A DNA stretch of 64,000 nucleotides from contig NZ_CP026309.1 of the NCBI RefSeq assembly GCF_002906575.1, forward strand, positions 2,294,001 to 2,358,000. Reading direction: 5' to 3'. Origin of the DNA: Salinigranum rubrum (GTDB taxonomy: Archaea; Halobacteriota; Halobacteria; Halobacteriales; Haloferacaceae). The position numbers were made by a program, and so were the translations under genes. A model generated the notes under the pieces. That model was given only the letters and a program-made list of their open reading frames with translations, made no database searches and was not told where the DNA came from. Shown in pieces: positions 1-64,000 of the stretch (positions are counted from its first letter, which is position 1; the number at the start of each line of letters is the position of its first letter).

Positions 1-2308
1 TGGTCGTGAGCACGCTGCCGAGGAGCGCCCCGCCGGTCCCGTAGACGGTGCGCGAGAGCGCCGAGAGCACGGTCGGCTGGAGCTCCCGCTCGTCGATGTA
101 GCGGTGGGTGAGGTGGACGGAGTAGTCGATGCCGAGGCCGATGGTCATCGCCAGCACCGTCGCGGTGAAGGCGTTGAGCGAGAAGCCCAGATAGCGCATC
201 GACCCGGCGACGAACGCGACGGTGACGACGATGGGGACGAGGTTGGCGATGCCGAGCGTCGCTCTCCCTTCGAGGACCCAGTAGATGAACACGAGGAAGG
301 CGGCGGTGCCGGCGATGGCGAGCCCGAGGCTGACGATGGCGGACTCGAAGATGATGTCCGAGATGGCCTTGAAGACGACGATACTTCCCGTCGCTGTCGC
401 GCCCATCCGGTAGCGCTCGGCGACGGCGCGGGTGTCGTCGGTGACGTCGGCGTCCGACTCGTCCGCCTTCACCGCGTAGACCACGCGAGCGTTCCGGCGG
501 TCCTCGGTGAGGTATTCGAGCGTCTGTCCGCGCGCCGGGGAGGTAAAGAGGTAGTCGTACACCTCGTCGAGGTTCTGGTCGGGGATGCCGTTGGCGTTCC
601 GGTCGTTTCGGGCCACGAGGGCGTCGAACGCGGGGTCGCGCTCCTGGTAGGCGAGGATGACGGTCACGATGGACGTCTCGCGGGCGTGACGACCGTCGCG
701 CACGAACGTGTCGGGCGGGTCCTCGCCGGCCTTCCACATCGACTCCAGCGCCGAGTTCCGCTCCATCGGTCCCTCGACGAATATCACGGTCTCGTCGTCC
801 TCGCTCGACTCGAAGTTGTCTTCGAGGAAGTTGATCGTCGCGGTGATGGTGTACTCGCCGGGCTTGAACGGCTCCGGCAGGACGTCGTAGAAGTCGGCCG
901 TCTCCTCGGGCGGGAGGAACTGCTCCTGTGAGAAACTGGTGTCGATGCCGGACGCGTAGTACGCGGCGTATCCCGACGAGACGACTGCGACGAGGAGGAG
1001 CAACACGGGAATGCGCTTGGCGAGAGAGACGCCGACCGAGAGGACGCCGCCGAGCGACGACCCCTCCGAGCCGATGGGCGACTGCGAGAGCGTCGGGATG
1101 GGGTAGCGCTCGCGGAGGTCGTCGGTGTACAGCTTCAGCGCGGGGAGGAAGACGCCGAAGACGAGGAAGGTGAAGACGATGCCGATGGCGGCGACGACGC
1201 CGAACTCCCGGATGGGGAGCAACCCGCTGACGAGGTTCGACGAGAAGCCGATGACCGTCGTGGCGGTGACGATGAAGAAGGCGACGAGAAGCTGGTCGGT
1301 CGTGGTGCGCATCGCCCGGACGGGGTCGTCCTCGACCAGTCGTTCCTCGCGGTAGCGGTTGATGGCGTGGATGCCGAAGTCGATGCCGACCGCGAGTAAG
1401 AGAGGAGGAACGGCGATGAGAATCTGCGAGAAGGCGATGCCGGCGAAGCCCATGAAGCCGAACGTCCAGATAATTGCCATCCCGAGCGCGAGGGTCCCCA
1501 AGACGAGGTCGACCAGGTCGCGGTAGGCGACGACGAGAAAGAGGATGATGAAGAACACGGCCGCGGGGACGACGATGAGCAGCGAGTCGCCGATGACGGT
1601 GCCGAACTCCTGAGAGATGACGCCGGAGCCGAAGACGACGATGTCGCCGCCGGCCGCATCGGCCACGTACACCGCTTCGAGCTGGATGGGTTCGAGCGGG
1701 CTGGCCCCGCCCTGACCCGACCCGCTGGAGATGCCGGTCGGCACCTCGTGGCGGACGATGCCCACCGTCGCCGAGGCGTACGCCGCCGTCGGGTTGAAGT
1801 CGTCGCTCAGAAGCGAGGCGAAGCCGGGGTTCTCCCGCGCGAGCGTGCCGACGGCGACCCGGATTTCACTCGGTGTCGCGCGCTCGACGGCGTCGATTTC
1901 CTCCTCCAGGGTCGCCGCCGACGGGTCGAGTTGCCGGGCGACGATGCGGGCGGCGCTCTCGGTGGAGACCACGCGCATGTCGGGGTCGTCGGCCATTCGC
2001 TCTTGCACGCGGAGCATCCGGAGGAGACCCTGCTTCGAGAGGACGTTCTCCTCGCGCTGGATGAGCTGTGTCGACCCCTCGTCGGGGGCGAACGGGTCGG
2101 AGAACTTGTCGTTGACGTCCTGCAGCGCCTGCTCCGCCGGGACCTCCTCGGAGAACTGTTCGGTCCCGGACTCGGTCGACACCGACGGGAGGCCGACGGC
2201 GAACCCGGCGGTCAGGACGAAGAAGACGAGGACGACGGTCCCCGGTCGGCCCGTGATCCACCCGTCGGCCGCGTCGATGAACCGCTGGTAGTCGAGTTTC
2301 GCTGGCAC
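1..2308 (-). CDS. RND/MMPL superfamily exporter, C-terminus beyond window edge
   Basis: Polytopic membrane exporter of the RND/MMPL superfamily, which moves lipids or other hydrophobic compounds across the cytoplasmic membrane using an ion gradient; the substrate here is unknown. I read 769 codons from a GTG that lies 9 bases after the stop of the upstream secreted-protein gene. The gene then runs off the left edge, so it is partial. A hydrophobic segment near residues 20-40 is followed by a large outside loop and a bundle of membrane helices; this pattern repeats in the second half. Each half carries the family signature, GIDFGIHAINRYR in the first and GLGIDYSVHLTHRY in the second. The tight spacing to the COG1361-like gene upstream suggests one operon. 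Confidence 0.88.
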   Translation of the reverse strand, partial: MPAKLDYQRFIDAADGWITGRPGTVVLVFFVLTAGFAVGLPSVSTESGTEQFSEEVPAEQALQDVNDKFSDPFAPDEGSTQLIQREENVLSKQGLLRMLRVQERMADDPDMRVVSTESAARIVARQLDPSAATLEEEIDAVERATPSEIRVAVGTLARENPGFASLLSDDFNPTAAYASATVGIVRHEVPTGISSGSGQGGASPLEPIQLEAVYVADAAGGDIVVFGSGVISQEFGTVIGDSLLIVVPAAVFFIILFLVVAYRDLVDLVLGTLALGMAIIWTFGFMGFAGIAFSQILIAVPPLLLAVGIDFGIHAINRYREERLVEDDPVRAMRTTTDQLLVAFFIVTATTVIGFSSNLVSGLLPIREFGVVAAIGIVFTFLVFGVFLPALKLYTDDLRERYPIPTLSQSPIGSEGSSLGGVLSVGVSLAKRIPVLLLLVAVVSSGYAAYYASGIDTSFSQEQFLPPEETADFYDVLPEPFKPGEYTITATINFLEDNFESSEDDETVIFVEGPMERNSALESMWKAGEDPPDTFVRDGRHARETSIVTVILAYQERDPAFDALVARNDRNANGIPDQNLDEVYDYLFTSPARGQTLEYLTEDRRNARVVYAVKADESDADVTDDTRAVAERYRMGATATGSIVVFKAISDIIFESAIVSLGLAIAGTAAFLVFIYWVLEGRATLGIANLVPIVVTVAFVAGSMRYLGFSLNAFTATVLAMTIGLGIDYSVHLTHRYIDERELQPTVLSALSRTVYGTGGALLGSVLTT

Positions 2309-2317
2309 GGCCGCACC

Positions 2318-3949
2318 TTACCTCCGGCGGACGACGACCACGGCGGCACTGAGGAGGACGACGGCACCGACGCCGACGATGAGACCGAACGGGAGGCCCC
2401 CGCCCGACGACTCCTCGACCGTTACGGGCAGTCTGAACGAGTCCGAGACCTGGGTCGTGCCGTCCTCGCGGTCGTACTCGAAGTCGACCGAGACCGGGTA
2501 GTCCTTGGCGAACGTCGAGCCACCGGTGCTGATCTGGAAGGTGACCTCCGCCGACTCGCCGGGTTCGAGCGAGTCGATGAACGCCTCGTCGTCGCTGGAG
2601 GAGATGGGGTCGTCGACGAACAGTTTCGCGGAGATGTCCGAGAGGGTCTCCTCCTCGGCGTTCGTCACCGTGAGGGTCAGTCGGCCGGAGTCGCCGGCGC
2701 CGAGCGTCGACTCGCTCGCCTCGACGGTGAACGGGTCGCGCTCGGGGGCGACGTCGATGCGGGCGGTGAGCGGGTCGCTCGTGCGGACGTCGCCGTCCTC
2801 GTTCTCGTACTGGACCGCGAACGACAGCTGTCGCGACCCGGGGTCGGCGGCGCTCGACACCTCGACGTCGAACGAGAACTCGGCCGAGTCGCCGGCGGCG
2901 AGGTCGGGGATGGCGAACTCCGTCTCGCCCGCGTCGAAGTTGGCGCTCGTCGGCTCGAAGACGACGACGGCGTCGGAAATCGACGCGGGGCCGTCGTTCG
3001 TCACCGTTCCCTCGACGCGGCCCTCGTAGTTGACACGCAGGGTCGAGGAGACGTCCGAGAGCGAAAAGGACTGCTCGGCGAGGGGACGGACGCTCGTCCG
3101 GAGTTCGTTCGACGTCCGGGCGATGCCGTCGGTGTCGGTGTACGTCACCGCCCCGGTGAGCGTGTAGTCGCGGAGTTCGGCGTCGTCGACGAGATTGACG
3201 GGGAAGGTCGCCGTCTTCGTCTCGCCGGGGCGCCACGACCCGACGAAGCTCTCCGCGGTGGCGACCCCGCCGAAGCTGAGGTCGCCGTTGGCCGAGGTGA
3301 GTTGGACGCTCGACTCGCGGGCGAGTTCGGTCCCCACGTTCGTCACCGCGACGGCCATGGTCCCGTTGTCACCGATCTGGACGCCGGTTTCGACGTCGAC
3401 GACGCGGAACCGCGCCCGTTCCTCGACGACGACCGGAACGGAGAGCCGACGTGTCACGGAACGGTCGTTGAACCGCGGGTTGTCGTTCGGCGCCTCCTCG
3501 TCGTACGTCACCACCCCGGTGTACGTGTAGGAGACGGTCACCGGGAGTTCGTATCGCCCCGGCGGAACGCCCTCCGGGACGGTGACGTCGATGTCGACGG
3601 GGCCGACGACGCCCTCGGGAATCTGCCCGACGGCGACGCTCTCCGTCTCGATGTCGAGTCCCGGCACGTCGCCGATGTCGAGCGTCGTCGCCCGGGCGGT
3701 CGTGACCCGCGTCGTGAACCGCTCGGGGCCGCCACGGACCAGGACGCCGTCGTTGACGACGAGCACTTGGATGGTCGTCGCCTCGCCGGGGACCACCCGG
3801 TTGTCCGGCACCGACAGCGAGAGGTCGGGCCGGCCGATGACCTGATTCTCCGCGGCGGCCGCGAGCGGGACGGCCGAGAGGACGACGAGGAGGGCGAAGA
3901 CGACGGCGAGGAGTGAGCGTGTGGGAGCCATGACTCGTTGAGTATTCAC
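2318..3949 (-). CDS. Secreted, membrane-anchored COG1361-like repeat protein
   Basis: Extracytoplasmic protein of about 540 residues resembling COG1361 (S-layer-like, CARDB/NEW3-type beta-sandwich repeats). A hydrophobic signal peptide ends near the Ala-rich stretch around residues 25-32. Repeated domains follow with motifs such as LVVNDGV, VTNVGTE, VTNDGPA and VTNAEEE, each typical of beta-sandwich repeats. The C-terminus has a Gly-rich hinge, one membrane helix and an Arg-rich tail (about residues 517-543), so it is anchored facing outward. The start used is GTG at 3949; ATG at 3931 is an alternative that gives a more compact signal peptide. It probably acts with the RND exporter 9 bases downstream. 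A TATA-like element lies at about 3983-3992. Confidence 0.82.
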   Translation of the reverse strand: MNTQRVMAPTRSLLAVVFALLVVLSAVPLAAAAENQVIGRPDLSLSVPDNRVVPGEATTIQVLVVNDGVLVRGGPERFTTRVTTARATTLDIGDVPGLDIETESVAVGQIPEGVVGPVDIDVTVPEGVPPGRYELPVTVSYTYTGVVTYDEEAPNDNPRFNDRSVTRRLSVPVVVEERARFRVVDVETGVQIGDNGTMAVAVTNVGTELARESSVQLTSANGDLSFGGVATAESFVGSWRPGETKTATFPVNLVDDAELRDYTLTGAVTYTDTDGIARTSNELRTSVRPLAEQSFSLSDVSSTLRVNYEGRVEGTVTNDGPASISDAVVVFEPTSANFDAGETEFAIPDLAAGDSAEFSFDVEVSSAADPGSRQLSFAVQYENEDGDVRTSDPLTARIDVAPERDPFTVEASESTLGAGDSGRLTLTVTNAEEETLSDISAKLFVDDPISSSDDEAFIDSLEPGESAEVTFQISTGGSTFAKDYPVSVDFEYDREDGTTQVSDSFRLPVTVEESSGGGLPFGLIVGVGAVVLLSAAVVVVRRR

Positions 3950-3982
3950 TCATCTTCGACAGCAGTGGATAATAACGTGTCG

Positions 3983-3992
3983 CTTTTATAAG
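3983..3992 (-). promoter_or_regulatory. TATA-like promoter of the COG1361/RND operon
   Basis: The minus strand reads TTATAAAAG here, the best TATA element in this intergenic region. It sits about 25 bases upstream of a position near 3960, which would give a very short leader for the gene starting at 3949 or 3931. Confidence 0.5.
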
Positions 3993-4162
3993 TCAGATGA
4001 AAGGTCCCCCCGTGAAAGACGGAGACACGCCGAGCCCTCGTGACCCGCCGAATCCGACCGTCGGGGGCGGTCTCGTCGAGGTCGGCGGACGCCTCTGGGC
4101 GGTGAACACCATCGAGGGTGGTGACAAACGTTTTGCGCGGTGGGCGCGACGCTTCACGCCGT

Positions 4163-4819
4163 ATGACACGAACGTCAGCGTCAGGCGACGCGGTCGACGT
4201 CGAGGTGGTGCTTTACGACGGGTTCGACGAACTCGACGGGGTGGGGCCGTACGAGGTGTTCGAGACGGCCGGGGCGTTCGTCGCGGAGGGCGACGGCGGA
4301 ATCAGGGTCCGGACGGTGACGCTCGACGGGCGGGAGTGGGTGACTGCGAGTCACGGGCTCCGTATCGGCGTCGACGGGACCCTCGGCACGCCCGACCTGC
4401 TCGTCGTCCCCGGCGGCGGGTGGAACGCCGGGGACGACCGCCCCGGTGCGCGTCGCGAGGCCGAACGGGGAGCGATCCCCGAGGCGATTCGTGGCCTCGC
4501 CGACGAGGGCGTGACCGTCGCGGCCGTCTGCACGGGAGGGATGCTCCTCGCCGAGGCCGGTATCCTCGACGGGCGACCGGCCGTCACGCACGCGAGCGCG
4601 CTCGACGACCTCCGGGCCACCGACGCTGACGTGGTCGACGCGCGCGTCGTCGACGACGGCGACGTGCTCACCGCCGGCGGCATCACCTCGGGGCTGGACC
4701 TCGCGCTGCATCTGGTACGGCGGTACTGTGGGACCGACGTCGCCGAGCGCGTCGCAACGGAGTTGGAGTACGACGCGGACCCCTCACGCGTGTTTGTCGC
4801 GGGCGAGGCCGACGAGTAA
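4163..4819 (+). CDS. DJ-1/PfpI family (type 1 glutamine amidotransferase-like) protein
   Basis: Cytoplasmic DJ-1/PfpI superfamily protein of 218 residues. Members include glyoxalase III-type enzymes, chaperones, proteases and AraC-linked regulators, so the reaction is not known. The fold is supported by the early strand VEVVLYDGFDELD, the DLLVVPGGGW loop and the nucleophile elbow VAAVCTGGMLLAEAGIL, whose Cys is the expected nucleophile, followed by VTHASAL and ITSGLDLALHL. I chose ATG 4163, which follows an AT-rich TATA-like stretch near 4128-4136 and fits a leaderless transcript; an upstream in-frame ATG at 4118 would add 15 residues without homology. It overlaps the convergent MFS gene by about 36 bases at the 3' end. 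Confidence 0.85.
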   Translation: MTRTSASGDAVDVEVVLYDGFDELDGVGPYEVFETAGAFVAEGDGGIRVRTVTLDGREWVTASHGLRIGVDGTLGTPDLLVVPGGGWNAGDDRPGARREAERGAIPEAIRGLADEGVTVAAVCTGGMLLAEAGILDGRPAVTHASALDDLRATDADVVDARVVDDGDVLTAGGITSGLDLALHLVRRYCGTDVAERVATELEYDADPSRVFVAGEADE

Positions 4820-5950
4820 GGCACCGGCGACGAGGGTACATCCGGCGAGGAGCGTCCAGCCCGCGTCGTACGAGAGGGTGTCGGCGAGGTAGCCGAAGAC
4901 GGGCGGCGTGGCGAGTCCGCCGAGGTTGAGGGCCGTCTGTCCGCCCGCGGTGGCCGCGCCGACCTGGTCGTCGGGGACGAGCGCGGTGAGACACGCGTAG
5001 TAGACGCCGGGAAAGCCGAGGATGAACAGCCCCAGCACGGCGAAGGCGACACCGGCGGCCGAAGGGGAGCCGGCCGCGACGACACCGCCGAAGGCGACGA
5101 CGGCACAGAGCGCCTGAGCGACGAGTACCTGCGCCGACGAACGCGCGTCGCCGCCCGAGAGCCAGTCCGCGACACTGCCCCCGACGAGCCGGCCGACGCT
5201 CCCCGTCACCTGCACCGACGCGAGCACCAGTCCGCCGAACGCGGCGGCCGCCCCGACCGACTCGGTGAGGTGGAGGACGACGTAGCCCGTCGTCGTGAAC
5301 ACCGCCGCGCCGAAGAAGAAGCCGGCGGCGACGAGCGGGCGGTAGCCGTCGAGTCCGGCGAGGCCGCGAACGTCCGGCGGGGCCAGCACGCCCGACCCCT
5401 CCCGGCCCCGGTAGGTGAGCGCGAAGACGACGGCGACACACACGGCGAGGACGGCCGCGACGCCGAAGCCGACCCGCCAGCCGTACCGGGTTCCGGCGGC
5501 CGTGGTGACGAGGAGCGCGCCGAGGCCGCTGCCGACGGTGACGCCGACCTGTTTGACGTTCATCGCCAGATTTCTCCGGCCCTCGGGGGCGACGACCAGC
5601 ACGGCTCGGTTCGTCGACGGCATCGCCGTCGCGTACGCACAGCCGACGACGGCCAGCGCGAGGAGCAAGAGCGGAAAGGAGGGCGCGAGCGAGACTCCGA
5701 CCATCCCCGCGGCCAGTGCGGCGAGTCCGGCGACCATCACCGGTCGCTCGCCGTAGCCGTCGACGGCTGCACCGGTGAGAAAGAGAAAAGCGGTGTAGCC
5801 GGCCAGCGTCGCCGTGAGCGAGACGCCGACGAGCGTGCGCGAGACGCCGAAGCTCTCCCTGACGAAGGCCGTCGCCGCGAAGATGGCGTAGAAACAGAGA
5901 CTCGCCGTTACCTGCCAGCCGCTCACGACGCCGACACCTCGCCACGTCAC
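4784..5950 (-). CDS. MFS transporter
   Basis: Major facilitator superfamily membrane transporter of about 388 residues with roughly twelve hydrophobic helices. It ends in an Arg/Lys-containing cytoplasmic tail, GLARDKHA. The sequence between helices 2 and 3 (VDGYGERPVMVAGL) matches the MFS loop signature position. The open frame extends to a TTG at 5977, but I prefer GTG at 5950 because the extra residues are not hydrophobic or conserved-looking; GTG at 5926 is also possible. The substrate is unknown. It is divergent from the superoxide dismutase gene. An imperfect inverted repeat with GGGCAC/GTGCCC arms lies around 5965-5986, just upstream of the chosen start. Confidence 0.82.
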   Translation of the reverse strand: MTWRGVGVVSGWQVTASLCFYAIFAATAFVRESFGVSRTLVGVSLTATLAGYTAFLFLTGAAVDGYGERPVMVAGLAALAAGMVGVSLAPSFPLLLLALAVVGCAYATAMPSTNRAVLVVAPEGRRNLAMNVKQVGVTVGSGLGALLVTTAAGTRYGWRVGFGVAAVLAVCVAVVFALTYRGREGSGVLAPPDVRGLAGLDGYRPLVAAGFFFGAAVFTTTGYVVLHLTESVGAAAAFGGLVLASVQVTGSVGRLVGGSVADWLSGGDARSSAQVLVAQALCAVVAFGGVVAAGSPSAAGVAFAVLGLFILGFPGVYYACLTALVPDDQVGAATAGGQTALNLGGLATPPVFGYLADTLSYDAGWTLLAGCTLVAGALLVGLARDKHA

Positions 5951-5964
5951 GTCCGAGACTCCGC

Positions 5965-5986
5965 GGAGGGGGCACAAGTGCCCTCC
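5965..5986. repeat. Inverted repeat upstream of the MFS gene
   Basis: GGGCAC (5970-5975) and GTGCCC (5978-5983) form perfect arms around AA, with flanking GGA/TCC able to extend the pairing across a two-base bulge. It lies 15-36 bases upstream of the preferred MFS start, where an operator could sit. No binding protein can be named. Confidence 0.4.
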
Positions 5987-6029
5987 GACTCCGTGGCGTG
6001 AAACCGCACGACGCCTCCCCGCCGAAAGT

Positions 6030-6050
6030 GTATGTATACTGTTAACATAC
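6030..6050. promoter_or_regulatory. Inverted repeat between MFS and sod, candidate operator
   Basis: GTATGT (6030-6035) and ACATAC (6045-6050) are perfect inverted arms with a 9-base spacer. The same stretch contains the palindromes GTATAC and GTTAAC. It is the most AT-rich part of the divergent region and lies 55-75 bases upstream of the sod start, so it may be an operator or part of a promoter. Confidence 0.4.
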
Positions 6051-6092
6051 TCTTCCTCAAAGTTTAACAGCGTTCCGCGCCACCCATGTACT

Positions 6093-6098
6093 GGAGGT
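6093..6098 (+). promoter_or_regulatory. Shine-Dalgarno sequence of sod
   Basis: GGAGGT lies 6 bases before ATG 6105. Many genes here look leaderless, so this strong SD shows the sod mRNA has a leader. It also decides the start: ATG 6086 is upstream of the SD and in another frame. Confidence 0.7.
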
Positions 6099-6104
6099 TC
6101 AATT

Positions 6105-6704
6105 ATGAGCTACGAACTCGACCCATTACCGTACGAGTACGACGCGCTGGAAGGGAGCATTTCCGAGCAGGTGCTGACGTGGCACCACGACACCCACCAC
6201 CAGGGCTACGTCAACGGGTGGAACTCCGCGGAGGAGACCCTCGCCGAGAACCGCGAGAACGGGGATTTCTCCTCGTCGGCGGGCGCGATCCGCAGCGTCA
6301 CCCACAACGGCTGTGGACACATCCTCCACGACCTGTTCTGGCAGTGCATGTCGCCCGAGGGCGGCTCCGAGCCTTCGGGCGCGCTGGCCGACCGCATCGA
6401 AGAGGACTTCGGTTCGTACGAGGCGTGGAAGGGCGAGTTCGAGGCCGCTGCGGGAGCGGCCAGCGGCTGGGCGCTGTTGGTGTACGACTCGTTCTCGAAC
6501 CAACTGCGCAACGTCGTGGTCGACAAGCACGACCAGGGCGCGCTGTGGGGCTCGCACCCGATTCTCGCACTCGACGTGTGGGAACACTCGTACTACTACG
6601 ACTACGGCCCCAAGCGCGGCGACTTCGTCTCGGCGTTCTTCGACGTCGTCGACTGGAACGAACCCACCGCCCGCTACGAACAAGCCGTCGACCTCTTCGA
6701 GTAA
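6105..6704 (+). CDS. sod: Fe/Mn superoxide dismutase
   Basis: Cytoplasmic superoxide dismutase (2 superoxide + 2 H+ to H2O2 + O2), 199 residues, the usual length for haloarchaeal enzymes. All four metal ligands of the Fe/Mn family are visible: His27 in WHHDTHHQGYVNG, His75 in ILHDLFW, and Asp157 and His161 in LDVWEHSYYYDYG. The second-sphere Gln/His-type sequences are also present. Haloarchaeal homologues normally use manganese. The gene is monocistronic, with a strong SD 6 bases before ATG and an oligo-T stretch about 30 bases after the stop. A divergent MFS gene shares its upstream region. Confidence 0.97.
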   Translation: MSYELDPLPYEYDALEGSISEQVLTWHHDTHHQGYVNGWNSAEETLAENRENGDFSSSAGAIRSVTHNGCGHILHDLFWQCMSPEGGSEPSGALADRIEEDFGSYEAWKGEFEAAAGAASGWALLVYDSFSNQLRNVVVDKHDQGALWGSHPILALDVWEHSYYYDYGPKRGDFVSAFFDVVDWNEPTARYEQAVDLFE

Positions 6705-6736
6705 CGCAGAGCGACGACGTCGTCCACCCTCTCCCG

Positions 6737-6742
6737 TTTTTT
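6737..6742 (+). terminator. Oligo-T terminator after sod
   Basis: Six T residues following a C-rich stretch about 33 bases after the sod stop match the simple U-tract terminators of archaea. Confidence 0.5.
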
Positions 6743-6804
6743 GCACCCGCGGACCCGCGGACTCACGAACCCACCAGGAGCGACGAGTAGCAACAGTCAC
6801 CCGG

Positions 6805-7776
6805 TTACTGACCGAGGCGGTTCGCGACGGTCGCGTCGACAGTCGACAACTCGTCGTCGACGACGACGCGGAGTTCGTCGTCGCCGCAGGGGATGTCGAC
6901 ACGGACGCGAAGCGGGTCGGCCGAGAGCACGGTCGTTCGCTCGTCGCTGACGCACCAGTCGAACGTCCAGAACCGCTCCGTGCCCAGGTCGACGCCGTGT
7001 TCCGCGTGGAACGTGAGCACGTCGGCGTCGTCGAGGAGCGCGACGCCGACCGGCGACCGGAGACGGTAGCCACAGCGGCGGCAGGTGTATCGGACGGCGA
7101 CGTCGAGGTCGGTGTCGTCTCCCGCCCGGGCGACGGCCGTCTCGGTTTCACCAGTACACTCCGGGCAGACGCCGTCGGCGGCCAGACAGTAGTGGTGACG
7201 CACGTAGTGGTGGAACGCGTCCATCACCTCCTCGGTCGTCCGGTCGTCGAGCCCGCCCGACGGGAAGGGGTAGCTCACCTGAATCGCCGCACAGTCGGTA
7301 CAGCCGACGGTGAGCGTGTCGTCGACGTACCAGCCGTGGAGCGCGCCGCCGCAGTCGTAACACCGTCCCTCGACGGCGAAGAACCCGAGTTGGGCGCGGT
7401 CGGTGAGCGTGCCGGCGAAGATGGCGCTGATGACCTTCCGCCCGGGGTGACGGAACCGATAGCCGTCGTCGGTCTGTTTGACGAAGTGGCCGGTCAGCCG
7501 CTGGAGGTGGTAGCTGAAGTTCGCGCTGTCGGCCACGTCGACCCGCTCGAAGAGGTCGGTGAAGCTGACCGGTTCCTCCCCCGCGCCCAGTTCCAGGAGC
7601 GCCCGGAGGATGTCGAGGCGCGTGTCGTTCCCGAGGAGGGAGAACACGTCCGCAGGTGTCAGATCCGGCCCGGTGAACTCGGCAACGGTCCCGCCCTCCG
7701 TGTCCGCGAGCGGGTCGCCCTCGGCGTCGTCGGACGGGTCGGCTCGCACACGGGTCACGTCGTCTCGCCGACTCAT
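6805..7776 (-). CDS. ArsR-type winged-helix regulator with zinc-ribbon-like C-terminal domain
   Basis: DNA-binding regulator of 323 residues. The N-terminal winged helix (about residues 38-110) shows the ArsR-like pattern VFSLLGNDTRLDILRALLEL and SANFSYHLQRLTGHFVKQ. The remainder contains repeated Cys pairs (CYDCGG, CTDC, CPEC, CRRC) that could bind zinc, as in haloarchaeal families annotated as winged-helix transcriptional regulators. ATG 7776 is chosen because an AT-rich TATA-like stretch (AGTTTTACTG on the minus strand, around 7800) lies about 26 bases upstream and the residues before it are not conserved-looking. A paralogue is encoded at 21283-22134. The target genes are unknown. Confidence 0.82.
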   Translation of the reverse strand: MSRRDDVTRVRADPSDDAEGDPLADTEGGTVAEFTGPDLTPADVFSLLGNDTRLDILRALLELGAGEEPVSFTDLFERVDVADSANFSYHLQRLTGHFVKQTDDGYRFRHPGRKVISAIFAGTLTDRAQLGFFAVEGRCYDCGGALHGWYVDDTLTVGCTDCAAIQVSYPFPSGGLDDRTTEEVMDAFHHYVRHHYCLAADGVCPECTGETETAVARAGDDTDLDVAVRYTCRRCGYRLRSPVGVALLDDADVLTFHAEHGVDLGTERFWTFDWCVSDERTTVLSADPLRVRVDIPCGDDELRVVVDDELSTVDATVANRLGQ

Positions 7777-7954
7777 GACAGCACGTCGTTGACCAGTCAG
7801 TAAAACTCTTGGCGATGCGGTTCTGCTCGTCACGTCCAGCCTCGCTCGACCGTGATTGACCATCTGGTGAAGGTTTTTCACGCGCCCATTCATAGAGCCG
7901 GACGGCACCCATCGGGATGCCACGGTCGAGTCGGGGCAGGACTGGTTCGCCCCG

Positions 7955-8141
7955 CTACCCGTAGTTGAGGTATTCGCGTCGACCGTCCGCCCCGGACCTG
8001 ACCGCGTCCGTGGGTCGCGTGGACCGATGCGCGAGCCTGGTCCGACCGACGCGAGGAGTCCGCGAGGAGGTTCTCGACGTTGGCGAGGGCGTGCGCCCAG
8101 TCGGTGACGTGCCCACTGGAGAGGTGGAAGACGGCGTCCAT
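7955..8141 (-). pseudogene. Remnant of a DsrE-family gene
   Basis: From ATG 8141 the minus strand encodes MDAVFHLSSGHVTDWAHALA and then NVENLLAD, which strongly resembles the start of haloarchaeal DsrE/DsrF-like sulfur-relay proteins. After about 28 codons the match ends and no frame supplies the rest of the usual roughly 110-residue domain. A second frame ends at 7955 with ADGRREYLNYG, which looks like the usual C-terminus. I infer an internal deletion. The family match is from memory of the motif only, and no functional product is expected. It fills part of the 539-base gap between the regulator and the flavin reductase gene; I see nothing else convincing there. Confidence 0.45.
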
Positions 8142-8315
8142 GCCACCCTCGACGGTGCCGGGTGACTTCAGTACGTGCCGACGTCGCGCCGGCCGACCCG
8201 GCCTTCACTGTTCGACTCCTCCCGTCCCGCGTGGCGCGACGTGTGACAGCGGCGACGACCGACGCATTCGGCAGGGACCGTGGGGTCTTTCTCCCCGACC
8301 CGCCTCGCCTCGTAC

Positions 8316-8906
8316 ATGACACACGTACTCGCTCTCTGTGGAAGCCTCCGCGACGAGAGCGCGACCCGGGTCGCGCTCTCCGTGGCGCTCGAAGAGGCGG
8401 CGTCGGCGGGCGCGTCGACGGAACTCCTCGACCTCCGTGAGTTCGACCTGCCGCCGCTCGACGCCGACTTCGACGCCGAGGAACAGGGCGACGGGCGACG
8501 CCTGCTCGCCGCGGTCGACGACGCCGACGCGCTCCTCCTCGGCACGCCGGTGTACCACGGCTCGTACTCGGGCGTGCTGAAGAACGCGCTCGACTACTGC
8601 GGGTTCGACGAGTTCGAGGGGAAGACGGTCGGACTCCTGGGAGTGGCCGGGGGGTCGTTCCCCGTCACCGCGCTCGACCACCTCCGCTCGGTCTGCCGCG
8701 CGCTCAACTGCTGGGTGCTCCCGCACCAGGCGGCGGTTCCCCGAGCGTACAACCACGTGGTGCACGAGGAAGATGGAGGCCATCTCACCGACGAGACGCT
8801 CGACGAGCGGGTCCGCGTCCTCGGCCGTCGCGTGGTCGAGTACGCGACCATCGAACCCGACCCGGCGACGTTCGAGGCGGGCGAGAACGTCGGTGCGGGG
8901 GACTGA
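8316..8906 (+). CDS. NADPH-dependent FMN reductase family protein
   Basis: Flavodoxin-fold FMN reductase (NAD(P)H + FMN to FMNH2, or quinone/metal reduction), 196 residues. The FMN phosphate loop is GSLRDESATRVAL near residues 8-20, and the signature TPVYHGSYSGVLKNALDY follows around residues 75-95. A GVAGGSFP loop near residue 115 contacts the flavin ring in this family. The start at ATG 8316 places the first beta strand directly at the N-terminus. A GTG one base after its stop begins the XapX gene, so the two are co-transcribed. Confidence 0.9.
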   Translation: MTHVLALCGSLRDESATRVALSVALEEAASAGASTELLDLREFDLPPLDADFDAEEQGDGRRLLAAVDDADALLLGTPVYHGSYSGVLKNALDYCGFDEFEGKTVGLLGVAGGSFPVTALDHLRSVCRALNCWVLPHQAAVPRAYNHVVHEEDGGHLTDETLDERVRVLGRRVVEYATIEPDPATFEAGENVGAGD

Positions 8907-8907
8907 C

Positions 8908-9105
8908 GTGAACGGACAGGTCCTCCTGGCGCTCGTGACGGGCATCGTCGCCGGTGCGATCTTCGCCGCGCTCGAAGTGCCCATCCCCGCGCCGCCGAAC
9001 GTCGCCGGTGTCGTGGGTATCGTCGGTCTCTACCTCGGTTTCAGGGGTGTCGAGGCGCTGGGGTACTCCGTCGACATGCTCGCGGTGTTCCGCGCGCTGT
9101 TCTGA
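8908..9105 (+). CDS. XapX domain small membrane protein
   Basis: Membrane protein of 65 residues with two hydrophobic helices separated by the short loop VPIPAPPN, the hallmark of the XapX domain (VPIPAPP followed by GVVGIVGLYLG). XapX proteins have no established function. It starts with GTG one base after the FMN reductase stop, so it is translationally coupled to that gene. The length is normal for the family. Confidence 0.85.
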   Translation: MNGQVLLALVTGIVAGAIFAALEVPIPAPPNVAGVVGIVGLYLGFRGVEALGYSVDMLAVFRALF

Positions 9106-9160
9106 GGCCCCTGAGGCGAGGCCGGAACCGTTTTGACGCTCCCACTGTCGCTCTCGAAGC

Positions 9161-9838
9161 ATGCACGCCATCACGAAGAGTGGGTGGGTCGAGGTGGTCA
9201 CCGGGTCGATGTTCTCCGGGAAGACCGAGGAGTTGCTGCGGCGGTTGCGCCGGGCGGAGATTGCGGGTCAGGAGGTGGCCGTCTTCAGCCCCGCCGTCGA
9301 CGACCGTTACGGGAAGACCACCGTCGGGTCGCACGACGGCCGGACGTGGGAGGCGACGGTAGTCGGGAACGACGGCGGAGGCGAGGACGACAGCGGAGAC
9401 GAGGGTGAAAGCGCAATCGAGGACGAGAGCGGTGACGACGCCGGCGACGGCAGCGACGGCGCCTGGGCCATCTACGACCACCTCGCGGCCCGGGACGAGA
9501 ACGTCAACGTCGTCGCCGTCGACGAGGGCAACTTCTTCGGTCCGGAACTGGTCGACGTCGCCGAGTCGCTGGCGGACGACGGCTACCGCGTCGTCGTCTG
9601 CGGACTCGACACGACGTTCCGAGGAGAGCCGTTCGAGCCGATGCCGCACCTGATGGCCGTCGCGGAGTACGTCGAGAAACTGCGGGCGATCTGTTCTGTC
9701 TGTGGCGAACCGGCCACGCGGACCCAACGGCTCGTCGACGGCGAGCCCGCACACGTCGACGACCCGACGGTGCTCGTCGGCGCCGAGGAGTCGTACGAGG
9801 CGCGATGTCGGAACTGTCATACGCTCCGGCGCGCCTAG
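9161..9838 (+). CDS. tdk: Thymidine kinase (type II)
   Basis: Cytoplasmic thymidine kinase (thymidine + ATP to dTMP + ADP) of the salvage pathway, 225 residues. The P-loop is TGSMFSGKTEELLRRLRRAE near residues 14-33, the Walker B-like segment is VVAVDEGNFF near residues 125-135, and the lasso domain has the zinc Cys pairs CSVC and CRNC. The family is usually about 190-200 residues. The excess is an Asp/Glu/Gly/Ser-rich insertion at about residues 70-105, where other members have a short loop. It is followed after 8 bases by the YIP1-family gene. Confidence 0.93.
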   Translation: MHAITKSGWVEVVTGSMFSGKTEELLRRLRRAEIAGQEVAVFSPAVDDRYGKTTVGSHDGRTWEATVVGNDGGGEDDSGDEGESAIEDESGDDAGDGSDGAWAIYDHLAARDENVNVVAVDEGNFFGPELVDVAESLADDGYRVVVCGLDTTFRGEPFEPMPHLMAVAEYVEKLRAICSVCGEPATRTQRLVDGEPAHVDDPTVLVGAEESYEARCRNCHTLRRA

Positions 9839-9846
9839 GAGAGAAC

Positions 9847-10449
9847 GTGACTACGTGGGTCGAAACGCCCGGCGAGGGCCGCGAGCGGGGGCCGGTCGGC
9901 ATCGGTCGGGCGTGGGTCGATGTCCTCGTCCGTCCGCGCGGGTTCTTCCGCAACGGGGTGGTCCCCGGCGACCAGGCGCCGGGACTGGTCTTCGCCGTCG
10001 TCGTCGCCTTCGCCTTCGTCGCCACGCGTTTCCTCCTCGTGCCCGGTTCGGTCCCTGCCATCCAGGGCGGGCCGGTGCTCTCGGCGACGCTCGCGCTGCT
10101 GGCGGTCTGTCTGCTCATCGCGCCCGCGACGCTGCATCTCACCGCGGCGATTCAGACGCTCCTCCTCATGGCGCTCGTGACGGACAGGGCGGGGGTGAGC
10201 GAGACGGTCCAGACCGTCGCGTACGCGACCGCACCCTGTGCGCTCGCCGGGATTCCAGTTCCCGAGCTTCGTGCCCTGTGTGCGGCCTACGGGGCGTTCC
10301 TCCTCGCCGTCGGCCTGTCGGAGGTCCACGACACCTCGCTCGTGAGAGCGGCCGTCGCCGCGGCCGTCCCGGGGGCACTCGTGTTCGGCTACGCGTTCGG
10401 CGGCTTCGGCGCCGTCGTCTCCGTCGCGCGGGCGTGGGCGCTGATTTGA
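9847..10449 (+). CDS. YIP1 family membrane protein
   Basis: Membrane protein of 200 residues of the prokaryotic YIP1 family, with about five hydrophobic helices. The N-terminal segment WVDVLVRPRGFFRNGVVPGD followed by QAPGL is typical of haloarchaeal members. Function is not established. I prefer GTG 9847, 8 bases after the tdk stop and preceded by GGAG, because homologues I recall begin near TTWVETP; ATG 9805 would overlap tdk by 34 bases. Confidence 0.78.
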   Translation: MTTWVETPGEGRERGPVGIGRAWVDVLVRPRGFFRNGVVPGDQAPGLVFAVVVAFAFVATRFLLVPGSVPAIQGGPVLSATLALLAVCLLIAPATLHLTAAIQTLLLMALVTDRAGVSETVQTVAYATAPCALAGIPVPELRALCAAYGAFLLAVGLSEVHDTSLVRAAVAAAVPGALVFGYAFGGFGAVVSVARAWALI

Positions 10450-10479
10450 TTTGACTGGGCTCCCCTCGTTACGTCGTTC

Positions 10480-10716
10480 ATGCTCACGCTCGACCTGTCG
10501 GACTTCATGGTAGAACTCGACGAGGGAACGGTGAAACACGTCGGCACCAAGACGAAAGGCGCGACCGTCAAACTGTACCACGTCACCGAGACGGAGGCCC
10601 GCGAGTTCGGCGACCAGGTCAAACTGGTCTTCGACGACGGGGAGGGAAACCACGTCGAGGTGGCGCTCGACCCCGACCAGGTCGAGTCGCTCCTCGCGGA
10701 CGCCGAGGCGCTGTGA
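10480..10716 (+). CDS. Conserved small acidic protein, unknown function
   Basis: Cytoplasmic 78-residue acidic protein with no signal peptide or membrane helix. It alternates beta-strand-like stretches (TVKLYHVTE, QVKLVFDDG, HVEVALDP) and ends in a predicted helix (DQVESLLADAEAL). I do not recognise a named family. It begins 31 bases after the YIP1 gene on the same strand and may be part of that operon. Codon use matches the neighbours, supporting a real gene. Confidence 0.7.
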   Translation: MLTLDLSDFMVELDEGTVKHVGTKTKGATVKLYHVTETEAREFGDQVKLVFDDGEGNHVEVALDPDQVESLLADAEAL

Positions 10717-10880
10717 GAGAGTCGTCGGGACCGGGTTGGCCGCCCGGGTGAGGGCCGTCGCCGCTGTCGACGCGGGGCGGGTCGTCGTCGACCCGGGCCG
10801 CGCGTGACCGAGGCTGTGACCGACAGAGACGTATCGACAATCGTTTTAGGCGGCGGACGTTTTCTTCGGGCAACGGACGT

Positions 10881-10903
10881 GACCCGCCGGACCGCGGCGG
10901 GTC
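10881..10903 (+). other. Perfect GC-rich hairpin in the leader of the RecJ-like gene
   Basis: GACCCGCCG (10881-10889), loop GACCG and CGGCGGGTC (10895-10903) form a perfect 9-bp stem. It lies 24 bases before ATG 10927 and downstream of a T-rich possible promoter element (GTTTTCTTC at about 10859-10867). No U tract follows at once, so a terminator is less likely than a leader structure. Confidence 0.5.
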
Positions 10904-10926
10904 CTTTCCCATCTAAGTGACACACC

Positions 10927-13002
10927 ATGGATTGGATCACCCACGAAGAAGACGTCTGGTTCGATTTCAGAGGAGAGCGCCCCGACCAACTGACTGCCGG
11001 TCGTTTCTACCGCGGCACCGTCGACGGGTTCGCCGAGTTCGGCGTCTTCGTCGACCTCTCGCCGAGCGTGACCGGCCTCCTGCACCGAAGCGAACTCGAC
11101 CGCCGTCTCGAAAGCCTCGACTGGGACCGCGGCGACACCGTGTTCGTCCAGGTGAAGAACATCCGCGACAACGGCAACGTCGACCTCGGCTGGTCCATTC
11201 GCCAGTCCGAGAGCGAGTTCCGCGGCGCCCGCATCGACGACCCCGACGGTGACCCCGAAGGCGAACCGCTCGAGGTCGAAGAGCGCGAGTCCTCGAAACC
11301 CGTGAAGACGCGCCCGAAAGGAAACGCCGAGAACGAGTCGTCGAACGACGACGACTCCGACCTGACCGCCACGGACGGTGACGCGGCGAACGGTCGTGTC
11401 GCCGAGGCCGACGACGGCGCTAGAGACGAGGGTGGACACGAGCCCGAACCTGAACCTGAACCCGAGGCTGCGGCCTCGGGAGACGAGGACGAACCGGTCG
11501 ACGCGGACGCGTTCCCGCGCGTGGCGATCGGTGACCTCGACGACCGCGTCGGCGACGACGTGAGCGTCGAGGGGTTCGTCGTCGACGTCTACCAGACGTC
11601 CGGTCCCACGGTGTTCGAGGTGCGCGACGAGACCGGGACCGTCGAGTGCGCCGCCTTCGTCGAAGCGGGCGTCCGCGCGTACCCCGAGGTCGAAGACGGT
11701 GACGCCGTCCGCCTGGCCGGCGAGGTCGAACTCCGTCGCGGCGAACTTCAGATCGAGACCGAGGCGCTCGACGTGCTCGACGACGAGGAGGCCGCTGCGG
11801 TCCAGGGTCGACTCGACGACGCGATGACCTCGCGCGCCCGCCCCGACTCGGTCGAACCGCTCGCCGAACACGCCGCGCTCGAGGCGCTCGTCGACGAGGT
11901 GGCGGACGCCGCCGAAGCCATCCGCCGGGCGGTGTTCGACGCCCGCCCCATCGTCGTTCGCCACGCCGCGACGGCCGACGGCTACGTCGCCGGCGCGGCC
12001 ATCGAGCGGGCAGTCCTCCCGCTCATCCGCGAGGAGTACTCGACGTCCGACGCCGAGTACCACTACTTCACCCGCCGTCCGCTCGACGAGCCGATGTACG
12101 GGATGGACGCCGCGACGAACGACGTGACGCGGATGCTCCAGGGACAGGACCGCCACGACGAGAAGCTCCCGCTCGTCCTCCTCGTGGGGACGGGCTCGAC
12201 GGTGGAGTCGACCGACGGCCTCGGTCTCCTCGGCGTCTACGGCGCTCGCCGGGTCGTCCTCGACGCGGCCACCGCCGACGAGGAAGTCGCCGACGTGAGT
12301 GAGGTGCTCGTCGACGGGGGCGAGTCGGGAGAGCTCTCGACCGGCGCGCTCGCCGCGAACGTCGCCGCCGCGGTCAACGCCGAGGTCCGCGACGACCTGC
12401 TGCACCTCCCGGCCGTCAGCTACTGGGAGCAGACGCCGACGGCGTACGTCGAGGCCGCCGCCGAGGCGGGCTACGACGCCGACCGCGTCCGCGAGATGCG
12501 CGAGGCCGTCGCGCTCGAAGCGTACTACCAGTCGTATCAGGACAAGCGCGAACTCATCACCGACCTCCTGTTCGAGGACGGCGGTGGGCTCGCGGGGCAC
12601 GTCTCCGAACAGTTCCGCATCAAGCTCGACGCCGAGGTCGACACCGCGGAGGCGAACCTCGAAACGCGCGAGGCGGGCGGCGCTCACTTCGCGGTGCTGG
12701 ACACCGACTCGTACACCCACCGCTTCGACTTCCCGCCGACGACGCTCCTCTTGGACGAGATCCACCGTCGGAACCGGGTCGACGACGCCCCGTTCGTGAC
12801 CGTCGGCGTCGGCACCGACGAACTCCACATCCGGAGCACGGCGCCCGTCGACATCCGCGCCGTGGCGGCCGCGGCACGCGAGACCGTCCCCGGCGCCGGC
12901 GTCACCGCCTTCGGCATCCGCGACGGTCGCATCGAGTTCCTCTCGGGGATGCGCGAGGACGTGCTCAACGCCGTCGTCGCCGCCATCGCCGAGCAGATCT
13001 GA
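10927..13002 (+). CDS. S1 + OB-fold + DHH/RecJ-like protein with degenerate catalytic motifs
   Basis: Nucleic-acid-binding protein of 691 residues related to archaeal RecJ-like (DHH/DHHA1) phosphoesterases. Domains in order are: S1 RNA-binding domain (about 22-95, with GVFVDLSPSVTGLLHRSEL), an acidic low-complexity linker (about 100-190), an RPA-like OB fold (about 195-285), a DHH-like domain (about 320-480) and DHHA1 (about 600-691, ending GAGVTAFGIRDGRIEFLSG). The DHH signature positions read RHAATADGYVAG and VVLDAATADEEV, so Asp and His residues that bind catalytic metal are missing. It may be a regulator or nucleic-acid scaffold rather than a nuclease. A strong hairpin lies in the leader. 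Confidence 0.83.
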   Translation: MDWITHEEDVWFDFRGERPDQLTAGRFYRGTVDGFAEFGVFVDLSPSVTGLLHRSELDRRLESLDWDRGDTVFVQVKNIRDNGNVDLGWSIRQSESEFRGARIDDPDGDPEGEPLEVEERESSKPVKTRPKGNAENESSNDDDSDLTATDGDAANGRVAEADDGARDEGGHEPEPEPEPEAAASGDEDEPVDADAFPRVAIGDLDDRVGDDVSVEGFVVDVYQTSGPTVFEVRDETGTVECAAFVEAGVRAYPEVEDGDAVRLAGEVELRRGELQIETEALDVLDDEEAAAVQGRLDDAMTSRARPDSVEPLAEHAALEALVDEVADAAEAIRRAVFDARPIVVRHAATADGYVAGAAIERAVLPLIREEYSTSDAEYHYFTRRPLDEPMYGMDAATNDVTRMLQGQDRHDEKLPLVLLVGTGSTVESTDGLGLLGVYGARRVVLDAATADEEVADVSEVLVDGGESGELSTGALAANVAAAVNAEVRDDLLHLPAVSYWEQTPTAYVEAAAEAGYDADRVREMREAVALEAYYQSYQDKRELITDLLFEDGGGLAGHVSEQFRIKLDAEVDTAEANLETREAGGAHFAVLDTDSYTHRFDFPPTTLLLDEIHRRNRVDDAPFVTVGVGTDELHIRSTAPVDIRAVAAAARETVPGAGVTAFGIRDGRIEFLSGMREDVLNAVVAAIAEQI

Positions 13003-13293
13003 ACCCGCGGTCGTCGGCAGGCACGGTTCGTCGAGGAGGGACGTTTCTACTCAAAAAGCGTGCTCACCGAGAGCGTCTCGTCACGCGCCACCGCCGCCGT
13101 CGCGGTCGGCGTCGGGGAGCGAGCGGAGGCGAGCGAGTCGGCTGGGATGGGTTGAGGTCTCACACCGCGTCCGTGTACCGCACGAACGCCTCGGTTTCAC
13201 CGGCCAACTCGGCGTTGATTCGTTGCACATCACCCGTTCCTCTCCTGAACGCCCCCGTTTGTCATCCCCGTCGGGACCTCCTCCTCGTACCGA
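13003..13293. other. Intergenic region with a 22-codon coding-like remnant
   Basis: No full gene is visible in these 291 bases. On the minus strand, 13160-13228 reads GTG to TGA as VQRINAELAGETEAFVRYTD followed by AV, which looks like a protein C-terminus, but nothing upstream in frame completes a domain. I treat it as a possible gene remnant only. Confidence 0.3.
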
Positions 13294-14148
13294 TCACTCC
13301 GCTTCGAGCGGCGTCGAGTCCGCTCTGAAGGTGTCGTAAACGCGCTCGGCCCACGCCCGCGCGATGGCCGTGTCCGTGTCGACGAACACCCGCATCGTGC
13401 CGGTCTCCTCGTCGTAGCCGCCGATGCCGACGCGGTCGTCGAACAGCGCCAGTCCGTACGGGAGCGCGTCGCGTGTCCGCAGTTTCAGGTGCTCCCCGTC
13501 GAGCGCCCGCCGGAAGCCGTCGTCGCTCTTCTCCAGGGTGTCCACCACGTCCGGGAGGTAGATGAGTTCCACCTCGCAGTCGGCGAACGGGTCGCCGTAG
13601 ACGTCGGCCAGCCCCGGCGGGACCATGTGGGTGGTGTTGAAGCCGCGGAACCGCTCACAGTCGCGCAGGAGCGTGAGGAAACGCGTCACGGGCGCGTACG
13701 GTTCCGCCGGCGTCGCGACGGTGACGGTGGCGCTCTCGAACGGTTCGACGACGAACTCGCGGTGGTCCTCGCAGATAGCGTCGAGAAGCGGCGAGAGCCG
13801 GTTGGCGGTCCGTATCTTGCGCTCGAACTGGACCACGGCCTCGGCGACGATTTCCCCTTCGCCGGTGAGGTGATAGGTCCCGTCGACCCGTTCGGCGTAC
13901 TCCTTCTGTTCGAGCCAGCGGGTGAAGCGGTGGCTCGTCGCGCGGGAAACCTCCAGCGAGTCCTCCAGGTCGCGGCGGTCGAGCGGCGTCACGAGGAGCG
14001 CTTCGAACAGGTCGCGGTGGCGGAGCACGTCCAGCAGGTCGTCGGTCGAGAGGCGGTCCTCCGAGGGTTCCTCGCGGAGGTCGAGCGCCTGGAGTTCCAG
14101 CGTGTTCTGCAGGAGTTCGTCGAGTATTTTCGGGTCTGCGCCGGTCAT
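13294..14148 (-). CDS. Winged-helix regulator with FilR1-like middle domain
   Basis: Transcriptional regulator of 284 residues. The N-terminal winged helix (about residues 30-105) contains LFEALLVTPLDRRDLEDSLE and VSRATSHRFTRWLEQKEYAE. The remainder (about 115-284) matches the pattern of the methanogenesis-regulator FilR1 middle domain found in many haloarchaeal regulators, a probable ligand-sensing part. ATG 14148 is chosen because sequence upstream in the open frame is not conserved-looking. It is divergent from the methyltransferase-MFS pair, with starts 225 bases apart, so it probably controls that operon and itself. The ligand is unknown. Confidence 0.8.
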   Translation of the reverse strand: MTGADPKILDELLQNTLELQALDLREEPSEDRLSTDDLLDVLRHRDLFEALLVTPLDRRDLEDSLEVSRATSHRFTRWLEQKEYAERVDGTYHLTGEGEIVAEAVVQFERKIRTANRLSPLLDAICEDHREFVVEPFESATVTVATPAEPYAPVTRFLTLLRDCERFRGFNTTHMVPPGLADVYGDPFADCEVELIYLPDVVDTLEKSDDGFRRALDGEHLKLRTRDALPYGLALFDDRVGIGGYDEETGTMRVFVDTDTAIARAWAERVYDTFRADSTPLEAE

Positions 14149-14372
14149 GTGGTGTCTCCCCCTCCAGGGTGCGTGGCGTAACCGACGCTCCCCGGGGGAA
14201 TAACTGTGTCTCAGGTGAGACGACAGGTCCGCGTCTCGGTCGGTGAGACGGGAGTCACTGGGCGAACACCCCGTCGGCGGCCGACACCGGTATCGCGCCG
14301 GCTGACGGGTTTCTGTCTCCGACACACGTCTCGGAAATTAACTATAGCCGGTTGCGACTCCTCCCTCCGGCC

Positions 14373-15458
14373 ATGGCAACCAGCCAGTCGACAACCGACC
14401 GCACCGACATCGAATCGTTTCAGGAACGGGTCTTCGAGGCTGCCCTCGGGGCCTTCACGACCTACGCGCTCTATCTCGGGTCGCGACTGGGGTACTACGA
14501 CGTGCTCGCCGCCGAGGGGCCGTCGACCCCGGTCGAACTCGCAGCGGCGACCGGAACGAGCGAGCGGTACACCCGCGAGTGGCTCGAACAGGGGGTCGTC
14601 TCGGGCGTCCTGGCGTGTGAGAACCCCGAGGCCCCGGCATCCGAGCGACGCTTCGACCTGCCGCCGGCCCACGCGGCCGTTCTCACCGAACCGGAGAGCC
14701 TCGACTACCTCGCGGGGATTCCACAGTCGCTCGTGGGGACGCTGTCGCCCGTCCAGGAACTCGTCGACGCCTACCGCACCGGCGAGGGGATCGAGTACCA
14801 CGCGTTCGGCGAGGACATGCACGAGGGTATCGCCGCGATGAACCGCCCGCTGTTCGTCAACGAACTCGGAACCGAGTGGCTCCCGACCCTCGAAGACGTC
14901 GACGCCCGACTCACAGAGGGGGGCCGAGTCGCCGACGTGGGCTGTGGACACGGCTGGTCGAGCATCGGCATCGCCCGGGCGTACCCCGACGCGACGGTCC
15001 GCGGAATCGACGCCGACGCGGCCTCCGTCGAACGAGCGCGAGCGAACGCCGCCGCGTACGACGCGGGCGACCGCCTCTCGTTCACCCACGCCGACGCCGC
15101 CGACGTCGACGGGTCGTACGACCTCGTCACCGCGTTCGAGTGCGTCCACGACATGTCCGACCCCGTGGCCGTGCTGTCGACGATGCGCTCGCTGGCCCTG
15201 CCGGACGGGACAGTCTTCGTCATGGACGAACGCGTCGGCGAGACGTTCTCACCCGCGGCCGGCCCCGTCGAGGAGTTCATGTACGGGTACAGCGTCTTCC
15301 ACTGCCTCCCGGTGGGCATGGTCGATGACGGCGTCGGCACCGGAACGGTGATGCGCGAATCCACCCTCCGCGGGTACGCCGAAGAGGCCGGATTCTCCGC
15401 CATCGAGGTGCTCCCCATCGAGAACGAGTTCTTCCGGTTCTACCGGTTGACTCCCTGA
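14373..15458 (+). CDS. SAM-dependent methyltransferase with N-terminal winged helix
   Basis: Class I methyltransferase of 361 residues that transfers a methyl group from S-adenosylmethionine to an unidentified substrate. An N-terminal helical winged-helix-like domain (about residues 10-100, containing YALYLGSRLGYYDVLAAEG) precedes the Rossmann fold. Motif I is VADVGCGHGWSSIGIARAYP (about 195-214), the acidic end of strand 2 is VRGIDAD, and motif IV is YDLVTAFECVHDMSDP. This architecture resembles Rv2258c-type methyltransferases. A TATA-like stretch (AAATTAACTATAG at 14334-14346) lies about 28 bases before ATG 14373, consistent with leaderless initiation. The MFS gene follows after 15 bases. 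Confidence 0.87.
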   Translation: MATSQSTTDRTDIESFQERVFEAALGAFTTYALYLGSRLGYYDVLAAEGPSTPVELAAATGTSERYTREWLEQGVVSGVLACENPEAPASERRFDLPPAHAAVLTEPESLDYLAGIPQSLVGTLSPVQELVDAYRTGEGIEYHAFGEDMHEGIAAMNRPLFVNELGTEWLPTLEDVDARLTEGGRVADVGCGHGWSSIGIARAYPDATVRGIDADAASVERARANAAAYDAGDRLSFTHADAADVDGSYDLVTAFECVHDMSDPVAVLSTMRSLALPDGTVFVMDERVGETFSPAAGPVEEFMYGYSVFHCLPVGMVDDGVGTGTVMRESTLRGYAEEAGFSAIEVLPIENEFFRFYRLTP

Positions 15459-15473
15459 ATCGAGGCTCGAACC

Positions 15474-16691
15474 ATGAGTGAAAGTCCGTCGAGGGTCGAC
15501 CGCGTGCCGTGGGACTCGCCGACCGTTCGGGTCGTCCTGCTGGCGACGTTTCTCGCGCCCCTGGGCGTTCCGCTCGTCAGTCCGGCGCTCCCGACCATCC
15601 GCGACGCGTTCGGCGTGAACGATGCAGCCGCGAGCCTGCTCGTGAGCGCGTACTTCGTCACTGGCATCGTCCTCTCGCCGTTCGTCGGCGCGCTCGCCGA
15701 CCGGATCGGTCGCCGGCGCGTCCTCGCGGGAAGCCTCCTCGTCTTCGGACTGGCCGGCGGTGCGACCGTCCTCGCGCCCTCGTTCGGGACCGTCCTCGCG
15801 CTCCGCGTCGCCCAGGGGACGGCCGCGGCCGGCATCTTCGTCTCGACCGTCGCGCTCGTGGGCGACACGTTCGAGGGCGTCCAGCGGAACGCCGTCCTCG
15901 GCGTGACGTTCGCGGCCCTCTCGACGGGTGCCGCGGTCTTCCCGGTCGTCGGCGGGTACCTCGTCGGTTTCGGCTGGTCGGCCCCGTTCGGGGCGTACCT
16001 CGTCGCCCTGCCCGTCGCGGGCGTGGCGTGGTACCTCGTCCGCGAACCCGACTACGAACGCCGCTCGATGCCCGGCGTCGCGTATCTCCGAACCGCCGGG
16101 CGTGCGGTCACGGCCCGCGGGACGCGGGCGTTCTACGGCGCGACGTTCGCCGCGGAGTTCCTGCTGTTCGGCGTGGTCTTCACCGCCGCGCCGTTCCTCC
16201 TCACGAGCGAGGGGCTCACACCGCTGGTAATCGGTGTCGTGCTGTTGGTCGCGGAGGGTGCCGCAATCGTCGCCTCGGCGGCGAACGGCCGACTCGCTCG
16301 CCGGGTCTCGAACCGGACGCTCGTCGCGTACGGGTTCGCCTGTCTCGCCGTCGGCTTCGCGGGCCTCTTCGCCGCCTCGTCGCTCCTCGCGTTCGTCGCG
16401 GCGATGCTGGCCGTCGGCGCGGGGACGGGAATCGTCCTCCCGTCGGTGGACGCGGGCGTGACCGAAGCGGTCTCCGACGCGGTCCGCGCGGGCGCGGTCA
16501 GTCTGCGTAACAGCACGACATTCCTCGGCCGTGCGGCGGGACCGGTCGCGTTCGCCGGCGTCGCCACTGTCGCAGGGTACCGGCCGCTGTTGCTCGCGGC
16601 GGCGGTCGTCGCAGGCGCGGTCGGCGTGGCGCTCGTCACGACCGGGCAGGCGGTAGGGAGTCCCCCGACAGAGGCGTTCGAGGCCGACTGA
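15474..16691 (+). CDS. MFS transporter
   Basis: Major facilitator superfamily transporter, 405 residues, about twelve membrane helices. The family signature in the loop after helix 2 is GALADRIGRRRVL (about residues 70-82), and helix 5 carries a motif of the drug:H+ antiporter type around VVGGYLVGFGWSAPF. This supports export of a small molecule, possibly a drug-like compound. It starts 15 bases after the methyltransferase stop and so is co-transcribed with it under the divergent FilR1-like regulator. A T5 run at 16700-16704 follows the stop. Confidence 0.87.
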   Translation: MSESPSRVDRVPWDSPTVRVVLLATFLAPLGVPLVSPALPTIRDAFGVNDAAASLLVSAYFVTGIVLSPFVGALADRIGRRRVLAGSLLVFGLAGGATVLAPSFGTVLALRVAQGTAAAGIFVSTVALVGDTFEGVQRNAVLGVTFAALSTGAAVFPVVGGYLVGFGWSAPFGAYLVALPVAGVAWYLVREPDYERRSMPGVAYLRTAGRAVTARGTRAFYGATFAAEFLLFGVVFTAAPFLLTSEGLTPLVIGVVLLVAEGAAIVASAANGRLARRVSNRTLVAYGFACLAVGFAGLFAASSLLAFVAAMLAVGAGTGIVLPSVDAGVTEAVSDAVRAGAVSLRNSTTFLGRAAGPVAFAGVATVAGYRPLLLAAAVVAGAVGVALVTTGQAVGSPPTEAFEAD

Positions 16692-16786
16692 GCGGGTGGA
16701 TTTTTCTCCGGGGTACGGTTCCGAGAGGACAGATGCTCCGCGGCCTCGTCAGAACCGCTCGGCTGGACGAGGGCGCGACGGCAGCG

Positions 16787-16981
16787 TTATTTGAACTTTC
16801 GAATCAGTCGGAGGAGCACCGACGTCGCGGTGCCGAGTCCGTTGACGCGCTTCGAGAGCGCGGCCGCGCCGAGGAGGAGGAGGCCGCTCTTGTGCTGACC
16901 ACGACGGAACGCGAGAAGCGCGTCCACGAGCGTCGTAGCGATACCCAGTGTGTTCGCCGACCGTCTGTTGATTCCAGTCAT
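16787..16981 (-). CDS. Small basic protein with hydrophobic segment, unknown function
   Basis: A 64-residue basic protein. It has an amphipathic N-terminal helix (LGIATTLVDALLAF), a central hydrophobic stretch (GLLLLGAAALS) and a basic C-terminus ending RKFK. A basic small protein is unusual among the acidic proteins here and suggests membrane association. ATG 16981 is used; GTG 16996 in frame would add five residues. No family is recognised. It lies alone between the MFS gene and the NhaC gene on the opposite strand to both. Confidence 0.6.
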   Translation of the reverse strand: MTGINRRSANTLGIATTLVDALLAFRRGQHKSGLLLLGAAALSKRVNGLGTATSVLLRLIRKFK

Positions 16982-17127
16982 CGATCTGTTCTTCACGACG
17001 CCACCCGGACGGATAAGCGGCGTCCTTGCGTCCGCCGGACGGGCGTCACAGCGGTTTCATCGCCCTTCGGCCGACAGCGGTCGGGGTCAGGCCACGGTTC
17101 GACGTGTCGTTGCCGGGAAGTTTCCAC

Positions 17128-17138
17128 ACCTTTATCAG
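17128..17138 (+). promoter_or_regulatory. TATA-like promoter of the NhaC gene
   Basis: CACCTTTATC-like sequence about 26-34 bases before ATG 17162, in the usual place for a leaderless or short-leader haloarchaeal transcript. Confidence 0.45.
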
Positions 17139-17161
17139 CCAGTATCGTGGTACCTCGTCGC

Positions 17162-18885
17162 ATGGTGGACGGCATTCAAGCGGGAGCGATTTCGGTCGTG
17201 CCGGCACTGGTCGCCATCGCGCTGGCGTGGTACACGCGCGACGCGCTCATCGGCCTGTTCGTCGGCGTGGTGACCGCAGCAGTCGCGTACGGAGCGTTGA
17301 ACCCCGCGTACGTCGGCGTCCCGGCGGACCTGATCGCCGCCGGGCCGGAGGTGACGACGGTGAATCCACAGGCGGAGGACGCCGAGTCGTGGTCGGTGGG
17401 GGCTGGCGGCGTTCTCCTGGGAGCCGTCTTCGGGGTGAAGGTCGCCCCGGAGATCATCGCGACGGCACCGCTGTTCGGCCCGTGGTACGTCGAGAACGTG
17501 TTACTCGCGATATTCGCTATCGGCGGGATGATCGGGTTGATGATCCGGTCGGGGGCTATCCAGGGTGTGCTGGAGGCGCTGGCCGCCCGCGTCGACTCGC
17601 CGGCCGACTCGGAGAAAGCAGCGTTCCTGGCCGGCATCGCCATCCACATCGACGACTACTTCAACTGTCTCGTGGTCGGCTCGATGATGCGTCCGCTGAC
17701 GGACCAGTTCAACGTCTCGCGGGCGAAACTCGCCTACTACGTCGACTCCGCGGGGTCGCCGGCGGCCCGGCTGGCCTTCTACTCGACGTGGGGTGCGGCG
17801 ATGGTCGGCTTCATCGGCGGCGGCATCGAACAGGCGGCCAGCCAGGGCTCGCTCCCCCAGCGGATGTCCGAGTTCGTCAACTCCAGCGGCGAGGCGGTCA
17901 CCGGCGCCATCTGGCCGCTCTTCTTCAACACGCTCTTTACGGGCTTTTACTCGTGGATCGCCCTCGGTCTCGCCGCCCTGGTCGCCTGGCAGGTGTTCCC
18001 GAACATCCGCGGGATGGCCGAGGAGGAACAGCGTGCCCGCGCCGGCGAGGGCGTCGTCGGCGAGGACCACGACCCGATGATCTCCGAGGAGATGGACGAG
18101 TACACCGTCTACGAGGGCGCGACCCCGGACTGGCGGAACTTCGTCGTCCCCATCCTGACGATGATCGTCGTCGGCCTCGGCGCGATGTTCTGGCGCGGGA
18201 GCCCCGTCGTTTACGTCGAGGGGGCGACCGGGAACACGCTCTTCGAACTCGGCCAGTGGGCGCTCGTCTTACCCCCCAGCGGCCCGTGGTCGTTCAACAT
18301 CGGCGGGGTCCAACTCGGCGTGGCCTCCGTCACGGCGCTCGTCGTCGCGTTCGCGCTCTATCGCTGGCGAGGCGACGTCCCTCGAACAAGGACGCGACCG
18401 ACGCCATGATGGTCGGGTTCAAGGGCATTCTGCTCGCGGCGGTCATCCTGATGTTCGCCAGTTCGATCCAGAACGCCGTCTCCCTGTTAGGAATCTCGTC
18501 GTTCGTCACCGAGACGTTCGGCGGCGTCCCGGCCTTTATCGTGCCGCTGGCCGTCTTCGCCACGACGAGCTTCGTCAGCTTCTCCGACGGTTCCTCGTGG
18601 TCGACCTACGGCATCATGTTCCCCATCGCGGTGCCGCTGGCGTTCGCGACGGGGGCGAACCTCCCGCTCGTGCTCGGGGCCGTCTTCAGCGGCGGCATCT
18701 TCGGCGATCACACCTCGCCCATCAGCGACACGACGGTGCTGGCCTCCTCGACTTCCGGGAGCGACCACATGGTCCACGTCCGCACCCAGATACCCTACGC
18801 GCTCATCACCGCCGGTCTCGCCGCGACGCTGTTTCTGATCTTCGGCCTCTTCCTCCCGGAAGGGTTCCGCGTCATCCCGTACTGA
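17162..18885 (+). pseudogene. nhaC: NhaC family Na+/H+ antiporter, interrupted by a one-base frameshift
   Basis: Membrane antiporter of the NhaC family (COG1757) exchanging Na+ for H+. From ATG 17162 the first frame gives a long antiporter sequence with many membrane helices and motifs such as IAIHIDDYFNCLVVGSMMRP. It reaches a TGA at 18407-18409 after RWRGDVP has run out of frame. The other frame continues at once with SNKDATDAMMVGFKGILLAA and ends at 18885. One missing base in the CCC run at 18379-18381 explains the break; with it restored the product is 574 residues, a normal length. The bulk of both parts is fully conserved-looking, so this is either a very recent mutation or a sequencing indel. 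Confidence 0.85.
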
Positions 18886-19001
18886 TCGGGAGGCGACTCG
18901 CCGTGGTGGCGGTGTCTTCGTGAAAAACGAGTCGAGTCCGTTCGGGGTGTGGTCGGCACCCTCGCAGTACTGAAGTCGGTACGGGCCGCCAGCGGACGGT
19001 C

Positions 19002-19271
19002 TCAGGACTCGAACGGCTCCTCGTCGCGGTGGTTGTCGACGTTCTTCTGGTCGGCGGCCTCCTCCTCGCGGCGTTCGTCCTCCTCGTCGGGTTTCTCGTT
19101 CTCGAAGTCGGCGTCCACCTCGTCGGACTCCTCGGGAGCGGACGCGCCCGCGTCGCCGCCGCCCTCGACGTCGACGCCGTGACCCTCGCTGTCGACGACC
19201 GCTGGCTCTCGGTCGGTGACGTCCGCCTCGGTGTCGGCCGCTTCGTCGGCCTGCTCGCTTTCGTCTGACAT
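19002..19271 (-). CDS. Highly acidic small protein, unknown function
   Basis: An 89-residue protein made largely of Asp, Glu, Ser and Ala, without hydrophobic segments, so probably disordered and cytoplasmic. It starts at ATG 19271 with MSDESEQADEAAD and has a Lys/Glu-rich middle (FENEKPDEEDERREEEAADQ). Third-position GC is high, as in real genes here. Many haloarchaea encode such proteins, but I cannot name a family. Low complexity limits certainty. An oligo-T stretch on the minus strand at 18918-18922 could end its transcript. Confidence 0.55.
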   Translation of the reverse strand: MSDESEQADEAADTEADVTDREPAVVDSEGHGVDVEGGGDAGASAPEESDEVDADFENEKPDEEDERREEEAADQKNVDNHRDEEPFES

Positions 19272-19392
19272 GTTCTGTCCGTTGCGGACTCCGCCGCATA
19301 TGTCTGTTGCTTGCAGCGAGGTGGGAGATGAGAGTCGCGGCCGAGTCGTCGGAGCGACACGCTTATTCGGCCGAATCGACCACTCATTGACG

Positions 19393-21096
19393 ATGACCGG
19401 CACCGCCGAGGGCACCGTCGACGCCGCGCCCGAGGAGACAGAGGCGTTTCGACGGACGTGTGAGACGCTCGTCGAGCGCATTCTCGACGGCGAAATCGAC
19501 GCCGACTCGCTCGAAGGGGCGAAGCTTCAGGCGTGTTCGGAACACTCCTCGCCGAAGGTGCCGAAGAACACGGACATCCTCCAGTACGCGCCCGAGGATA
19601 GACGAGAGGACGTCGTGGAAGTCGTGCGCCGCAAGCCCGTCAGGACGGCGTCGGGCGTCTCGCCGGTCGCCATCATGACCTCGCCGCACATGTGCCCGCA
19701 CGGGAAATGTCTGTACTGTCCCGGCGGGCCGGCCTCGGAGTTCGACTCCTCGCAGTCGTACACGGGACACGAACCCGCCGCCGCCCGCGGCGAGCAGAAC
19801 GACTACGACCCCTACGGGCAGGTGACGCTCCGTCTCGAACAACTGCGGCACATCGGTCACCCCGTCGACAAGGCCGAACTCATCCTGATGGGCGGGACGA
19901 TGACCGCACGGAGCCACGACTATCAGGAGTGGTTCGTCAAGCGCGCGCTGCAGGCGATGAACGAGTACGACTTAGACGCCGAACCGAACCCCGCCGAGGG
20001 ACGGTCGTTCGCACAGGACCCCGAGGAGTACGAGTTCCGCTACGTCGAGGACGTCATCTCCGAGAACGAGACGGCCGACGTCCGCTGTGTCGGGATGACG
20101 TTCGAGACGAAGCCCGACTGGTGTGACCCCGAGCAGGTAGACAGGATGCTCCGCCTGGGCGGGACGAAGGTCGAGGTGGGCGTCCAGACGACCTACGAAC
20201 GGATCAACCGCGAGATGCACCGCGGCCACGGCACCCAGGCGTCGGTCGACGCCAACCGTCGGTTGCGGGACGCGGGGTTCAAGGTCGGCTTCCACATGAT
20301 GCCCGGCCAGCCGGGGATGACCCGCGAGATGTGCGTCGAGGACTTCCGGCAACTGCGAGACAACCCGAAGTGGCGGCCCGACTACCTCAAAATCTACCCG
20401 ACGCTGGTGGTGAGAGGAACGAGAGTGTACGACCAGTGGCGGCGCGAGGAGTTCTCGCCGCTCACGAACGAGGAGGCGGCCGACGTCGTCTCGGAGGCGA
20501 TGGGGCTCGTCCCCGAGTACACCCGACTCCAGCGCGTCCAGCGCGACATCCCCGCGGACTTCATCGACGCCGGCGTCTGGAAGTCGAACCTCCGACAGTT
20601 GGCCGAGCAGCGCGCAGCCGAGAGGGGCATCGAACCCCGGGACATCCGCGCCCGCGAGGTCGGGATGAACGACGCCGACCCCGACCCCGACCGGGTCGCT
20701 TTGTCGACCCGAACGTACGACGCGGCCGGCGGACGCGAACAGTTCCTCGCGTTCGAGGACCCCGAAGAGGACCTCCTCATCGGCTTCTGTCGGCTCCGGT
20801 ACCCCTCGCACTCCCCCTACGGGGACCGCCCCGACGCCGACCCGGTTCGGGAAGAACTGCGAGACGCCGCCATCGTCCGCGAACTCCACGTCTACGGGAG
20901 CGAGGTCGGTCTCGGCGGCGAGGGCGACTGGCAGCACCGCGGCTACGGCAAGCGGCTCATCGGGGAGGCCGAACGCCGGGCCAGCGAGGACGGCTTCTCG
21001 AAGCTCGCGGTCATCTCCGGCATCGGCGTCCGCCAGTACTACCGCGAGAAGCTCGGCTATCGGCAGGACGGACCGTACGTGTCGAAGCGGTTGTAA
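19393..21096 (+). CDS. elp3: Archaeal Elp3: tRNA uridine-34 modification radical SAM/acetyltransferase
   Basis: Elp3 installs the carboxymethyl-type group at C5 of wobble uridine 34 in tRNA, using a radical-SAM domain and acetyl-CoA. The product has 567 residues, a normal length. The 4Fe-4S motif is CPHGKCLYC (Cys101, Cys106, Cys109); it is followed by motifs GGTMTAR, VGVQTTYERIN and GFHMMPGQPG. The C-terminal GNAT domain (about residues 440-567) carries the acetyl-CoA loop QHRGYGKRLIGEAE and ends YREKLGYRQDGPYVSKRL. ATG 19393 is preferred over upstream in-frame starts without homology. In archaea Elp3 works without the other Elongator subunits. Confidence 0.96.
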   Translation: MTGTAEGTVDAAPEETEAFRRTCETLVERILDGEIDADSLEGAKLQACSEHSSPKVPKNTDILQYAPEDRREDVVEVVRRKPVRTASGVSPVAIMTSPHMCPHGKCLYCPGGPASEFDSSQSYTGHEPAAARGEQNDYDPYGQVTLRLEQLRHIGHPVDKAELILMGGTMTARSHDYQEWFVKRALQAMNEYDLDAEPNPAEGRSFAQDPEEYEFRYVEDVISENETADVRCVGMTFETKPDWCDPEQVDRMLRLGGTKVEVGVQTTYERINREMHRGHGTQASVDANRRLRDAGFKVGFHMMPGQPGMTREMCVEDFRQLRDNPKWRPDYLKIYPTLVVRGTRVYDQWRREEFSPLTNEEAADVVSEAMGLVPEYTRLQRVQRDIPADFIDAGVWKSNLRQLAEQRAAERGIEPRDIRAREVGMNDADPDPDRVALSTRTYDAAGGREQFLAFEDPEEDLLIGFCRLRYPSHSPYGDRPDADPVREELRDAAIVRELHVYGSEVGLGGEGDWQHRGYGKRLIGEAERRASEDGFSKLAVISGIGVRQYYREKLGYRQDGPYVSKRL

Positions 21097-21282
21097 CGGG
21101 GTTTTGCTCCAGGTTTTGCGCGAGCGAACAGCGCGAGCGAGCGGTTCCGCAGGTCGAAGACGAACGTCACCGTCTCGCCCACCACGTCGGAGGGTGGCTC
21201 TCGTGACACGGGAGCGGAGTGCCAGTGCGGTCGGGAGTCACCGCGACGGGAACCCGGAGCGAGCCAGTTCCCCTCGTGGCGT

Positions 21283-22134
21283 TCAGCCGACGTTCACGTC
21301 GACGAGGTTCGGCCCCTCGAACCGCGCTCGACAGACCACGTCGTCGAGCGGGAAGTCGACCCGCACCCGCCACGGGTCGGTCGACTCGACGGTCGTGAAC
21401 TCGCCGGAGAGACACTGCGGGCGCTCCCAGTAGTAGCCGTCGTCGGGGTCGACGCCGTGGTCGCGGTGGAATCGCCGAACCCGCTCGTCGTAGATGGCGA
21501 GGCCGCCGAAGGAGACGACGACGACGCCCTCGCAGACGGCACACTCGAAGACGACCGCGGCCGGTTCGTCGACGGCGGACGGGACCTCGTCGGTCACCCA
21601 CCCCTCCGTGGAGCCCCAGCAGTCCGGGCAGACGCCGTCGCGAACGCCGGCGACGCGATGATACGAGAAGCGAGCGAAGGCGTCGACGACCTGTGGGGGC
21701 GTCCGCTCACGGGCGCCGCTGGCGGGAAACCCCACGTCGAGAACCTCGCGGGCGCAGGCGGGGCACCGGAACCGAAGGCGTTCGTCCCGGTACGACACCC
21801 TGAGCGGGGTCTCACACCGGTGACACCGGCTCTCGTGTTCGAACGCCTCGAAGCTGACGTCGGCCGTGAACCGACCGGCGGCGACGGCGCGGACCACCTG
21901 TCGGCCGGCCGCCGTGAGCCGATAGCCGTCGTCGCTCTTCTCGACGAAGTGTGGTCGCAGCCGCGAGAGGTGGTAGTTGAACTGACCGCTGTCGTCGACG
22001 CCGACCCGCGCTCTGAGGTCCGAGAACGAGACCGAACGGCCCCGTGCCGCGTCGAGCGCGCACAGGACGTCCAGTCGAGTCGCGTCCGCGAGCCTCCCGA
22101 AGGCCTTCGCGGGTGCCAGTTCCTCGCTCGTCAT
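21283..22134 (-). CDS. ArsR-type winged-helix regulator with Cys-rich C-terminal domain (paralogue)
   Basis: Regulator of 283 residues with the same architecture as the gene at 6805-7776. The N-terminal winged helix has FGRLADATRLDVLCALDAAR and SGQFNYHLSRLRPHFVEKSD, and the C-terminal part has Cys pairs CHRCE, CPAC, CPDC and CAVC that may form zinc ribbons. The last segment DPWRVRVDFPLDD aligns with DPLRVRVDIPCGD of the paralogue, which helps confirm both reading frames. ATG 22134 is in the expected place before the first helix. The neighbours do not point to a target. Confidence 0.82.
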   Translation of the reverse strand: MTSEELAPAKAFGRLADATRLDVLCALDAARGRSVSFSDLRARVGVDDSGQFNYHLSRLRPHFVEKSDDGYRLTAAGRQVVRAVAAGRFTADVSFEAFEHESRCHRCETPLRVSYRDERLRFRCPACAREVLDVGFPASGARERTPPQVVDAFARFSYHRVAGVRDGVCPDCWGSTEGWVTDEVPSAVDEPAAVVFECAVCEGVVVVSFGGLAIYDERVRRFHRDHGVDPDDGYYWERPQCLSGEFTTVESTDPWRVRVDFPLDDVVCRARFEGPNLVDVNVG

Positions 22135-22306
22135 GGCTCGGGCTACGGAGAGCGGGACAAAGAACCTACCCCGGCGCCCGCGTCGTGTTTTCCACCGACG
22201 AGAGCGGTGAAGAGATCTTCAGTCCGTTCGATTACAGAAATGTCCTTCAGAAATCACTTATGGGCTCCCCGGCCCGACGACAGACCGGGTCCTCAGCCCG
22301 CGAACC

Positions 22307-22540
22307 ATGCAGTACCAGCCACCGTCTCACGCCGACGGCGCCTCCCGTGCGCCGCCCTCCCTGACGTCCTCGCTGACGCTCTCTACCCTCCTCCTCGTCG
22401 GACTCTGGTCCCCGACTGCGGCGCTCGGTTCGGTGGTGGGTCTCGTCGTGTTCGTCGCCGCGACGAGAGTTATACGATTTGGCGTCACTGTATCCCGGCC
22501 GTCGCCGCCTCCGGGGGCGGCGACAGCCGAAACCGACTGA
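22307..22540 (+). CDS. Small predicted membrane protein, unknown function
   Basis: A 77-residue product with a Pro/Ser-rich N-terminus and two adjacent hydrophobic stretches (LTLSTLLLVGLWS and GSVVGLVVFVAATRVI), so probably a small membrane protein. A TATA-like CACTTATGG at 22255-22263 lies about 44 bases upstream. No family is recognised, and the composition is only moderately gene-like, so the call is tentative. Confidence 0.45.
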   Translation: MQYQPPSHADGASRAPPSLTSSLTLSTLLLVGLWSPTAALGSVVGLVVFVAATRVIRFGVTVSRPSPPPGAATAETD

Positions 22541-22724
22541 TACCGGCCGTATCAGGGGTCGACCCCGAGGGGGCCACTCGCCCGCTCGTCGCGTCCAGTG
22601 CGTCGGTGAGACCACCGGAGCCCTCGGCGGGCGGTCGTCACACGTCGTCGGATCGGACAGTCCGTCGGTACGACGTCGTTTCGGCGTCCAATCGACACGT
22701 CGTATCGCTCGAACGGTCGGACGG

Positions 22725-23171
22725 TCAGACGTCTCGAACCATCTCGATGTGTGGGATACCAGCCTCTTCGAACACCTCGCCGACCGACTGGTAGCCCCGC
22801 TCGGCGTAGAATCCCTCGACGGGGGTCTGCGCGTGGAGGACGAGCGACTCGAATCCTCGCTCTCGGGCCTCGGCTTCGAGAGCGTCCATCAGTCGACCGC
22901 CGATTCCCTCGCCACGACGCGTTTTCAAGACGGCCACGCGCTCGATTTTCGCGCGTCCCTCGTCGGACGGACGGAGACGGGCCGCGCCGACCGCTTCGCT
23001 CCCGTCGTACGCGACGAAGTGCGTCGCCGCGCCGAGTTCGTCGAACTCGTCGACCTCCAGTTCGGGTGGGACGTCCTGCTCGTCGACGAAGACTGCCCGG
23101 CGGACGGCGAGGGCGTCCGCGAGTTCCGCTGTCGACCCGGCGCGGACGACCCGGGACGTGCGCTCGACCAT
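22725..23171 (-). CDS. GNAT family N-acetyltransferase (ElaA-like)
   Basis: Acetyl-CoA-dependent N-acetyltransferase of 148 residues, substrate unknown. The N-terminal segment LAVRRAVFVDEQDVPPELEV is typical of ElaA/YitI-type GNAT proteins, and the acetyl-CoA loop is KTRRGEGIGGRLMDALE (about residues 80-96). It is followed by the motif HAQTPVEGFYAERGYQSVGE, which includes the usual FYxRxGY turn. ATG 23171 is preferred because upstream residues add no fold. It is a single gene facing the DUF4397 gene. Confidence 0.9.
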   Translation of the reverse strand: MVERTSRVVRAGSTAELADALAVRRAVFVDEQDVPPELEVDEFDELGAATHFVAYDGSEAVGAARLRPSDEGRAKIERVAVLKTRRGEGIGGRLMDALEAEARERGFESLVLHAQTPVEGFYAERGYQSVGEVFEEAGIPHIEMVRDV

Positions 23172-23340
23172 AGGCGTTTCTCGTGTCACAACTATTTCAG
23201 CGACACGACATCTGTCGCTCACGCCTCCGGGGTGATCGGTTCGCAGCGGGCGATACGAAAATCGTCAGATACGTTCATGATAGTAATCCGTCCGAACGTA
23301 CTCGAAATGCGTACATACACTGTGATTGGTTGAAGTCAAT

Positions 23341-23350
23341 ACTTTTACAT
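23341..23350 (+). promoter_or_regulatory. TATA-like promoter of the DUF4397 gene
   Basis: ACTTTTACAT lies 36-45 bases before ATG 23386 in an AT-rich upstream region. GAGGA at 23371-23375 may be a ribosome-binding site, so this gene probably has a short leader. Confidence 0.45.
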
Positions 23351-23385
23351 GTGGGCTTCGAGCCAACAGTCGAGGAACTCAATAT

Positions 23386-24288
23386 ATGTCAAATATGTTA
23401 CGTCGGACGGCACTGAAAGCGATCGGCGCTGGAACCGCAGGACTGGCTGGACTGGCGTCGTCGAACGGTGTCGCCGCGGACAACCACGTCGCACAGATCC
23501 AGGCGATCCACGCGGTCCCGGACGCGCCAGCGGTCGACATCTACGCGGACGACGAACTCGTCGCCGAGGACGTCGCGTTCAAGGATATCACCTCTCTGAC
23601 GCTCCCCTCGGGGGCGACGTCGTTCAGCGTCACGCCGACGGGTTCGGGGCCGGGTGCGGCCGTCGCGAGTTGGGATCTGACGTTCGAGGGCGGGGAGAGT
23701 TACACGCTCGTCGTCCTCGGCGAACTGTCCGAGGGAACGGTCGAGATAAAACAGTTCTCCGACGAGACGAGCGTCGGCGGGCGGTTCTCCGGTTCGAGCG
23801 CCCTCGCCCGGGTCGTCCACGCCGTCCCGGACGAGGAGGACGTCGACATCACGGTCACGGTGAGTACGGCGAACACGGACCGCGAGGCCGACGTACCGAA
23901 CAGAGTGAGGAGCGACCTCCTCTCTCTCATCGACCTGTTCAAGGGGACGGCTGGCGGATACATCCCGCAGTTCGTCCGTAACCGGGTCCAGACCCCGGGA
24001 CTGTTCCAGTTCCTCGCCGACGTTCCGGAGATACTCGTGCGCCTCACGCTGTTCAACGGCGTCGAGTACGCGTCGGCGAGCGACTACCTCAAGGTTCCAA
24101 GCGGGCCGTACACGTTCCAGCTACGGCGCGAGACCGAAGACGCCATCCCGGCCGACGACCCCTTCCTGTTCGGCGACCCGCTGACGTTGCTGCCCGGTGA
24201 GACCTACACCGTCGTGGCCGTCGGGTACGGCTACACCGGCGACGAACCGGTCGACGAACCCGTCGACGTCGTGGTCGCGTCGAGTTAA
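23386..24288 (+). CDS. Exported DUF4397 domain protein
   Basis: Exported protein of 300 residues. The N-terminus has twin arginines, LRRTALKAIGAGTAGLAG, fitting a Tat signal peptide with cleavage near the Ala-Ala-Asp around residue 30. Two DUF4397 beta-sandwich repeats follow: one with IQAIHAVPDAPAVDIYADDE (about 37-130) and one with ARVVHAVPDEEDVDITV (about 144-290). DUF4397 proteins are surface or secreted proteins of unknown role. The start at ATG 23386 (or 23395) follows GAGGA. It is a single gene between a convergent-side GNAT gene and rqcH. Confidence 0.87.
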   Translation: MSNMLRRTALKAIGAGTAGLAGLASSNGVAADNHVAQIQAIHAVPDAPAVDIYADDELVAEDVAFKDITSLTLPSGATSFSVTPTGSGPGAAVASWDLTFEGGESYTLVVLGELSEGTVEIKQFSDETSVGGRFSGSSALARVVHAVPDEEDVDITVTVSTANTDREADVPNRVRSDLLSLIDLFKGTAGGYIPQFVRNRVQTPGLFQFLADVPEILVRLTLFNGVEYASASDYLKVPSGPYTFQLRRETEDAIPADDPFLFGDPLTLLPGETYTVVAVGYGYTGDEPVDEPVDVVVASS

Positions 24289-24386
24289 TCGCCTCGCGTT
24301 CGCCGGCGTCGACGACGCGGACGACCACCGCGCGTGGCGCGGACACACCGACACCCCTTTTCGGCACCCGCTAGTATCGAGAGGAC

Positions 24387-26488
24387 ATGGACCCGAAGCA
24401 GGAGCTTTCGAGCGTCGACCTCGCGGCCCTCGTCACGGAACTCAACCGATACGAGGGCGCGAAGGTCGACAAGGCCTATCTGTACGGAGAGGACCTCCTG
24501 CGCCTCCGCATGCGCGACTTCGACCGCGGCCGCGTCGAACTCCTCGTCGAGGTCGGCGAGGTGAAGCGGGCGCACGTCGCTGCCCCCGAACACGTCCCCG
24601 ACGCCCCCGGCCGGCCGCCGAACTTCGCGATGATGCTTCGAAACCGAATCGCCAACGCCGACTTCGTCGGCGCCGAGCAGTACGAGTTCGACCGCATCCT
24701 CGTCTTCGAGTTCGAGCGCGGCGACGAGCGCACGAAGGTCGTCGCCGAACTGTTCGGCCAGGGGAACATCGCCGTCCTCGACGAGACGGACGAGGTGATC
24801 CGCAGCCTCGAAACGGTGCGCCTGAAGTCCCGCACTGTCGCGCCCGGCGCGCAGTACGAGTTCCCCTCCTCGCGGCTGAACCCCCTGACAGTCGGGTTCG
24901 ACACGTTCCGTCGACAGATGGCCGACTCCGACACCGACGTCGTGCGGACCCTCGCGACCCAGTTGAATCTGGGTGGGCTGTACGCCGAGGAACTCTGCAC
25001 CCGCGCGGGCGTCGAGAAGACGCTCGCCATCCCGAGGCCGGCGAATCGGAGTACCGGGCGATTCACGACGCTATCGCCGACCTCGCGGCTCAGTTGAAGT
25101 CCGGAGATTTCGACCCCCGGGTGTACCTCGACGACGACCGCGTCGTGGACGCGACGCCCTTTCCCCTCCGCGAACGAGAGCGCGAAGGACTGGACGAGGA
25201 GGCGTACGACACGTTCAACGAGGCGCTCGACGCGTACTTCTACCGAGTCGAGTTCGCGGACGAAGAGGAGGGGGAGAAGGGCGACGACCGACCGGACTTC
25301 GAGGAGGAAATCGCCAAGCAGAAGCGCATCATCGAACAGCAAGAGGGCGCTATCGAGGGCTTCGAGGAGCAGGCCCAGGCCGAGCGCGAGAAGGCCGAGA
25401 CGCTCTACGCGCGGTACGACCTCGTCGACGAGGTGCTCTCGACCGTCCGGGGTGCCCGCGAGCAGGGCGTCCCGTGGGCCGACATCGAGGAGAAACTCGA
25501 CGCCGGGGCCGACCAGGGTATCCCCGCCGCCGAGGCGGTCGTCGGCGTCGACTCCGCGGAGGGGACCGTGACGATAGCCCTCGACGGGACGCGCGTGACC
25601 GTCGACGTCTCGATGGGCGTCGAGAAGAACGCCGACCGCCTCTACACCGAGGCCAAGCGCATCGAGGAGAAGAAGGAGGGCGCGCTGGCGGCCATCGAGA
25701 ACACCCGCGAGGAACTGGAGGCGGTGAAGAAGCGACGCGACGCCTGGGAGGCCGACGACGACGAGGACGCGGAGGACGACGAGGAGAGAGAGGAGATCGA
25801 CTGGCTCTCGCGGCGGTCCATCCCCATCCGTCAACCGGAGCACTGGTACGAGCGGTTCCGGTGGTTCGAGACGTCGGACGGCTTCCTGGTCGTGGGAGGA
25901 CGGAACGCCGACCAGAACGAGGACCTCGTGAAGAAGTACCTCTCGAAGCACGACCGGTTCTTCCACGCACAGGCGTACGGCGGACCGGTGACGGTTCTGA
26001 AGGCCTCACGGCCGTCGGAGCCGTCGAATCCGGTGGACTTCCCCGATTCTACTCTGGAGGAGACCGCACAGTTCGCCGTCGCGTACTCGTCGGTGTGGAA
26101 GGACGGCCGCCACGCGGGCGACGCGTACATGGTGACGCCGGACCAGGTGTCGAAGACCCCCGAAAGCGGAGAGTACCTCGAAAAAGGGGGGTTCGTCATT
26201 CGCGGCGACCGCACCTACTTCCGCGACTGCGAGGCGCGAGTCGCGGTCGGCATCCGCTGTGAGGGCGAGACGCGCGTCATCGGCGGACCGCCGTCGGCCA
26301 TCGAGCCACAGGCCGAAACGACCATCACCCTCGAACCCGGCCGCTACGCCCAGAACGACGCGGCGAAGATGTGTTACCGCGAGTTCAAAGAGCGCTTTGC
26401 GGACCAGTCGTTCCTCCGGAAGGTCGCCAGTCCGGACCGGATTCAGGAGTTCCTCCCCCCGGGCGGAAGCGAACTGCGGGACGTGTGA
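24387..26488 (+). pseudogene. rqcH: RqcH/NEMF ribosome quality control factor, interrupted by a one-base frameshift
   Basis: Archaeal homologue of RqcH/Rqc2/NEMF (NFACT family), which binds peptidyl-tRNA-obstructed large subunits in ribosome-associated quality control. The first frame runs from MDPKQELSSVDLAALVTEL through the NFACT-N domain to VEKTLAI, then reads into nonsense and stops at 25097. A second frame continues with EAGESEYRAIHDAIADLA, a coiled coil (about residues 290-440) and the NFACT-R domain (YERFRWFETSDGFLVVGGRN, about 490-600), ending at 26488. One missing C in the CCC run at 25031-25033 accounts for this. Restored length is 700 residues, normal for haloarchaea. Universal conservation makes a sequencing indel the more likely cause. 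Confidence 0.9.
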
Positions 26489-26668
26489 GCACGACTCGCG
26501 CTCGAACCATCACGGGTCGACGCGGGCGACTCGTTACGGCTCCCATAACGTTCTGTTTATCCGGCGGAAGGGAGGCCATACATAATACCTCAGATAGCGT
26601 GGGTGTTGCAGAGCAACTGCAGGCTACAGCGACCGGTTCGCCCGTGGCGGCAGGCTCGGTGACAACTC

Positions 26669-27376
26669 ATGATCGAAGAATCACTCCGATATCTACGCAG
26701 CAGCGAAGAGTGGATCAAGACCGTCCTCATCGGGGGCGTACTGACCCTCTTCGGTATCCTCATCATCCCCCTGTTCATCGTGGTGGGCTACTACGTCCGC
26801 GTTCTCCGCGGTACGATGCACGACGAGAGCGAGCCGCCGGTGTTCGACGACTGGGGCGAGATGCTCATGGATGGGCTGAAGGGCTTCGCCATCTACCTCG
26901 TCTACGGGCTCATCCCCGGCATCATCGGCGCGGTCATCGCGTTCGTCGGTGTCGGCGGCGCCGTCGCCGGTAACTCGGGCGCTGCGGGCGTCGTCGGCGG
27001 ACTGGTCGCCCTCGTGGGCTTCCTCGTCGCGCTCGTCCTCGGTCTCGCGGCGGCGTACGTCGTGCCGGCCGCGCTCGCGAACTTCGTCGAGAAGGACGAC
27101 GTGATGGCCGGGTTCGCCTTCGGCGAGATCCGTGACGTCATCACGACCAAGGCGTACGCGATGGGCTGGCTGACGGCGTTCGCGCTGCTCCTGGGTGCGG
27201 GTATCCTCACCTCCGTCCTGAGCATCGTCCCCATCATCGGGACCGTCATCGGCGTCTTCGTGACGTTCTACGCGGCGGTCGCGGCGTTCTACGTCATCGG
27301 CCACACCTGGGCCGACGTCCACCCCGTCGACCTCCACGAGGAGGACGAGATGCCCGGCCAGCAGCCTGCCATCTGA
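26669..27376 (+). CDS. DUF4013 membrane protein
   Basis: Membrane protein of 235 residues with about six helices and the DUF4013 pattern. It has an N-terminal amphipathic segment ending in WIKTVLIGGVLTLFGILIIP, then GYYVRVLRGTMHDESEPPVF and DDWGEMLMDGLKGF, and later PAALANFVEKDDVMAGFAF. The family is common in haloarchaea and methanogens but has no defined function. A paralogue follows after 114 bases (27491-28186). ATG 26669 begins directly before the first conserved segment. Confidence 0.87.
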   Translation: MIEESLRYLRSSEEWIKTVLIGGVLTLFGILIIPLFIVVGYYVRVLRGTMHDESEPPVFDDWGEMLMDGLKGFAIYLVYGLIPGIIGAVIAFVGVGGAVAGNSGAAGVVGGLVALVGFLVALVLGLAAAYVVPAALANFVEKDDVMAGFAFGEIRDVITTKAYAMGWLTAFALLLGAGILTSVLSIVPIIGTVIGVFVTFYAAVAAFYVIGHTWADVHPVDLHEEDEMPGQQPAI

Positions 27377-27422
27377 GCCGCTACGGCTGACTCGCCCCCA
27401 GATCGAAGTGCCCTCCCTCCCG

Positions 27423-27427
27423 TTTTT
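27423..27427 (+). terminator. T5 tract between the two DUF4013 genes
   Basis: Five T residues after a C-rich stretch, about 47 bases beyond the first DUF4013 stop. It may end that transcript, so the second gene may have its own promoter. Confidence 0.35.
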
Positions 27428-27490
27428 GCCCCGACGAGCGGAGCGTGCTACACACAAGAACTAACTCCGCGCCCGGACACCGGGCGGGTG

Positions 27491-28186
27491 ATGCTCTCCG
27501 ATGCACTGTCGTTCCCCCGTGGAGGCGACGACTGGCTGTCGACCCTCCTCGTCGGTGGTATCCTGACCGTCCTCTCGTTCCTGATCCTCCCCGCGTTCGT
27601 CCTGCAGGGGTATCTCGTCCGGGTGCTCGACCACGCCGCCCGTGGCGAACACACCCCGCCGTCGTTCACCCAGTGGGGATCGCTCCTCGTCGACGGGCTG
27701 AAGATGTTCGTCGTGAACCTCGTCTACGGACTCGTCGTGCTGATTCCGCTCGCCCTGCTCCTCGGAGGCCTGTTCATCGTCGTCCCCGGCGAACCGGTTC
27801 CGATGGAGCCGGGGGCGACCCCCTCGCCGCCGTCGGGCGGTGCGGGTGGACTCGTCGTCCTCGTCCTCCTCGTCGTGGTCGTCGCCGTCACCGGCCTCCT
27901 GCTCGCGTATCTCCTCCCGGCGGCGCTGGCGAACTTCGCCATCGAGGGGAACCTCGGCGCGGCGTTCGCCCTGCGGACCATCGCGTCGGGGGCGTTCACG
28001 GGCGACTACGCCGTCGCGTGGCTGCTCGCGCTCGTCGTCGGCATCGTGGGGGGTCTCGTCGGCTCCGCGCTCTCGGCGGTCGTCGTCGGGTTCTTCGTCC
28101 TCTTCTACGTCCAGGTGATCTTGTACTACCTCGTGGGACGGGGGTTCGCCGCCGGCCTGTCGAAGAAGCGGTGGGCCGAGCCCTGA
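27491..28186 (+). CDS. DUF4013 membrane protein (paralogue)
   Basis: Membrane protein of 231 residues and a paralogue of the preceding gene. It shares WLSTLLVGGILTVLSFLILP, GYLVRVLDHAARGEHTPPSF and LLPAALANFAIEGNLGAAFA at the equivalent places. A Pro/Gly-rich loop (EPGATPSPPSGGAGG) is inserted between the middle helices. ATG 27491 is used; GTG 27488 immediately before it would add one residue. It is convergent with the regulator gene ending at 28208. Confidence 0.87.
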   Translation: MLSDALSFPRGGDDWLSTLLVGGILTVLSFLILPAFVLQGYLVRVLDHAARGEHTPPSFTQWGSLLVDGLKMFVVNLVYGLVVLIPLALLLGGLFIVVPGEPVPMEPGATPSPPSGGAGGLVVLVLLVVVVAVTGLLLAYLLPAALANFAIEGNLGAAFALRTIASGAFTGDYAVAWLLALVVGIVGGLVGSALSAVVVGFFVLFYVQVILYYLVGRGFAAGLSKKRWAEP

Positions 28187-28207
28187 CCGTGTTCGACGAC
28201 GACGCCC

Positions 28208-28945
28208 TCAGTCGAACCTCGTGCCGAGCAGAGCGGCCTCGGCCTTCCGCAGGTGCTCGTGGACGGTCGAACTGCTCAGCCCCAGCGCCGTCGCGATCGC
28301 GCTCACGTCCGTCTCGCGCGGGTGTTCGTAGTAGCCGTTCGCCCGGGCGTAGCGAAACACCTCGCGCTGTCGGCTCGACAGGCGGTCGAGCGGCAGTGGC
28401 GGGCGCTCGCTCGCCCGTATCCCGCGCGTGATGCTGGTCACAGCGATGGTCGCGTCCCACCCCGCACGCACCTCGTCGAGGAGCCGCTCGACCGTCTCCC
28501 GATCGTGCTGCGTGAGCAGCGTCCAGTGCTCCGTGTCGTCCCTGGCGTCCACCGCCTCGGCGGGGACGAAGCCGCGGTCGGTGAACGCCTCGCTGATCTG
28601 CGTGGTCCCGTCGTGATCGACGAGGAGTTCACGGGTCGCGTTGCCCGCCTGAAGCCGACCGTGCGTCTGCCCGCGTCCGCGGTGGTCACGAGTCATACTG
28701 GCGACGTCGAACACGGCCGACGCCGAACGGATGGCCGAGACGCCGTCGTCGAGTGCGGACGTCGTGTCCCCATAGAGGGTGAACAGCGTGGTCGCACAGC
28801 CGTCAGTTCGGGTGAAGACGCCGTAGCTGAGGAGGCCGACCGCTGCCTGCCGCGTGGTCTGGAGGACCCAGCAGTCGGGATGCCACACCTCCAGCGTGAG
28901 CCGAAGGGCGTCCGCCGTCGAGGGCGGCGCGTCGCATGCGCGCAT
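28208..28945 (-). CDS. Bacterio-opsin activator-type HTH regulator
   Basis: Transcriptional regulator of 245 residues of the haloarchaeal Bat-like family with C-terminal HTH_10 domain. The helix-turn-helix segment is LSSRQREVFRYARANGYYEH followed by PRETDVSAIATALGLSSSTV (about residues 190-232). The N-terminal part is a predicted sensor or GAF-like domain with no recognisable ligand motif, containing WHPDCWVLQTT. ATG 28945 is chosen because the upstream open frame lacks similarity. It is convergent with the DUF4013 gene and divergent from a zinc-finger microprotein gene, which is a plausible but unproven target. Confidence 0.82.
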   Translation of the reverse strand: MRACDAPPSTADALRLTLEVWHPDCWVLQTTRQAAVGLLSYGVFTRTDGCATTLFTLYGDTTSALDDGVSAIRSASAVFDVASMTRDHRGRGQTHGRLQAGNATRELLVDHDGTTQISEAFTDRGFVPAEAVDARDDTEHWTLLTQHDRETVERLLDEVRAGWDATIAVTSITRGIRASERPPLPLDRLSSRQREVFRYARANGYYEHPRETDVSAIATALGLSSSTVHEHLRKAEAALLGTRFD

Positions 28946-29032
28946 GCGTGTCCGTGGTGTGCACGGGCCATAACCGCACCCCCTGCTGTGTCCGGGAGCG
29001 GTCCGGCCCCGTCTATAGCAGGTCGTTCCCTG

Positions 29033-29230
29033 ATGCTCGTCGCCCCCGTCGTGCGAGACGTGACGCTTTACGACCTCGATCCGTTCGATTCGTCCGACGG
29101 GAGTCGCGCCCGAGTCGGTGGAGACGACGCCTGTGACCACCCGCACGGGGACCGCGTGTATCTCGGCCAGATGGGGACCGCCGCGTTCTTCACCTGCCCC
29201 GTCTGCGACGGGGTGCTCGTCGAGTGGTGA
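29033..29230 (+). CDS. Small CPxCG-type zinc-finger protein
   Basis: A 65-residue protein with a CPVC pair near the C-terminus and upstream Cys/His residues ([15 protein letters not shown]) that could complete a zinc site. Haloarchaea encode many such small zinc-finger proteins of mostly unknown function. A TATA-like CTATAG lies at 29012-29017, fitting a near-leaderless start at ATG 29033. It is divergent from the Bat-like regulator. Confidence 0.62.
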
Positions 29231-29339
29231 GGGCGTCCGACCGCGAGTCGGGCGGACGACCGCGCCAGGGGGCCGTTCCGAGCGTCGGCTCGGTCGACGG
29301 ATTCAAAAGACACGTAATCCCCGCCCGCGGAGAACGGAT

Positions 29340-30410
29340 ATGCGCATCGTGAGCCGGGGTCGCGGCGAGGAGGGACGCGAGCGGATGACGCTCGTCCCCG
29401 AGAACGTCGACGACCTCTGGCACCTCTCGTACGTGCTCGAACCGGGCGACCTCGTCTCGGGCGACACCACCCGACGCATCCAGCGCAACGACGAACAGAT
29501 GCGGGACACGGGCGGCGAGCGCGAACACCTCCACGTCACCCTGTCGGTGGAGGACGTCGAGTTCGCCCGCTTCGCCAACCGGCTCCGCGTGGGGGGCGAA
29601 ATCGTCGGCTGCTCCCGCGAGGACCAACTCGGCCACCATCACACGCTGAACGTCGAGGAGCGCTCCGAGATCACGGTCGAGAAACGCTTCAAGCCCGATC
29701 AGGTCGACAGAATCGAAGCGGCCGAACAGGCGACCGAGAACCCCGACGTCGCCATCGTCACCGTCGAGGAGGGCGAAGCGTACATCCACACCGTCGCCCA
29801 GTACGGTACCGAGGAGTACGCCTCGTTCACCCGGCCGACCGGAAAGGGCGACTACGCCCGTCCCCGAACCGAGTTGTTCGACGAGGTGGGGAAGGCGCTG
29901 TCGCACTTGGACGTCGACGCGGTCATCCTCGCCGGCCCGGGTTTCACGAAGAACGACGCCCGCGACTACATCTCGAACGAATACCCGGACGCGACCGAGA
30001 AGATAATCAAGACGGTCGACACCTCGGGCGTGGGCGACCGGGGCGTCCACGAGGTGCTCAAACGCGGCGCCGTCGACGACGTGCAGGAGCAGACGCGCAT
30101 CGCCGAGGAGTCGCGGCTCATCGACGACCTGATGGACGGTATCGCCGAGGGGGCTAAAATCGCGTACGGCATCGAGGAGACGGCCGAGGCCGCCGAGTTC
30201 GGCGCGGTCGAACACCTGCTCGTCCTCGATTCGCGGCTGAGAGACGAACGCCAGGGCGAGGGCGACTGGGACGTCGACGTGAACGACGTCATCGAGACGG
30301 TCGAACAGAAGGGCGGCGACGTGACCGTCTTCTCGGCCGAGTTCGCCCCCGGCCAGCAGTTGAAGAACCTCGGCGGCATCGCGGCGCTGTTGCGGTATCG
30401 GCTCCAGTGA
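29340..30410 (+). CDS. pelA: mRNA surveillance protein pelota
   Basis: Archaeal pelota (aPelota, Dom34 homologue), 356 residues. It enters the empty A site of stalled ribosomes with aEF1A and promotes splitting by ABCE1. Features are the N-terminal Sm-like domain ([20 protein letters not shown], then [14 protein letters not shown]), the central eRF1-like domain 2 (about residues 130-250, with [18 protein letters not shown]) and domain 3 ending [11 protein letters not shown]. As in other pelotas no GGQ motif is present, so it does not hydrolyse peptidyl-tRNA. ATG 29340 is unambiguous because the first residues match the family start. Confidence 0.96.
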
Positions 30411-30536
30411 GCCGAAGCGCACGGACCCACGTCGCCGAGTGAGTCGGTGGGAACGGGTCCGACGCCACGACACGACGCTGCCGGCGGTGGGGACGCTACC
30501 GATAGCGGTGTGCCGGACGGCGCGTCAGTCGACCGG

Positions 30537-31082
30537 TCAGTCCTGCCCGGTCTCGACGTCGATTTCCTCGAAGGTGACTTCGACGGTTTCGCCGTACCGG
30601 TCGCCGTTCTGCTCGTCGTGACGGTGGAACTCGGGCGGTTCGACCGTCACGTGCATGTCGTAGGTTCCCGACTCCGGGACCTCGACGTTCGACCCGTAGT
30701 GATAGACGCCGGGGTGCCACAGGAACGAGAGGTCGAAGGGACCGAACTCCTCGCCCGCTCGTTCGAGCGAGACCGTGACGCCGCAGTGTGGGACGAACCG
30801 GTGGTCCTCGCGGTCGGCGACGACGACTTCGAGATGACAGTTCTCCTCGTCGGGTTCGTCGAGTTCGAACTCCCCTTCGTCGACGAGTCGGTACATCGGT
30901 TCGGCCTCCTCCTGTGCGTAGCCGACGACGTAGTCCCCCGCAGCCGTCGTCCCCCCGTCGTTGGCGACGGTCGTGGCCATGTACGTGACCGATGTCAGGT
31001 AGGCTTCTCCCTCGGTTCGGGACTGCTGAAGCTGGTTCTCGTCGACCTCGTCGCTCCGCTGCTTCTCTGGATTGTCGGGCAT
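30537..31082 (-). CDS. P19/Tp34-like iron-transport-associated protein
   Basis: Protein of 181 residues resembling the P19/Tp34 family (pfam10634), periplasmic beta-sandwich proteins linked to high-affinity Fe2+ uptake. Matching stretches are AEPMYRLVDEGEFELDE, HRFVPHCGVTVSLERAGEEF and HYGSNVEVPESGTYDMHVTV, with Met and His residues where family members bind metal. No signal peptide or lipobox is visible, which is unusual because relatives are exported. No iron permease gene is adjacent. ATG 31082 is used. Confidence 0.65.
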   Translation of the reverse strand: MPDNPEKQRSDEVDENQLQQSRTEGEAYLTSVTYMATTVANDGGTTAAGDYVVGYAQEEAEPMYRLVDEGEFELDEPDEENCHLEVVVADREDHRFVPHCGVTVSLERAGEEFGPFDLSFLWHPGVYHYGSNVEVPESGTYDMHVTVEPPEFHRHDEQNGDRYGETVEVTFEEIDVETGQD

Positions 31083-31257
31083 CGAGTACGTCTCACGACC
31101 CGCCACGCAAATCTCGACTGCTTGTAACGGCAACCGCCGCGTCGGGAGGGTCGTCGCAGCACACGCTCTCTGTCGAGCACGGACCCGTCAGAACCGGATA
31201 CGAGCCACCAACGCGACCGGCAGTAACCGTTTACTCCCTCGAAGCCCGAGTACGACC

Positions 31258-31704
31258 GTGGCTGGGGGACCGAAACGGACGCTGATCGAGCGGGTCGACC
31301 GCTTCCTCGACTACACGTTCTTCGCCGCGATGGAGGTGAACGTGCTGGTGATTCCCGTGCTGTGGCTGCTTCTGGTCGCGGCACACCCCGTCGAGGTCTC
31401 CCTCTCCGCGATGACGACGCTCGCGGCCGCCTCGGTGGTCGTTGGGACCCTCCGGGGCGGCTACGTCGACGTGGGTTGGTGGCCGAAACCCGGACATCTC
31501 GGGACGCTCCCGGTTCGTGCGGCGTACTACGGTGTCGTCGTCGGGATGGCGACGTACGTCGGCGTGCAGGCCCAGTTGGCGACGGGGTCGCCGTGGCCCG
31601 GTGTCGGCGTCCCGGTCGTCGTGTCGGTACTCGTCCTCCTCCCGTTCCCGTGGCTCCTCTCGCGGTTCGAGCGCCTGGCGAAGACCCGGCCCGCGTGGGC
31701 GTGA
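31258..31704 (+). CDS. Predicted four-helix membrane protein, unknown function
   Basis: A 148-residue protein with about four membrane helices (AAMEVNVLVIPVLWLLLVAA, the TTLAAASVVVGTL region, AAYYGVVVGMATYVG, and VPVVVSVLVLLPFPWLL) and a basic C-terminus. GTG 31258 is chosen because a TATA-like CCGTTTACTC (31226-31235) lies about 25 bases upstream, consistent with a leaderless transcript. No family is recognised. A second small membrane gene follows after 61 bases. Confidence 0.65.
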   Translation: MAGGPKRTLIERVDRFLDYTFFAAMEVNVLVIPVLWLLLVAAHPVEVSLSAMTTLAAASVVVGTLRGGYVDVGWWPKPGHLGTLPVRAAYYGVVVGMATYVGVQAQLATGSPWPGVGVPVVVSVLVLLPFPWLLSRFERLAKTRPAWA

Positions 31705-31765
31705 TACCGTGAGAGCCCGCCGACGCGGACAAGGGTTACGTGGCCCGGGTGTGTCACGACCGCGT

Positions 31766-31951
31766 ATGTCACGTGCCCTCCACCCTGTCGTCCGAGCGGT
31801 CGCGTACGTCGTCGCCGCCACCGTGTTAGCGGTCGTCGTGGGGACGCTCCGATCCGGGAGCCTCGGCGGGGGGCTCGGTCTCGGATTCGCCGTCGCCGTG
31901 GGCGTCTCGCTCGGTCTCTGCGGGTTCGAACTGTGGAACCGCTATCGGTAG
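31766..31951 (+). CDS. Small two-helix membrane protein, unknown function
   Basis: A 61-residue protein with two hydrophobic helices (AVAYVVAATVLAVVVGTL and GLGLGFAVAVGVSLGLCGF) joined by a Gly/Ser turn and ending in FELWNRYR. No family is recognised. It lies in the same direction as the preceding membrane-protein gene, and its stop is 9 bases from the convergent cyclodeaminase-like gene. Confidence 0.6.
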   Translation: MSRALHPVVRAVAYVVAATVLAVVVGTLRSGSLGGGLGLGFAVAVGVSLGLCGFELWNRYR

Positions 31952-31960
31952 CACGCCGGG

Positions 31961-32950
31961 TCAGAACGCCTCGCTCGCGGGCGAGAAGTCGACCGTGGTC
32001 CCGAGTCCCTTCTCGCTGGCGCGTTCGTACAGCAGGTACGCGGCGGCGACAGTCTCGATGCCCGTCCCGCCGGAGTCGAAGACGGTTATCTCCTCCTCGG
32101 TAGTGCGCCCCTCCTCGCTGCCGGCGACGACCTCGCCCAGTTCGGCGTGGATGTGCGACTCGTCGACGACGCCCTCCTCCATCGCGAGGAGGAACGATCC
32201 CGCATCGGTGGTCGCCCGCTTGCGGAGGTCCGGGACGTACGTCGCCCGTTCGATGGTCCGCGCGTCGAGTTCGCGCTTCTCGGCGTGGTACTGACCCATC
32301 GCAGTGACGTGGGTGCCGGCATCGAGTTCGTCGCCGTCGAACACCGGTTCGCTCGCGGTGGTCGCCGTGACCACGATGTCGGCGTCCTCGACAGCCGCGG
32401 AGGGGGAGGCGACGGCCGCGACGCTCGCGTCGAGTTCGCGGTCCATCTCGCCCGCGAACTTCTCTCGGTGTTCCTTCGTGGGCGAGTAGACCCACGCGGT
32501 GTCGAGGTCGCGGACGGTCGCGAGCGCGCGGAGTTGGCCCCGAGCCTGTGCGCCGCTGCCGATGAGCGCGACGGAGTTGGCGTCCTCGCGAGCCAGCGCG
32601 TCCGCGCCGACCGCTCCGGCGGCCCCCGTCTTGTAGGGGTTCATGTGGGCCCCGTCGAGGACGGCGAGCAGCTCGCCCGACTCCGAATCGAACAGCGGGG
32701 TGACGAACCAGGCGTCGCGCGCGCCGAAGCCGGCGCTGTACATGTAACCGCCCATCGCGCCCGTCTCGGGCAGCACCGCCCCGTACGTGGTGAGCATTCC
32801 CGGCGGGTCGTCGGGGAGGAACTTCGTCCGCGGCTCCGCGGGCGCCCCCTCGCCGCGCTGACGGTATCCTTCGCGGACCGCGTCGACGTACTCGTCGGGC
32901 GTCGCGAGTCCGGCCAGTTCGTCGCTCGAGAGGAACAGCGTCTCGGTCAT
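31961..32950 (-). CDS. Ornithine cyclodeaminase / mu-crystallin family enzyme
   Basis: NAD(P)-dependent enzyme of 329 residues of the ornithine cyclodeaminase/mu-crystallin family, which includes alanine dehydrogenases and ketimine reductases, so the substrate is uncertain. The N-terminal domain starts MTETLFLSSDELAGL. The conserved lysine loop is LDGAHMNPYKTGAAGAVGA (about 98-117), and the Rossmann dinucleotide loop is ALIGSGAQARGQLRALA (about 128-144). The later sequence VFDSGGTGIETVAAA matches the family C-terminal motif. ATG 32950 is chosen; upstream frame sequence is low complexity. It appears monocistronic. Confidence 0.88.
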   Translation of the reverse strand: MTETLFLSSDELAGLATPDEYVDAVREGYRQRGEGAPAEPRTKFLPDDPPGMLTTYGAVLPETGAMGGYMYSAGFGARDAWFVTPLFDSESGELLAVLDGAHMNPYKTGAAGAVGADALAREDANSVALIGSGAQARGQLRALATVRDLDTAWVYSPTKEHREKFAGEMDRELDASVAAVASPSAAVEDADIVVTATTASEPVFDGDELDAGTHVTAMGQYHAEKRELDARTIERATYVPDLRKRATTDAGSFLLAMEEGVVDESHIHAELGEVVAGSEEGRTTEEEITVFDSGGTGIETVAAAYLLYERASEKGLGTTVDFSPASEAF

Positions 32951-33104
32951 ATCCGTCGAGAGGGTGTCGAGCGGCAAAACCGTGGGGGATGAGGCGACCG
33001 CTCGTCGGTGTGGGTGCACGAGCGGAAGGAGGACGGCGAGACAGAGCGGAGTAGGAAAGCGAGCGAGAAAGAGAAGGAGAGAGAAAGACGTGCTGGGTAC
33101 CGTC

Positions 33105-33353
33105 TCAGGCCTGCTCGGGGAGCGGGGCGTTGGCGTCCGCGGGGTCCGTCGACGTCTGCGTCGGCGGCGTGACCGTCTCCGTCGGGGCGGCGGGTCCGTT
33201 GACGAACAGCGCGTGGCCGACGACGAGCCCCGACACGCCGGCACCGAGCGGAACGGCCGTCGTCAGCTCCAGACCTACGACGACCAAGGCGGCCGTGAGT
33301 CCGAGGAGGGTCAGCGGAATGATACCGAGCACGTAGTCGTAATATCCAGCCAT
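33105..33353 (-). CDS. Small membrane protein with Thr/Pro-rich tail, unknown function
   Basis: An 82-residue protein with two membrane helices (YVLGIIPLTLLGLTAALVVV and GAGVSGLVVGHALFV) and a Thr/Pro/Asp-rich C-terminal tail, TETVTPPTQTSTDPADA. ATG 33353 starts MAGYYDYVLG. AT-rich sequence with a TATA-like AATTATATGG (minus strand, about 33380-33390) lies roughly 27-37 bases upstream. No family is recognised. It faces away from the MFS gene across an unusually AT-rich region. Confidence 0.68.
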   Translation of the reverse strand: MAGYYDYVLGIIPLTLLGLTAALVVVGLELTTAVPLGAGVSGLVVGHALFVNGPAAPTETVTPPTQTSTDPADANAPLPEQA

Positions 33354-33589
33354 AATACAACTCATACTATGTTTGCACCCCATATAATTCTTTGCCATGG
33401 CCCACCGGTAGGAATTTTATATTTCTTGTGTGTGTTTTTCATAAGTTATAGGAATATATCGCCCTCAGCGGACGGTAGAACGCCGAGCGGGAGGAATCGA
33501 GTGTTCTACCCTCTCGTCGACAGGTGCGTATCCTGACACCGTCTGCGCAGACCCGAAGGGGTAAATCACCCGGCGCTCTGCACTCACGT
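33354..33589. promoter_or_regulatory. AT-rich divergent promoter region
   Basis: This 236-base gap between two divergent genes contains the most AT-rich stretch of the window (about 33354-33460, including ATATAATTC, TTTTATATTTC and TTATAGGAATATAT). TATA-like elements face both ways. A GGGTAAATC element around 33560 probably serves the MFS gene. No gene is seen inside it. Confidence 0.5.
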
Positions 33590-34973
33590 GTGAATCGGAA
33601 CGACCGCTCTATCGTCGCGCTGGTGAGCCTCGCCCACGGGATGGTCCACACCTACGAGCTGTCGATTCCGATCTTCGTCTCCATCTGGCTCGTCGAGTTC
33701 TCGGCGGTCGACCTCGGCTTCACGCAGGTCGGCGTCACGACGGCGACGCTCGGCGTCGTCGTCACGGCCGGATACGGACTGTTCGGCGCGGGCGCGCTCC
33801 CGAGCGGCGTCCTCGTCGACCGCGTGGGGTCGCGGCGGCTCATCCGCGTCTGTCTCTTCGGCATGGCCGCGTCGTTCCTCCTCTTGGCGATGGCTCCCGG
33901 ACTCGTCGCCGTGACCGTCGCCCTCCTCGTCTGGGGGCTCGCGGCGTCGGTCTACCACCCCGCGGGGCTGGCCCTCCTGTCGAAAGGCGTCGAAGAGCGC
34001 GGGACGGGCTTCGCGTACCACGGTATCGCCGGAAACATCGGACAAGGCGGTGGCCCGCTCGCGACGACGCTCCTGCTCCTCTTTTTCGACTGGACGGTCG
34101 TCGCGGCGCTTCTGGCCGTCCCCGCGCTCGTCGCGGGGCTGTACGCCTCGCGCGCGGAGTTCGACGAGACGGCGGCGGTCGCCACGACGGACGGCGGTGA
34201 GCGTTCCGATGGAACGCGAGCCTCGTCAGCACCCTCTGACGGCGGTGAGCGTTCCGACGACGACTCCGGCGAGGAAGCGGCCGCCGACGGCGGGTCGAAG
34301 GCGTCGTCCGGCGTCGACTCCTTCGCGGAGTTCCGCTCGGAGTCGCTGCGCCTCTTCACCGGCGGGTTCGTTCTCGTGTTCGTCGTCGCGCTCTGTTCTG
34401 GACTCTACTACCGGGGCTTCCTGACGTTCCTCCCCGGCGTTCTGGAGTCGGTGCCCGGCTTCGAGCCGTTCCCGCTCTCGACGGTGCTTCCGGCCGATAT
34501 CGCCCGGGCCATCGGCGGGGGGGTCACAGCTCGTCCGCCCCGAGCGGTACTTCTACGCCGGCCTCCTCGTCGTCGGCGTCTTCGGCCAGTACGCCGGCGG
34601 GAAGCTCTCGGATCGGATCGAGGTCGAAAAGGGCATCGTCGTCGGCTTCGGGACGCTCGCGCTCCTCGCACTCGTCTTCTTCCCCGTCGCGTCCGTGGGT
34701 ATCGCTCCCCTCGTCGCCCTCGGCGCGCTCATCGGTTTCTTCCTCTTCTTCGTCCAGCCGTTCTACCAGGCGACCGTCGCGGAGTACACCCCGGCGAACG
34801 CCCGCGGCCTCTCGTACGGCTACACCTACCTCGGCGTGTTCGGCGTCGGGGCGCTCGGCGGGACCGTCGCGGGCGTCGTCCTCACGTACGCCGCGCCCGC
34901 CGAACTGTTCGTTGTCCTCGCGGCCATCGCCGTCGTCGCGTCCGGGCTCGGACTGTATCTCGTCCGTCGCTAG
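33590..34973 (+). pseudogene. MFS transporter, interrupted by a one-base frameshift in a G7 run
   Basis: Major facilitator superfamily protein. From GTG 33590 the frame gives helices 1-7, with GVLVDRVGSRRLIRVCLF as the loop 2-3 signature and an acidic, Ser-rich linker between helices 6 and 7 (about residues 195-245). It then passes through the G run at 34517-34523 (7 G) and becomes nonsense. The next frame continues with SQLVRPERYFYAGLLVVGVF and GQYAGGKLSDRI, ending at 34973 after YLVRR. Removing one G restores a 460-residue transporter. The indel may be a base-calling error or slipped-strand mutation. Confidence 0.82.
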
Positions 34974-34981
34974 GGTGGCTC

Positions 34982-35374
34982 TCAGTTCCCATCCGGCTCC
35001 TCGTCGAGTTCCGTCTCCACCTGTCGCCAGCGGCCGTACGTCGGGTCACGCCGGAGGGAGGCGAGGAGCGCGACGGCCTCGTCGTCCGTGCCGTCGAGTC
35101 GGGTCTCCGTCGTGAGCGACGGGTCGAGGCGAAGTTCCACCTTTGAGTCCGAATCCGCATCCGAGTCCGAGTCCGAATCCGAGTCGGCGTCAGCCACGGG
35201 GTCACACCACTCGAAGCCGCCCGCATTACGCGTCGAGTTCACACCCGTCTCGGATGGGGGCTCGGCGGCGTCCGTGGCCTTCGAAGGGGAACGGTCCGCG
35301 TCGACCGTGGCCCCCCACACGAAGCCGTGTTCCTCGTCGACGGCCTCGTCCCGTGCGTTGCTGTCTGACGACAC
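34982..35374 (-). CDS. Acidic protein with Asp-Ser repeat, unknown function
   Basis: A 130-residue acidic protein without signal or membrane segment. The middle holds a run of alternating Asp and Ser (about residues 62-77), encoded by near-perfect hexanucleotide repeats at 35143-35190. The C-terminal part (TTETRLDGTDDEAVALLASL, then RRDPTYGRWRQVETELDEEP) looks like a folded helical domain. GTG 35374 is the start because no ATG is available. No family is recognised. The stop is 6 bases from the convergent MFS gene. Confidence 0.62.
   Translation of the reverse strand: MSSDSNARDEAVDEEHGFVWGATVDADRSPSKATDAAEPPSETGVNSTRNAGGFEWCDPVADADSDSDSDSDADSDSKVELRLDPSLTTETRLDGTDDEAVALLASLRRDPTYGRWRQVETELDEEPDGN
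35143..35190. repeat. Hexanucleotide tandem repeat encoding Asp-Ser
   Basis: Units of the form GAGTCC/GAATCC repeat about seven times on the plus strand, encoding the Asp-Ser run of the overlapping acidic protein. Such tracts are prone to length change. Confidence 0.6.
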
Positions 35375-35422
35375 CCTCGCCTCACCCCGAGTCCCGGTCC
35401 GTCGTGCTGTCTCTCACGTGGC

Positions 35423-35929
35423 TCACCGGTAGTGTTTGAACAGGACCGCCCGGACGTCGTCCTTCGTCCGCGCGCGCTCCGTCCCGCCGTCGGGCAGGTC
35501 GACCTCGTACTTCTCCTCGCCGCCGCTGGCCTCGCGCCACACGTCGTCGTTGTCGTCGAGCAGGCTCATCACCGAACTCAGTCGCGCGTCGCCTTCCGAG
35601 TCGTCCCCCGACGGAGTCGCTGTCGCGTCCGCCGTCTCGTCGTCGGCGTCTCCGTCGTCCGTCGCCTCCACGCTCGTCGGCGGCCCGCCGTTTCTGACCT
35701 GGAACTCGGCGTCGGCGTTCTGGTCGCTCCCGTCGTCGTCCGACGACGCAGTTTCGGACGCCGGCAGTTCGACGCTCACGTCCGTGTCCGACTCCGCCTC
35801 GAACCGGTCGAGCAGGTATTCGAGGGCGTCACGCGGCCTGACGTGGCCGTACGCGACGTCCTCGGCGAGATGCGCCCGGACGCGGTCGAGTCGCTCGCGC
35901 TGGTCGTCCGTGACCGAGATGTCTGGCAT
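35423..35929 (-). CDS. Conserved acidic protein with possible ribbon-helix-helix-like N-terminus
   Basis: A 168-residue protein. The N-terminal segment MPDISVTDDQRERLDRVRAH, then RPRDALEYLLDRFEAE, has the strand-helix-helix appearance of a ribbon-helix-helix or similar small DNA-binding fold. The middle (about 50-115) is an acidic disordered linker, and the C-terminus (YEVDLPDGGTERARTKDDVR then AVLFKHYR) is conserved-looking. I believe this arrangement recurs in haloarchaea but cannot name it. DNA binding is a guess. ATG 35929 is used. Confidence 0.7.
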   Translation of the reverse strand: MPDISVTDDQRERLDRVRAHLAEDVAYGHVRPRDALEYLLDRFEAESDTDVSVELPASETASSDDDGSDQNADAEFQVRNGGPPTSVEATDDGDADDETADATATPSGDDSEGDARLSSVMSLLDDNDDVWREASGGEEKYEVDLPDGGTERARTKDDVRAVLFKHYR

Positions 35930-36037
35930 AGAGACACGTTCTCGTCGTCCGATATGAATCTCCCCCCGCCGTTCTCGGCGTTGATGCTGTGAGCCGTGAC
36001 CGACACGCTAACGTGTGTACTGTCGCTACACCTACCC

Positions 36038-36589
36038 ATGCGCGTCCGTGATTGGAAGGACATTCTCGCCGAGGTTTCGTCGGAGTCGACCGACCCGTCG
36101 GGCTGGCGTGCGGTCGCCGGCCAGCGGCGCGAGGGCGTGGGTGAGGACCTCTACTTCGGCCACCCGTCGAGAGGCGTCTACCACCTCAAGACGTACGCGA
36201 AGAACCCCTACGAACTGAAGGGCGTCGGCACGCAGGTCGCGCGGAAGGTCGACGGCGACATCGACCCGCTCTTGCCCTCGAACGAGGACCAGGGCCGGTT
36301 CGCCGTTCAGCAACCGCCGGACGACGAAGAGCACGCGAAGACGATGGGTACCCGGCTCCAGGAGACGCTCCGGGTCCACAGCGAGGCGCCGACGTCGCCC
36401 GAGGACTTCTTCGAGGACCTCATGGAGGCCATCGAGAGCCCGGCGTTCGGCCCGATGGAGTACGAGTTCACCGGTCGGCCCGACCGCCTCGACGACCTCT
36501 CGTCGACGTTCGAGGAGAGCGAGGAACTGCTCGAAGCCGAACTCGAAGACCTGATCGACGACGACGACATCGGACGCGGGTTCGCCTAG
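36038..36589 (+). CDS. Conserved haloarchaeal protein, unknown function
   Basis: Cytoplasmic 183-residue acidic protein. The N-terminal part (MRVRDWKDILAEV then GWRAVAGQRREGVGEDLYFG) looks like a folded domain with segments YHLKTYAKNPYELKGVGTQV and RFAVQQPPDDEEHAKTMGTR. The C-terminus is a run of acidic helices (SSTFEESEELLEAELEDLI). No signal peptide or membrane helix is present. I do not recognise a named domain. ATG 36038 is preferred over the upstream ATG 35996. A SnoaL-like gene follows after 48 bases. Confidence 0.75.
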   Translation: MRVRDWKDILAEVSSESTDPSGWRAVAGQRREGVGEDLYFGHPSRGVYHLKTYAKNPYELKGVGTQVARKVDGDIDPLLPSNEDQGRFAVQQPPDDEEHAKTMGTRLQETLRVHSEAPTSPEDFFEDLMEAIESPAFGPMEYEFTGRPDRLDDLSSTFEESEELLEAELEDLIDDDDIGRGFA

Positions 36590-36637
36590 TTGCCCCCGTC
36601 CATCGGTTTCAAATCCCTCCGCTCCCTTCCGACGCGT

Positions 36638-37045
36638 ATGAGCGCTCGGGAGACCGTCCTCGACTACTACGAGGCACTCCGTCGTGGGGAGCCGCTGGAG
36701 GCGTACTTCGCGGAGCGGCCGGACGTCGTCAAGGTGGGTGTGTTCTCACGAACCGTCGGGTTCGACGCGATTGCCGAAGCCCTCCGCGAACAGACCCGAA
36801 CGACGGAGGCGTGGACCGTCGAGAGCCAGGACCTCCGCGTGGAAGAGCCCCAGGGAGACGAACCGGGATGGTTCACCGACCGGGTGGACCTCGCGTGGCG
36901 CGACACGGAGCGGGAGACGTCGTACGCGTTCGAGACGCGGTGGAGCGGCGTGCTCGAACCCCGCGGTGACGGTGACGCCCGCGAGTGGGTGTTCGCCACC
37001 ATGCACGTCTCCGCACCCCACCAGCCCGCGACGGACGCCCGATAA
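36638..37045 (+). CDS. SnoaL-like / NTF2-fold protein
   Basis: A 135-residue protein of the SnoaL-like NTF2 fold, with the opening helix-strand pattern MSARETVLDYYEALRRGEPL and EAYFAERPDVVKVGVFSRTV, then the strand-rich part WTVESQDLRVEEPQGDEPGW and WVFATMHVSAP. Such domains serve as small enzymes or ligand binders; no catalytic residues can be assigned. It starts 25-30 bases after a TATA-like GTTTCAAATCC (36606-36616). Its TAA overlaps the next start as TAATG, so the two genes are coupled. Confidence 0.75.
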   Translation: MSARETVLDYYEALRRGEPLEAYFAERPDVVKVGVFSRTVGFDAIAEALREQTRTTEAWTVESQDLRVEEPQGDEPGWFTDRVDLAWRDTERETSYAFETRWSGVLEPRGDGDAREWVFATMHVSAPHQPATDAR

Positions 37046-37287
37046 TGGTCGGTCCGAGCATCACCGACGACGAGCGACGGGTCGCGAACACCCGGCTCCA
37101 GGTCGGCTTCGTCGTCCTCGTCGGCATCTCGGCTGGGCTCGTCGCGATACAGGGCGGCGCCACGCCCCTTCAGATCGGTGCCGCGGTCGTCGCGGGGCTC
37201 GTCCTCGGCGGCGTTTTGCTCTACTGGCTCCGGCGCTGGTCGGCGCAGTTCCGCCGCGAGACCAACCGACGTCGACCGCGTCGCTGA
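37045..37287 (+). CDS. Small two-helix membrane protein, unknown function
   Basis: An 80-residue protein with two membrane helices (VGFVVLVGISAGLVAIQGG and IGAAVVAGLVLGGVLLYWL), preceded by a short acidic N-terminus and followed by a basic C-terminus rich in Arg. Its ATG shares a base with the stop of the SnoaL-like gene (TAATG), so it is translationally coupled to it. The coupled pairing suggests a joint role, but no function can be assigned. Confidence 0.72.
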   Translation: MVGPSITDDERRVANTRLQVGFVVLVGISAGLVAIQGGATPLQIGAAVVAGLVLGGVLLYWLRRWSAQFRRETNRRRPRR

Positions 37288-37389
37288 CAGGTTCGATTCA
37301 CTATCGAGGGAAAGATGTCGGAAGGCTCGCCGTCACCTCGGCGAACCGTCCTGAAACCCCCCGTATCGATCTCGTGACGCTGCCGGGAG

Positions 37390-37499
37390 TCACAGCCCGA
37401 GGCGCTGGCGTACTCGGAGAGGGAACGAGCGACGAGTCCGTCCTCGATGTGGGTGATGAGTCTGAGGTCGACGACGAGTCGGAGGCGTTCTGCGAGGCG
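37390..37499 (-). other. Coding-like tail beyond the metalloprotease amber stop
   Basis: Directly after the TAG at 37502-37500 the same frame continues as RLAERLRLVVDLRLITHIED, then GLVARSLSEYA, with about 80 percent G or C at third positions. One extra C in the CC at the ASAS position would change the frame to give SEYAQRLGL and the TGA at 37392-37390. This looks like the true C-terminus of the protein, cut off by an amber codon and a one-base indel. Confidence 0.6.
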
Positions 37500-38462
37500 C
37501 TACGGGTCGACGCGGCGGAGCCACCGGGAGGGGTCGTCGAGTTCGGCGCTGGTCGGGAGGTTCTCGGGGCGGTCCCACACCCGGCTGGCGGCCCCGACGC
37601 CACGAGCATCGGCGACCACGCGGAAGAATCGGGCACCGCGCTCGTACTGTCGGCGCTTCAGACCGAGGCCGAGGAGCCGACGGACCAGTCGGGCGAGCGG
37701 GCCGCCGCCCTGTCTCCGGGCGTCGAGTTTGGCGCGAAGGTCCGCGTACTCGTCGTCGAACGCCCGGTCCATCAGGAGTTCGGCGTAGCCCTCCACGGCG
37801 GTCATCGCCACGTCGAGGTCCGAGAACGCCTCCCGGTCGAGATCGCCCGCGGCGAGGGCGTCGAGACCGCGTTCCATCCGGCTCTCGAGGTGCCCGGAGA
37901 GCCACGGCGCGGCGCCGAACTCGGCGGCGTGGGCCACCTCGTGGAACGCGATCCACCGGCGGAAGCGAGGGTAGTCGACGTCTAAGAGTTCCGAAACGCG
38001 GACGATGTTCGGGTGGACGAAATAGAGGCCGTGGTCCTCGTCGCCGTCGGCGAGGAGGAGCGGGTCGTACTGCCCGAGGACGTGCTTCGCGAGGAACGAG
38101 AGGACGAACGCCATCGTCCCGGTGTTGACGACGCGGGTCACCCCGGGCAGGACCGTCGTTCCGTGCTCCTCGATGGGGCGCATCACCCGCTCGAACGTCT
38201 CGATGTTGGCGTCGATCCAGTGGTGACGGTTCTGAATCTCGATGGTCGGGGGGACCTCGAACTCGACTTCGCCGACCGAGCGAAGTCGTCGTCGGGCGTC
38301 CCGCACGTCGGTGGCGTACCCCTCGCGCTCCGCCGGTGTCAGAGAGAGCGACCCCGGTTCGACGGAGGCCTGCGCCGCCTCGGCGACCGCGTCCCAATCG
38401 ATCGCTCCGGAGCCGTCGCCGGTGGACTCGGCGACCGCCCGGACGCTCCGGTACAGGTTCAT
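37500..38462 (-). CDS. Zinc-dependent metalloprotease-like (zincin) protein, possibly truncated at TAG
   Basis: Protein of 320 residues related to the DUF2342/zincin_2 group, annotated in actinobacteria and haloarchaea as coenzyme F420 biosynthesis-associated or zinc-dependent metalloprotease. The zinc motif is FHEVAHAAEFGAAPWL (HExxH, about residues 180-184), with ESRMERGLD and later MTAVEGYAELLMDRAFDDE providing the usual acidic third-ligand region. It starts at ATG 38462. It ends at an amber codon after RWLRRVDP, but coding-like sequence continues beyond (see 37390-37499), so the annotated end may be premature. Peptidase activity is inferred only from the motif. Confidence 0.8.
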   Translation of the reverse strand: MNLYRSVRAVAESTGDGSGAIDWDAVAEAAQASVEPGSLSLTPAEREGYATDVRDARRRLRSVGEVEFEVPPTIEIQNRHHWIDANIETFERVMRPIEEHGTTVLPGVTRVVNTGTMAFVLSFLAKHVLGQYDPLLLADGDEDHGLYFVHPNIVRVSELLDVDYPRFRRWIAFHEVAHAAEFGAAPWLSGHLESRMERGLDALAAGDLDREAFSDLDVAMTAVEGYAELLMDRAFDDEYADLRAKLDARRQGGGPLARLVRRLLGLGLKRRQYERGARFFRVVADARGVGAASRVWDRPENLPTSAELDDPSRWLRRVDP

Positions 38463-38601
38463 ACCACACAGTGGGTGAGGTACCGACAAAACCCTTCGGA
38501 CCGGCAAGCGCGGGGTCCGAAGGGACGTACTGCCCTGTTCTGCCGGCGACGGTCCCGAACGGAGACGCGTGGCTTTTGTCCGCCGGCGTCGACCCACCCG
38601 T

Positions 38602-39414
38602 ATGCAACTCGACCACGTCGCCTTCGGGTGGGACGACCTCACGCCGGTCCGTGACGCGCTCGACCACGTCGGCCTCCCGTTCGACCACGGCGGGACGCAC
38701 GCCGACGGGACGACACACATGGCGCTGACGGGGTTCGCGGACGGCTCGTACCTCGAATACATCGCCCCGACCGAGGGAACCGACCCCGTCGACGCGGGCT
38801 TTTGGCCCGAGGCGCTCGCCGCGAGGGCGGGACCGGCCGCGTGGTGTGTACGGGTGGAGGATATCGTCCGCGAGGCCAAGCGCGCCATCGACGCGGGATT
38901 CTGCATCGAAGGCCCCATCCACGGCAGCCGGGACCGCCCCGACGGCCGCCGCGTCGAGTGGGACCAGGTGTTCGAACGCGTCGATTCGCCGGACCGGTGG
39001 CTCCTGCCGTTTCCCATCGTCGACCGGACTCCCCGTCACTGGCGCGTCGCGGAAACAGCGGACGTGACCGCGCTCACCGGACTGGATACGGTCGTCCTCG
39101 GCGTCAGGAGCACCGACGACGCGGCGGCGCTGTTCGACCGCCGCTATCGGACGGCCGGGCCGACGCCCATCGACACCGGCGCCGTCGACGGCGACGCGAG
39201 CGTCGTCCCCGGCGCGCCTGTCGCGTTCGTCCCGGCGAGCGAGTCACGACTCGACGGCCTCGGCGCGCGCCCCGTCGCCGTCCTTCTCGGGACCGACGAC
39301 CTCGGTGCGGCGCGCACGGCGTACGAACTCACGCCGACCGTCGAGTGGGGCGGCCGTCGCCTGGCGTGGTTCGACCACGACCTCCTCAGGGGGCGCGTCG
39401 GCATCGTCGAGTGA
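38602..39414 (+). CDS. VOC (glyoxalase-like) family protein
   Basis: A 270-residue protein of the vicinal-oxygen-chelate superfamily, glyoxalase_3-like type. The N-terminal segment MQLDHVAFGWDDLTPVRDAL and the motif DGSYLEYIAPTEGTDP are typical. A second half (about 155-270, TGLDTVVLGVRSTDDAAALF) repeats the fold. Metal-binding His and Glu of the first module are plausible (His5, Glu56) but cannot be confirmed. The substrate is unknown. Its stop is 5 bases from the convergent DUF3303 gene. Confidence 0.82.
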   Translation: MQLDHVAFGWDDLTPVRDALDHVGLPFDHGGTHADGTTHMALTGFADGSYLEYIAPTEGTDPVDAGFWPEALAARAGPAAWCVRVEDIVREAKRAIDAGFCIEGPIHGSRDRPDGRRVEWDQVFERVDSPDRWLLPFPIVDRTPRHWRVAETADVTALTGLDTVVLGVRSTDDAAALFDRRYRTAGPTPIDTGAVDGDASVVPGAPVAFVPASESRLDGLGARPVAVLLGTDDLGAARTAYELTPTVEWGGRRLAWFDHDLLRGRVGIVE

Positions 39415-39419
39415 CGCTG

Positions 39420-39701
39420 TCACTCGCGCTCGGTCGCCGAACTCACCGCCTCCGCCGTCGCCGCGCCCTCCGTGACCGGAACCACCTCGAACTCGACCAA
39501 GTCCCGCCACGCGACCACCCACTCCTGGACGAGGGCGACGTCGTCGCACTCGACGAGTTGGAAACACCGACCGAGGTCGGCTGAGACCCAGCTCCCCAGG
39601 TATTCGAGTTCGTCGGGCATCCTCCGGCCCTCGCTGTCGAGCCGACGGTACACCGCTTCGGCGTCCCCTTCGCGGAATCGCTCGATGATCATGAACAGCA
39701 T
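39420..39701 (-). CDS. DUF3303 family protein
   Basis: A 93-residue protein of the DUF3303 family (ferredoxin-like dimeric alpha/beta fold), matching MLFMIIERFREGDAEAVYRR, then EYLGSWVSADLGRCFQLVEC and VVAWRDLVEFEVVPV. These positions are the well-conserved ones of this family, which has no assigned function. ATG 39701 is chosen because family members start there. The upstream region 39702-40029 contains no clear gene on either strand. Confidence 0.85.
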   Translation of the reverse strand: MLFMIIERFREGDAEAVYRRLDSEGRRMPDELEYLGSWVSADLGRCFQLVECDDVALVQEWVVAWRDLVEFEVVPVTEGAATAEAVSSATERE

Positions 39702-40029
39702 CGGGAGCAGGTTCGCCGGCCGCGACGAAAACTGCTCGTGGACGGGACCGAGTTCGGTCGACCGTCGACCGCTCGCCGGAACAATCTGAGTACGACTGTG
39801 ACTCCGTCCGGGGGCACGCCGAGACGATTCGTGGCGTGTTCGCGGAGTGCTCCGTCCACGACGAGGAGGAGAAGTAGTCGAGGTGTGGAACGTCACGAAC
39901 TCGATGGCGCTGGCTCAGCAGCGAGGACCGTTGGAGTAGCTCGGACGGCGTTCGTCGAATCCGACCCACGGCGTCGGCTCTCGGCGTCGGACGGTCGGGA
40001 AACGAAGGCGCTGTGCGAAAACTCTCGCG
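39702..40029. other. Intergenic region with an orphan coding-like tail on the plus strand
   Basis: No complete gene is visible in these 328 bases. On the plus strand 39779-39877 reads EQSEYDCDSVRGHAETIRGV then FAECSVHDEEEK and a TAG, with gene-like codon use. No start or matching upstream domain is present, so it may be the end of a lost gene. The remainder shows nothing recognisable. Confidence 0.3.
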
Positions 40030-40863
40030 CTAGACTTCCTCGAACTCGTCGAGGGCGTACACCTGATCGGTGCCGCGGCGGTCGAGCGTCTCGTTGGCGA
40101 GCAGCCAGTACACCACGCTCAGGGCGCGTCGACCCTTGTTGTTCGTCGGGACGACGAGGTCGACGTTCGACGTCTGGTTGTTCGAGTCACACATCGCGAT
40201 GACCGGGATACCGACGGTGATTGCCTCCTTCACCGCCTGAGCGTCGCCGATGGGGTCGGTCACCACGACGACGTCCGGTTCGATGTACCCGGCGTAGTCC
40301 GGGTTGGTCAGCGTCCCCGGGATGAATCTCCCGGTGCGAGCGCGGGCACCGACGGCGTCGGCGAACTTCTTCGCCGGGAACCGCCCGTACTGCCGGGACG
40401 AGGTGACCAGGATCTGCTCGGGCGCGTAGTTCGCGAGGAAGTCCGCGGCCGTCCGGATCCGAGAGTCGGTCTGGCTCACGTCGAGGACGTAGAGGCCGTC
40501 GTCGCGGACGCGGTGGATGAACCGCTCCATGTCCTTCGTCTTCTGCTGGGTACCGATGTGGACCCCAGCGGAGAGGTAGTCCTCGACCGGGATGAGGAGG
40601 TCGGCCTCCTCGTCCGGCATGACGTCCTCGTCGAAGGTCGGCGCGTCGTCGGCCTCCTCGGCGTCGGGTTCCGCGACCTCGACGTCCGCCTCGGTCGCCG
40701 GGGCGGCCTCGTCGGCCGCGGCTGTCTCTTCGACCTCGGCCTCCTCGCTGGGGGCCTCGGCGGCTTCTTCGGTGTCGTTTTCGGCCTCGGTCTCGACGTC
40801 GGGGGCCTCGGCGGCCTCCTCCTCGTCGACGACCTCGACCGCGTCGTTGTCGTTGTCGCTCAT
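40030..40863 (-). CDS. rpsB: 30S ribosomal protein uS2 (S2)
   Basis: Ribosomal protein S2 of the small subunit, 277 residues. The folded part begins at [20 protein letters not shown] (about residue 91) and includes [38 protein letters not shown] and [20 protein letters not shown], all archaeal S2 hallmarks. About 90 N-terminal residues form an Ala/Glu/Asp-rich low-complexity extension, longer than the core needs; such acidic extensions are common in haloarchaea. It is the last gene of the operon that begins with tRNA-Ser, 3 bases after eno. Confidence 0.97.
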
Positions 40864-40866
40864 TCG

Positions 40867-42066
40867 TTAGACTGCGTCGTCCGCGATTCTGATGAGTTCG
40901 TTCAGCTTGGCGGTTCGCTCGCCCTGCACCGTGCCGGTCTTGATGAACGGCGCGTCGGTGGCGACGGCGAGGTGTGCGATGGTGGTGTCCTCGGTCTCGC
41001 CCGAGCGGTGGGAGATGACCGAGTCGTACCCGTGCTCGGTCGCGAGTTCGATGGCGTCGAACGCGTCGGTCAAGGAGCCGATCTGGTTCGGCTTGATGAG
41101 GATGGAGTTGCCGGCGCCGGCGTCGATGCCATCCTGGAGACGCGACGTGTTCGTGACGAACAGGTCGTCGCCGCAGATGAGCGTCCGGTCGCCCACCTCG
41201 TCGGTGAGTTCGGCGAAGCCCTCGTAGTCGTTCTCGTCGAGGGGGTCCTCGACGTAGGCGAGGTCGTACTCGTCGACCATCTCGGCGATGTAGGCGATCA
41301 TCTCCGCCGTCGATTTGACCTCGTCGCCGAAGTCGTAGCCCTCCTCGGAGTGGAGTTCGCTCGCGGCGACGTCGAGGCCGAACTTGATCTCGAAGCCGAG
41401 GTCGTCCGCGACGTCCTCGACGGCCTCTTCCATCACCTCGAACGCCTCCGCGTCGGAGATGGGTGGCGCCCACGCGCCCTCGTCTCCCTTCGCGGCGGGG
41501 ACGTCCCGCTCGTCGAGGAGTTCGGAGGCGCGGCCGTGGACCTTCGCGTTGGCGAAGACGGCCTCCGCGACGGAGGGTGCACCGACGGGTGCGGCGAGGA
41601 ACTCTTGGATGTGAGTCGCCTCCTTGGCGTGCTCGCCGCCCCCGATGACGTTGCCGAGGGGGATGGGGAAGTTGTCGCCGCGGAACGCTCCTCCGAGGTG
41701 CTGGTACAGCGGCAGACCGAGGGTGTCGGCCCCGGCTTTCGCCGCGGCCATCGAGATGGCGACTGCCGAGTTCGCGCCGATTTCGGAGAAGTTCTCCGTG
41801 CCGTCGGCGGCCCGAAGCGTCGTGTCGACCGCGCGCTGGTCGCCGGTGTGTACCTCGCCCTCCAGTCGGGGAATGGCCAGTCGGCGGGCGGCCGCGATGG
41901 CCTCCGAGGGCGGAAGCTCGATAGCCTCGTACTCGCCGGTACTCGCCCCCGAGGGGGCGGCGGCACGGCCGAACCCGCCGGATTCGGTGAGGACGTCGGC
42001 CTCGACGGTCGGGTTTCCACGCGAGTCGAGCACACGGCGGAGCGAGACGGAGCTGATGAGCGTCAT
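40867..42066 (-). CDS. eno: Enolase (phosphopyruvate hydratase)
   Basis: Glycolytic enolase (2-phosphoglycerate to phosphoenolpyruvate + water), 399 residues, cytoplasmic. Motifs include the N-terminal [20 protein letters not shown], the [13 protein letters not shown] loop, the metal-binding [15 protein letters not shown], the catalytic-lysine segment [20 protein letters not shown] and [18 protein letters not shown]. It lies within the ribosomal protein operon between rpoK and rpsB, the usual haloarchaeal arrangement. ATG 42066 is the family start. Confidence 0.97.
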
Positions 42067-42099
42067 GCGTCACCTCCACCTGCGATGGGCAGCGTCATG

Positions 42100-42276
42100 T
42101 CAGTTGCCCTCCCGTTTGACGGTGAACGGCAGCACGCCCGCGTCGTACTCCTCGGCGGCGATGAGGATGGGCTCGGACTGCTCGGAATCGATGAGCACCG
42201 GCGCGCCGTACGACACTTGCAGGGCTCTCGCGCCCAGGATGCGTGCCTTCTCGTAGCGGTTGTAGCGCTGTTTCAT
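42100..42276 (-). CDS. rpoK: DNA-directed RNA polymerase subunit K (Rpo6)
   Basis: RNA polymerase subunit Rpo6/RpoK (homologue of bacterial omega and eukaryotic RPB6), 58 residues, helps assemble and stabilise the enzyme. The sequence begins [20 protein letters not shown], followed by [11 protein letters not shown] and ends FTVKREGN; the [12 protein letters not shown] helix is the RPB6/omega signature. The ATG overlaps the rpoN stop as ATGA, showing coupling. The gap to eno is 33 bases. Confidence 0.95.
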
Positions 42277-42464
42277 TGGTAGGGAGCCACCACGTCGACG
42301 AGGTCCTTGTGCGAGACGATCATCCGACGGCAGCAGTGGCGGGTGACCCCGAGGTCGTCGAGGACCTCGGCGGGGTCTTCGCCCGCCTCCGTGCGTCGCT
42401 TGAAGTCGTCCCAGTGCTCACCCACGACGTTGCCGCACGTGAAGCACCGGACGGGAATCATCAT
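42273..42464 (-). CDS. rpoN: DNA-directed RNA polymerase subunit N (Rpo10)
   Basis: RNA polymerase subunit Rpo10/RpoN, 63 residues, zinc-bundle protein at the assembly platform. It has the invariant N-terminal [14 protein letters not shown] and the CCRRM motif; the four zinc Cys are in RCFTCG and HCCRRM. The first of two adjacent ATGs (42464 or 42461) is used; most homologues have MMIPVRC. It overlaps rpoK by 4 bases (ATGA). This is unrelated to bacterial sigma-54, which shares the gene name. Confidence 0.97.
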
Positions 42465-42475
42465 GGTTCGGTCAC

Positions 42476-42874
42476 CTAGCGGTAGGACTTCTGGTAGCGT
42501 GCTCGTGCGCCCGGTCCGCCCCACTTCTTGGGCTCGGACTGGCGGACGTCGTTCACCAGCAGCGAGCGGTCGAACTCCATGAACGCGTCGCGGAGTTCGG
42601 CGTCGTTGAGGTGCTGGACGATACCGCGCGCGATGGCGGTGCGGACGGCGTCGGCCTGTCCGCTCACGCCCCCGCCCGAAACGGAGATGTCGAGGTCGAC
42701 CTGCGAACGGAGGTCGTCGCCGGCGATGCGGAACGGCTCCAGCATCTTCAGGCGGGCCATCTCCGGTTCGACCAGTTCGACCGGTCGGGAGTTGATGCGC
42801 ACGCGACCCTCGCCGTCCCTGACCGTAGCACGGGCGACGGCCGTCTTCTTCTTGCCAGACGTGTTGGTTACCAT
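42476..42874 (-). CDS. rpsI: 30S ribosomal protein uS9 (S9)
   Basis: Small-subunit protein S9, 132 residues. It begins [20 protein letters not shown], has the [20 protein letters not shown] helix region and the C-terminal tail [20 protein letters not shown] that reaches the P-site tRNA. The tail ends in the conserved Arg. It overlaps rplM by 7 bases (42868-42874). Confidence 0.98.
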
Positions 42875-43305
42875 GTGACGTTAGCCCCCAGATTCTCGCT
42901 CACTTCGCCGAGCGAGATGAACTTGATGTTCGACAGGCGGTCCAGCGACGTCCCTTCGAGCACTTCGCCCTCGTCGTCGTACGGGTTGCCGACGTAGATG
43001 CGGACGCGTTCGAGCGCCTCGCGGCCGCGCGGCTTCTTGTACGGGAGCATGCCGCGGACGGCGCGCTTGAAGATGCGGTCGGGACGCTTCGGGTAGTACG
43101 GCCCCCGGTCGGAGCCGACGTCGACGCGCTTGCGGTAGACGCTCATGACGTCCTCTTCGGAGCCGGTGATGACCGCGTCTTCGGCGTTGACGACGGCGAC
43201 CGACTCGCCGGCGAGCGCCTTCTGTGCAACCTCGCTGGCGACGCGACCGAGGATACAGTCGCGGGCGTCGACGACGACGTCCGCGTCGAACTCGGCCACG
43301 CTCAT
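42868..43305 (-). CDS. rplM: 50S ribosomal protein uL13 (L13)
   Basis: Large-subunit protein L13, 145 residues, an early assembly protein. Motifs are [20 protein letters not shown], the [14 protein letters not shown] segment and the [20 protein letters not shown] loop. Haloarchaeal homologues have the same length. Its start overlaps the rpl18e stop by 4 bases (ATGA) and its end overlaps rpsI. Confidence 0.98.
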
Positions 43306-43652
43306 CGAATCACCCGTACGTTCGACCCGTCGGGGTTCTGTTCGGCTAGCTGTTCCAGCGTCACGGCGTCGCCGACCCGCTCGATCTTCGTGCGAGCGGT
43401 CGACGAGAAGTCGACGGCGGCGACGGTGACGTTCTTCTGCAGCACACCACTGCCCAGCACCTTGCCGGGGACGACGACGGTCTCGTCCTCGCGGGCGTAC
43501 CGTTCGATGCGTCCGAGGTTTACCTCTGCGTGGGTGCGCCGTGGCTTCTCTAAGCGGTCGGCGACGTCGGCCCAGACGTTGGCGCCGGAGTCGCGCGAGA
43601 CCGCCTTCAGCTCGGCGATGAGACTTGCGAGTCTCGGATTCGTCTTACTCAT
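43302..43652 (-). CDS. rpl18e: 50S ribosomal protein eL18 (L18e)
   Basis: Archaeal/eukaryotic-type large-subunit protein L18e, 116 residues. Matches include [60 protein letters not shown] and [10 protein letters not shown]. The gene follows tRNA-Leu by 30 bases in the same direction, and it overlaps rplM. Confidence 0.97.
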
Positions 43653-43682
43653 GGTCTGTAATCGGGGAGAGAAATCGGAGGA

Positions 43683-43767
43683 TGCAGGGAGCAGGATTCG
43701 AACCTGCGGACCCCTATGGGACAGCGCCCTGAACGCTGCGCCGTTGGCCAGACTTGGCTATCCCTGC
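43683..43767 (-). tRNA. tRNA-Leu (CAG)
   Basis: Minus-strand sequence folds as a class II tRNA. The acceptor GCAGGGA (43767 side) pairs with TCCCTGC before discriminator A. The anticodon stem CAGCG/CGCTG flanks the 7-base loop TTCAGGG, with anticodon CAG. A variable arm with TCCCATAGGGG is present and the T-arm is GCAGG-TTCGAAT-CCTGC. No intron is visible. It sits between rpoD and rpl18e in the ribosomal protein operon, so it must be cut out of a polycistronic RNA. Confidence 0.95.
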
Positions 43768-43898
43768 GTGCATACTCCGCTACTGCGTGCCCCTTGAAAC
43801 CGCTTTCGATTGGAACCTCGGGCCGCTCTGCTGGCCAGGCGGGCGAGCGAGCCGTCGTGGGTGTGGGGTTTCGGGGGCGCATCTGTGCTGTCCTGTGG

Positions 43899-44651
43899 TT
43901 AGATCGCGACCTTCTCTTCGAGTTCGGCCGCGCGCGATTCGATGGAGTCGACCGCGCGCGTCACCAGTTCCTCGACGCTGAACGACCCGTCCGTCTCCAC
44001 GTGGAAGACGAACGCGCCCGGAACGTCGTGGACCTCGACTTCCTTGCCGGGGTAGCGGTTCGTGAGGTCGTTGTCGAACTCCTCTGTCGGGACGAGTTCG
44101 CCCTCGTCCTCGATGACGCCGCGCAGGATGTTGGGCTCCTGCTCGTCGAACTCGGCGTCGGGGTCGTCACCGACGACCTCCACGCGCTGGAGGTGTCGGT
44201 AGCCGACGGCCACGCCGCCCTGCTGTTTGGCGTGGCTCTTCCCCGTTTCGAGGACCGCGTCGGCTTCGAGTTCGAGCCGCTGTCCGTTCTTGAGTTCGAT
44301 GATGGGGACGTTCCGGTCCGCGGGTTCGACGAGCGCATCCGACGTCTCGATGTCGCCGGAGTACGCCGTCGCCGGGCCTTCGACGTCGAGCGCCAGCGTG
44401 ACGCTCTCTCCGACCTCGAAGTCGTCGAGCGGCGTCGTCAGCGGGACCAGCCCCAGACGGAGGCCGATCATCTCGTCGAACATCACCGAGGAGTTCTCCA
44501 CGAACCGCACGTCGTCGATGGAGAACGTCGGGACGTCGGCGATCATCGCCCGGCGGATGCCGTTGGCGAACGCCGGCGTCAGTCCGCGCGCGACGAAGCG
44601 CGCCTTCCGGTCGGAGCGTTCGATGAACTCGACTTCGAAATTGGCTGTCAT
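43899..44651 (-). CDS. rpoD: DNA-directed RNA polymerase subunit D (Rpo3)
   Basis: RNA polymerase subunit Rpo3/RpoD (homologue of bacterial alpha and RPB3), 250 residues. Motifs are [20 protein letters not shown], the alpha-like [20 protein letters not shown] and [20 protein letters not shown]. No 4Fe-4S Cys-rich domain is visible, in agreement with other haloarchaeal Rpo3. The family name must not be confused with bacterial sigma-70. It follows rpsK by one base in the operon. Confidence 0.97.
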
Positions 44652-44652
44652 C

Positions 44653-45042
44653 TTAGAACCGTCGGTTCTTGGGCGCTCGGGTGCCGTCGTGCGGCAGCGG
44701 CGTGACGTCCTCGATACGACCGATTTCGATGCCGGCGCGGGCGAGCGCGCGGATGGCCGCCTGCGCGCCGGGACCGGGCGACTTCGTCCGGTTGCCGCCG
44801 GGTCCGCGGATGCGGACGTGCAGCTTCGTGATGCCCGCCGCCTTCACTTCCTCGGCGATGGCGTCGGCCATCTGCATGGCGGCGTACGGCGACGCTTCGT
44901 CGCGGTTCTGCTTCACGACCGACCCGCCAGAGGACTTGGCGACGGTTTCGGCGCCGGTCTGGTCGGTGACGGTCATCAGCGTGTTGTTGAACGACGCGTG
45001 AATGTGGGCGATGCCCCAGCGGTCTTCGTCTGATTCACTCAT
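44653..45042 (-). CDS. rpsK: 30S ribosomal protein uS11 (S11)
   Basis: Small-subunit protein S11, 129 residues, at the platform near the E site. It has [20 protein letters not shown], the [20 protein letters not shown] segment and the C-terminal [21 protein letters not shown] 45042 lies 4 bases after the rpsD stop. Confidence 0.98.
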
Positions 45043-45046
45043 GGTG

Positions 45047-45574
45047 TTACTCCTGTGCCTCCGCCCGGGCCGGGTGAAGGTCGTCGTCGAGCGGGCTGTT
45101 CGCGTCGAAGGCGACGAGGTCCGCCTCGTCGACCTCGACCTTCCGCGACGGCACCGTGACGCGGGCGCCGTCGACCGTGATGTGGCCGTGGGTGACGAAC
45201 TGACGCGCCTGGTTCGGCGTGTTCGCCAGCCCCTTGCGGTAGACGACGGTCTGCAGACGCCGTTCGAGCAGGTCCGTGACGTCCAGACTGAGCACCTGAG
45301 AGAGGTCGTCCTCCTCGGAGAGGATGCCGAGTCGGCGAAGCCGGTTCAGGAACTCCGCACCGGCGACCTCTGCGTCCTCGACGTCGCCCTGTGCCTCACC
45401 GAGGAGGCGTCGGGCCTCGCGACGGATGTCACGAAGCTGCGACTGGGCGCGCCAGAGCTCCTCCTTGTTCTTCAGGCCGTAGTCGCCGAGCAGACCTCCC
45501 TCCTGGGCGATGCGCTCGCCCTGGAACGGGTGGTTCGGCGTCTCGTAGAACTTGGTGTTCTTGCCGGTCGTCAT
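45047..45574 (-). CDS. rpsD: 30S ribosomal protein uS4 (S4)
   Basis: Small-subunit primary-binding protein S4, 175 residues. It begins [20 protein letters not shown], has [20 protein letters not shown], the S4 RNA-binding domain [20 protein letters not shown] (about residues 105-125) with [14 protein letters not shown], and an acidic C-terminus. The start overlaps the rpsM stop by 4 bases. Confidence 0.98.
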
Positions 45575-46089
45575 TCGTCTTCACCCGCTGCTTCCTCAGC
45601 CATGTCCTCCTTGATCGCTTCGACGTTGACACCGATGGTGCCCTCGGAGCGACCGGTGGACTTCGTTCGCTGTCCGCGGACCTTCTGCCCGCGCTTGTGG
45701 CGCACCCCTTTGTAGCAGTTGATCATCTTCATCCGGTTGATGTCGTGGGTGCGCTTCTGACCGAGGTCCGAGCCGACGATGTGGCTCGTCTCCCCGGTGT
45801 AGAAGTCGCGCTGGCGGTTCGCCATCCACGCCGGGATGTGGTCTTCGAGGCTCTCGACGACCTCTATCACGGCGTCGATGTCGTCGTCGTCGAGGCGGCC
45901 GAACGTCGCCATTCGGTCGACGTCGGCCGCGTCGGCGACGATTCGCGCTGTACGCTTGCCGATTCCGTCCATGTCGGACAGGCTTCGCTCGACGCTCTTC
46001 GTCCCGTCGAGGTCGGTCTGACCGATTCTGACGAAGTACCGAAGGTCGTCGTCTTCGGCAGAGTCGTCCTGTGGTTCTTCTGCACTCAT
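45571..46089 (-). CDS. rpsM: 30S ribosomal protein uS13 (S13)
   Basis: Small-subunit protein S13, 172 residues, in the head at the B1 bridges. An acidic N-terminal extension [20 protein letters not shown] precedes [20 protein letters not shown], the helix-two-turn-helix [17 protein letters not shown] and the C-terminal basic [20 protein letters not shown] followed by [19 protein letters not shown] 46089 is clear. It is the first protein gene of the operon, after tRNA-Ser. Confidence 0.98.
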
Positions 46090-46104
46090 GACTAATTTGG
46101 TGAG

Positions 46105-46189
46105 CGTTGCGGCGGGGATTCGAACCCCGGAGGCTTGACGCCACAGAGTTAGCAACCCTGCGCCTTGGGCCAGGCTTGGCTACCGCAAC
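46105..46189 (-). tRNA. tRNA-Ser (GCT)
   Basis: Minus-strand class II tRNA. The acceptor GTTGCGG pairs with CCGCAAC before discriminator G. The anticodon stem CAGGG/CTCTG encloses the loop TTGCTAA, with anticodon GCT for serine codons AGC and AGT. A variable arm with GGCGTCAAGCC and a T-arm CGGGG-TTCGAAT-CCCCG are present. It is the first gene of the operon, 15 bases before rpsM. The location next to rpsM is a known haloarchaeal arrangement. Confidence 0.95.
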
Positions 46190-46276
46190 CCGCGTTCTGA
46201 TTCACTGTCGCCCATACCGGCGGACTCGGGACCCGGTGCCCCTACAGTGTGTGCAGTCGATACAACTCGAAGAGCG

Positions 46277-46284
46277 CACTTAAA
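46277..46284 (-). promoter_or_regulatory. TATA-like promoter of the tRNA-Ser/ribosomal protein operon
   Basis: The minus strand reads GACGTTTAAGTGC here, a good haloarchaeal TATA element about 88 bases upstream of tRNA-Ser. Transcription would start near 46255 and include a leader removed during tRNA processing. Confidence 0.5.
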
Positions 46285-46368
46285 CGTCACGAAAGGCTCG
46301 CCGCGTGCAGGAGGTCGACACGGCCGTCACGCCGGGTGATCGGGCGGCTCGGAGAAGAGCGAACGGGT

Positions 46369-47379
46369 TCAGTCGTCCGCCGTGACCGGGTCGAGGTCGA
46401 CGCCCAGGTACTCGTCGTTGACGACCCACTCGCCGTCGTCCTTGACGAGGTACTCGCCGTAGTAGGGCACTCGGTTGGCGACCGTGGCCTCGAACGCCTC
46501 GCGGATCTCCGCGCGGGTCATCTCGCCCATCGGTCGGAGGTCGTCGTTGCGGTTGAGACACCCCTTGAGGTATCCCTCGTGCGTGACGCGCACGCGGTGG
46601 CAGTTCGCGCAGAACGACTCGTTCTCGACGGGGTCGACGATCTCGACCATGCCGCCGTCGGACCCGTCCGACGCGGCATCGCTGTTAACGAAGTAGCGCC
46701 GGCGGCCGTGCATCTCGCGGCGCTCGACGCGGTCGGCGATGTCGGCGAGCCAGGTGTGGACGCGGTCGATGTCGATGTTCCACTCGGGCTTGCCCGTGAG
46801 TTCGGGCATGTACTCGATGAGCTGGAGCTGGAGCCCCTCGTTCTCGGCGACGTGCTCGACCATCTCCTCGACGTAGCCCGCGGTGTGTTCGAAGACGACC
46901 ATGTTCAGCTTCACCGGCGTGAGGCCGGCGTCGACGGCGGCCCGGACGCCCTCCATCACTTTGTCGTACGCGCCCGACTTCGTGATCTCGGCGAACGCCT
47001 GGGGGTCGAGCGCGTCCTGGGAGACGTTCACCCGCGCCAGCCCCGCCTCCTTCAGCGCCTCGGCCCGCCCGGGGAGGAAGGTCCCGTTGGTGGTGAGGGA
47101 GGTCTCCATCGAGTCGGGGGTCCGCCGGATGATCTCTTCGAGGTCCTGCCGGAGCATGGGCTCGCCCCCGGTGAACTTCACCTTGCGGACGTCGTACTCC
47201 TCGACGACTTCGAGGAAGCGCACGACGTCGTCGGTCGACATCTCGCTGTCTCCCGGCTCCATCGGGCCGCGCGTGTCGCCCAGCCCCTCGTTGTGACAGT
47301 AGACGCAGTCGAAGTTACACCGGTCCGTCAGCGAGACCCGGACCCCTGTCACCTCCCGACCGAAGTCGTCCTCGAGCAT
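46369..47379 (-). CDS. moaA: GTP 3',8-cyclase MoaA (molybdenum cofactor biosynthesis)
   Basis: Radical-SAM enzyme that converts GTP to 3',8-cyclo-7,8-dihydro-GTP, the first step of molybdopterin synthesis; 336 residues. The N-terminal cluster motif is RCNFDCVYC (Cys21, Cys25, Cys28) after RVSLTD, followed by [17 protein letters not shown] and [20 protein letters not shown]. The second 4Fe-4S cluster has Cys in [20 protein letters not shown]. The terminal GG dipeptide of bacterial MoaA is absent, as in other archaeal homologues. ATG 47379 starts the family sequence [20 protein letters not shown]. The gene stands alone, with starts about 250 bases from the divergent Mrp gene. Confidence 0.95.
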
Positions 47380-47632
47380 ATGGGAGAGTCGTGGGTGTGT
47401 GGAGTCTTAACTTGCCGGGTCAATTCGGGGCGAGCGTAACCGGTTGTCATTACATCCTGCGGACGAACGTGACCGTACGTAATGTCGTGTCCGACATAAC
47501 GGTGGTCGTCGAGTCGGCGGGGAGTTCGACGGTCGGTTCCCAAGAGGCTCTCGGCGTGACCATCGGCGCAGTGGCGGTGTCGCACACTCACCCTTCACAA
47601 CCCTTATTCGCCGCACAGACGGAAGACACCGC

Positions 47633-48664
47633 ATGGACGAAGCGGACGTACGCGAGCTGTTGGCAGGGGTCGACGACCCGGCACTCGGTGACGACATCGT
47701 CTCGCTGGGACTCGTCAACGCCGTCGAACTGGACGGCGAGACCGCCCGCGTGTCGCTCGCGCTCGGGGCGCCGTACTCGCCACAGGAGTCGGCCATCGCC
47801 CGGCGTGTTCGGGAAGTACTGGCCGACGCAGGCCTCGACGCGGACCTGACGGCGAAACTCCCCGACCAGTCGGGCGACGAGGTGCTCCCCGGCGTGAAGA
47901 ACATCGTCGCCGTCGCGTCGGGGAAGGGCGGCGTGGGCAAGTCGACCATCGCCGTCAACCTCGCGGCCGGCCTCTCGAAGCTCGGCGCTCGCGTCGGCCT
48001 GTTCGACGCCGACGTCTACGGCCCGAACGTGCCGCGGATGGTCGACGCGGACGAACACCCCCAGGCCACCTCACAGGAGACCATCGTCCCGCCGGAGAAG
48101 TTCGGGATGAAGCTCATGAGCATGGCCTTCCTCGTCGGCGAGGACGACCCCGTCATCTGGCGCGGCCCGATGGTCCACAAGGTCCTGACACAACTGGTCG
48201 AGGACGTCGAGTGGGGCGCGCTGGACTACATGGTGCTCGACCTCCCGCCGGGGACCGGCGACACGCAGCTCACCATCCTTCAGACGCTCCCCCTCACCGG
48301 AGCCGTCATCGTCACCACGCCCCAGGAGGTCGCGCTCGACGACGCACGGAAGGGGCTGCGGATGTTCGGCAAGCACGACACCAACGTGCTGGGCATCGTC
48401 GAGAACATGGCCGGCTTCCGCTGTCCGGACTGCGGAACCCTCCACGACGTCTTCGGTGCCGGTGGTGGCCGCGCCTTCGCCGACGAGAACGAACTCCCCT
48501 TCCTCGGGTCGGTCCCCCTCGACCCCGCCGTCAGGGAGGGCGGTGACAGCGGGAAGCCGATGGTCTTAGCAGAGGGGAACGAAACCGCCGACGCGCTCCG
48601 GGTGATGACCGAGAACGTCGCGAACAACGTCGGCATCGTCCACCGACGGCGCGTCTCGCGATGA
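47633..48664 (+). CDS. Mrp/ApbC/NBP35 family iron-sulfur carrier ATPase
   Basis: P-loop ATPase that carries and transfers 4Fe-4S clusters, 343 residues. The N-terminal MIP18/DUF59 domain (about 1-75, MDEADVRELLAGVDDPALGD) is followed by the deviant Walker A ASGKGGVGKSTIAVNLA (about 96-112). Further motifs are GLFDADVYGPNVPRM, LDLPPGTGDTQLTI and the Cys pair FRCPDCG that holds the cluster at the dimer interface. The stop overlaps the ATG of the next gene (ATGA), so they are coupled. Confidence 0.95.
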   Translation: MDEADVRELLAGVDDPALGDDIVSLGLVNAVELDGETARVSLALGAPYSPQESAIARRVREVLADAGLDADLTAKLPDQSGDEVLPGVKNIVAVASGKGGVGKSTIAVNLAAGLSKLGARVGLFDADVYGPNVPRMVDADEHPQATSQETIVPPEKFGMKLMSMAFLVGEDDPVIWRGPMVHKVLTQLVEDVEWGALDYMVLDLPPGTGDTQLTILQTLPLTGAVIVTTPQEVALDDARKGLRMFGKHDTNVLGIVENMAGFRCPDCGTLHDVFGAGGGRAFADENELPFLGSVPLDPAVREGGDSGKPMVLAEGNETADALRVMTENVANNVGIVHRRRVSR

Positions 48665-48891
48665 GTTCACCCGCCGGGGACGAGTTCGGACCGGACCCCG
48701 AACGGATGCGACTCCTCCGCGAGATGGCCGACGACCTCCGGGGTGAGTCGTCGGAGAGCCAGCAACTCGCCGCCGTGCTCTACCGCGTGAGCGACCTCTA
48801 CGACGAGGCGGAGGAGACGACGCCCGAGGAGATTTACCGGAACATCCGCTTCATCCTCGAAGTGAAGGAGCGAGGCGGTCTGGGCCGCTAG
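48661..48891 (+). CDS. Small conserved acidic protein coupled to the Mrp gene, unknown function
   Basis: A 76-residue all-helical protein, MSSPAGDEFGPDPERMRLLR, then ESQQLAAVLYRVSDLYDEAE and EEIYRNIRFILEVKERGGLG. It starts inside the stop of the Mrp/ApbC gene (ATGA overlap). I cannot name the family, although coupling to a cluster carrier suggests a role alongside it. Codon use matches the neighbours. Confidence 0.75.
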   Translation: MSSPAGDEFGPDPERMRLLREMADDLRGESSESQQLAAVLYRVSDLYDEAEETTPEEIYRNIRFILEVKERGGLGR

Positions 48892-49348
48892 CTGACAGGG
48901 GTCGACCCGCGAACCACTTTCACCGGCTGCTCCGCGTCGCTCTCGCTGCCCGTGGTCGATTCGAGCGCTCTCGTCGTGGAGTCGCCCTGTTTTACTTTCA
49001 CTCCGTACCCATCGACGACAGACGGGAGAGCGACGGTGCGGTGAACCGCAGCCTCGTTCCTCCGCAACCGGTGTCTCCACGGGCGACCGGAGGGAACCGA
49101 ACGAACGGCTCGGAGCAACGCTGTTGCGCCGGTGGATGAGGAACGCAGGACACGAGCAAAGCGAGTGTCGAGTACCGCAATCGGCTGGGGAGGGCGTGGC
49201 TTCACCGCGCCCGTGTGTCGCGCGGTCTGCCGAGTCCACTGATCTCCCCCCGTCGTGGCTCCCCGCCCACTCGCTCACACGGACTCACCGCACTGAACAC
49301 CCCCGACGAGACCCCGGAGGTTTTCCCCGCTCGTCCCGACACCCCACT
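48892..49348. other. Intergenic region, no convincing gene
   Basis: This 457-base gap has no supported gene. The minus strand holds a stretch (48888-49050) that reads like the end of a small protein, with VDGYGVKVKQGDSTTRALES and SDAEQPVKVVRG, but no good start or upstream fold. AT-rich sequence near 48990 (GTTTTACTTTCAC) could be a promoter. I leave it unassigned. Confidence 0.3.
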
Positions 49349-49984
49349 GTGGACGCAGAACAAGACCGCCTCCGGAACCCCTTCAACATGGACGAAGCGT
49401 GTACGAACTGCGACGCGTTACCCGAGACGCGGACGCAGGTCGTCCACGGCTACGGCGACGTGGGCGCGGAGTTCCTCTTCGTCGGCGACTCCCCCTCCCG
49501 GGCGGCCGACCGCACGGGCGTCCCCTTCACGGGTGACGGGGTCGGCGAGCGACTCCAGGGCATCCTCGGCGAACTGGGCTTCTCGCGGTCGCCGCCCGAC
49601 GCGACCGAACCCGACCTCCAGAACGTCTTTCTCACCTACCTGGCGCGGTGTCGCCACCCCGACCGACCCGCCACCGAGGCCGAGGTGACGAACTGCGACC
49701 CGTTCCTGACGGCCGAGATTCGGATGATAAACCCCCACATCATCGTGCCCGTCGGGGAACGGGCGCTCCGAACCCTCGCCGTGGAGTACACCACCCGCCC
49801 GCCCGAGAGCTTCGACATCGAGGCGGCGCACGCGACGACCATCCGCGGGAGAGGGTTCGAGTTGGTCCCGATGCGGTCCCTGGAGTCCCAGACCGACGCC
49901 GACACCGACGCGTTCGTCGAACACGTCGTCGAGAACGTCTTCGGGCGCGACTACCGCCAGACGAAGGGACGACGGAGTCGCTGA
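49349..49984 (+). CDS. 4Fe-4S uracil-DNA glycosylase family protein
   Basis: Protein of 211 residues of the uracil-DNA glycosylase superfamily (type 4/5-like), which excises uracil from DNA. Two N-terminal Cys (CTNC) and two later Cys (CRHP and NCDPFL, 15 apart) match the 4Fe-4S ligands. Motif A-like is FLFVGDSPSRAADRTGVPFT, followed by GDGVGERLQGILGELG. The late motif is HATTIRGRGFELVPM rather than the usual HPS pattern, so activity is uncertain. GTG 49349 (MDAEQDRLRNPFNMDEAC) is preferred over ATG 49388 because the extra residues fit the family N-terminus. Confidence 0.83.
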   Translation: MDAEQDRLRNPFNMDEACTNCDALPETRTQVVHGYGDVGAEFLFVGDSPSRAADRTGVPFTGDGVGERLQGILGELGFSRSPPDATEPDLQNVFLTYLARCRHPDRPATEAEVTNCDPFLTAEIRMINPHIIVPVGERALRTLAVEYTTRPPESFDIEAAHATTIRGRGFELVPMRSLESQTDADTDAFVEHVVENVFGRDYRQTKGRRSR

Positions 49985-50166
49985 GTCGAGGCCGAAGAGA
50001 CCGCCGACGGCCCGCGCCCGCACCGACGGGCCACCGCGCCGACCGTGACTCACACTCGACGACACGGACCCGTCGGGAAGCGAGCAGCGTACTCCCTCTG
50101 TCGAACTGACGACCCTCACGTTCGAACGACGTGCCCGCGGTGTCGCGATGCATCTGTTCGCCGGTG

Positions 50167-50172
50167 AAAAAA
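50167..50172 (-). terminator. Oligo-T terminator after the binding-protein gene
   Basis: Minus strand T6 tract about 27 bases after the stop of the substrate-binding protein gene, consistent with an archaeal U-tract terminator. Confidence 0.5.
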
Positions 50173-50198
50173 CGGAGAAGTCGAAGTCGTACGCGGGC

Positions 50199-51638
50199 TC
50201 AGTTGCCGCCGCCCGAGAGCGCGCTCTCGATGACCGACGAGTACGACGACTCGCCGATGTTGAACGCGACCTGCGTCATGACCTCGCCGTCGAAGCTGTC
50301 CTCGAACACGCTGGAGAACCGGTTCGATAGCTGCTGGCCGTAGTCGTTGTTGACGTACAGCGTCGACACCGAGGAGGCACCGAGGCGCTCGGCCATGACC
50401 TGCGCCATCACACGACCCTGCAGGCGGTCCGAGGGTGCGGTCCGGAAGATGAAGTCGTTGTCCTCCAGATTCGTCACCGACAGCGCCGTCGACGAGGGCG
50501 AGCAGCCGACGATTTCGTTCGGGATGGCGACCTGCTGGGAGAACGGGACGTTCACGCCAGAGGAGGCGGTGCCACAGACGAACGGGACGCCGGCGCTGGC
50601 GAGCGACTGACCGGCCGCGACGCCCGCGCTGGGTGAGGTCTGCGTGTCCTCGACCTGGGCGCTCACGGAGAGGCCGGCCGGGTTGCTCTCGTTGACGAGC
50701 GTCCCCGGGATCTGTGCGGCCTGAATCATCGGCTGGCCGGTCGACGCGAGGTCACCCGTCTCCGGCAGGAGGATTCCGAGCGAGACCTCCCGGTCGCTGC
50801 CGCCGGGGCCGCTGTCGGCCGACGGGCCGCTCCCGTCGGGGTTCTGCCCGGAGAACGACTGGGTTTCGAGGGTGGTCGTCGACTGCGACTCGACGCCCTC
50901 GAACTCCCAGATGGCGTACGCCGCCGAGGCGGGGTCGCCGTTCTGGTCGAAGTTCGTCGCCGAGGAGGCACCCTGGTAGTTGATGTCGTCGCCGTTCGCC
51001 GCGGCTTCGACGCCCTCGACGAAGTTCTGCGGGCCGACCTCCATCCCACCGGGGTTGGCGATGCGGCGCATCTGGTCCTTGACGGCGGGACCGCTGTTCT
51101 CGCCCGCTGCCGCGTTGGCGAGGATGCCGATGGCCGCGGAGTCGAACGACTGCGACGTGAACACGCCGGGCGCGGAGCCGTACTGCTCTTCGAAGAGGCT
51201 GGTGAACGCTTCCTGATTCGGGCCGCCGGCGGCCGGGGCCGTCCCGGTGACGTTCTCCATCGGATTACCCACCTGTGCGGGGAGCGCCCCGTCGCGGAGA
51301 CCGTCGGGGATGAGGATGGCGTGGCTCCCGTCAGTCTGGCTGTAGTAGTCGCGGAACAGTTGGATACCGGACTCCGGATAGCCGATGATGACGAGGCCGT
51401 CGGGACCGCTCATACTCCCGCTCGAACTGGTGCCCTCGCTCTCGGTCTCGGTCATCTCCGAACCACCGCTCTCGGTCTCGGTCATCTCCGAACCGCCGGA
51501 TTCGGTGCTTTCACCGCCGGACTCGCCACCGGATTCGCCGCCACCGTTTCCGCCCCCACCGATACAGCCGGCGAGACCAGCAACACCGGCTGCGCCGGCT
51601 CCTTTCAGGAACTTACGTCGGTCGATATCACGGACCAT
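50199..51638 (-). CDS. Branched-chain amino acid type substrate-binding lipoprotein, circularly permuted
   Basis: Extracellular ABC substrate-binding lipoprotein of 479 residues in the LivJ-like (type 1 periplasmic-binding fold) family. A Tat lipoprotein signal, DRRKFLKGAGAAGVAGLAGC, gives lipid Cys25. The rest is in unusual order: a Gly/Ser/Glu linker (about 26-78), then the canonical second half (PDGLVIIGYPESGIQLFRDY to about 261, including GVFTSQSFDSAAIGILANAA). Next come a second linker (about 262-282) and the canonical first half (REVSLGILLPETGDLASTGQ to YSSVIESAL, about 283-475). In relatives the halves are the other way round and join at ESAL-PDGL. The frame is uninterrupted. It may deliver substrate to the LivHMGF transporter upstream on the same strand. 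Confidence 0.9.
   Translation of the reverse strand: MVRDIDRRKFLKGAGAAGVAGLAGCIGGGGNGGGESGGESGGESTESGGSEMTETESGGSEMTETESEGTSSSGSMSGPDGLVIIGYPESGIQLFRDYYSQTDGSHAILIPDGLRDGALPAQVGNPMENVTGTAPAAGGPNQEAFTSLFEEQYGSAPGVFTSQSFDSAAIGILANAAAGENSGPAVKDQMRRIANPGGMEVGPQNFVEGVEAAANGDDINYQGASSATNFDQNGDPASAAYAIWEFEGVESQSTTTLETQSFSGQNPDGSGPSADSGPGGSDREVSLGILLPETGDLASTGQPMIQAAQIPGTLVNESNPAGLSVSAQVEDTQTSPSAGVAAGQSLASAGVPFVCGTASSGVNVPFSQQVAIPNEIVGCSPSSTALSVTNLEDNDFIFRTAPSDRLQGRVMAQVMAERLGASSVSTLYVNNDYGQQLSNRFSSVFEDSFDGEVMTQVAFNIGESSYSSVIESALSGGGN
51437..51500. repeat. 30-base tandem duplication in the binding-protein linker
   Basis: Two adjacent near-identical 30-base units encode SGGSEMTETE twice in the linker after the lipid anchor. 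They show the linker is recently expanded or contractile. Confidence 0.7.
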
Positions 51639-51879
51639 ATTCCGTCGATAGGTACAGCCGCTTATAAATCTACCCTTGTGAACTGAACACATATGTCTAC
51701 TCCGTTGTGTCCTTTATGATTTATTCGACGTTTTTCGCGGATGAATGAATATATCGCGGTCGGATAGGAACGCTACAGACGTCTCACGGGAGACCGCGCG
51801 CTCCGCGGGGCGTGTCTCGCCCGACGACGATGGTCGAAACCAACACGTTGAAACTGGCTGCCCGGCCCTCTCTACACCA

Positions 51880-52565
51880 ATGGCCATCCCGTCGTTCGTC
51901 ATCGGAATCGCGGGGGGACCGGCGCCGGGAAGACGACGGTCGCACGGCTCATCACGGAGAACGTCGGCGACTCGGTGACTCGGATCCCGATCGACAACTA
52001 CTACGAGGATCTGAGCCACCTCGGCTTCGAAGAGCGGAGGGCTCGGAACTACGACCACCCCTCGGCGTTCGAGTGGGACCTCCTCCGCGAGCAGATGAGC
52101 GCCCTCTTGGAGGGGCGGGCGGTCGAGATGCCCCAGTACGACTTCTCCGAGCACAACCGGAAACCCGAGCGGACGACCGTCGAGCCGACCGACGTCATCA
52201 TCCTCGAAGGGATTCTGGCGCTGCACGACGACGCGGTCAACGAGATGATGGACCTGCGGCTGTACGTCGAGACGGACGCCGACGTCCGCATCCTCCGGCG
52301 CATCCGGCGCGACGTCATCGAGCGCGGGCGGGAACTCGAGGGCGTCATCGAGCAGTACCTCTCGACGGTCAAGCCCATGCACGAGCAGTTCATCGAGCCG
52401 ACGAAGCGGAACGCGGACCTCATCATCCCCGAGGGGGCAAACAGCGTCGCGGTGAACCTCATCGAAGAGAAGGTGCGCGCGGAGGTCACCGGCAACGCAC
52501 CCCGGACGTGGGAGCGCAGCCCGGTCGAACTCGAACTCGACGCCGAGTACGACGACCGCGACTAG
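51880..52565 (+). pseudogene. udk: Uridine kinase-like P-loop protein, interrupted by a one-base frameshift
   Basis: Uridine kinase family enzyme (uridine/cytidine + NTP to UMP/CMP). From ATG 51880 the first frame reads MAIPSFVIGIAGG and then loses frame in the G6 run at 51912-51917. The other frame gives TGAGKTTVARLITENVGDSV and continues to 52565 with IPIDNYYEDLSHLGFEERRA and LEGILALHDD. Adding one G yields the P-loop GGTGAGKTT and a normal protein of about 228 residues. The break therefore falls inside the Walker A motif and would abolish activity if real. A sequencing indel is the likely cause. Confidence 0.88.
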
Positions 52566-52879
52566 GCGCGCTCGCGGACGAACTCGTCGGCGCCCTCGTA
52601 GAACCAGAGGTCGTTCGCGCGCATCGCGCGGCCGAGCGCCTGGTGGAGTTCGACGAAGTCGGCGAACTCCTCCTCCTCGACGCCCTCGAACACCTCCCGG
52701 AGCGAGACGACGCGCTCGTAGTCGATCCGGACGGGGTCGTCGCCGTACTCGGCGACGAACTCGTCGCGCGAGAGCGGGAAGTCCTCCTCCTCGTCGATCT
52801 TCTTGGCGATGATCGCGTGGCCGTACTTCCGTCGGCCCTCGCTCCCCTGTTCTCCGTCGGGGTCGTGTGGCCAGTCCAT
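52562..52879 (-). CDS. DUF5785 family protein
   Basis: A 105-residue acidic haloarchaeal protein matching the family I recall as DUF5785: MDWPHDPDGEQGSEGRRKYG, then AIIAKKIDEEEDFPLSRDEF and RIDYERVVSLREVFEGVEEE. No function is known. ATG 52879 is the family start. Its stop overlaps the udk stop by 4 bases in convergent orientation. Confidence 0.82.
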   Translation of the reverse strand: MDWPHDPDGEQGSEGRRKYGHAIIAKKIDEEEDFPLSRDEFVAEYGDDPVRIDYERVVSLREVFEGVEEEEFADFVELHQALGRAMRANDLWFYEGADEFVRERA

Positions 52880-52925
52880 ACGGGACGGTTGGGAGGGCAC
52901 CTCAAAGCCGTTACGCTGTCGGTCG

Positions 52926-53450
52926 CTATCGGGTGTCGCCCGACACGCGAGACGTGCGAACGACCGCGAGCGACACCGTCACGTCGGTCGGGACGGCCTC
53001 CTGTGTCGGCTCGGCGTCGCGCAGCGTCCGCCGCCAGTCTTCGAGGGCCGCGTCGTCCGCGGGCGTCTCGACGTGCAGCGTCGCCGACATCGACGCTACC
53101 GCCGTCCGGAAGCCCGGTGCCGCATCCGCGTCCGTCGGGACGGTCCCGTCGACGACGACCCGCACGACGTCGACGCGTCCTGTGAGCGGGTCGACGAGGC
53201 TGTGACTCGCCGCGACGAGGTAGCTCGCGAACAGTTCGAGTACCGTCCCGGCCGCCGTTGGCGCGTCCACCGAACGAGTCAACCGGAAGTCGAAGGAGTC
53301 GCGCGTGTGGGCCGGAGCGGCGGCATCTCCACGGTCTTCGCTGCGACGGGCGGCCGCGTCGACGGCGTTCACCGCTTCGACCCGATGGGTGTCCGCGGCG
53401 AGAGCCATGGGCGACGGCGCGTGCTCCGGGGCCGACGAACGGTCAGTCAC
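52926..53450 (-). CDS. OsmC-like protein lacking catalytic cysteines (paralogue 1)
   Basis: A 174-residue protein I interpret as OsmC-like. Expected elements are seen: FDFRLTRSVDAPTAAGTVLE and ASYLVAASHSLVDPLTGRVD (the helix region of OsmC), VVRVVVDG, then FRTAVASMSATLHVETPADD and a final helix-strand DVTVSLAVV. Both cysteines of OsmC/Ohr thiol peroxidases are absent, so peroxidase activity is unlikely. A paralogue lies directly upstream at 53533-54051. GTG 53450 is used; ATG 53408 in frame is an alternative. The fold call is an inference from sequence pattern. Confidence 0.6.
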   Translation of the reverse strand: MTDRSSAPEHAPSPMALAADTHRVEAVNAVDAAARRSEDRGDAAAPAHTRDSFDFRLTRSVDAPTAAGTVLELFASYLVAASHSLVDPLTGRVDVVRVVVDGTVPTDADAAPGFRTAVASMSATLHVETPADDAALEDWRRTLRDAEPTQEAVPTDVTVSLAVVRTSRVSGDTR

Positions 53451-53532
53451 GAGAAATCCACATTGGTACAGGACATTCTATCACGAAAGATACTGCCGAA
53501 CTATATGAGTCTATGGGCAGTCGGGTCAGGGC

Positions 53533-54051
53533 TCAGTCGTCCGTCACGTCACGGAGGGCCGCCCGGGGCGTGACGAGGAGGTCGACGCCGACGAGTCCGG
53601 GCACCATCGAGAACGGGACGTCGTCGCCGACGAGTCGGTCGCGCCACACCGCGAGGCGGTCGGCCGAATCGTCGGTGTGTGCCTCGATCAGCGCGCGGAC
53701 GCGGCTCTGCTCCGTGGGCGTGGCACGCCAGAGGTCGTTCTCGCCGGGCGGTTCGACGGCGCCACCGTCGAACCGTGTCATCCCGCCTTCCACCTCGACG
53801 ACCACGCGACGCACGTCGACGGCGATGTCGAGCGCGGTGGAGTGGTGCGTGGCGGCGGCGCCGAGATAGCTCGCGAGAAGTCCGAGCGCCGGTTCGTCGA
53901 AGGAGTCCCCCTCGACGACGAAGTCGAACGCGCCCGGGTCGTCGCTCGGGTCGCACTCGTTCACCGCCTCGATCCGCTTCGTGACGTGTCGGTTCACCAC
54001 TGCGGCGCGCTCGGCGTTGGACGACTGGTTCGGGGTAGTGGGTGGTGTCAT
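53533..54051 (-). CDS. OsmC-like protein lacking catalytic cysteines (paralogue 2)
   Basis: A 172-residue paralogue of the preceding gene product. Shared segments are RIEAVNECDPSDDPGAFDFV, LGLLASYLGAAATHHSTALD and IAVDVRRVVVEVEGGM, aligned with RVEAVNAVDAAARR and SYLVAASHSLVDPL of the neighbour. Again the OsmC cysteine positions are not Cys. No partner or substrate is known. ATG 54051 is preferred; GTG 54099 in frame is possible. A strong AT-rich TATA (TTTAAATAATATTGG on the minus strand, near 54121-54135) lies upstream. Confidence 0.6.
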   Translation of the reverse strand: MTPPTTPNQSSNAERAAVVNRHVTKRIEAVNECDPSDDPGAFDFVVEGDSFDEPALGLLASYLGAAATHHSTALDIAVDVRRVVVEVEGGMTRFDGGAVEPPGENDLWRATPTEQSRVRALIEAHTDDSADRLAVWRDRLVGDDVPFSMVPGLVGVDLLVTPRAALRDVTDD

Positions 54052-54119
54052 CTGGCTCGTTCCACGGACGGCGAGGGGCCACTCGCCGCGAGCGGCCACC
54101 GGTCACACGGTATTCGTTG

Positions 54120-54135
54120 CAGCCAATATTATTTA
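54120..54135 (-). promoter_or_regulatory. AT-rich promoter of the OsmC-like paralogue 2
   Basis: TTTTTAAATAATATTGG on the minus strand is one of the strongest TATA-like sequences in the window. It lies about 70-80 bases upstream of ATG 54051, which leaves a leader of roughly 45-50 bases. Confidence 0.45.
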
Positions 54136-54269
54136 AAAATAGCCGGTTAGAACGGTTCAATCGTCGTCCGATTTCGGTGGGATAATCGTCGAATATCGGG
54201 GACAGCGCCAACATCGAGGAGTCGAGGGGAACAGTCGACCTCGGTGCGACCCGCGCGAACTCCCCGTCC

Positions 54270-54992
54270 TCAGTCGAGCAGTCCCAGTTCGGCGATGAGC
54301 GGTGCCGTCTCCCTCGGGACGATCCGTCCGGCGTCCCGGCGTGCGGCGAGGAGCGGGAGGACGGTGTCGAAGTCGGCGGGCGTCCGGAGCACCGGTTGCA
54401 TCGGGAGGAAGTCGACGCCGAGGTCGGCCTCGTCACCCCGGGCGGCGAGCGTCGAGACCTCCGGCGCGGCGAAGGCGTCGGCGAAATCGATGGGCTCGGT
54501 GAACGCCGCGTAGAACACTCTCCCCTCGGGTGCGGGGCCGAGGACGACCGGCGTCGAGCGGAGCTTCATCGCCGCCGAATCGACCGTGGCTCGCGTCAGG
54601 AACGGGGCCGTCCCGCGGACGACAGCGACGGAATCCGCGTCCTCCTCGCGGAGGAGGTGCGTCGCCGTGTTCCCGGCGCGGGCAGCGTACGACGAGCCGA
54701 CCTGTACCTCGAACCGGACGTCGTCGAGGTCCGACAGGGCGTCGGCCGCGAGCGCGCGGACCGCCGCCTCCGCATCACCCTCGTCGCGTCGATGTTCTTC
54801 GGGGAGGTGTTCCTCGGGCCGGTAGTTGACGAGGAGGTCGCCCCCGGAGCGCTCGACGGCGACGAACGTGTCCTTCAGCATTGCGGCGTACAGGTCGGCG
54901 GCTTCCTCGCCCGTGAGCGGCCCGTTCTCGACGAGGTCGGAGAGCACCAGTCCGGGTCGCGGCGGGTCGCAGAGCACGCAGACGACGGTCAT
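54270..54992 (-). CDS. DUF2064 glycosyltransferase-A-like protein
   Basis: A 240-residue protein of the DUF2064/TIGR04282-type glycosyltransferase A fold, related to nucleotidyltransferases. It starts MTVVCVLCDPPRPGLVLSDL, then EEAADLYAAMLKDTFVAVER and DFLPMQPVLRTPADFDTVLP. The usual DTP-type metal motif is not clearly seen, so the activity is uncertain. ATG 54992 is used. It stands alone upstream of the OsmC-like pair on the same strand. Confidence 0.7.
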   Translation of the reverse strand: MTVVCVLCDPPRPGLVLSDLVENGPLTGEEAADLYAAMLKDTFVAVERSGGDLLVNYRPEEHLPEEHRRDEGDAEAAVRALAADALSDLDDVRFEVQVGSSYAARAGNTATHLLREEDADSVAVVRGTAPFLTRATVDSAAMKLRSTPVVLGPAPEGRVFYAAFTEPIDFADAFAAPEVSTLAARGDEADLGVDFLPMQPVLRTPADFDTVLPLLAARRDAGRIVPRETAPLIAELGLLD

Positions 54993-55100
54993 ACCGAGGA
55001 GAAAAGACGGCGTGGCCTTGAACGCGCCGCTTCGGACTCGTCGTGAGACGCTCCACGGGGAGGGTGGCGACGAACGGGTGTCCCCGAGGCCCGGCGGGGC

Positions 55101-55853
55101 TCAGCCGCCGAGGAAGTCCTGTCGAACCTGCGGGTCGTTCAAGAGGGCGTCGCCGGTGTCGACGTAGCGGTTCTTCCCGTTGGCGAGGACGTACCCCCTG
55201 TTGCAGCGACGGAGCGCCTCTTTGGCGTTCTGCTCGACCATCAGGACCGCGGTGCCGTCGTCGTTGATGGCGTCGATGCGGTCGAACATGTCGTCGACGA
55301 GGTCGGGCGCTAGCCCGGCCGAGGGCTCGTCGAGGAGGAGCAGGTCCGGTTCCAGCATGAGCGCCCGGCCCATCGCGAGCATCTGCTGCTGGCCGCCGGA
55401 CATGGTGCCGGCCTTCTGCTCTTTCCGCTCGCGGAGGATGGGGAAGCGATCGAAGACGGCTTCGAGCGCGTCCTGTGGTACTTCGTCGAGGATGTACGCG
55501 CCCATCTCGAGGTTCTCCTGCACCGACAGGGAGGCGAAGACGTTGTCGTTCTGGGGGACGTAGCCGATGCCCTTGTGGATGATCTCCTCGGGGATGAGGC
55601 CGGTGATGTCCTCGTCGGCGAACGTCACGACCCCTCCCATGTGACTGGTGAGCCCGAAGACGCTCTTCATTAGCGTCGACTTCCCCGCCCCGTTGGGTCC
55701 GACGATGGTGACGTACTCGCCACTGTCGACGAACATGTCCACGTCGGTGAGGATCTGGAGGTCGCCGTAGCCCGCGTCGAGGTTCTCGACTTCGAGGAGG
55801 CTCGTCCCCGGCGTCCGGTCCGGTTCCGTCTCCGCGTCGGTCGTCGCGCTCAT
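55101..55853 (-). CDS. livF: Branched-chain amino acid ABC transporter ATPase LivF
   Basis: ATP-binding subunit LivF of a branched-chain amino acid type ABC importer, 250 residues. It has Walker A GPNGAGKSTLMKSVFGLTSH, a Q-loop GYVPQNDNVF, the ABC signature TMSGGQQQMLAMGRALM, Walker B LLLLDEPSAGL and the H-loop region VEQNAKEALRRCNRGYV. An N-terminal acidic extension precedes LLEVENLDAGYGDLQIL. The ATG overlaps the expected livG stop (ATGA). It is the last gene of the livHMGF operon. Confidence 0.95.
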   Translation of the reverse strand: MSATTDAETEPDRTPGTSLLEVENLDAGYGDLQILTDVDMFVDSGEYVTIVGPNGAGKSTLMKSVFGLTSHMGGVVTFADEDITGLIPEEIIHKGIGYVPQNDNVFASLSVQENLEMGAYILDEVPQDALEAVFDRFPILRERKEQKAGTMSGGQQQMLAMGRALMLEPDLLLLDEPSAGLAPDLVDDMFDRIDAINDDGTAVLMVEQNAKEALRRCNRGYVLANGKNRYVDTGDALLNDPQVRQDFLGG

Positions 55854-56718
55854 ACGTTCCCCCGAGGTACGCCTCGATGACTTCCTCGTTCGACTTGATA
55901 TCGGCCGGCGTTCCCTCCGTGAGCACCGTCCCCTGGTGGAGGACGATGACGTGTTCACAGTTGTTCATGATGAGGTCCATGTCGTGCTCGACGAGCAGGA
56001 ACGTGTACCCCTGCTCGCGGAGTTCGTGGATGTGTTCGAGGAGCCGTTTCTCCAGCGAGGGGTTGACGCCGGCGAACGGCTCGTCGAGGAGGAGCATGTC
56101 CGGGTCGGTGAGGAGCGCGCGCGCCATCTCCAGCAGCTTCCGCTGACCGCCCGAGAGGTTCCCGGCGTACTCCTCGGCGATGTGATCGATCTCGAAGAAC
56201 TCGAGCGTCTCCCACGCCCGTTCGAGCAACTGCTCCTCCTGTTCGATGACCTGCCCGCGGACGCCGGGGGTGACAGAGCGCCAGAGGCTCTCGCCGACCT
56301 GTCCCTTCGGGGCGAGCATCATGTTCTCGAGGACGGTCATGTCCTTGAGTTCGCGAGCGATCTGGAACGTCCGGACGAGGCCGCGGTTGGCGATGGTGTA
56401 CGGCTCCATGCCGGTGATGTCCTCGCCGTTGAACGTCACACTGCCCGCGTCGGGGCGGTACATGCCCGTGATGAGGTTGAACGTGGTCGACTTGCCGGCG
56501 CCGTTCGGCCCGATGAGCCCCGTCAACGAGCCCTGTTCGACCTGGAACGTCGCCCCGTCGACCGCCGTGATGCCGCCGAAGGACTTCTCCAGCCCCTCGA
56601 CCCGGAGCGGGTACTCGTGTTCGATGCCGACGTCGCTCGTCGCCGAGAGCGCCTCCGCGCCCGTCTCCACGTCGTCGGGCGCACCCTGTCCGCCGCCAGT
56701 GTCGGTTGCTTCACTCAT
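55850..56718 (-). pseudogene. livG: Branched-chain amino acid ABC transporter ATPase LivG, one-base frameshift at 3' end
   Basis: ATPase LivG of the importer. Walker A is GPNGAGKSTTFNLITGMYRP, the signature NLSGGQRKLLEMARALL, Walker B LLLDEPFAGVNP and H-loop VEHDMDLIMNNC, all intact in a 289-residue protein. Near the end EVIEAYLGG should be followed by NV and a TGA overlapping the livF ATG (ATGA). The run of five C at 55859-55863 (plus strand) is one short of the six needed, so the frame reads on as TYERDDRRGDG into livF. A missing base is the simplest explanation; only the last two codons and the stop are affected. Confidence 0.9.
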
Positions 56719-58033
56719 CCTCGTCACCTCCGTCCGCCGCGACGGCACGGCCCCGCCGTGCCGTCAGGTCGATGCTCGCCGCCGTCTCCTTGCGGTGGCC
56801 GAGCAGTCCGTCGGGACGGTTGTGCATCAGCCAGACGAGCACGAGTCCCATGATGACGAGTTGGAGCTGGCGGACGCTGTCGAGCGTGTAGAAGATGAAC
56901 GGCAAGGGGTCGGCCTCCGAGAGGAGCGGCGAGATGGCCGGCCCGAACGAACTCGGCGCGCTCGCGGTGGGGAGGATCTCCTCGATGACGTTCTTGAGGT
57001 AGCGCGGACCCTGATAGAGGAGGGCCGCGAACATCGCGCCGCCGACGATGCTCCCGGTGTTCGAGCCGGCGCCGCCGATGATGAGCGCGATCCAGACGAA
57101 GAACGTGATCCTCGGTCTGAAGGTGTTCGGCGTCACCGCACCCTGAGTCATGAACCAGAGGATGCCCGCCAGCCCCATGAGCGCACAGCCGAGCATGAAC
57201 GACTTGATCTTGAAGCCGTTGGTGTCCTTGCCGAGCGAGTTGGCGACGTCCTCGTCCTCGCGGATCGCCTTGAGGACGCGACCGAAGGGGGACTCACCCG
57301 TGCGCTTCAGGAGCCAGAAGTACACGGCGACGAAGAACAGCAACATCGCCCCGTAGACGAGGCCGTCGATGACCGGCTTCGGATTGGTCGGGATGATCGC
57401 CGTCGACGCTTCGATGAGCCCCTGATAGGCACCCCAGAGGCCGAACGCCTCGAAGAACGCCTGGAGCGGGTCCGTGTAGTTGAGGATGACGCCGGAGCCG
57501 CCGCCGAAGCCCACTCGTCTGCCGAAGAGCTGGAACTGCTGGAACTGCGAGGAGAGGAACGAGAATCGGACGATCTCCGACATCGCGATGGTGACGATGG
57601 CGAGGTAGTCCGCCCGAAGTCTGAGCGCGGGAAGCGCGACGACCAGGCCCAGGAGGGCGGAGGCGACCATCCCCGCGATGATACCGACGATGAGCGGGAG
57701 GCCGAGTCCGCCGACCTGAGCGGCGCTACCGGGCTCGTAGAGGGGCTTCGAGACCAACGCCATGACGTAGATACCGACCGCCATGAACCCGACGATGCCG
57801 ATGTTGAACAGCCCGGTGTACCCCCAGTGGAGGTTCAGCGCGAGCGCCAGCATGGCGAAGACGCCGATGAAGAAGGTCAAGACGGCGAGCGAGTTCAACT
57901 GTCCCCGCAGGGAGAAGCCGAGGATGACGCCGCTGACGATGTACGCGGCGTAGAGCACGGCGAGCAGGAGGACGATGAGTCCCGCGTCGCCGCCCGGGAT
58001 GCGCTCGGTGAACCGGTCGACGTCGACGCTCAT
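56711..58033 (-). CDS. livM: Branched-chain amino acid ABC transporter permease LivM
   Basis: Membrane permease LivM, 440 residues with about ten membrane helices (the C-terminal part is acidic, ending VAADGGDEDE). The characteristic region is ADYLAIVTIAMSEIVRFSFL, with RTGESPFGRVLKAIREDEDV and ANSLGKDTNGFKIKSFMLGC forming the ATPase-contact segment. The haloarchaeal insertions between helices are typical. The start overlaps the livH stop by 4 bases (ATGA), and the end overlaps livG by 8 bases, so the operon is tight. Confidence 0.93.
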   Translation of the reverse strand: MSVDVDRFTERIPGGDAGLIVLLLAVLYAAYIVSGVILGFSLRGQLNSLAVLTFFIGVFAMLALALNLHWGYTGLFNIGIVGFMAVGIYVMALVSKPLYEPGSAAQVGGLGLPLIVGIIAGMVASALLGLVVALPALRLRADYLAIVTIAMSEIVRFSFLSSQFQQFQLFGRRVGFGGGSGVILNYTDPLQAFFEAFGLWGAYQGLIEASTAIIPTNPKPVIDGLVYGAMLLFFVAVYFWLLKRTGESPFGRVLKAIREDEDVANSLGKDTNGFKIKSFMLGCALMGLAGILWFMTQGAVTPNTFRPRITFFVWIALIIGGAGSNTGSIVGGAMFAALLYQGPRYLKNVIEEILPTASAPSSFGPAISPLLSEADPLPFIFYTLDSVRQLQLVIMGLVLVWLMHNRPDGLLGHRKETAASIDLTARRGRAVAADGGDEDE

Positions 58034-59142
58034 GCGGTGGACCTCCCGGCGAAGATGCCCTGTGGCTTGACGAGCAGGATGACGATCATGACGAGGAACG
58101 CCGCCGCGCGTGCGAACGCGGAGGGGATCCAGATGACCGACAGCGACGCGGTGAGGCCGATGACCAGTCCGCCGGCGATGGCGCCGTAGATGGAGCCGAT
58201 GCCGCCGAGGATGACCGCCGCGAAGATGAGAAGTAAGAGGAGCCAGCCGTCGTTGAACCCGAGCGTCCCCTTCCAGAGGACGAACATGTAGCCGGCGACC
58301 CCGGTGAGTCCGCCGCCGATGATCCACACCGAGCGGACGACCCGTTCGGTCGGAATGCCCGTGATACGCGCGAGGTCCTCGTTGTCGGCCATCGCACGCA
58401 TCGCCTTCCCGAGCTTCGTCGTCTGCAAGAGGACGTGGACGCCGAGCATCAGGCCGCCGGCGACGACGACCAAGGCGATGTCGTGCGCCGAGATGAACAC
58501 CTGGCCGTCCCAGAGGTACGGCCCGATCTGTGGCGGCTGCGCCGTCGTCCCCCGAACGTCGGAGCCGAAGACGAACTGCATCAGGTACCGGAGCGCGAAC
58601 GCGACGCCGATACTGGTGATGAGGAGCGTGATGCCGTCCTCGTCGCGGATCGGTTTGTAGATGAACCGGTCGACGCCGAGCGAGAGCACGATGGTGAACG
58701 CGCCGGCGATCACGAGGCCGAGAACCACGGCCAGCGGCGTCCCCAACACGCCGATACCCAGCGCACCGCCGAACACCGACCCGCCCGCACCGACCAACAG
58801 GAGCGACCCGAGGTCGGCGTTGGGACGGGCGAGGCCGGCGATGAGGTACGTCGTCGCCCACCCGGAGAACGCGCCGGCGGTGATGTAATCACCGTGTGAA
58901 AAGTTCGCGAAGTTCAGAATGCTGTACGTCATCGACAGACCGATTCCGGCGAGACCGATGACGAGTCCACGCATCAGGCCGTCCCAGACGAGTGACCCGA
59001 TGTCGTGGACCTGTACGTCGCCGGTGCTGAACTGCCGAGCGAGGTCGGCGACCAGCACAACGGCGACCAACGCGACCAGGAGCACTCCGGGGCGCTCGAT
59101 CGCGATCTTTCGGCCGCGGGAATAGGTATCAGCGATGCCCAT
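58030..59142 (-). CDS. livH: Branched-chain amino acid ABC transporter permease LivH
   Basis: Membrane permease LivH, 370 residues, about eight to ten helices. Motifs are GLSMTYSILNFANFSHGDYI (the conserved NFAHGD-like loop, around 95-114), FIYKPIRDEDGITLLITSIG and LGKAMRAMADNEDLARITGI near the ATPase contact. The N-terminus is cytoplasmic. ATG 59142 is chosen; GAGG about 10-14 bases upstream may be its ribosome-binding site. It is the first gene of the operon, with a TATA-like GTTTATGC at 59182-59189. Confidence 0.93.
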   Translation of the reverse strand: MGIADTYSRGRKIAIERPGVLLVALVAVVLVADLARQFSTGDVQVHDIGSLVWDGLMRGLVIGLAGIGLSMTYSILNFANFSHGDYITAGAFSGWATTYLIAGLARPNADLGSLLLVGAGGSVFGGALGIGVLGTPLAVVLGLVIAGAFTIVLSLGVDRFIYKPIRDEDGITLLITSIGVAFALRYLMQFVFGSDVRGTTAQPPQIGPYLWDGQVFISAHDIALVVVAGGLMLGVHVLLQTTKLGKAMRAMADNEDLARITGIPTERVVRSVWIIGGGLTGVAGYMFVLWKGTLGFNDGWLLLLLIFAAVILGGIGSIYGAIAGGLVIGLTASLSVIWIPSAFARAAAFLVMIVILLVKPQGIFAGRSTA

Positions 59143-59181
59143 GATGATAACTGTCCTCATGGGTGTGCGGTCGTGAAACAC

Positions 59182-59189
59182 GCATAAAC
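59182..59189 (-). promoter_or_regulatory. TATA-like promoter of the livHMGF operon
   Basis: GTTTATGC on the minus strand lies about 40 bases upstream of livH, allowing a leader of about 15-20 bases that contains the possible GAGG site. Confidence 0.45.
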
Positions 59190-59292
59190 CTTTCTTCCCA
59201 GGACCAAATTTGTCAACCCGTGATAATTATCGAGGCTTGACGTTGTGTGTATTCGTCGGAATATCCAACTATCGGGGATTCAATGTGCGATT

Positions 59293-59820
59293 ATGTCCTC
59301 TGAACACCCGGAGGTCTCCATCGAATCCGCAGTCCTCGCGGACGTGGACGCACTCGCCGACCTGTGGGTCAGTCTCGCGCGCGGTCAGCGGACGTACGAC
59401 TCGCACCTGCTTGCCGACGAGAACAGGACCACGATTCGGGAGTCGCTCGCTCAGCACGTCGTCGGCGACGGGGTGGTCGTCGCGCGGGCGACGGGGGAGG
59501 GTGACGACGAGGAGGACCGAGTCCTCGTCGGGTTCGCCATGTTCGGACTCGAACAGGGCGACTACGCGCAGACGGTCACCCGCGGCATCGTTCACGACCT
59601 CTTCGTCGCCCCGGACCGGCGTGGGGAGGGCATCGGAAGCGCGCTCCTCGTGCGAGCGGAGGAGGGATTGGTGGAGTTCGGCGCCGACGCCTTCGCGCTC
59701 GAAGCGATGGCGACCAACGCCGACGCGCGGCGCTTCTACGAGCGACACGGCTACCGACCCCACCGCGTGGAACTGGAGAAATCGGCCCAAAGCGATACAC
59801 ACTCAAAGGAGGACGGGTAA
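59293..59820 (+). CDS. GNAT family N-acetyltransferase
   Basis: N-acetyltransferase of 175 residues, substrate unknown. The acetyl-CoA loop is VAPDRRGEGIGSALLVRAEE (about 108-127), and the C-terminal ATNADARRFYERHGYRP gives the FYxRHGY motif. The first strand-helix region VSIESAVLADVDALADLWVS is also typical. ATG 59293 is chosen over upstream ATG 59245. It is divergent from the liv operon, and the tRNA-Thr gene follows by 11 bases. Confidence 0.92.
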   Translation: MSSEHPEVSIESAVLADVDALADLWVSLARGQRTYDSHLLADENRTTIRESLAQHVVGDGVVVARATGEGDDEEDRVLVGFAMFGLEQGDYAQTVTRGIVHDLFVAPDRRGEGIGSALLVRAEEGLVEFGADAFALEAMATNADARRFYERHGYRPHRVELEKSAQSDTHSKEDG

Positions 59821-59831
59821 GTCGCACCCGC

Positions 59832-59905
59832 GCCAGGGGAGCATGGGCGGTTCATGCACTCGACTTGTAATCGAGACTTCACGGGTTCGAATCCCGTCCC
59901 TGGCT
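59832..59905 (+). tRNA. tRNA-Thr (TGT)
   Basis: Plus-strand tRNA of 74 bases. The acceptor GCCAGGG pairs with CCCTGGC, discriminator T. The anticodon stem CTCGA/TCGAG encloses the loop CTTGTAA, giving anticodon TGT for codon ACA. The T-arm is ACGGG-TTCGAAT-CCCGT. No intron is visible. The CCA end is not encoded. Confidence 0.95.
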
Positions 59906-60093
59906 CTTCTGTCCGGGCGACAGCGAGGACCGATTGCCGACAGAGGGATTCGAACCCTGCGAGACGCAGCACCGAGCGAAGCGAGGTGACCGTCTCGCTC
60001 CGGTTCGATATCCCGTCCCCGGCCTATCATGTTTTAGAGTTCCTAGCTGACAAGCACCGACACTACAATACAACAGGTTCATTCACCGATGAG
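59906..60093. repeat. Degenerate tRNA-like sequences beside tRNA-Thr
   Basis: Just after tRNA-Thr, 59998-60025 repeats a degenerate copy of its 3' end (TTCGATATCCCGTCCCCGGC versus TTCGAATCCCGTCCCTGGC). At about 59939-59961 the minus strand carries a T-arm-like CAGGGTTCGAATCCC. Between them CGAGACG (about 59960-59966) and CGTCTCG (about 59991-59997) form a long hairpin with CACC/GGTG inside. No protein gene is supported here. I read this as tRNA remnants, possibly an old integration site. Confidence 0.5.
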
Positions 60094-60369
60094 TCACTCG
60101 ATTCTGAACCCCGAAAAGCCCGACTCGGACGACGCCGACAGCGACGCGGTCGGGGTCGACGAGAGGTCGACCGCGAGCGCGCGTTCCTGTGACCGGCGTC
60201 GGTGTTCGTAACAGTCGGTACACTCCGTCAGTCCCTGCCGTCGGGCGGCCAGTCGGCTCACCACCTCGGTCGCGGTCGGAAGCCGGGGGCATCGATCCGT
60301 GCTGTGGAAGACAGGGTCGATGTCGGTCGACAGCGGGACGTGGACGGTGGGGTTGCGAACGTCTCTCAT
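60094..60369 (-). CDS. Small conserved protein with Cys pair, unknown function
   Basis: A 91-residue protein, MRDVRNPTVHVPLSTDIDPV, then HSTDRCPRLPTATEVVSRLA and TECTDCYEHRRRSQ, followed by an acidic/Ser-rich tail. The single CxxC plus a nearby Cys suggests metal binding, but no family is named. The N-terminus VRNPTVHVPLSxDIDPVFH looks conserved-like from memory. ATG 60369 is chosen; a TATA-like ATTATGTAC lies near 60404-60412. Confidence 0.62.
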   Translation of the reverse strand: MRDVRNPTVHVPLSTDIDPVFHSTDRCPRLPTATEVVSRLAARRQGLTECTDCYEHRRRSQERALAVDLSSTPTASLSASSESGFSGFRIE

Positions 60370-60623
60370 AGCGCGGGTATGGCTGGGCAGACCCACCGCC
60401 GTACATAATACCTCGGTCCCGGATATCTGGGATGAGAACCCGCGGGGGTGTCCCTTGAGAATTCAGGGTGCGCGAGCGAGAGAGTTCAGACGAGTGTAAC
60501 GAACCCGCCGGTAGCGGGCGTCTTTCGAGTCGGTGCCGGCCCATGGGACGGCCGGACGCGGACGTGTCTGACGCGGGCGCGCCACCCTGTCCTCGCGGTT
60601 CGAGCGGCGCGTACGACGCGCGC

Positions 60624-60758
60624 TTACTCGACTCTGGCCGCCTTGCGTTGCCAGTCTTCGCAGTTCGGACAGACCAGTTCACCTTCGGTGGTGACGCTCG
60701 CGAGGAGGGTCGCGCGGCAGACCGGACAGAGCTGGTTGGAGGGTTCGTACCCTTTCAT
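60624..60758 (-). CDS. Zinc-ribbon microprotein
   Basis: A 44-residue protein beginning MKGYEPSNQLCPVCRATLLA and continuing to VCPNCEDWQRKAARVE. It has two CPxC knuckles 19 residues apart, the standard zinc-ribbon spacing. Haloarchaeal small zinc proteins of this type are mostly of unknown role. It is too short for many gene finders, so it is easily missed. Confidence 0.72.
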   Translation of the reverse strand: MKGYEPSNQLCPVCRATLLASVTTEGELVCPNCEDWQRKAARVE

Positions 60759-60974
60759 ACCCAGTCCATTTGGACAGGGTGGTAAGTGCTTTCTGTCCTG
60801 TCGTCGGTGGTGCAAGCAGTCCGGCAGGTGGCGGCCGGCCGACCTCCCTGCCGAGTAGCGAGTGTGTCGAGCGGTCTCAGGCTGTTTCGAACCGGACGCC
60901 GACGAGAACACCGGGCGGAACGGCTGTGATCGATCCCCGTCTCCGGCGCTCCATCGCCGCGGGCGGTTACGACC

Positions 60975-61913
60975 TCATCGGCGCCGTCCGAGGACCACGA
61001 AGGACACCACCAGCGCGACCAGCGCGACGCCCGGCCCGAACCCCGGTGTCGACGTGGCGGTCGTCTCCGGAGGCGTCGGCGACTCGGTCGGGGTCGGGGT
61101 CGTCGTCTCCGTCGCCGTGGGTGTCGGCGGCGACGTCGTCTCCGTGGGTGTCTCCGTCGGTCGCTCGGTCAGCGGGCCCGTGACCGTCGCCGTCGGGGTG
61201 TCGGTCGGGGTCGGGGTCGACGGCTCGGGCGTCGGCGTGGCCGTCGGGAGCGGTGTCGCCGTCCCGCGTGGGCCCGTCCGGACGGTCACCGTCCGCGTAG
61301 CCTGGTCGAGGTCGCTCCCTTCGACCGTAATCTCGAACGTCCCCACCGGCTCGTCCGAGAGGTCCAGGGTGACGCTCCCCCCGCTCCGAGTGATACGGTC
61401 GATGGCGGTGACCCGCGACGTAACGTCCAGACCGTCCGGGCTCTCGACGGTCAGGTCGAGACGGTCGGCATCGGCGAAGTTGTACTCGACGGTCACGGTG
61501 AGGTCTTCACCCGTCGGCTCCCAGCCGTTGGTCACGTTCGCGCCGTTTTGGTTCCGGACGACGACGCTCGTCACGCGCGGTTCGGCGACGACGAACTCCG
61601 CGCGGTCGTCGCCGTCGGCGGCGACGTCGTAGCCGCCGGTCTCGAAGCCGCCGAAGTCGGCGTCCGTCGCGTCGACCGACTCGCTCGTGCCCTCGGCGTC
61701 GCCCGCGACGCCGACGAGCGTCACGGACCCCGAACCGACGGTCCCACCACCGGTCAACTGCACGGCCGAAACGTCGAGCGTCTCACCGACGAAGACGCGG
61801 ACCGGCGGGCTCGTGTCGGCCGGTTGCGTTCGGGGACTCGACACGGCGGCGACCGTTCCCACGAGGAGGAGGGCGACGAGGAGGGTGGTCAGGAGGGTGC
61901 GGACACGTACCAT
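60975..61913 (-). CDS. Secreted PGF-CTERM surface protein with Thr/Pro stalk
   Basis: Exported surface protein of 312 residues. A Sec signal peptide with hydrophobic core LLTTLLVALLLVGTVAAV is at the N-terminus. A beta-rich domain follows (about 35-210, with VFVGETLDVSAVQLTGGGTV and RVTSVVVRNQNGANVTNGWE). A Thr/Pro-rich stalk (about 215-285), probably O-glycosylated, precedes the PGF-CTERM signal TSTPGFGPGVALVALVVSFV and the Arg-rich tail. In haloarchaea an archaeosortase removes this signal and attaches lipid. The function is unknown. Confidence 0.88.
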   Translation of the reverse strand: MVRVRTLLTTLLVALLLVGTVAAVSSPRTQPADTSPPVRVFVGETLDVSAVQLTGGGTVGSGSVTLVGVAGDAEGTSESVDATDADFGGFETGGYDVAADGDDRAEFVVAEPRVTSVVVRNQNGANVTNGWEPTGEDLTVTVEYNFADADRLDLTVESPDGLDVTSRVTAIDRITRSGGSVTLDLSDEPVGTFEITVEGSDLDQATRTVTVRTGPRGTATPLPTATPTPEPSTPTPTDTPTATVTGPLTERPTETPTETTSPPTPTATETTTPTPTESPTPPETTATSTPGFGPGVALVALVVSFVVLGRRR

Positions 61914-61938
61914 ACCGGTGACTAGAGGGCGGCGCCGG

Positions 61939-61945
61939 AAAAAAC
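61939..61945 (-). terminator. Oligo-T tract, minus strand
   Basis: A T6 tract on the minus strand, about 130 bases after the zinc microprotein gene at 62073-62195 and about 26-32 bases upstream of the PGF-CTERM start. It may end the upstream transcript, but its position also fits a T-rich promoter element for the downstream gene. Confidence 0.35.
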
Positions 61946-62072
61946 GTCGTCGCCGCTGACGGCCGGTGTGTGCTCGGCTCTGCGGTTCGCGCTTCCGGAC
62001 AGGCGAGCGGCTGTCCGCGGCGCGGCGACGGCGGCTCCGTCGTTCACCGCCGTCGTTCCAGGACGTGACGTC

Positions 62073-62195
62073 TCAGCGGATTCTGACCCGGTCGCCGCAG
62101 GTCGGGCAGTTCGGACCGCCGTGAGTGTCGTCCAGTTCGAGCGCGTCGCCGGTCCAGCCACAGCCTGGGCAGTGAACGAGTGGTGTCGTACTCAT
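62073..62195 (-). CDS. CPxCG-type zinc-ribbon microprotein
   Basis: A 40-residue protein, MSTTPLVHCPGCGWTGDALE, then LDDTHGGPNCPTCGDRVRIR. Two CPxCG knuckles (CPGCG and CPTCG) form a zinc ribbon. Too short for the usual ORF cut-off, but the motif, the start at ATG 62195 and the codon use support a real gene. Haloarchaea carry many such proteins, some with roles in regulation or stress. Confidence 0.75.
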   Translation of the reverse strand: MSTTPLVHCPGCGWTGDALELDDTHGGPNCPTCGDRVRIR

Positions 62196-62429
62196 GTGTC
62201 TCCCCCATGATCGATTATGAGGTATTCCGAGAAGTATCTATCGTCGTGAGCGTCCGGGGAGTCTGATGGCTCTCTCGGGAGTTAGTGCCTCGATAATGCG
62301 CCGGGAGTCAGCGTCAGATGCGTGTACCCCTACCCGCAGTCTGCCGCTGGACCTCCTCGGTCTACCCACACGTACCGACGACGCAAGTAAATACTTTGTG
62401 ACAGACGTGCGTCTGACGCCGTCTCCCGT

Positions 62430-62831
62430 TCACGAGTTCTCGGTGGTCGTTTCACCGGAGCCAGCGCGCCGTGAGACGAACCGGAGGGGCCCCGACTGTA
62501 ACACGACGTCCGGATCCAGCGGACGCTCCTGGAGTTCGGTGACCTTGAGGCAGGCGACGTATATCGTCAGGTGGCTCGCCGCGTACGCGAGGACGACCTG
62601 GACGAGCAGCGGAACGGCGAGGCCGGCTATCTCCAGCGTCCCGAAGACGAAGAGAACGGTCGACGACGTCGCGACGAGGCTCCCGAGTTGCAGCGTCACG
62701 CCGATGAACGCCGTGATGGTGGTGTCGATGCGCGATGTCGTGTACGGGGTGTACAGCGCCGCAGTGACCACACTCACCGCCACGAGGACGAGTCCAACGG
62801 GGAGTGCGACCACTGCGAACGCAGACTGCAT
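62430..62831 (-). CDS. Four-helix membrane protein, unknown function
   Basis: A 133-residue protein with about four membrane helices (VVALPVGLVLVAVSVVTAAL, the TITAFIGVTLQLGSLVA helix, STVLFVFGTLEIAGLAV and LVQVVLAYAASHLTIYVACL). A short charged C-terminus follows. ATG 62831 starts MQSAFAVVALPVGL. No named family is recognised. It stands alone on the minus strand. Confidence 0.7.
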   Translation of the reverse strand: MQSAFAVVALPVGLVLVAVSVVTAALYTPYTTSRIDTTITAFIGVTLQLGSLVATSSTVLFVFGTLEIAGLAVPLLVQVVLAYAASHLTIYVACLKVTELQERPLDPDVVLQSGPLRFVSRRAGSGETTTENS

Positions 62832-62938
62832 CGGTGTTTGATACGGGAGGCGGGGGTATAATTGTATCTGAGAGGCAGAGTGACACGATTTTGGACATGT
62901 TTCGTGCCGTTGACAGAGCGGCCGCGAGCGGGGGTGGC

Positions 62939-63940
62939 TCAGTTCCCACCACCACGGGACCCGGAACGACCCGGTTCCGTCGCGTTCGTGGAACCGTTGC
63001 CACCGGGGTTCTCACCGCTGTTGCCACCGGCGTTGCCGTTGTTGCCGTTGTCGTTGCCACCGGGGCCGTTCCCCTCACCAGGGCCGTTCCCCTCACCGGG
63101 GTTCTGTCCCGACTCGCCGGCGGACTCGTTTCGCTCGCCCGGGGCGGTCGACGTTTCGTTCCCCGACTGGTCGGTGCCAGTCGCTCCCTGTCCCTGTTCT
63201 TGTCCCTGTCCGCGGGATCCGTTCGAGTCGTTCGCGCGGGACTCGCTCTGTCCGGGCGGGTCGGCGGGCGGACCCGACGAGTCGGGGCCACCCGTACTGG
63301 TGTTCTCCGGCGGTCCGAAGCCGCTCCCTCGTGTCGCGCTCGGTCCCGCGAGGGTCCGCGCGATGGCGGCGACCTCCGGTCCGGTGAGTTCGTCGGCCTC
63401 CGTCCGGAGCGTCTCGAGCGCGGTCACGTTCACCCCGTTCCGTCTGAGCGTCTCCGCCGGGAGCGTTCGTGCCCGCTGTGCGGTCCGGTCGGTCACGTGC
63501 CGGAGGGCGGTCGTCCGCGCGCTCAACTGCGCCGCCCGGATTCGGTACTCGCTCTCGCTGATCGTCCCGTTCTCACGGGCCGTCTCGAGTTGTGCTTTCT
63601 GGGTCCGGAGCGCCGCCAGTCGGTCTCGACTCTGGTTCGCCTGGCGAGCGACGACCTGTGCCTTCGACGCGTCCGAGCTAGAGCCGTTAAACTGGTGGTT
63701 AAACGACCGAGTCTCGAGTTCGCCGCCGAGTTCTGCGCCCTGCACCCCGACCGAGCCGGCCAGTCGGGTGCCGGGTGCGGCCGCTGCCGTCCCGTTGGTC
63801 GCGTCGGGCGACTCGGTCTGCCCCAGGGTCGTCTCCCCGCCGACACCAGCCGTCGACGCCGTCCCCGTCCCGACCACCGGGAGCGCGACTCCGGCGAGCA
63901 CGGTGAGGACGACCACGAGTACGGCCCCGATTCGTCTCAT
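62939..63940 (-). CDS. Secreted protein with helical domain and Gly/Asn-rich C-terminus
   Basis: Exported 333-residue protein. A Sec signal peptide with hydrophobic core (VLVVVLTVLAGVALPVV) is followed by an Asn/Thr-rich segment. A helical domain (about 85-205) contains RDRLAALRTQKAQLETAREN, GTISESEYRIRAAQLSARTT and LRRNGVNVTALETLRTEADE, looking like a coiled coil. The C-terminal third is low complexity (Gly, Asn, Ser, Glu), with GEGNGPG repeats and several possible N-glycosylation sites. No membrane anchor or PGF-CTERM is seen. ATG 63940 has a TATA-like GTATAAGG about 28 bases upstream (63965-63972). Confidence 0.72.
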   Translation of the reverse strand: MRRIGAVLVVVLTVLAGVALPVVGTGTASTAGVGGETTLGQTESPDATNGTAAAAPGTRLAGSVGVQGAELGGELETRSFNHQFNGSSSDASKAQVVARQANQSRDRLAALRTQKAQLETARENGTISESEYRIRAAQLSARTTALRHVTDRTAQRARTLPAETLRRNGVNVTALETLRTEADELTGPEVAAIARTLAGPSATRGSGFGPPENTSTGGPDSSGPPADPPGQSESRANDSNGSRGQGQEQGQGATGTDQSGNETSTAPGERNESAGESGQNPGEGNGPGEGNGPGGNDNGNNGNAGGNSGENPGGNGSTNATEPGRSGSRGGGN

Positions 63941-64000
63941 CTCCTCTTCCTCTTCGAACGGACTCTCCTTATACGTCCACAATCGTCACGCCGAATTAAC

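Follow-up and report, generated by a model that had tools for sequence, protein, structure and literature searches.

A circularly permuted LivJ-type binding protein near livFGMH in Salinigranum rubrum and three circular topologies of its locus in Halobacteria

The permuted gene and its neighbourhood

The window, a 64,000-nucleotide stretch of Salinigranum rubrum (contig NZ_CP026309.1, positions 2,294,001 to 2,358,000, forward strand), carries a minus-strand open reading frame (ORF) of 479 codons, in a single frame free of internal stops, that encodes a LivJ-type binding protein (SBP) near the genes of a LivFGMH importer (Table 1). An earlier, sequence-only reading had proposed a Tat lipoprotein signal at the start of this ORF and two linkers joining the parts. 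Both were recovered, the signal as RRKFLKG...LAGC (twin-arginine motif plus lipobox cysteine), with TIGR01409 above its cut-off and PF10518 just below (22.5 bits against a cut-off of 22.7). The tether linker holds a 30-bp direct tandem repeat (51437-51498, 2.1 copies), a possible site of slippage or recombination. The gene is the sole close copy in its genome, and both halves are under purifying selection (pN/pS, 0.10 to 0.12 against two genomes of the same genus, with values as high as 0.36 for comparisons at greater distance).

Table 1. Features of the permuted gene and of the linked importer locus (positions within the window)
Feature	Position	Strand	Basis
Entire permuted SBP gene (479 aa); type A order: signal, C half, linker, N half	50199..51638	-	Open frame; Pfam PF13458 and PF01094; purifying selection
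Residues 1-25: twin-arginine signal, lipobox LAGC, Cys25	51564..51638	-	Sequence; TIGR01409; PF10518 sub-threshold
Residues 26-77: Gly/Ser/Glu/Thr tether linker	51408..51563	-	Sequence; 30-bp direct tandem repeat inside
Residues 78-262: canonical C-terminal half of LivJ-type domain, placed first	50853..51407	-	3td9 203-328 = query 77-199; HMM classification
Residues 263-282: linker, canonical C-terminus to canonical N-terminus	50793..50852	-	NPDGxGPSAD..PGG(S/T)DR type, common to type B
Residues 283-476: canonical N-terminal half, placed last	50211..50792	-	Pfam profile 1-187; type B alignment
Residues 477-479 (GGN): C-terminus at canonical N-half/C-half junction	50202..50210	-	Sequence
udk-like kinase, conserved upstream divergent neighbour of SBP slot	51975..52565	+	PF00485; synteny
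DUF5785 gene, conserved slot marker	52562..52900	-	PF19098; synteny
livF ATPase	55101..55853	-	Orthologue and synteny searches
livG ATPase, conserved part	55856..56718	-	Orthologue and synteny searches; comparison of related loci
livM permease	56711..58033	-	Orthologue and synteny searches
livH permease, LIV-type importer, tail-to-tail with SBP in relatives	58030..59136	-	Orthologue and synteny searches

In related genomes the SBP gene and livF (the importer genes run livF-livG-livM-livH) are tail-to-tail and no more than 4 kb apart in 66 of 72 loci with the window's half order (type A), 25 of 33 with the canonical order and 6 of 6 with a third order (type B, described below); udk and the DUF5785 gene often flank its other side. 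Relative to a congeneric locus (L239, genome G003), the window is inverted across 50199-54992, the block running from an ORF at 54270 to the SBP. This inversion puts udk, DUF5785 and three further ORFs between the SBP and livF (a gap of about 3.5 kb), so that the window SBP is no longer tail-to-tail with livF. Because of this gene linkage, we assign the SBP to the LivFGMH importer, with which it would work.

Two other features of the region were recorded. The livG frame (54775-56748, minus strand) lacks its usual stop: six related loci end in EAYLGGNV, and the window reads EAYLGG followed by about 340 extra codons across livF, which may be a real extension, a frameshift or a sequencing error. 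Two adjacent, apparently related ORFs (52926-53450 and 53533-54099, minus strand) are conserved at 47 to 54% identity in L022/L239; the latter had no Pfam match at E<=0.01.

Half order and predicted fold

The sequence-only reading held that the canonical second half precedes the first half in one frame, and the Pfam profile, a pairwise alignment and structure evidence agree on this. Against Peripla_BP_6 the window SBP scored 86.2 bits (curated cut-off, 31.7), in a match split into two stretches, and profile positions 1-187 covered residues 284-474, which form the C-terminal part of the protein. Alignment with Thermotoga maritima LivK (3td9) placed query residues 284-475 on chain residues 16-202 and query residues 77-199 on chain residues 203-328, with E-values far beyond chance; the halves are therefore swapped, and the protein does not have the collinear N-then-C order of LivJ-type SBPs. 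A circularly doubled query gave one continuous match, in which the halves are rotated and the original termini joined. Chance similarity and a frame artefact were ruled out by these profile and pairwise matches together with the purifying selection in both halves.

The cut can be placed exactly: canonical relatives run from ...SYTSKLQSALGG directly into GPDALVVIGYP..., with SALGG preceding the junction; the window protein ends in ...SYSSVIESALSGGGN followed by its stop codon, and its domain starts at GPDGLVIIGYP. The proposal that the C-terminus stops where relatives continue into PDGL was thus borne out by comparison with canonical relatives.

AlphaFold2 gave a poor model of the full precursor with 13 sequences (pLDDT, 60) and a confident one of the mature protein with 72 homologues (pLDDT, 91.7; pTM, 0.87). 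The latter is a predicted bilobed type I fold, in line with the earlier suggestion that the fold could stay intact. The best Foldseek hits in the PDB were Leu- and Leu/Ile/Val-binding proteins, aligned across one half (about 190 of 405 residues), because a sequential aligner recovers only one half of a permutant. Secondary-structure prediction puts the type A cut in an alpha-to-beta loop of the C lobe (ESAL/PDGL), which is where the sequence-only reading had put the new ends; for type B, the break separates the N lobe's first helix from its second strand. By alignment with type B, this second site corresponds to about residue 322 of the window SBP (around 50673). All three entry points of the chain, judged from these positions, therefore precede a strand, and from the general fold they would face away from the ligand cleft. 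With both halves present and the fold predicted to be intact, the permuted SBP most likely continues to bind a branched-chain amino acid, or a related one, and to hand it over to LivHM.

Three topologies and their phylogeny

Topologies were surveyed with the mature core doubled end to end as a query, to which a circular permutant aligns once, with a start offset that reports its cut. Among the matches listed from 441 genomes of three families, the start offsets formed just three groups (about 1/400, type A; about 242, type B; about 187 to 204, canonical), with no further cut points; outside Halobacteria, the convincing matches among those listed all began at the canonical offset. Type A has the order C-linker-N1-N2 and type B the order N2-C-linker-N1, in which the first beta-alpha unit is moved C-terminal, the main type A linker is retained and the canonical N2-C junction is unbroken (ALSDDPDTLVVIGYP). 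HMM classification of 209 ORFs gave 137 of type A, 62 canonical and 10 of type B (113, 54 and 7 distinct core sequences, respectively). Type B was found in seven genomes, some of which appear to be fragmentary assemblies and one of which is a 5.06-Mb single contig.

When relatives were checked for the permutation, the same genus and most Haloferacaceae were found to have type A. Named genomes with this order included Haloferax, Haloquadratum, Halobellus, Halogeometricum, Haloprofundus, Haloplanus, Haladaptatus and Halomicrococcus, and it was present in 15 of 15 sampled genomes of one genus, probably Haloferax. Halobium, Halogranum, Halococcus and Halomarina had the canonical order. Five loci of Haladaptataceae kind (L036, L038, L039, L091 and L092, some possibly of the same species) hold two adjacent type A copies. 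In L036, L038, L039 and the single-copy locus L040, one copy has a twin-arginine start without the lipobox cysteine and may be secreted free. A Haloquadratum-type genome (L098, 2744-4562, minus strand) carries a pair of type A copies separated by about 11 kb, and the C-terminal tail of one of them is divergent.

The topologies are polyphyletic. A first tree of 64 recut SBP sequences needed 4 changes of the permuted label and recovered a single permuted clade in zero bootstrap trees, and an approximately unbiased (AU) test did not reject such a clade (p=0.0835). Type B and further sequences were then added; the resulting second 64-row tree, with the long or divergent paralogues L019, L050, L158 and L159 still in, again gave 4 permuted/canonical changes. 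These four were removed after the earlier tree had been seen, and the remaining 60 rows rejected one permuted clade (AU p=0.00078; 5 changes) and one type B clade (AU p=6e-5). Type B monophyly was also rejected on a separate tree restricted to the main clade (32 rows; AU p=0.000145). Concatenated LivFGMH from 71 loci, under a simpler model, likewise rejected one permuted clade (p=2.3e-19) and type B monophyly (p=8e-56), on a tree that is independent in sequence but locus-linked to the SBP, so that whole-locus transfer or internal recombination could mislead both. In these tests, SBP and LivFGMH alike, the groups were named partly after trees had been viewed, and the exact p-values deserve little weight. 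Type B as a single clade was rejected on the SBP and LivFGMH trees, and a single permutation event was rejected on both with the wider sampling. The trees require at least about five changes between permuted and canonical and three between A and B, counts that are blind to gain versus reversal.

Pairwise identities support the same pattern independently of any tree. The type A gene of L207 is 71 to 72% identical to the canonical genes of L206 and L110 and 55% identical to the window type A gene, and the type B gene of genome G388 is 74 to 76% identical to the type A genes of L160 and L161. We consider it unlikely that the topologies trace to a single origin, in which one old canonical-to-A permutation was scattered by locus transfer and hidden paralogy. 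The first AU result is compatible with such an origin, as are the linkers of L083 and L207, which might be related to the main one (SDSIPGSSSDR versus ADSIPGGTDR). Against it stand the rejections with wider SBP sampling and, strongly, by LivFGMH, the closeness of L207 to its canonical orthologues rather than to the window gene, and the linkers of the type A lineages L080/L082 and L081/L090, which appear unrelated to the main one. Moreover, transfer carries the SBP and liv genes jointly and would therefore alter the host tree, whereas the way in which topologies are scattered over the locus tree would stay as it is.

Interpretation, origin and precedents

We conclude that, very probably, the gene encodes the lipid-anchored SBP that serves a LivFGMH ABC importer, its type I fold is a natural circular permutant, and the topology of its locus has changed repeatedly. 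It is improbable that the protein is instead a degenerate or neofunctionalised paralogue, such as a sensor, rather than a transport SBP: the lipobox cysteine is absent from some second copies in Haladaptataceae, which fits that reading, but the window SBP has no other close copy in the genome, it is under purifying selection, and its slot beside livFGMH is the slot of the canonical genes in relatives. An assembly error or chimeric contig as the source of the swapped order has a negligible probability and is excluded in practice, because the type A order recurs at full length and 90 to 92% identity in two genomes of the same genus, at 84% over residues 78-476 in a third, and in dozens of independent assemblies, complete chromosomes included. 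A conventional order at the same locus in related genomes, named earlier as a possible refutation, does occur (Halogranum, Halobium and others); it reflects a real orthologous difference and not an assembly artefact.

For the SBP locus across Halobacteria, recurrent switching among the three topologies is a likely account, probably by way of fused tandem intermediates at low-complexity Gly/Ser linkers and under selection that hardly distinguishes the entry point of the lipid tether. A tandem duplication at the locus would be followed by in-frame fusion, and trimming at different points would then give different topologies. For type A, the chain would have been opened at the C-lobe alpha-to-beta loop and the old termini bridged by the Gly/Ser/Asp linker, with the Tat/lipobox tether entering at the new N-terminus. 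The tail (ALSGGGN) and head (GGPDGL) of type A have Gly codons in common, such that a tandem pair of type A genes could yield the unbroken junction of type B. Long flexible tethers may make the attachment point nearly neutral.

This proposed duplication-and-trimming origin is plausible. The tandem type A pairs of Haladaptataceae establish that duplication does happen at the SBP slot. The linker leads from the canonical C-terminus (T-x-x-F) into a Gly-rich stretch resembling the canonical post-lipobox linker, a make-up that a fused tandem pair would give. A search of the 2.5-kb flanks found no remnants of the lost halves at E<0.05, and a fused intermediate was not found.

The only published natural precedent that we found in the open-access literature is Treponema pallidum TpMglB-2 (Tp0684; "Type Ic / Cluster Bc"), a naturally permuted type I sugar-binding lipoprotein that retains ligand binding and conformational change and for which its authors suggest a link to anchoring (PMC4990184). 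Both it and the window SBP are natural permutants of a type I SBP and tethered lipoproteins. TpMglB-2 belongs to a glucose/galactose family of treponemes and Gram-positives, whereas the haloarchaeal SBP is LIV-type and archaeal; its cut follows the first three N-lobe strands, whereas the haloarchaeal cuts lie in the C lobe (type A) or after the first N-lobe beta-alpha unit (type B); and it was reported as one divergent topology, whereas the haloarchaeal locus, orthologous across genomes, shows three that recur. By predicted secondary structure and alignments, with LIV-type proteins as its best relatives, the haloarchaeal SBP is not of Type Ic. Canonical LivJ/LivK-type SBPs (PF13458; 4n0q, 1z15 and 3td9) resemble the window SBP in domain, halves, type of importer partner and predicted fold, but differ in half order, C-to-N linker and where the lipid tether attaches. 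Permuted halves engineered from T. maritima ribose-binding protein indicated that the type I fold tolerates lobe permutation (PMC9815098); those were single lobes, whereas the window SBP is natural and whole. In the open-access literature, with few subscription journals covered, we found neither a haloarchaeal permuted SBP nor any single SBP locus reported to have changed topology recurrently.

The recurrence, the second cut point and the link to the neighbouring livFGMH operon go beyond what the first reading of the sequence could show. The permuted order is ordinary within its own genus, yet part of a far larger and surprising pattern, and it cautions that annotation by domain order can mislead. 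Natural circular permutations are mostly known from ancient, distant pairs in which the route has been erased. Here, orthologues that share 71 to 76% identity and mostly occupy one syntenic slot have different topologies. How often and how fast natural permutation happens, which cut points it prefers, where its linkers come from and what it does to fitness therefore become testable, probably in a genetically tractable genus (probably Haloferax, type A). The locus also bears on the proposal, from TpMglB-2, that tethering drives SBP permutation, and it offers an unusually clear natural example of a protein rewired with its predicted fold kept.

Follow-up and report, generated by a model that had tools for sequence, protein, structure and literature searches.

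A tandem pair of OsmC-like genes in Salinigranum rubrum encoding probably non-catalytic proteins

A 64,000-nucleotide stretch of the Salinigranum rubrum genome (NZ_CP026309.1, positions 2,294,001 to 2,358,000; hereafter the window) contains two adjacent genes whose products resemble OsmC but have no cysteine at either of the two peroxidase positions. The locus raises the question of whether such proteins are OsmC relatives at all and, if they are, whether they form a retained pair with a role other than peroxide reduction or are duplicates in decay. OsmC proteins are defined as intertwined homodimers with active sites at the interface (as set out in part of PMC5962072). Salinigranum belongs to the Haloferacaceae (NCBI), and the window's genome was compared with those of Salinigranum salinum (G064; NZ_VTOJ01000002.1, locus L092) and two other members of the genus, here G027 and G048.

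Kinship of the pair and relationship to OsmC

The first-pass annotation had described two tandem, paralogous frames with the OsmC fold, and both frames are found adjacent to one another on the minus strand:

53450-52926, minus strand: P1, GTG start, 174 aa; predicted OsmC-fold protein with no cysteine, and with Tyr77 and Glu147 in the peroxidase cysteine columns
53451..53532, minus strand: P2–P1 gap, 82 bp
54051-53533, minus strand: P2, ATG start, 172 aa; predicted OsmC-fold protein with Tyr62 and Asp144 in the peroxidase cysteine columns

For P2, the ATG at 54051 is a better start than the GTG at 54099, because the open frame of G027 extends just ~3 codons beyond the ORF from that ATG. The proposed paralogy is borne out by a BLASTP match between P1 and P2 (E 8e-4, 63 columns) and by an HMM of three P2 orthologs that, run against 4778 targets, recovers all three P1 rows (E 4e-6, 4e-4, and 0.02) before any decoy (best 0.045); hhalign of the P1 group against the P2 group gives 95.5%. 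The motifs that had been listed as common to both hold up in part: R-x-E-A-x-N segments are related between the two, but RRVVVEVEG occurs in P2 only, the P1 counterpart being VRVVVDG. Across the six rows of the P1/P2 alignment, the invariant positions are R-x-E-A-x-N, FDF, parts of the first helix, V-x-R, and W-R. P1 of S. salinum entered the alignments, HMM tests, hhalign, tree, and dN/dS from TYRVEAHN onward, and the split P1 of G048 was omitted from alignments, tree, and dN/dS. The tree places P1 and P2 in one clade (support 99/97), on long branches inside haloarchaeal OsmC; this grouping may be an artifact of long-branch attraction.

Whether the proteins are OsmC relatives is less apparent from family databases. 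P1 and P2 have no family in Pfam or NCBIfam; both fail the curated cut-off of Pfam OsmC (PF02566), which even at an E limit of 10 matches neither of them nor any of four relatives. These absences would be expected if the proteins were not OsmC and shared with it merely a common alpha/beta arrangement. Against this stands an open six-frame search of 392 genomes of the order with a profile of the pair, in which matches at E<=0.01 were found in 40 genomes, including the window's own. Nine candidates per genome were scored in this search, and of the 40 places matched in other genomes the 29 taken for a Pfam check were, without exception, Pfam OsmC. The profile also matches an OsmC gene in the same genome as the pair (C1:575188, E 1.1e-4). 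A P2 match elsewhere in that genome (C1:3665575, E 0.08) was considered as OsmC and set aside, its frame being unlike OsmC by eye.

The two proteins differ in how readily single profiles connect them to OsmC. A P1 profile reaches OsmC rows from E 2e-6, and an OsmC profile reaches P1 at 4e-5 in the window and G027 and at 0.03 in S. salinum. For P2, the best OsmC row (0.097) falls behind a shuffled decoy (0.045), and the OsmC profile matches window P2 at 0.065, with the best decoy at 0.22; by plain HMM, then, the link of P2 to OsmC appears weaker than that of P1 and does not beat decoys. In profile–profile comparison with 38 OsmC rows, hhalign gives 93.9% for P2 (E 1.6e-7; best of 100 column-shuffled controls 6.4%) and 91.1% for P1 (E 1e-6; best of 100 controls 1.4%), scores that are biased upward because most of the rows were found by the pair profile (28 rows) or by P1 (L014), the 392-genome search being the open one. 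The same 38 rows, from which L033 was omitted for an internal stop, served for the cysteine columns, HMM tests, and tree; against nine OsmC rows, the pair scores 89.7%. Single-sequence searches were less informative: outside the genus, one of five weak P1 matches (L014) and none of three weak P2 matches resembled OsmC by eye, and sequence searches of the PDB with either protein or the pair returned chance rows or none. Chance resemblance is nevertheless rejected, both by the shuffled-profile controls and by the exclusively OsmC list of examined matches. Taken together, the profile comparisons support a relationship of P1 and P2 to haloarchaeal OsmC, and thus homology at the level of the superfamily.

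Predicted structures are consistent with this sequence evidence, although the structural matches by themselves are weak and not decisive. AlphaFold models built from four-row alignments are of moderate confidence (pLDDT 67.3 for P2 and 69.3 for P1; pTM 0.63 and 0.65), and both show the element order of OsmC, strand–strand–helix–strand–strand–helix–strand, with an additional helix in the first loop of P1. The best Foldseek match in the PDB is for both proteins the OsmC-like 1lql (E 6.6e-3 for P2, 3.3e-4 for P1), and VIA-align places the OsmC-like 3cje first for both (Z 8.4; rmsd 3.7 over 112 residues for P2, 3.1 over 114 for P1). TM-scores of the models to OsmC are low, however, at 0.37–0.48; cofilin stands at Foldseek rank 3 for P2; and in VIA-align the SAM synthetases that come next (Z 8.1 for P2, 7.4 for P1), as well as, for P2, MamB/MamM-type domains, lie within ~1 Z unit of OsmC. 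Such competing matches are what a generic alpha/beta arrangement would produce. Since the open six-frame search nonetheless led to OsmC in every match checked, and since P1 and P2 each far outscore all shuffled hhalign controls, the OsmC fold claimed for the pair is upheld, and a non-OsmC identity appears very improbable.

Replacement of the catalytic residues

Catalysis in Ohr/OsmC depends on a triad of Cys, Arg, and Glu, with the active site at the dimer interface (according to part of PMC5962072). Among the 38 OsmC rows, the peroxidatic column holds Cys in all 38 and the resolving column in 35. In the order window, G027, and S. salinum, the peroxidatic column instead reads Tyr, Tyr, Tyr in P2 and Tyr, Tyr, His in P1, and the resolving column reads Asp, Asp, Cys in P2 and Glu, Glu, Ser in P1; in the hhalign alignments, Tyr62 of P2 lies opposite the peroxidatic Cys by eye. 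The single cysteine of window P2, C33, is N-terminal of the core and distant from both peroxidase sites. The reported absence of cysteine at both positions therefore describes the window pair correctly, while P2 of S. salinum departs from it in having a resolving Cys. Because Tyr and Asp or Glu replace both cysteines, and given the published triad and interface site, thiol peroxidase chemistry is not expected in the window pair on the basis of these alignments.

It is possible to imagine that redox or peroxidase work has been kept by way of another residue, whether the Tyr at the old Cys site or the two cysteines of S. salinum P2. Consistent with such an idea, Glu53 of window P2 aligns by eye with the catalytic Glu, and P2 of S. 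salinum carries Cys67 six residues past the peroxidatic site as well as Cys148 in the resolving column. However, the orthologs have no cysteine in common, P1 has none at all in either the window or S. salinum, and by eye P1 is without an acidic residue at the Glu column; retained redox function thus seems improbable. The Arg of R-x-E-A-x-N is invariant in the six P1/P2 rows and might correspond to Arg19 of Ohr.

Distribution, evolutionary rate, and genomic setting

A survey of haloarchaeal homologs for the pairing had been proposed. In searches of 148 genomes of the family with each protein, clear relatives were recovered only in Salinigranum, where P1 is present in 4/4 genomes and P2 in 3/4. 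G048 lacks P2, and its P1 is spread over two frames; in S. salinum, the first 138 of the 171 codons of the P1 frame include no ATG, GTG, or TTG, and the expected N-terminus sits in a different frame. Both genes are apparently intact in two of the four genomes, and pairing is accordingly patchy. That copies are broken in two of four species points to a dispensable pair, and the patchy conservation weakens the case for a heterodimer with a new role that had been put forward.

These observations also introduce the main rival to a retained function, namely plain decay: the pair would consist of OsmC copies that have lost their active site, have no present function, and are disappearing from the genus. 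The rate of evolution bears on this in both directions. By the Nei–Gojobori method, dN/dS is 0.40–0.58 for P2 and 0.52–0.67 for P1, and remains <1 in all six pairwise comparisons (0.40 and 0.52, respectively, for window versus G027), which argues against decay. However, these values are ~3–5x those of the neighboring DUF2064 and DUF5785 genes (0.11–0.19, from three pairs for DUF2064, including G048 but not G064, and one pair for DUF5785), and fast evolution of this kind is at least as compatible with relaxed constraint as with a new role. Decay would further account for the missing P2 and two-frame P1 of G048 and for the P1 of S. salinum without a usable start. It would not lead one to expect R-x-E-A-x-N, FDF, and W-R to be invariant over six rows, nor conservation of the promoter-like block upstream of P2 described below. 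It is also possible that the broken copies are assembly errors, because the window's own uridine kinase gene (about 51880-52565, plus strand) lies in two frames, divided at a G run near its P-loop; that division may itself be either a sequencing error or a genuine frameshift. Plain decay appears a serious but clearly lesser prospect than retention. A recent viral or plasmid origin was considered and rejected: a query with the P2 family found no relative in viral contigs, in a weak scan with two short peptide patterns; a plasmid collection gave no match for P1 or P2; and PHROGs gave chance-level rows only.

The pair occupies a slot between two genes whose arrangement extends beyond the genus:

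54270..54992, minus strand: DUF2064/CofC-like gene, with matches below curated cut-offs; one flank of the conserved slot
54133..54162, minus strand: P2 promoter-like block, GATTGAAC, 12 bases, CTATTTTTAA (TATA-like)
52562..52900, minus strand: DUF5785 gene, the opposite flank of the slot

Twenty-seven loci around DUF5785 were recovered from the family outside the genus, nine of them with DUF2064; the reach was 1.5 kb, so that the other 18 are uninformative on DUF2064, and a tRNA scan covered 21 of the 27. All nine loci with both genes (L065, L066, L068, L069, L073, L074, L080, L084, and L085) carry tRNA-Ser(UGA) between them. No tRNA was found in the Salinigranum slot (window 52900-54270), and a near copy of the slot tRNA (93–94% identity) lies elsewhere in all four Salinigranum genomes. 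Rfam gave no match at E up to 1 over 51500-56000, and a known RNA at the locus was rejected. In three loci of other genera, the slot encodes, on the minus strand, a small protein that carries two CxxC motifs (CENCH..., and CAACG or CAVCG):

L066, about 1899-2120, minus strand: two-CxxC protein
L073, about 1372-1590, minus strand: two-CxxC protein
L068, within 1895-2272, minus strand: two-CxxC protein

Each of the two genes had been credited with an AT-rich upstream region of its own. For P2 this stands: the block at 54101-54160 has a GC of 0.40, within the lowest 0.2% of 60-bp windows, and is partly conserved in three species. Also upstream of P2, GATTGAAC and CTATTTTTAA, 12 bases apart, occur at the same positions and spacing in three Salinigranum species, and this pattern with its spacing has a single match in the whole genome; the block at 54133-54162 is a candidate promoter. 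For P1 the claim is not general, because the P2–P1 gap is AT-rich in the window (GC 0.48) and G027 (0.49), but the equivalent stretch of S. salinum is not (0.71). The sequence preceding P1 is far less conserved than that upstream of P2, and poorly so in S. salinum, and P2 and P1 may form a single transcript.

Preferred reading and comparison with known systems

The reading that we favor, with a probability of roughly 0.6, takes P2 and P1 for a tandem pair confined to Salinigranum, consisting of OsmC-fold proteins without catalytic function that originated by duplication of an OsmC gene and persist under weak purifying selection. The duplication would have taken place in the stem lineage of the genus, and thiol chemistry would have been lost from the two copies. 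Their products would have been retained under weak purifying selection; they would probably form dimers of the OsmC type and bind a ligand or partner instead of reducing peroxide. P1 and P2 may form a heterodimer. A fuller scheme is doubtful: the pair would combine as a cysteine-free OsmC heterodimer, expressed from the conserved GATTGAAC/TATA promoter, and its two former active-site pockets, with Tyr where the Cys used to be, would bind a ligand and serve as sensor or carrier.

If the pair is functional, it would demonstrate that archaea can retain the OsmC fold of a known thiol peroxidase in the absence of thiol chemistry, and that such a pair can originate inside a single genus. Should the genes instead be in decay, they still represent distant OsmC relatives missed by Pfam and NCBIfam, and genomes will list them as hypothetical proteins. 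A thin check of titles and abstract openings in the open-licence literature gave no precedent for a cysteine-free OsmC pair; FTN_1133 was considered as one and set aside, as its own abstract states that it is not OsmC.

The genus also harbors a further two OsmC genes in tandem (G000:C1:1649507-1650282 in the window's genome, with counterparts in G027 and G048; G064:C1:2270774-2271559). Its members lie near each other in all four genomes and have both cysteines in the rows read, and in G064 one copy is apparently broken up.

Among the structural matches of the P1 and P2 models is 1ml8, which we take to be E. coli YhfA. YhfA-type proteins form a group of the Ohr/OsmC family without known peroxidase activity (as described in parts of PMC4069020 and PMC5962072). 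They are likened to the pair here by fold, as OsmC-fold proteins with no demonstrated peroxidase role.

Closer to hand are two OsmC proteins of Salinigranum, L026 in the window's genome (G000:C1:575176-575484) and L022 in S. salinum (G064:C1:850097-850408), which keep the peroxidatic Cys, have Asn in place of the resolving Cys, and possibly form a one-Cys subgroup of OsmC. As in P1, the second helix contains WRR and the resolving Cys is absent. Unlike the pair, they retain the peroxidatic Cys and score above the Pfam OsmC cut-off, and the tree does not join them with P1 and P2.

Compared with haloarchaeal OsmC at large (PF02566; for example L034, L035, and L026 of the same genome), the pair is distinguished by the absence of Cys from both catalytic columns, of the NPVE motif, and of a direct Pfam match, as well as by its two tandem copies and different gene context. 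What it shares with these proteins is the order of secondary structure elements, profile similarity, an F-[DE]-F-V-V strand, and a Trp in the region where the second helix starts.
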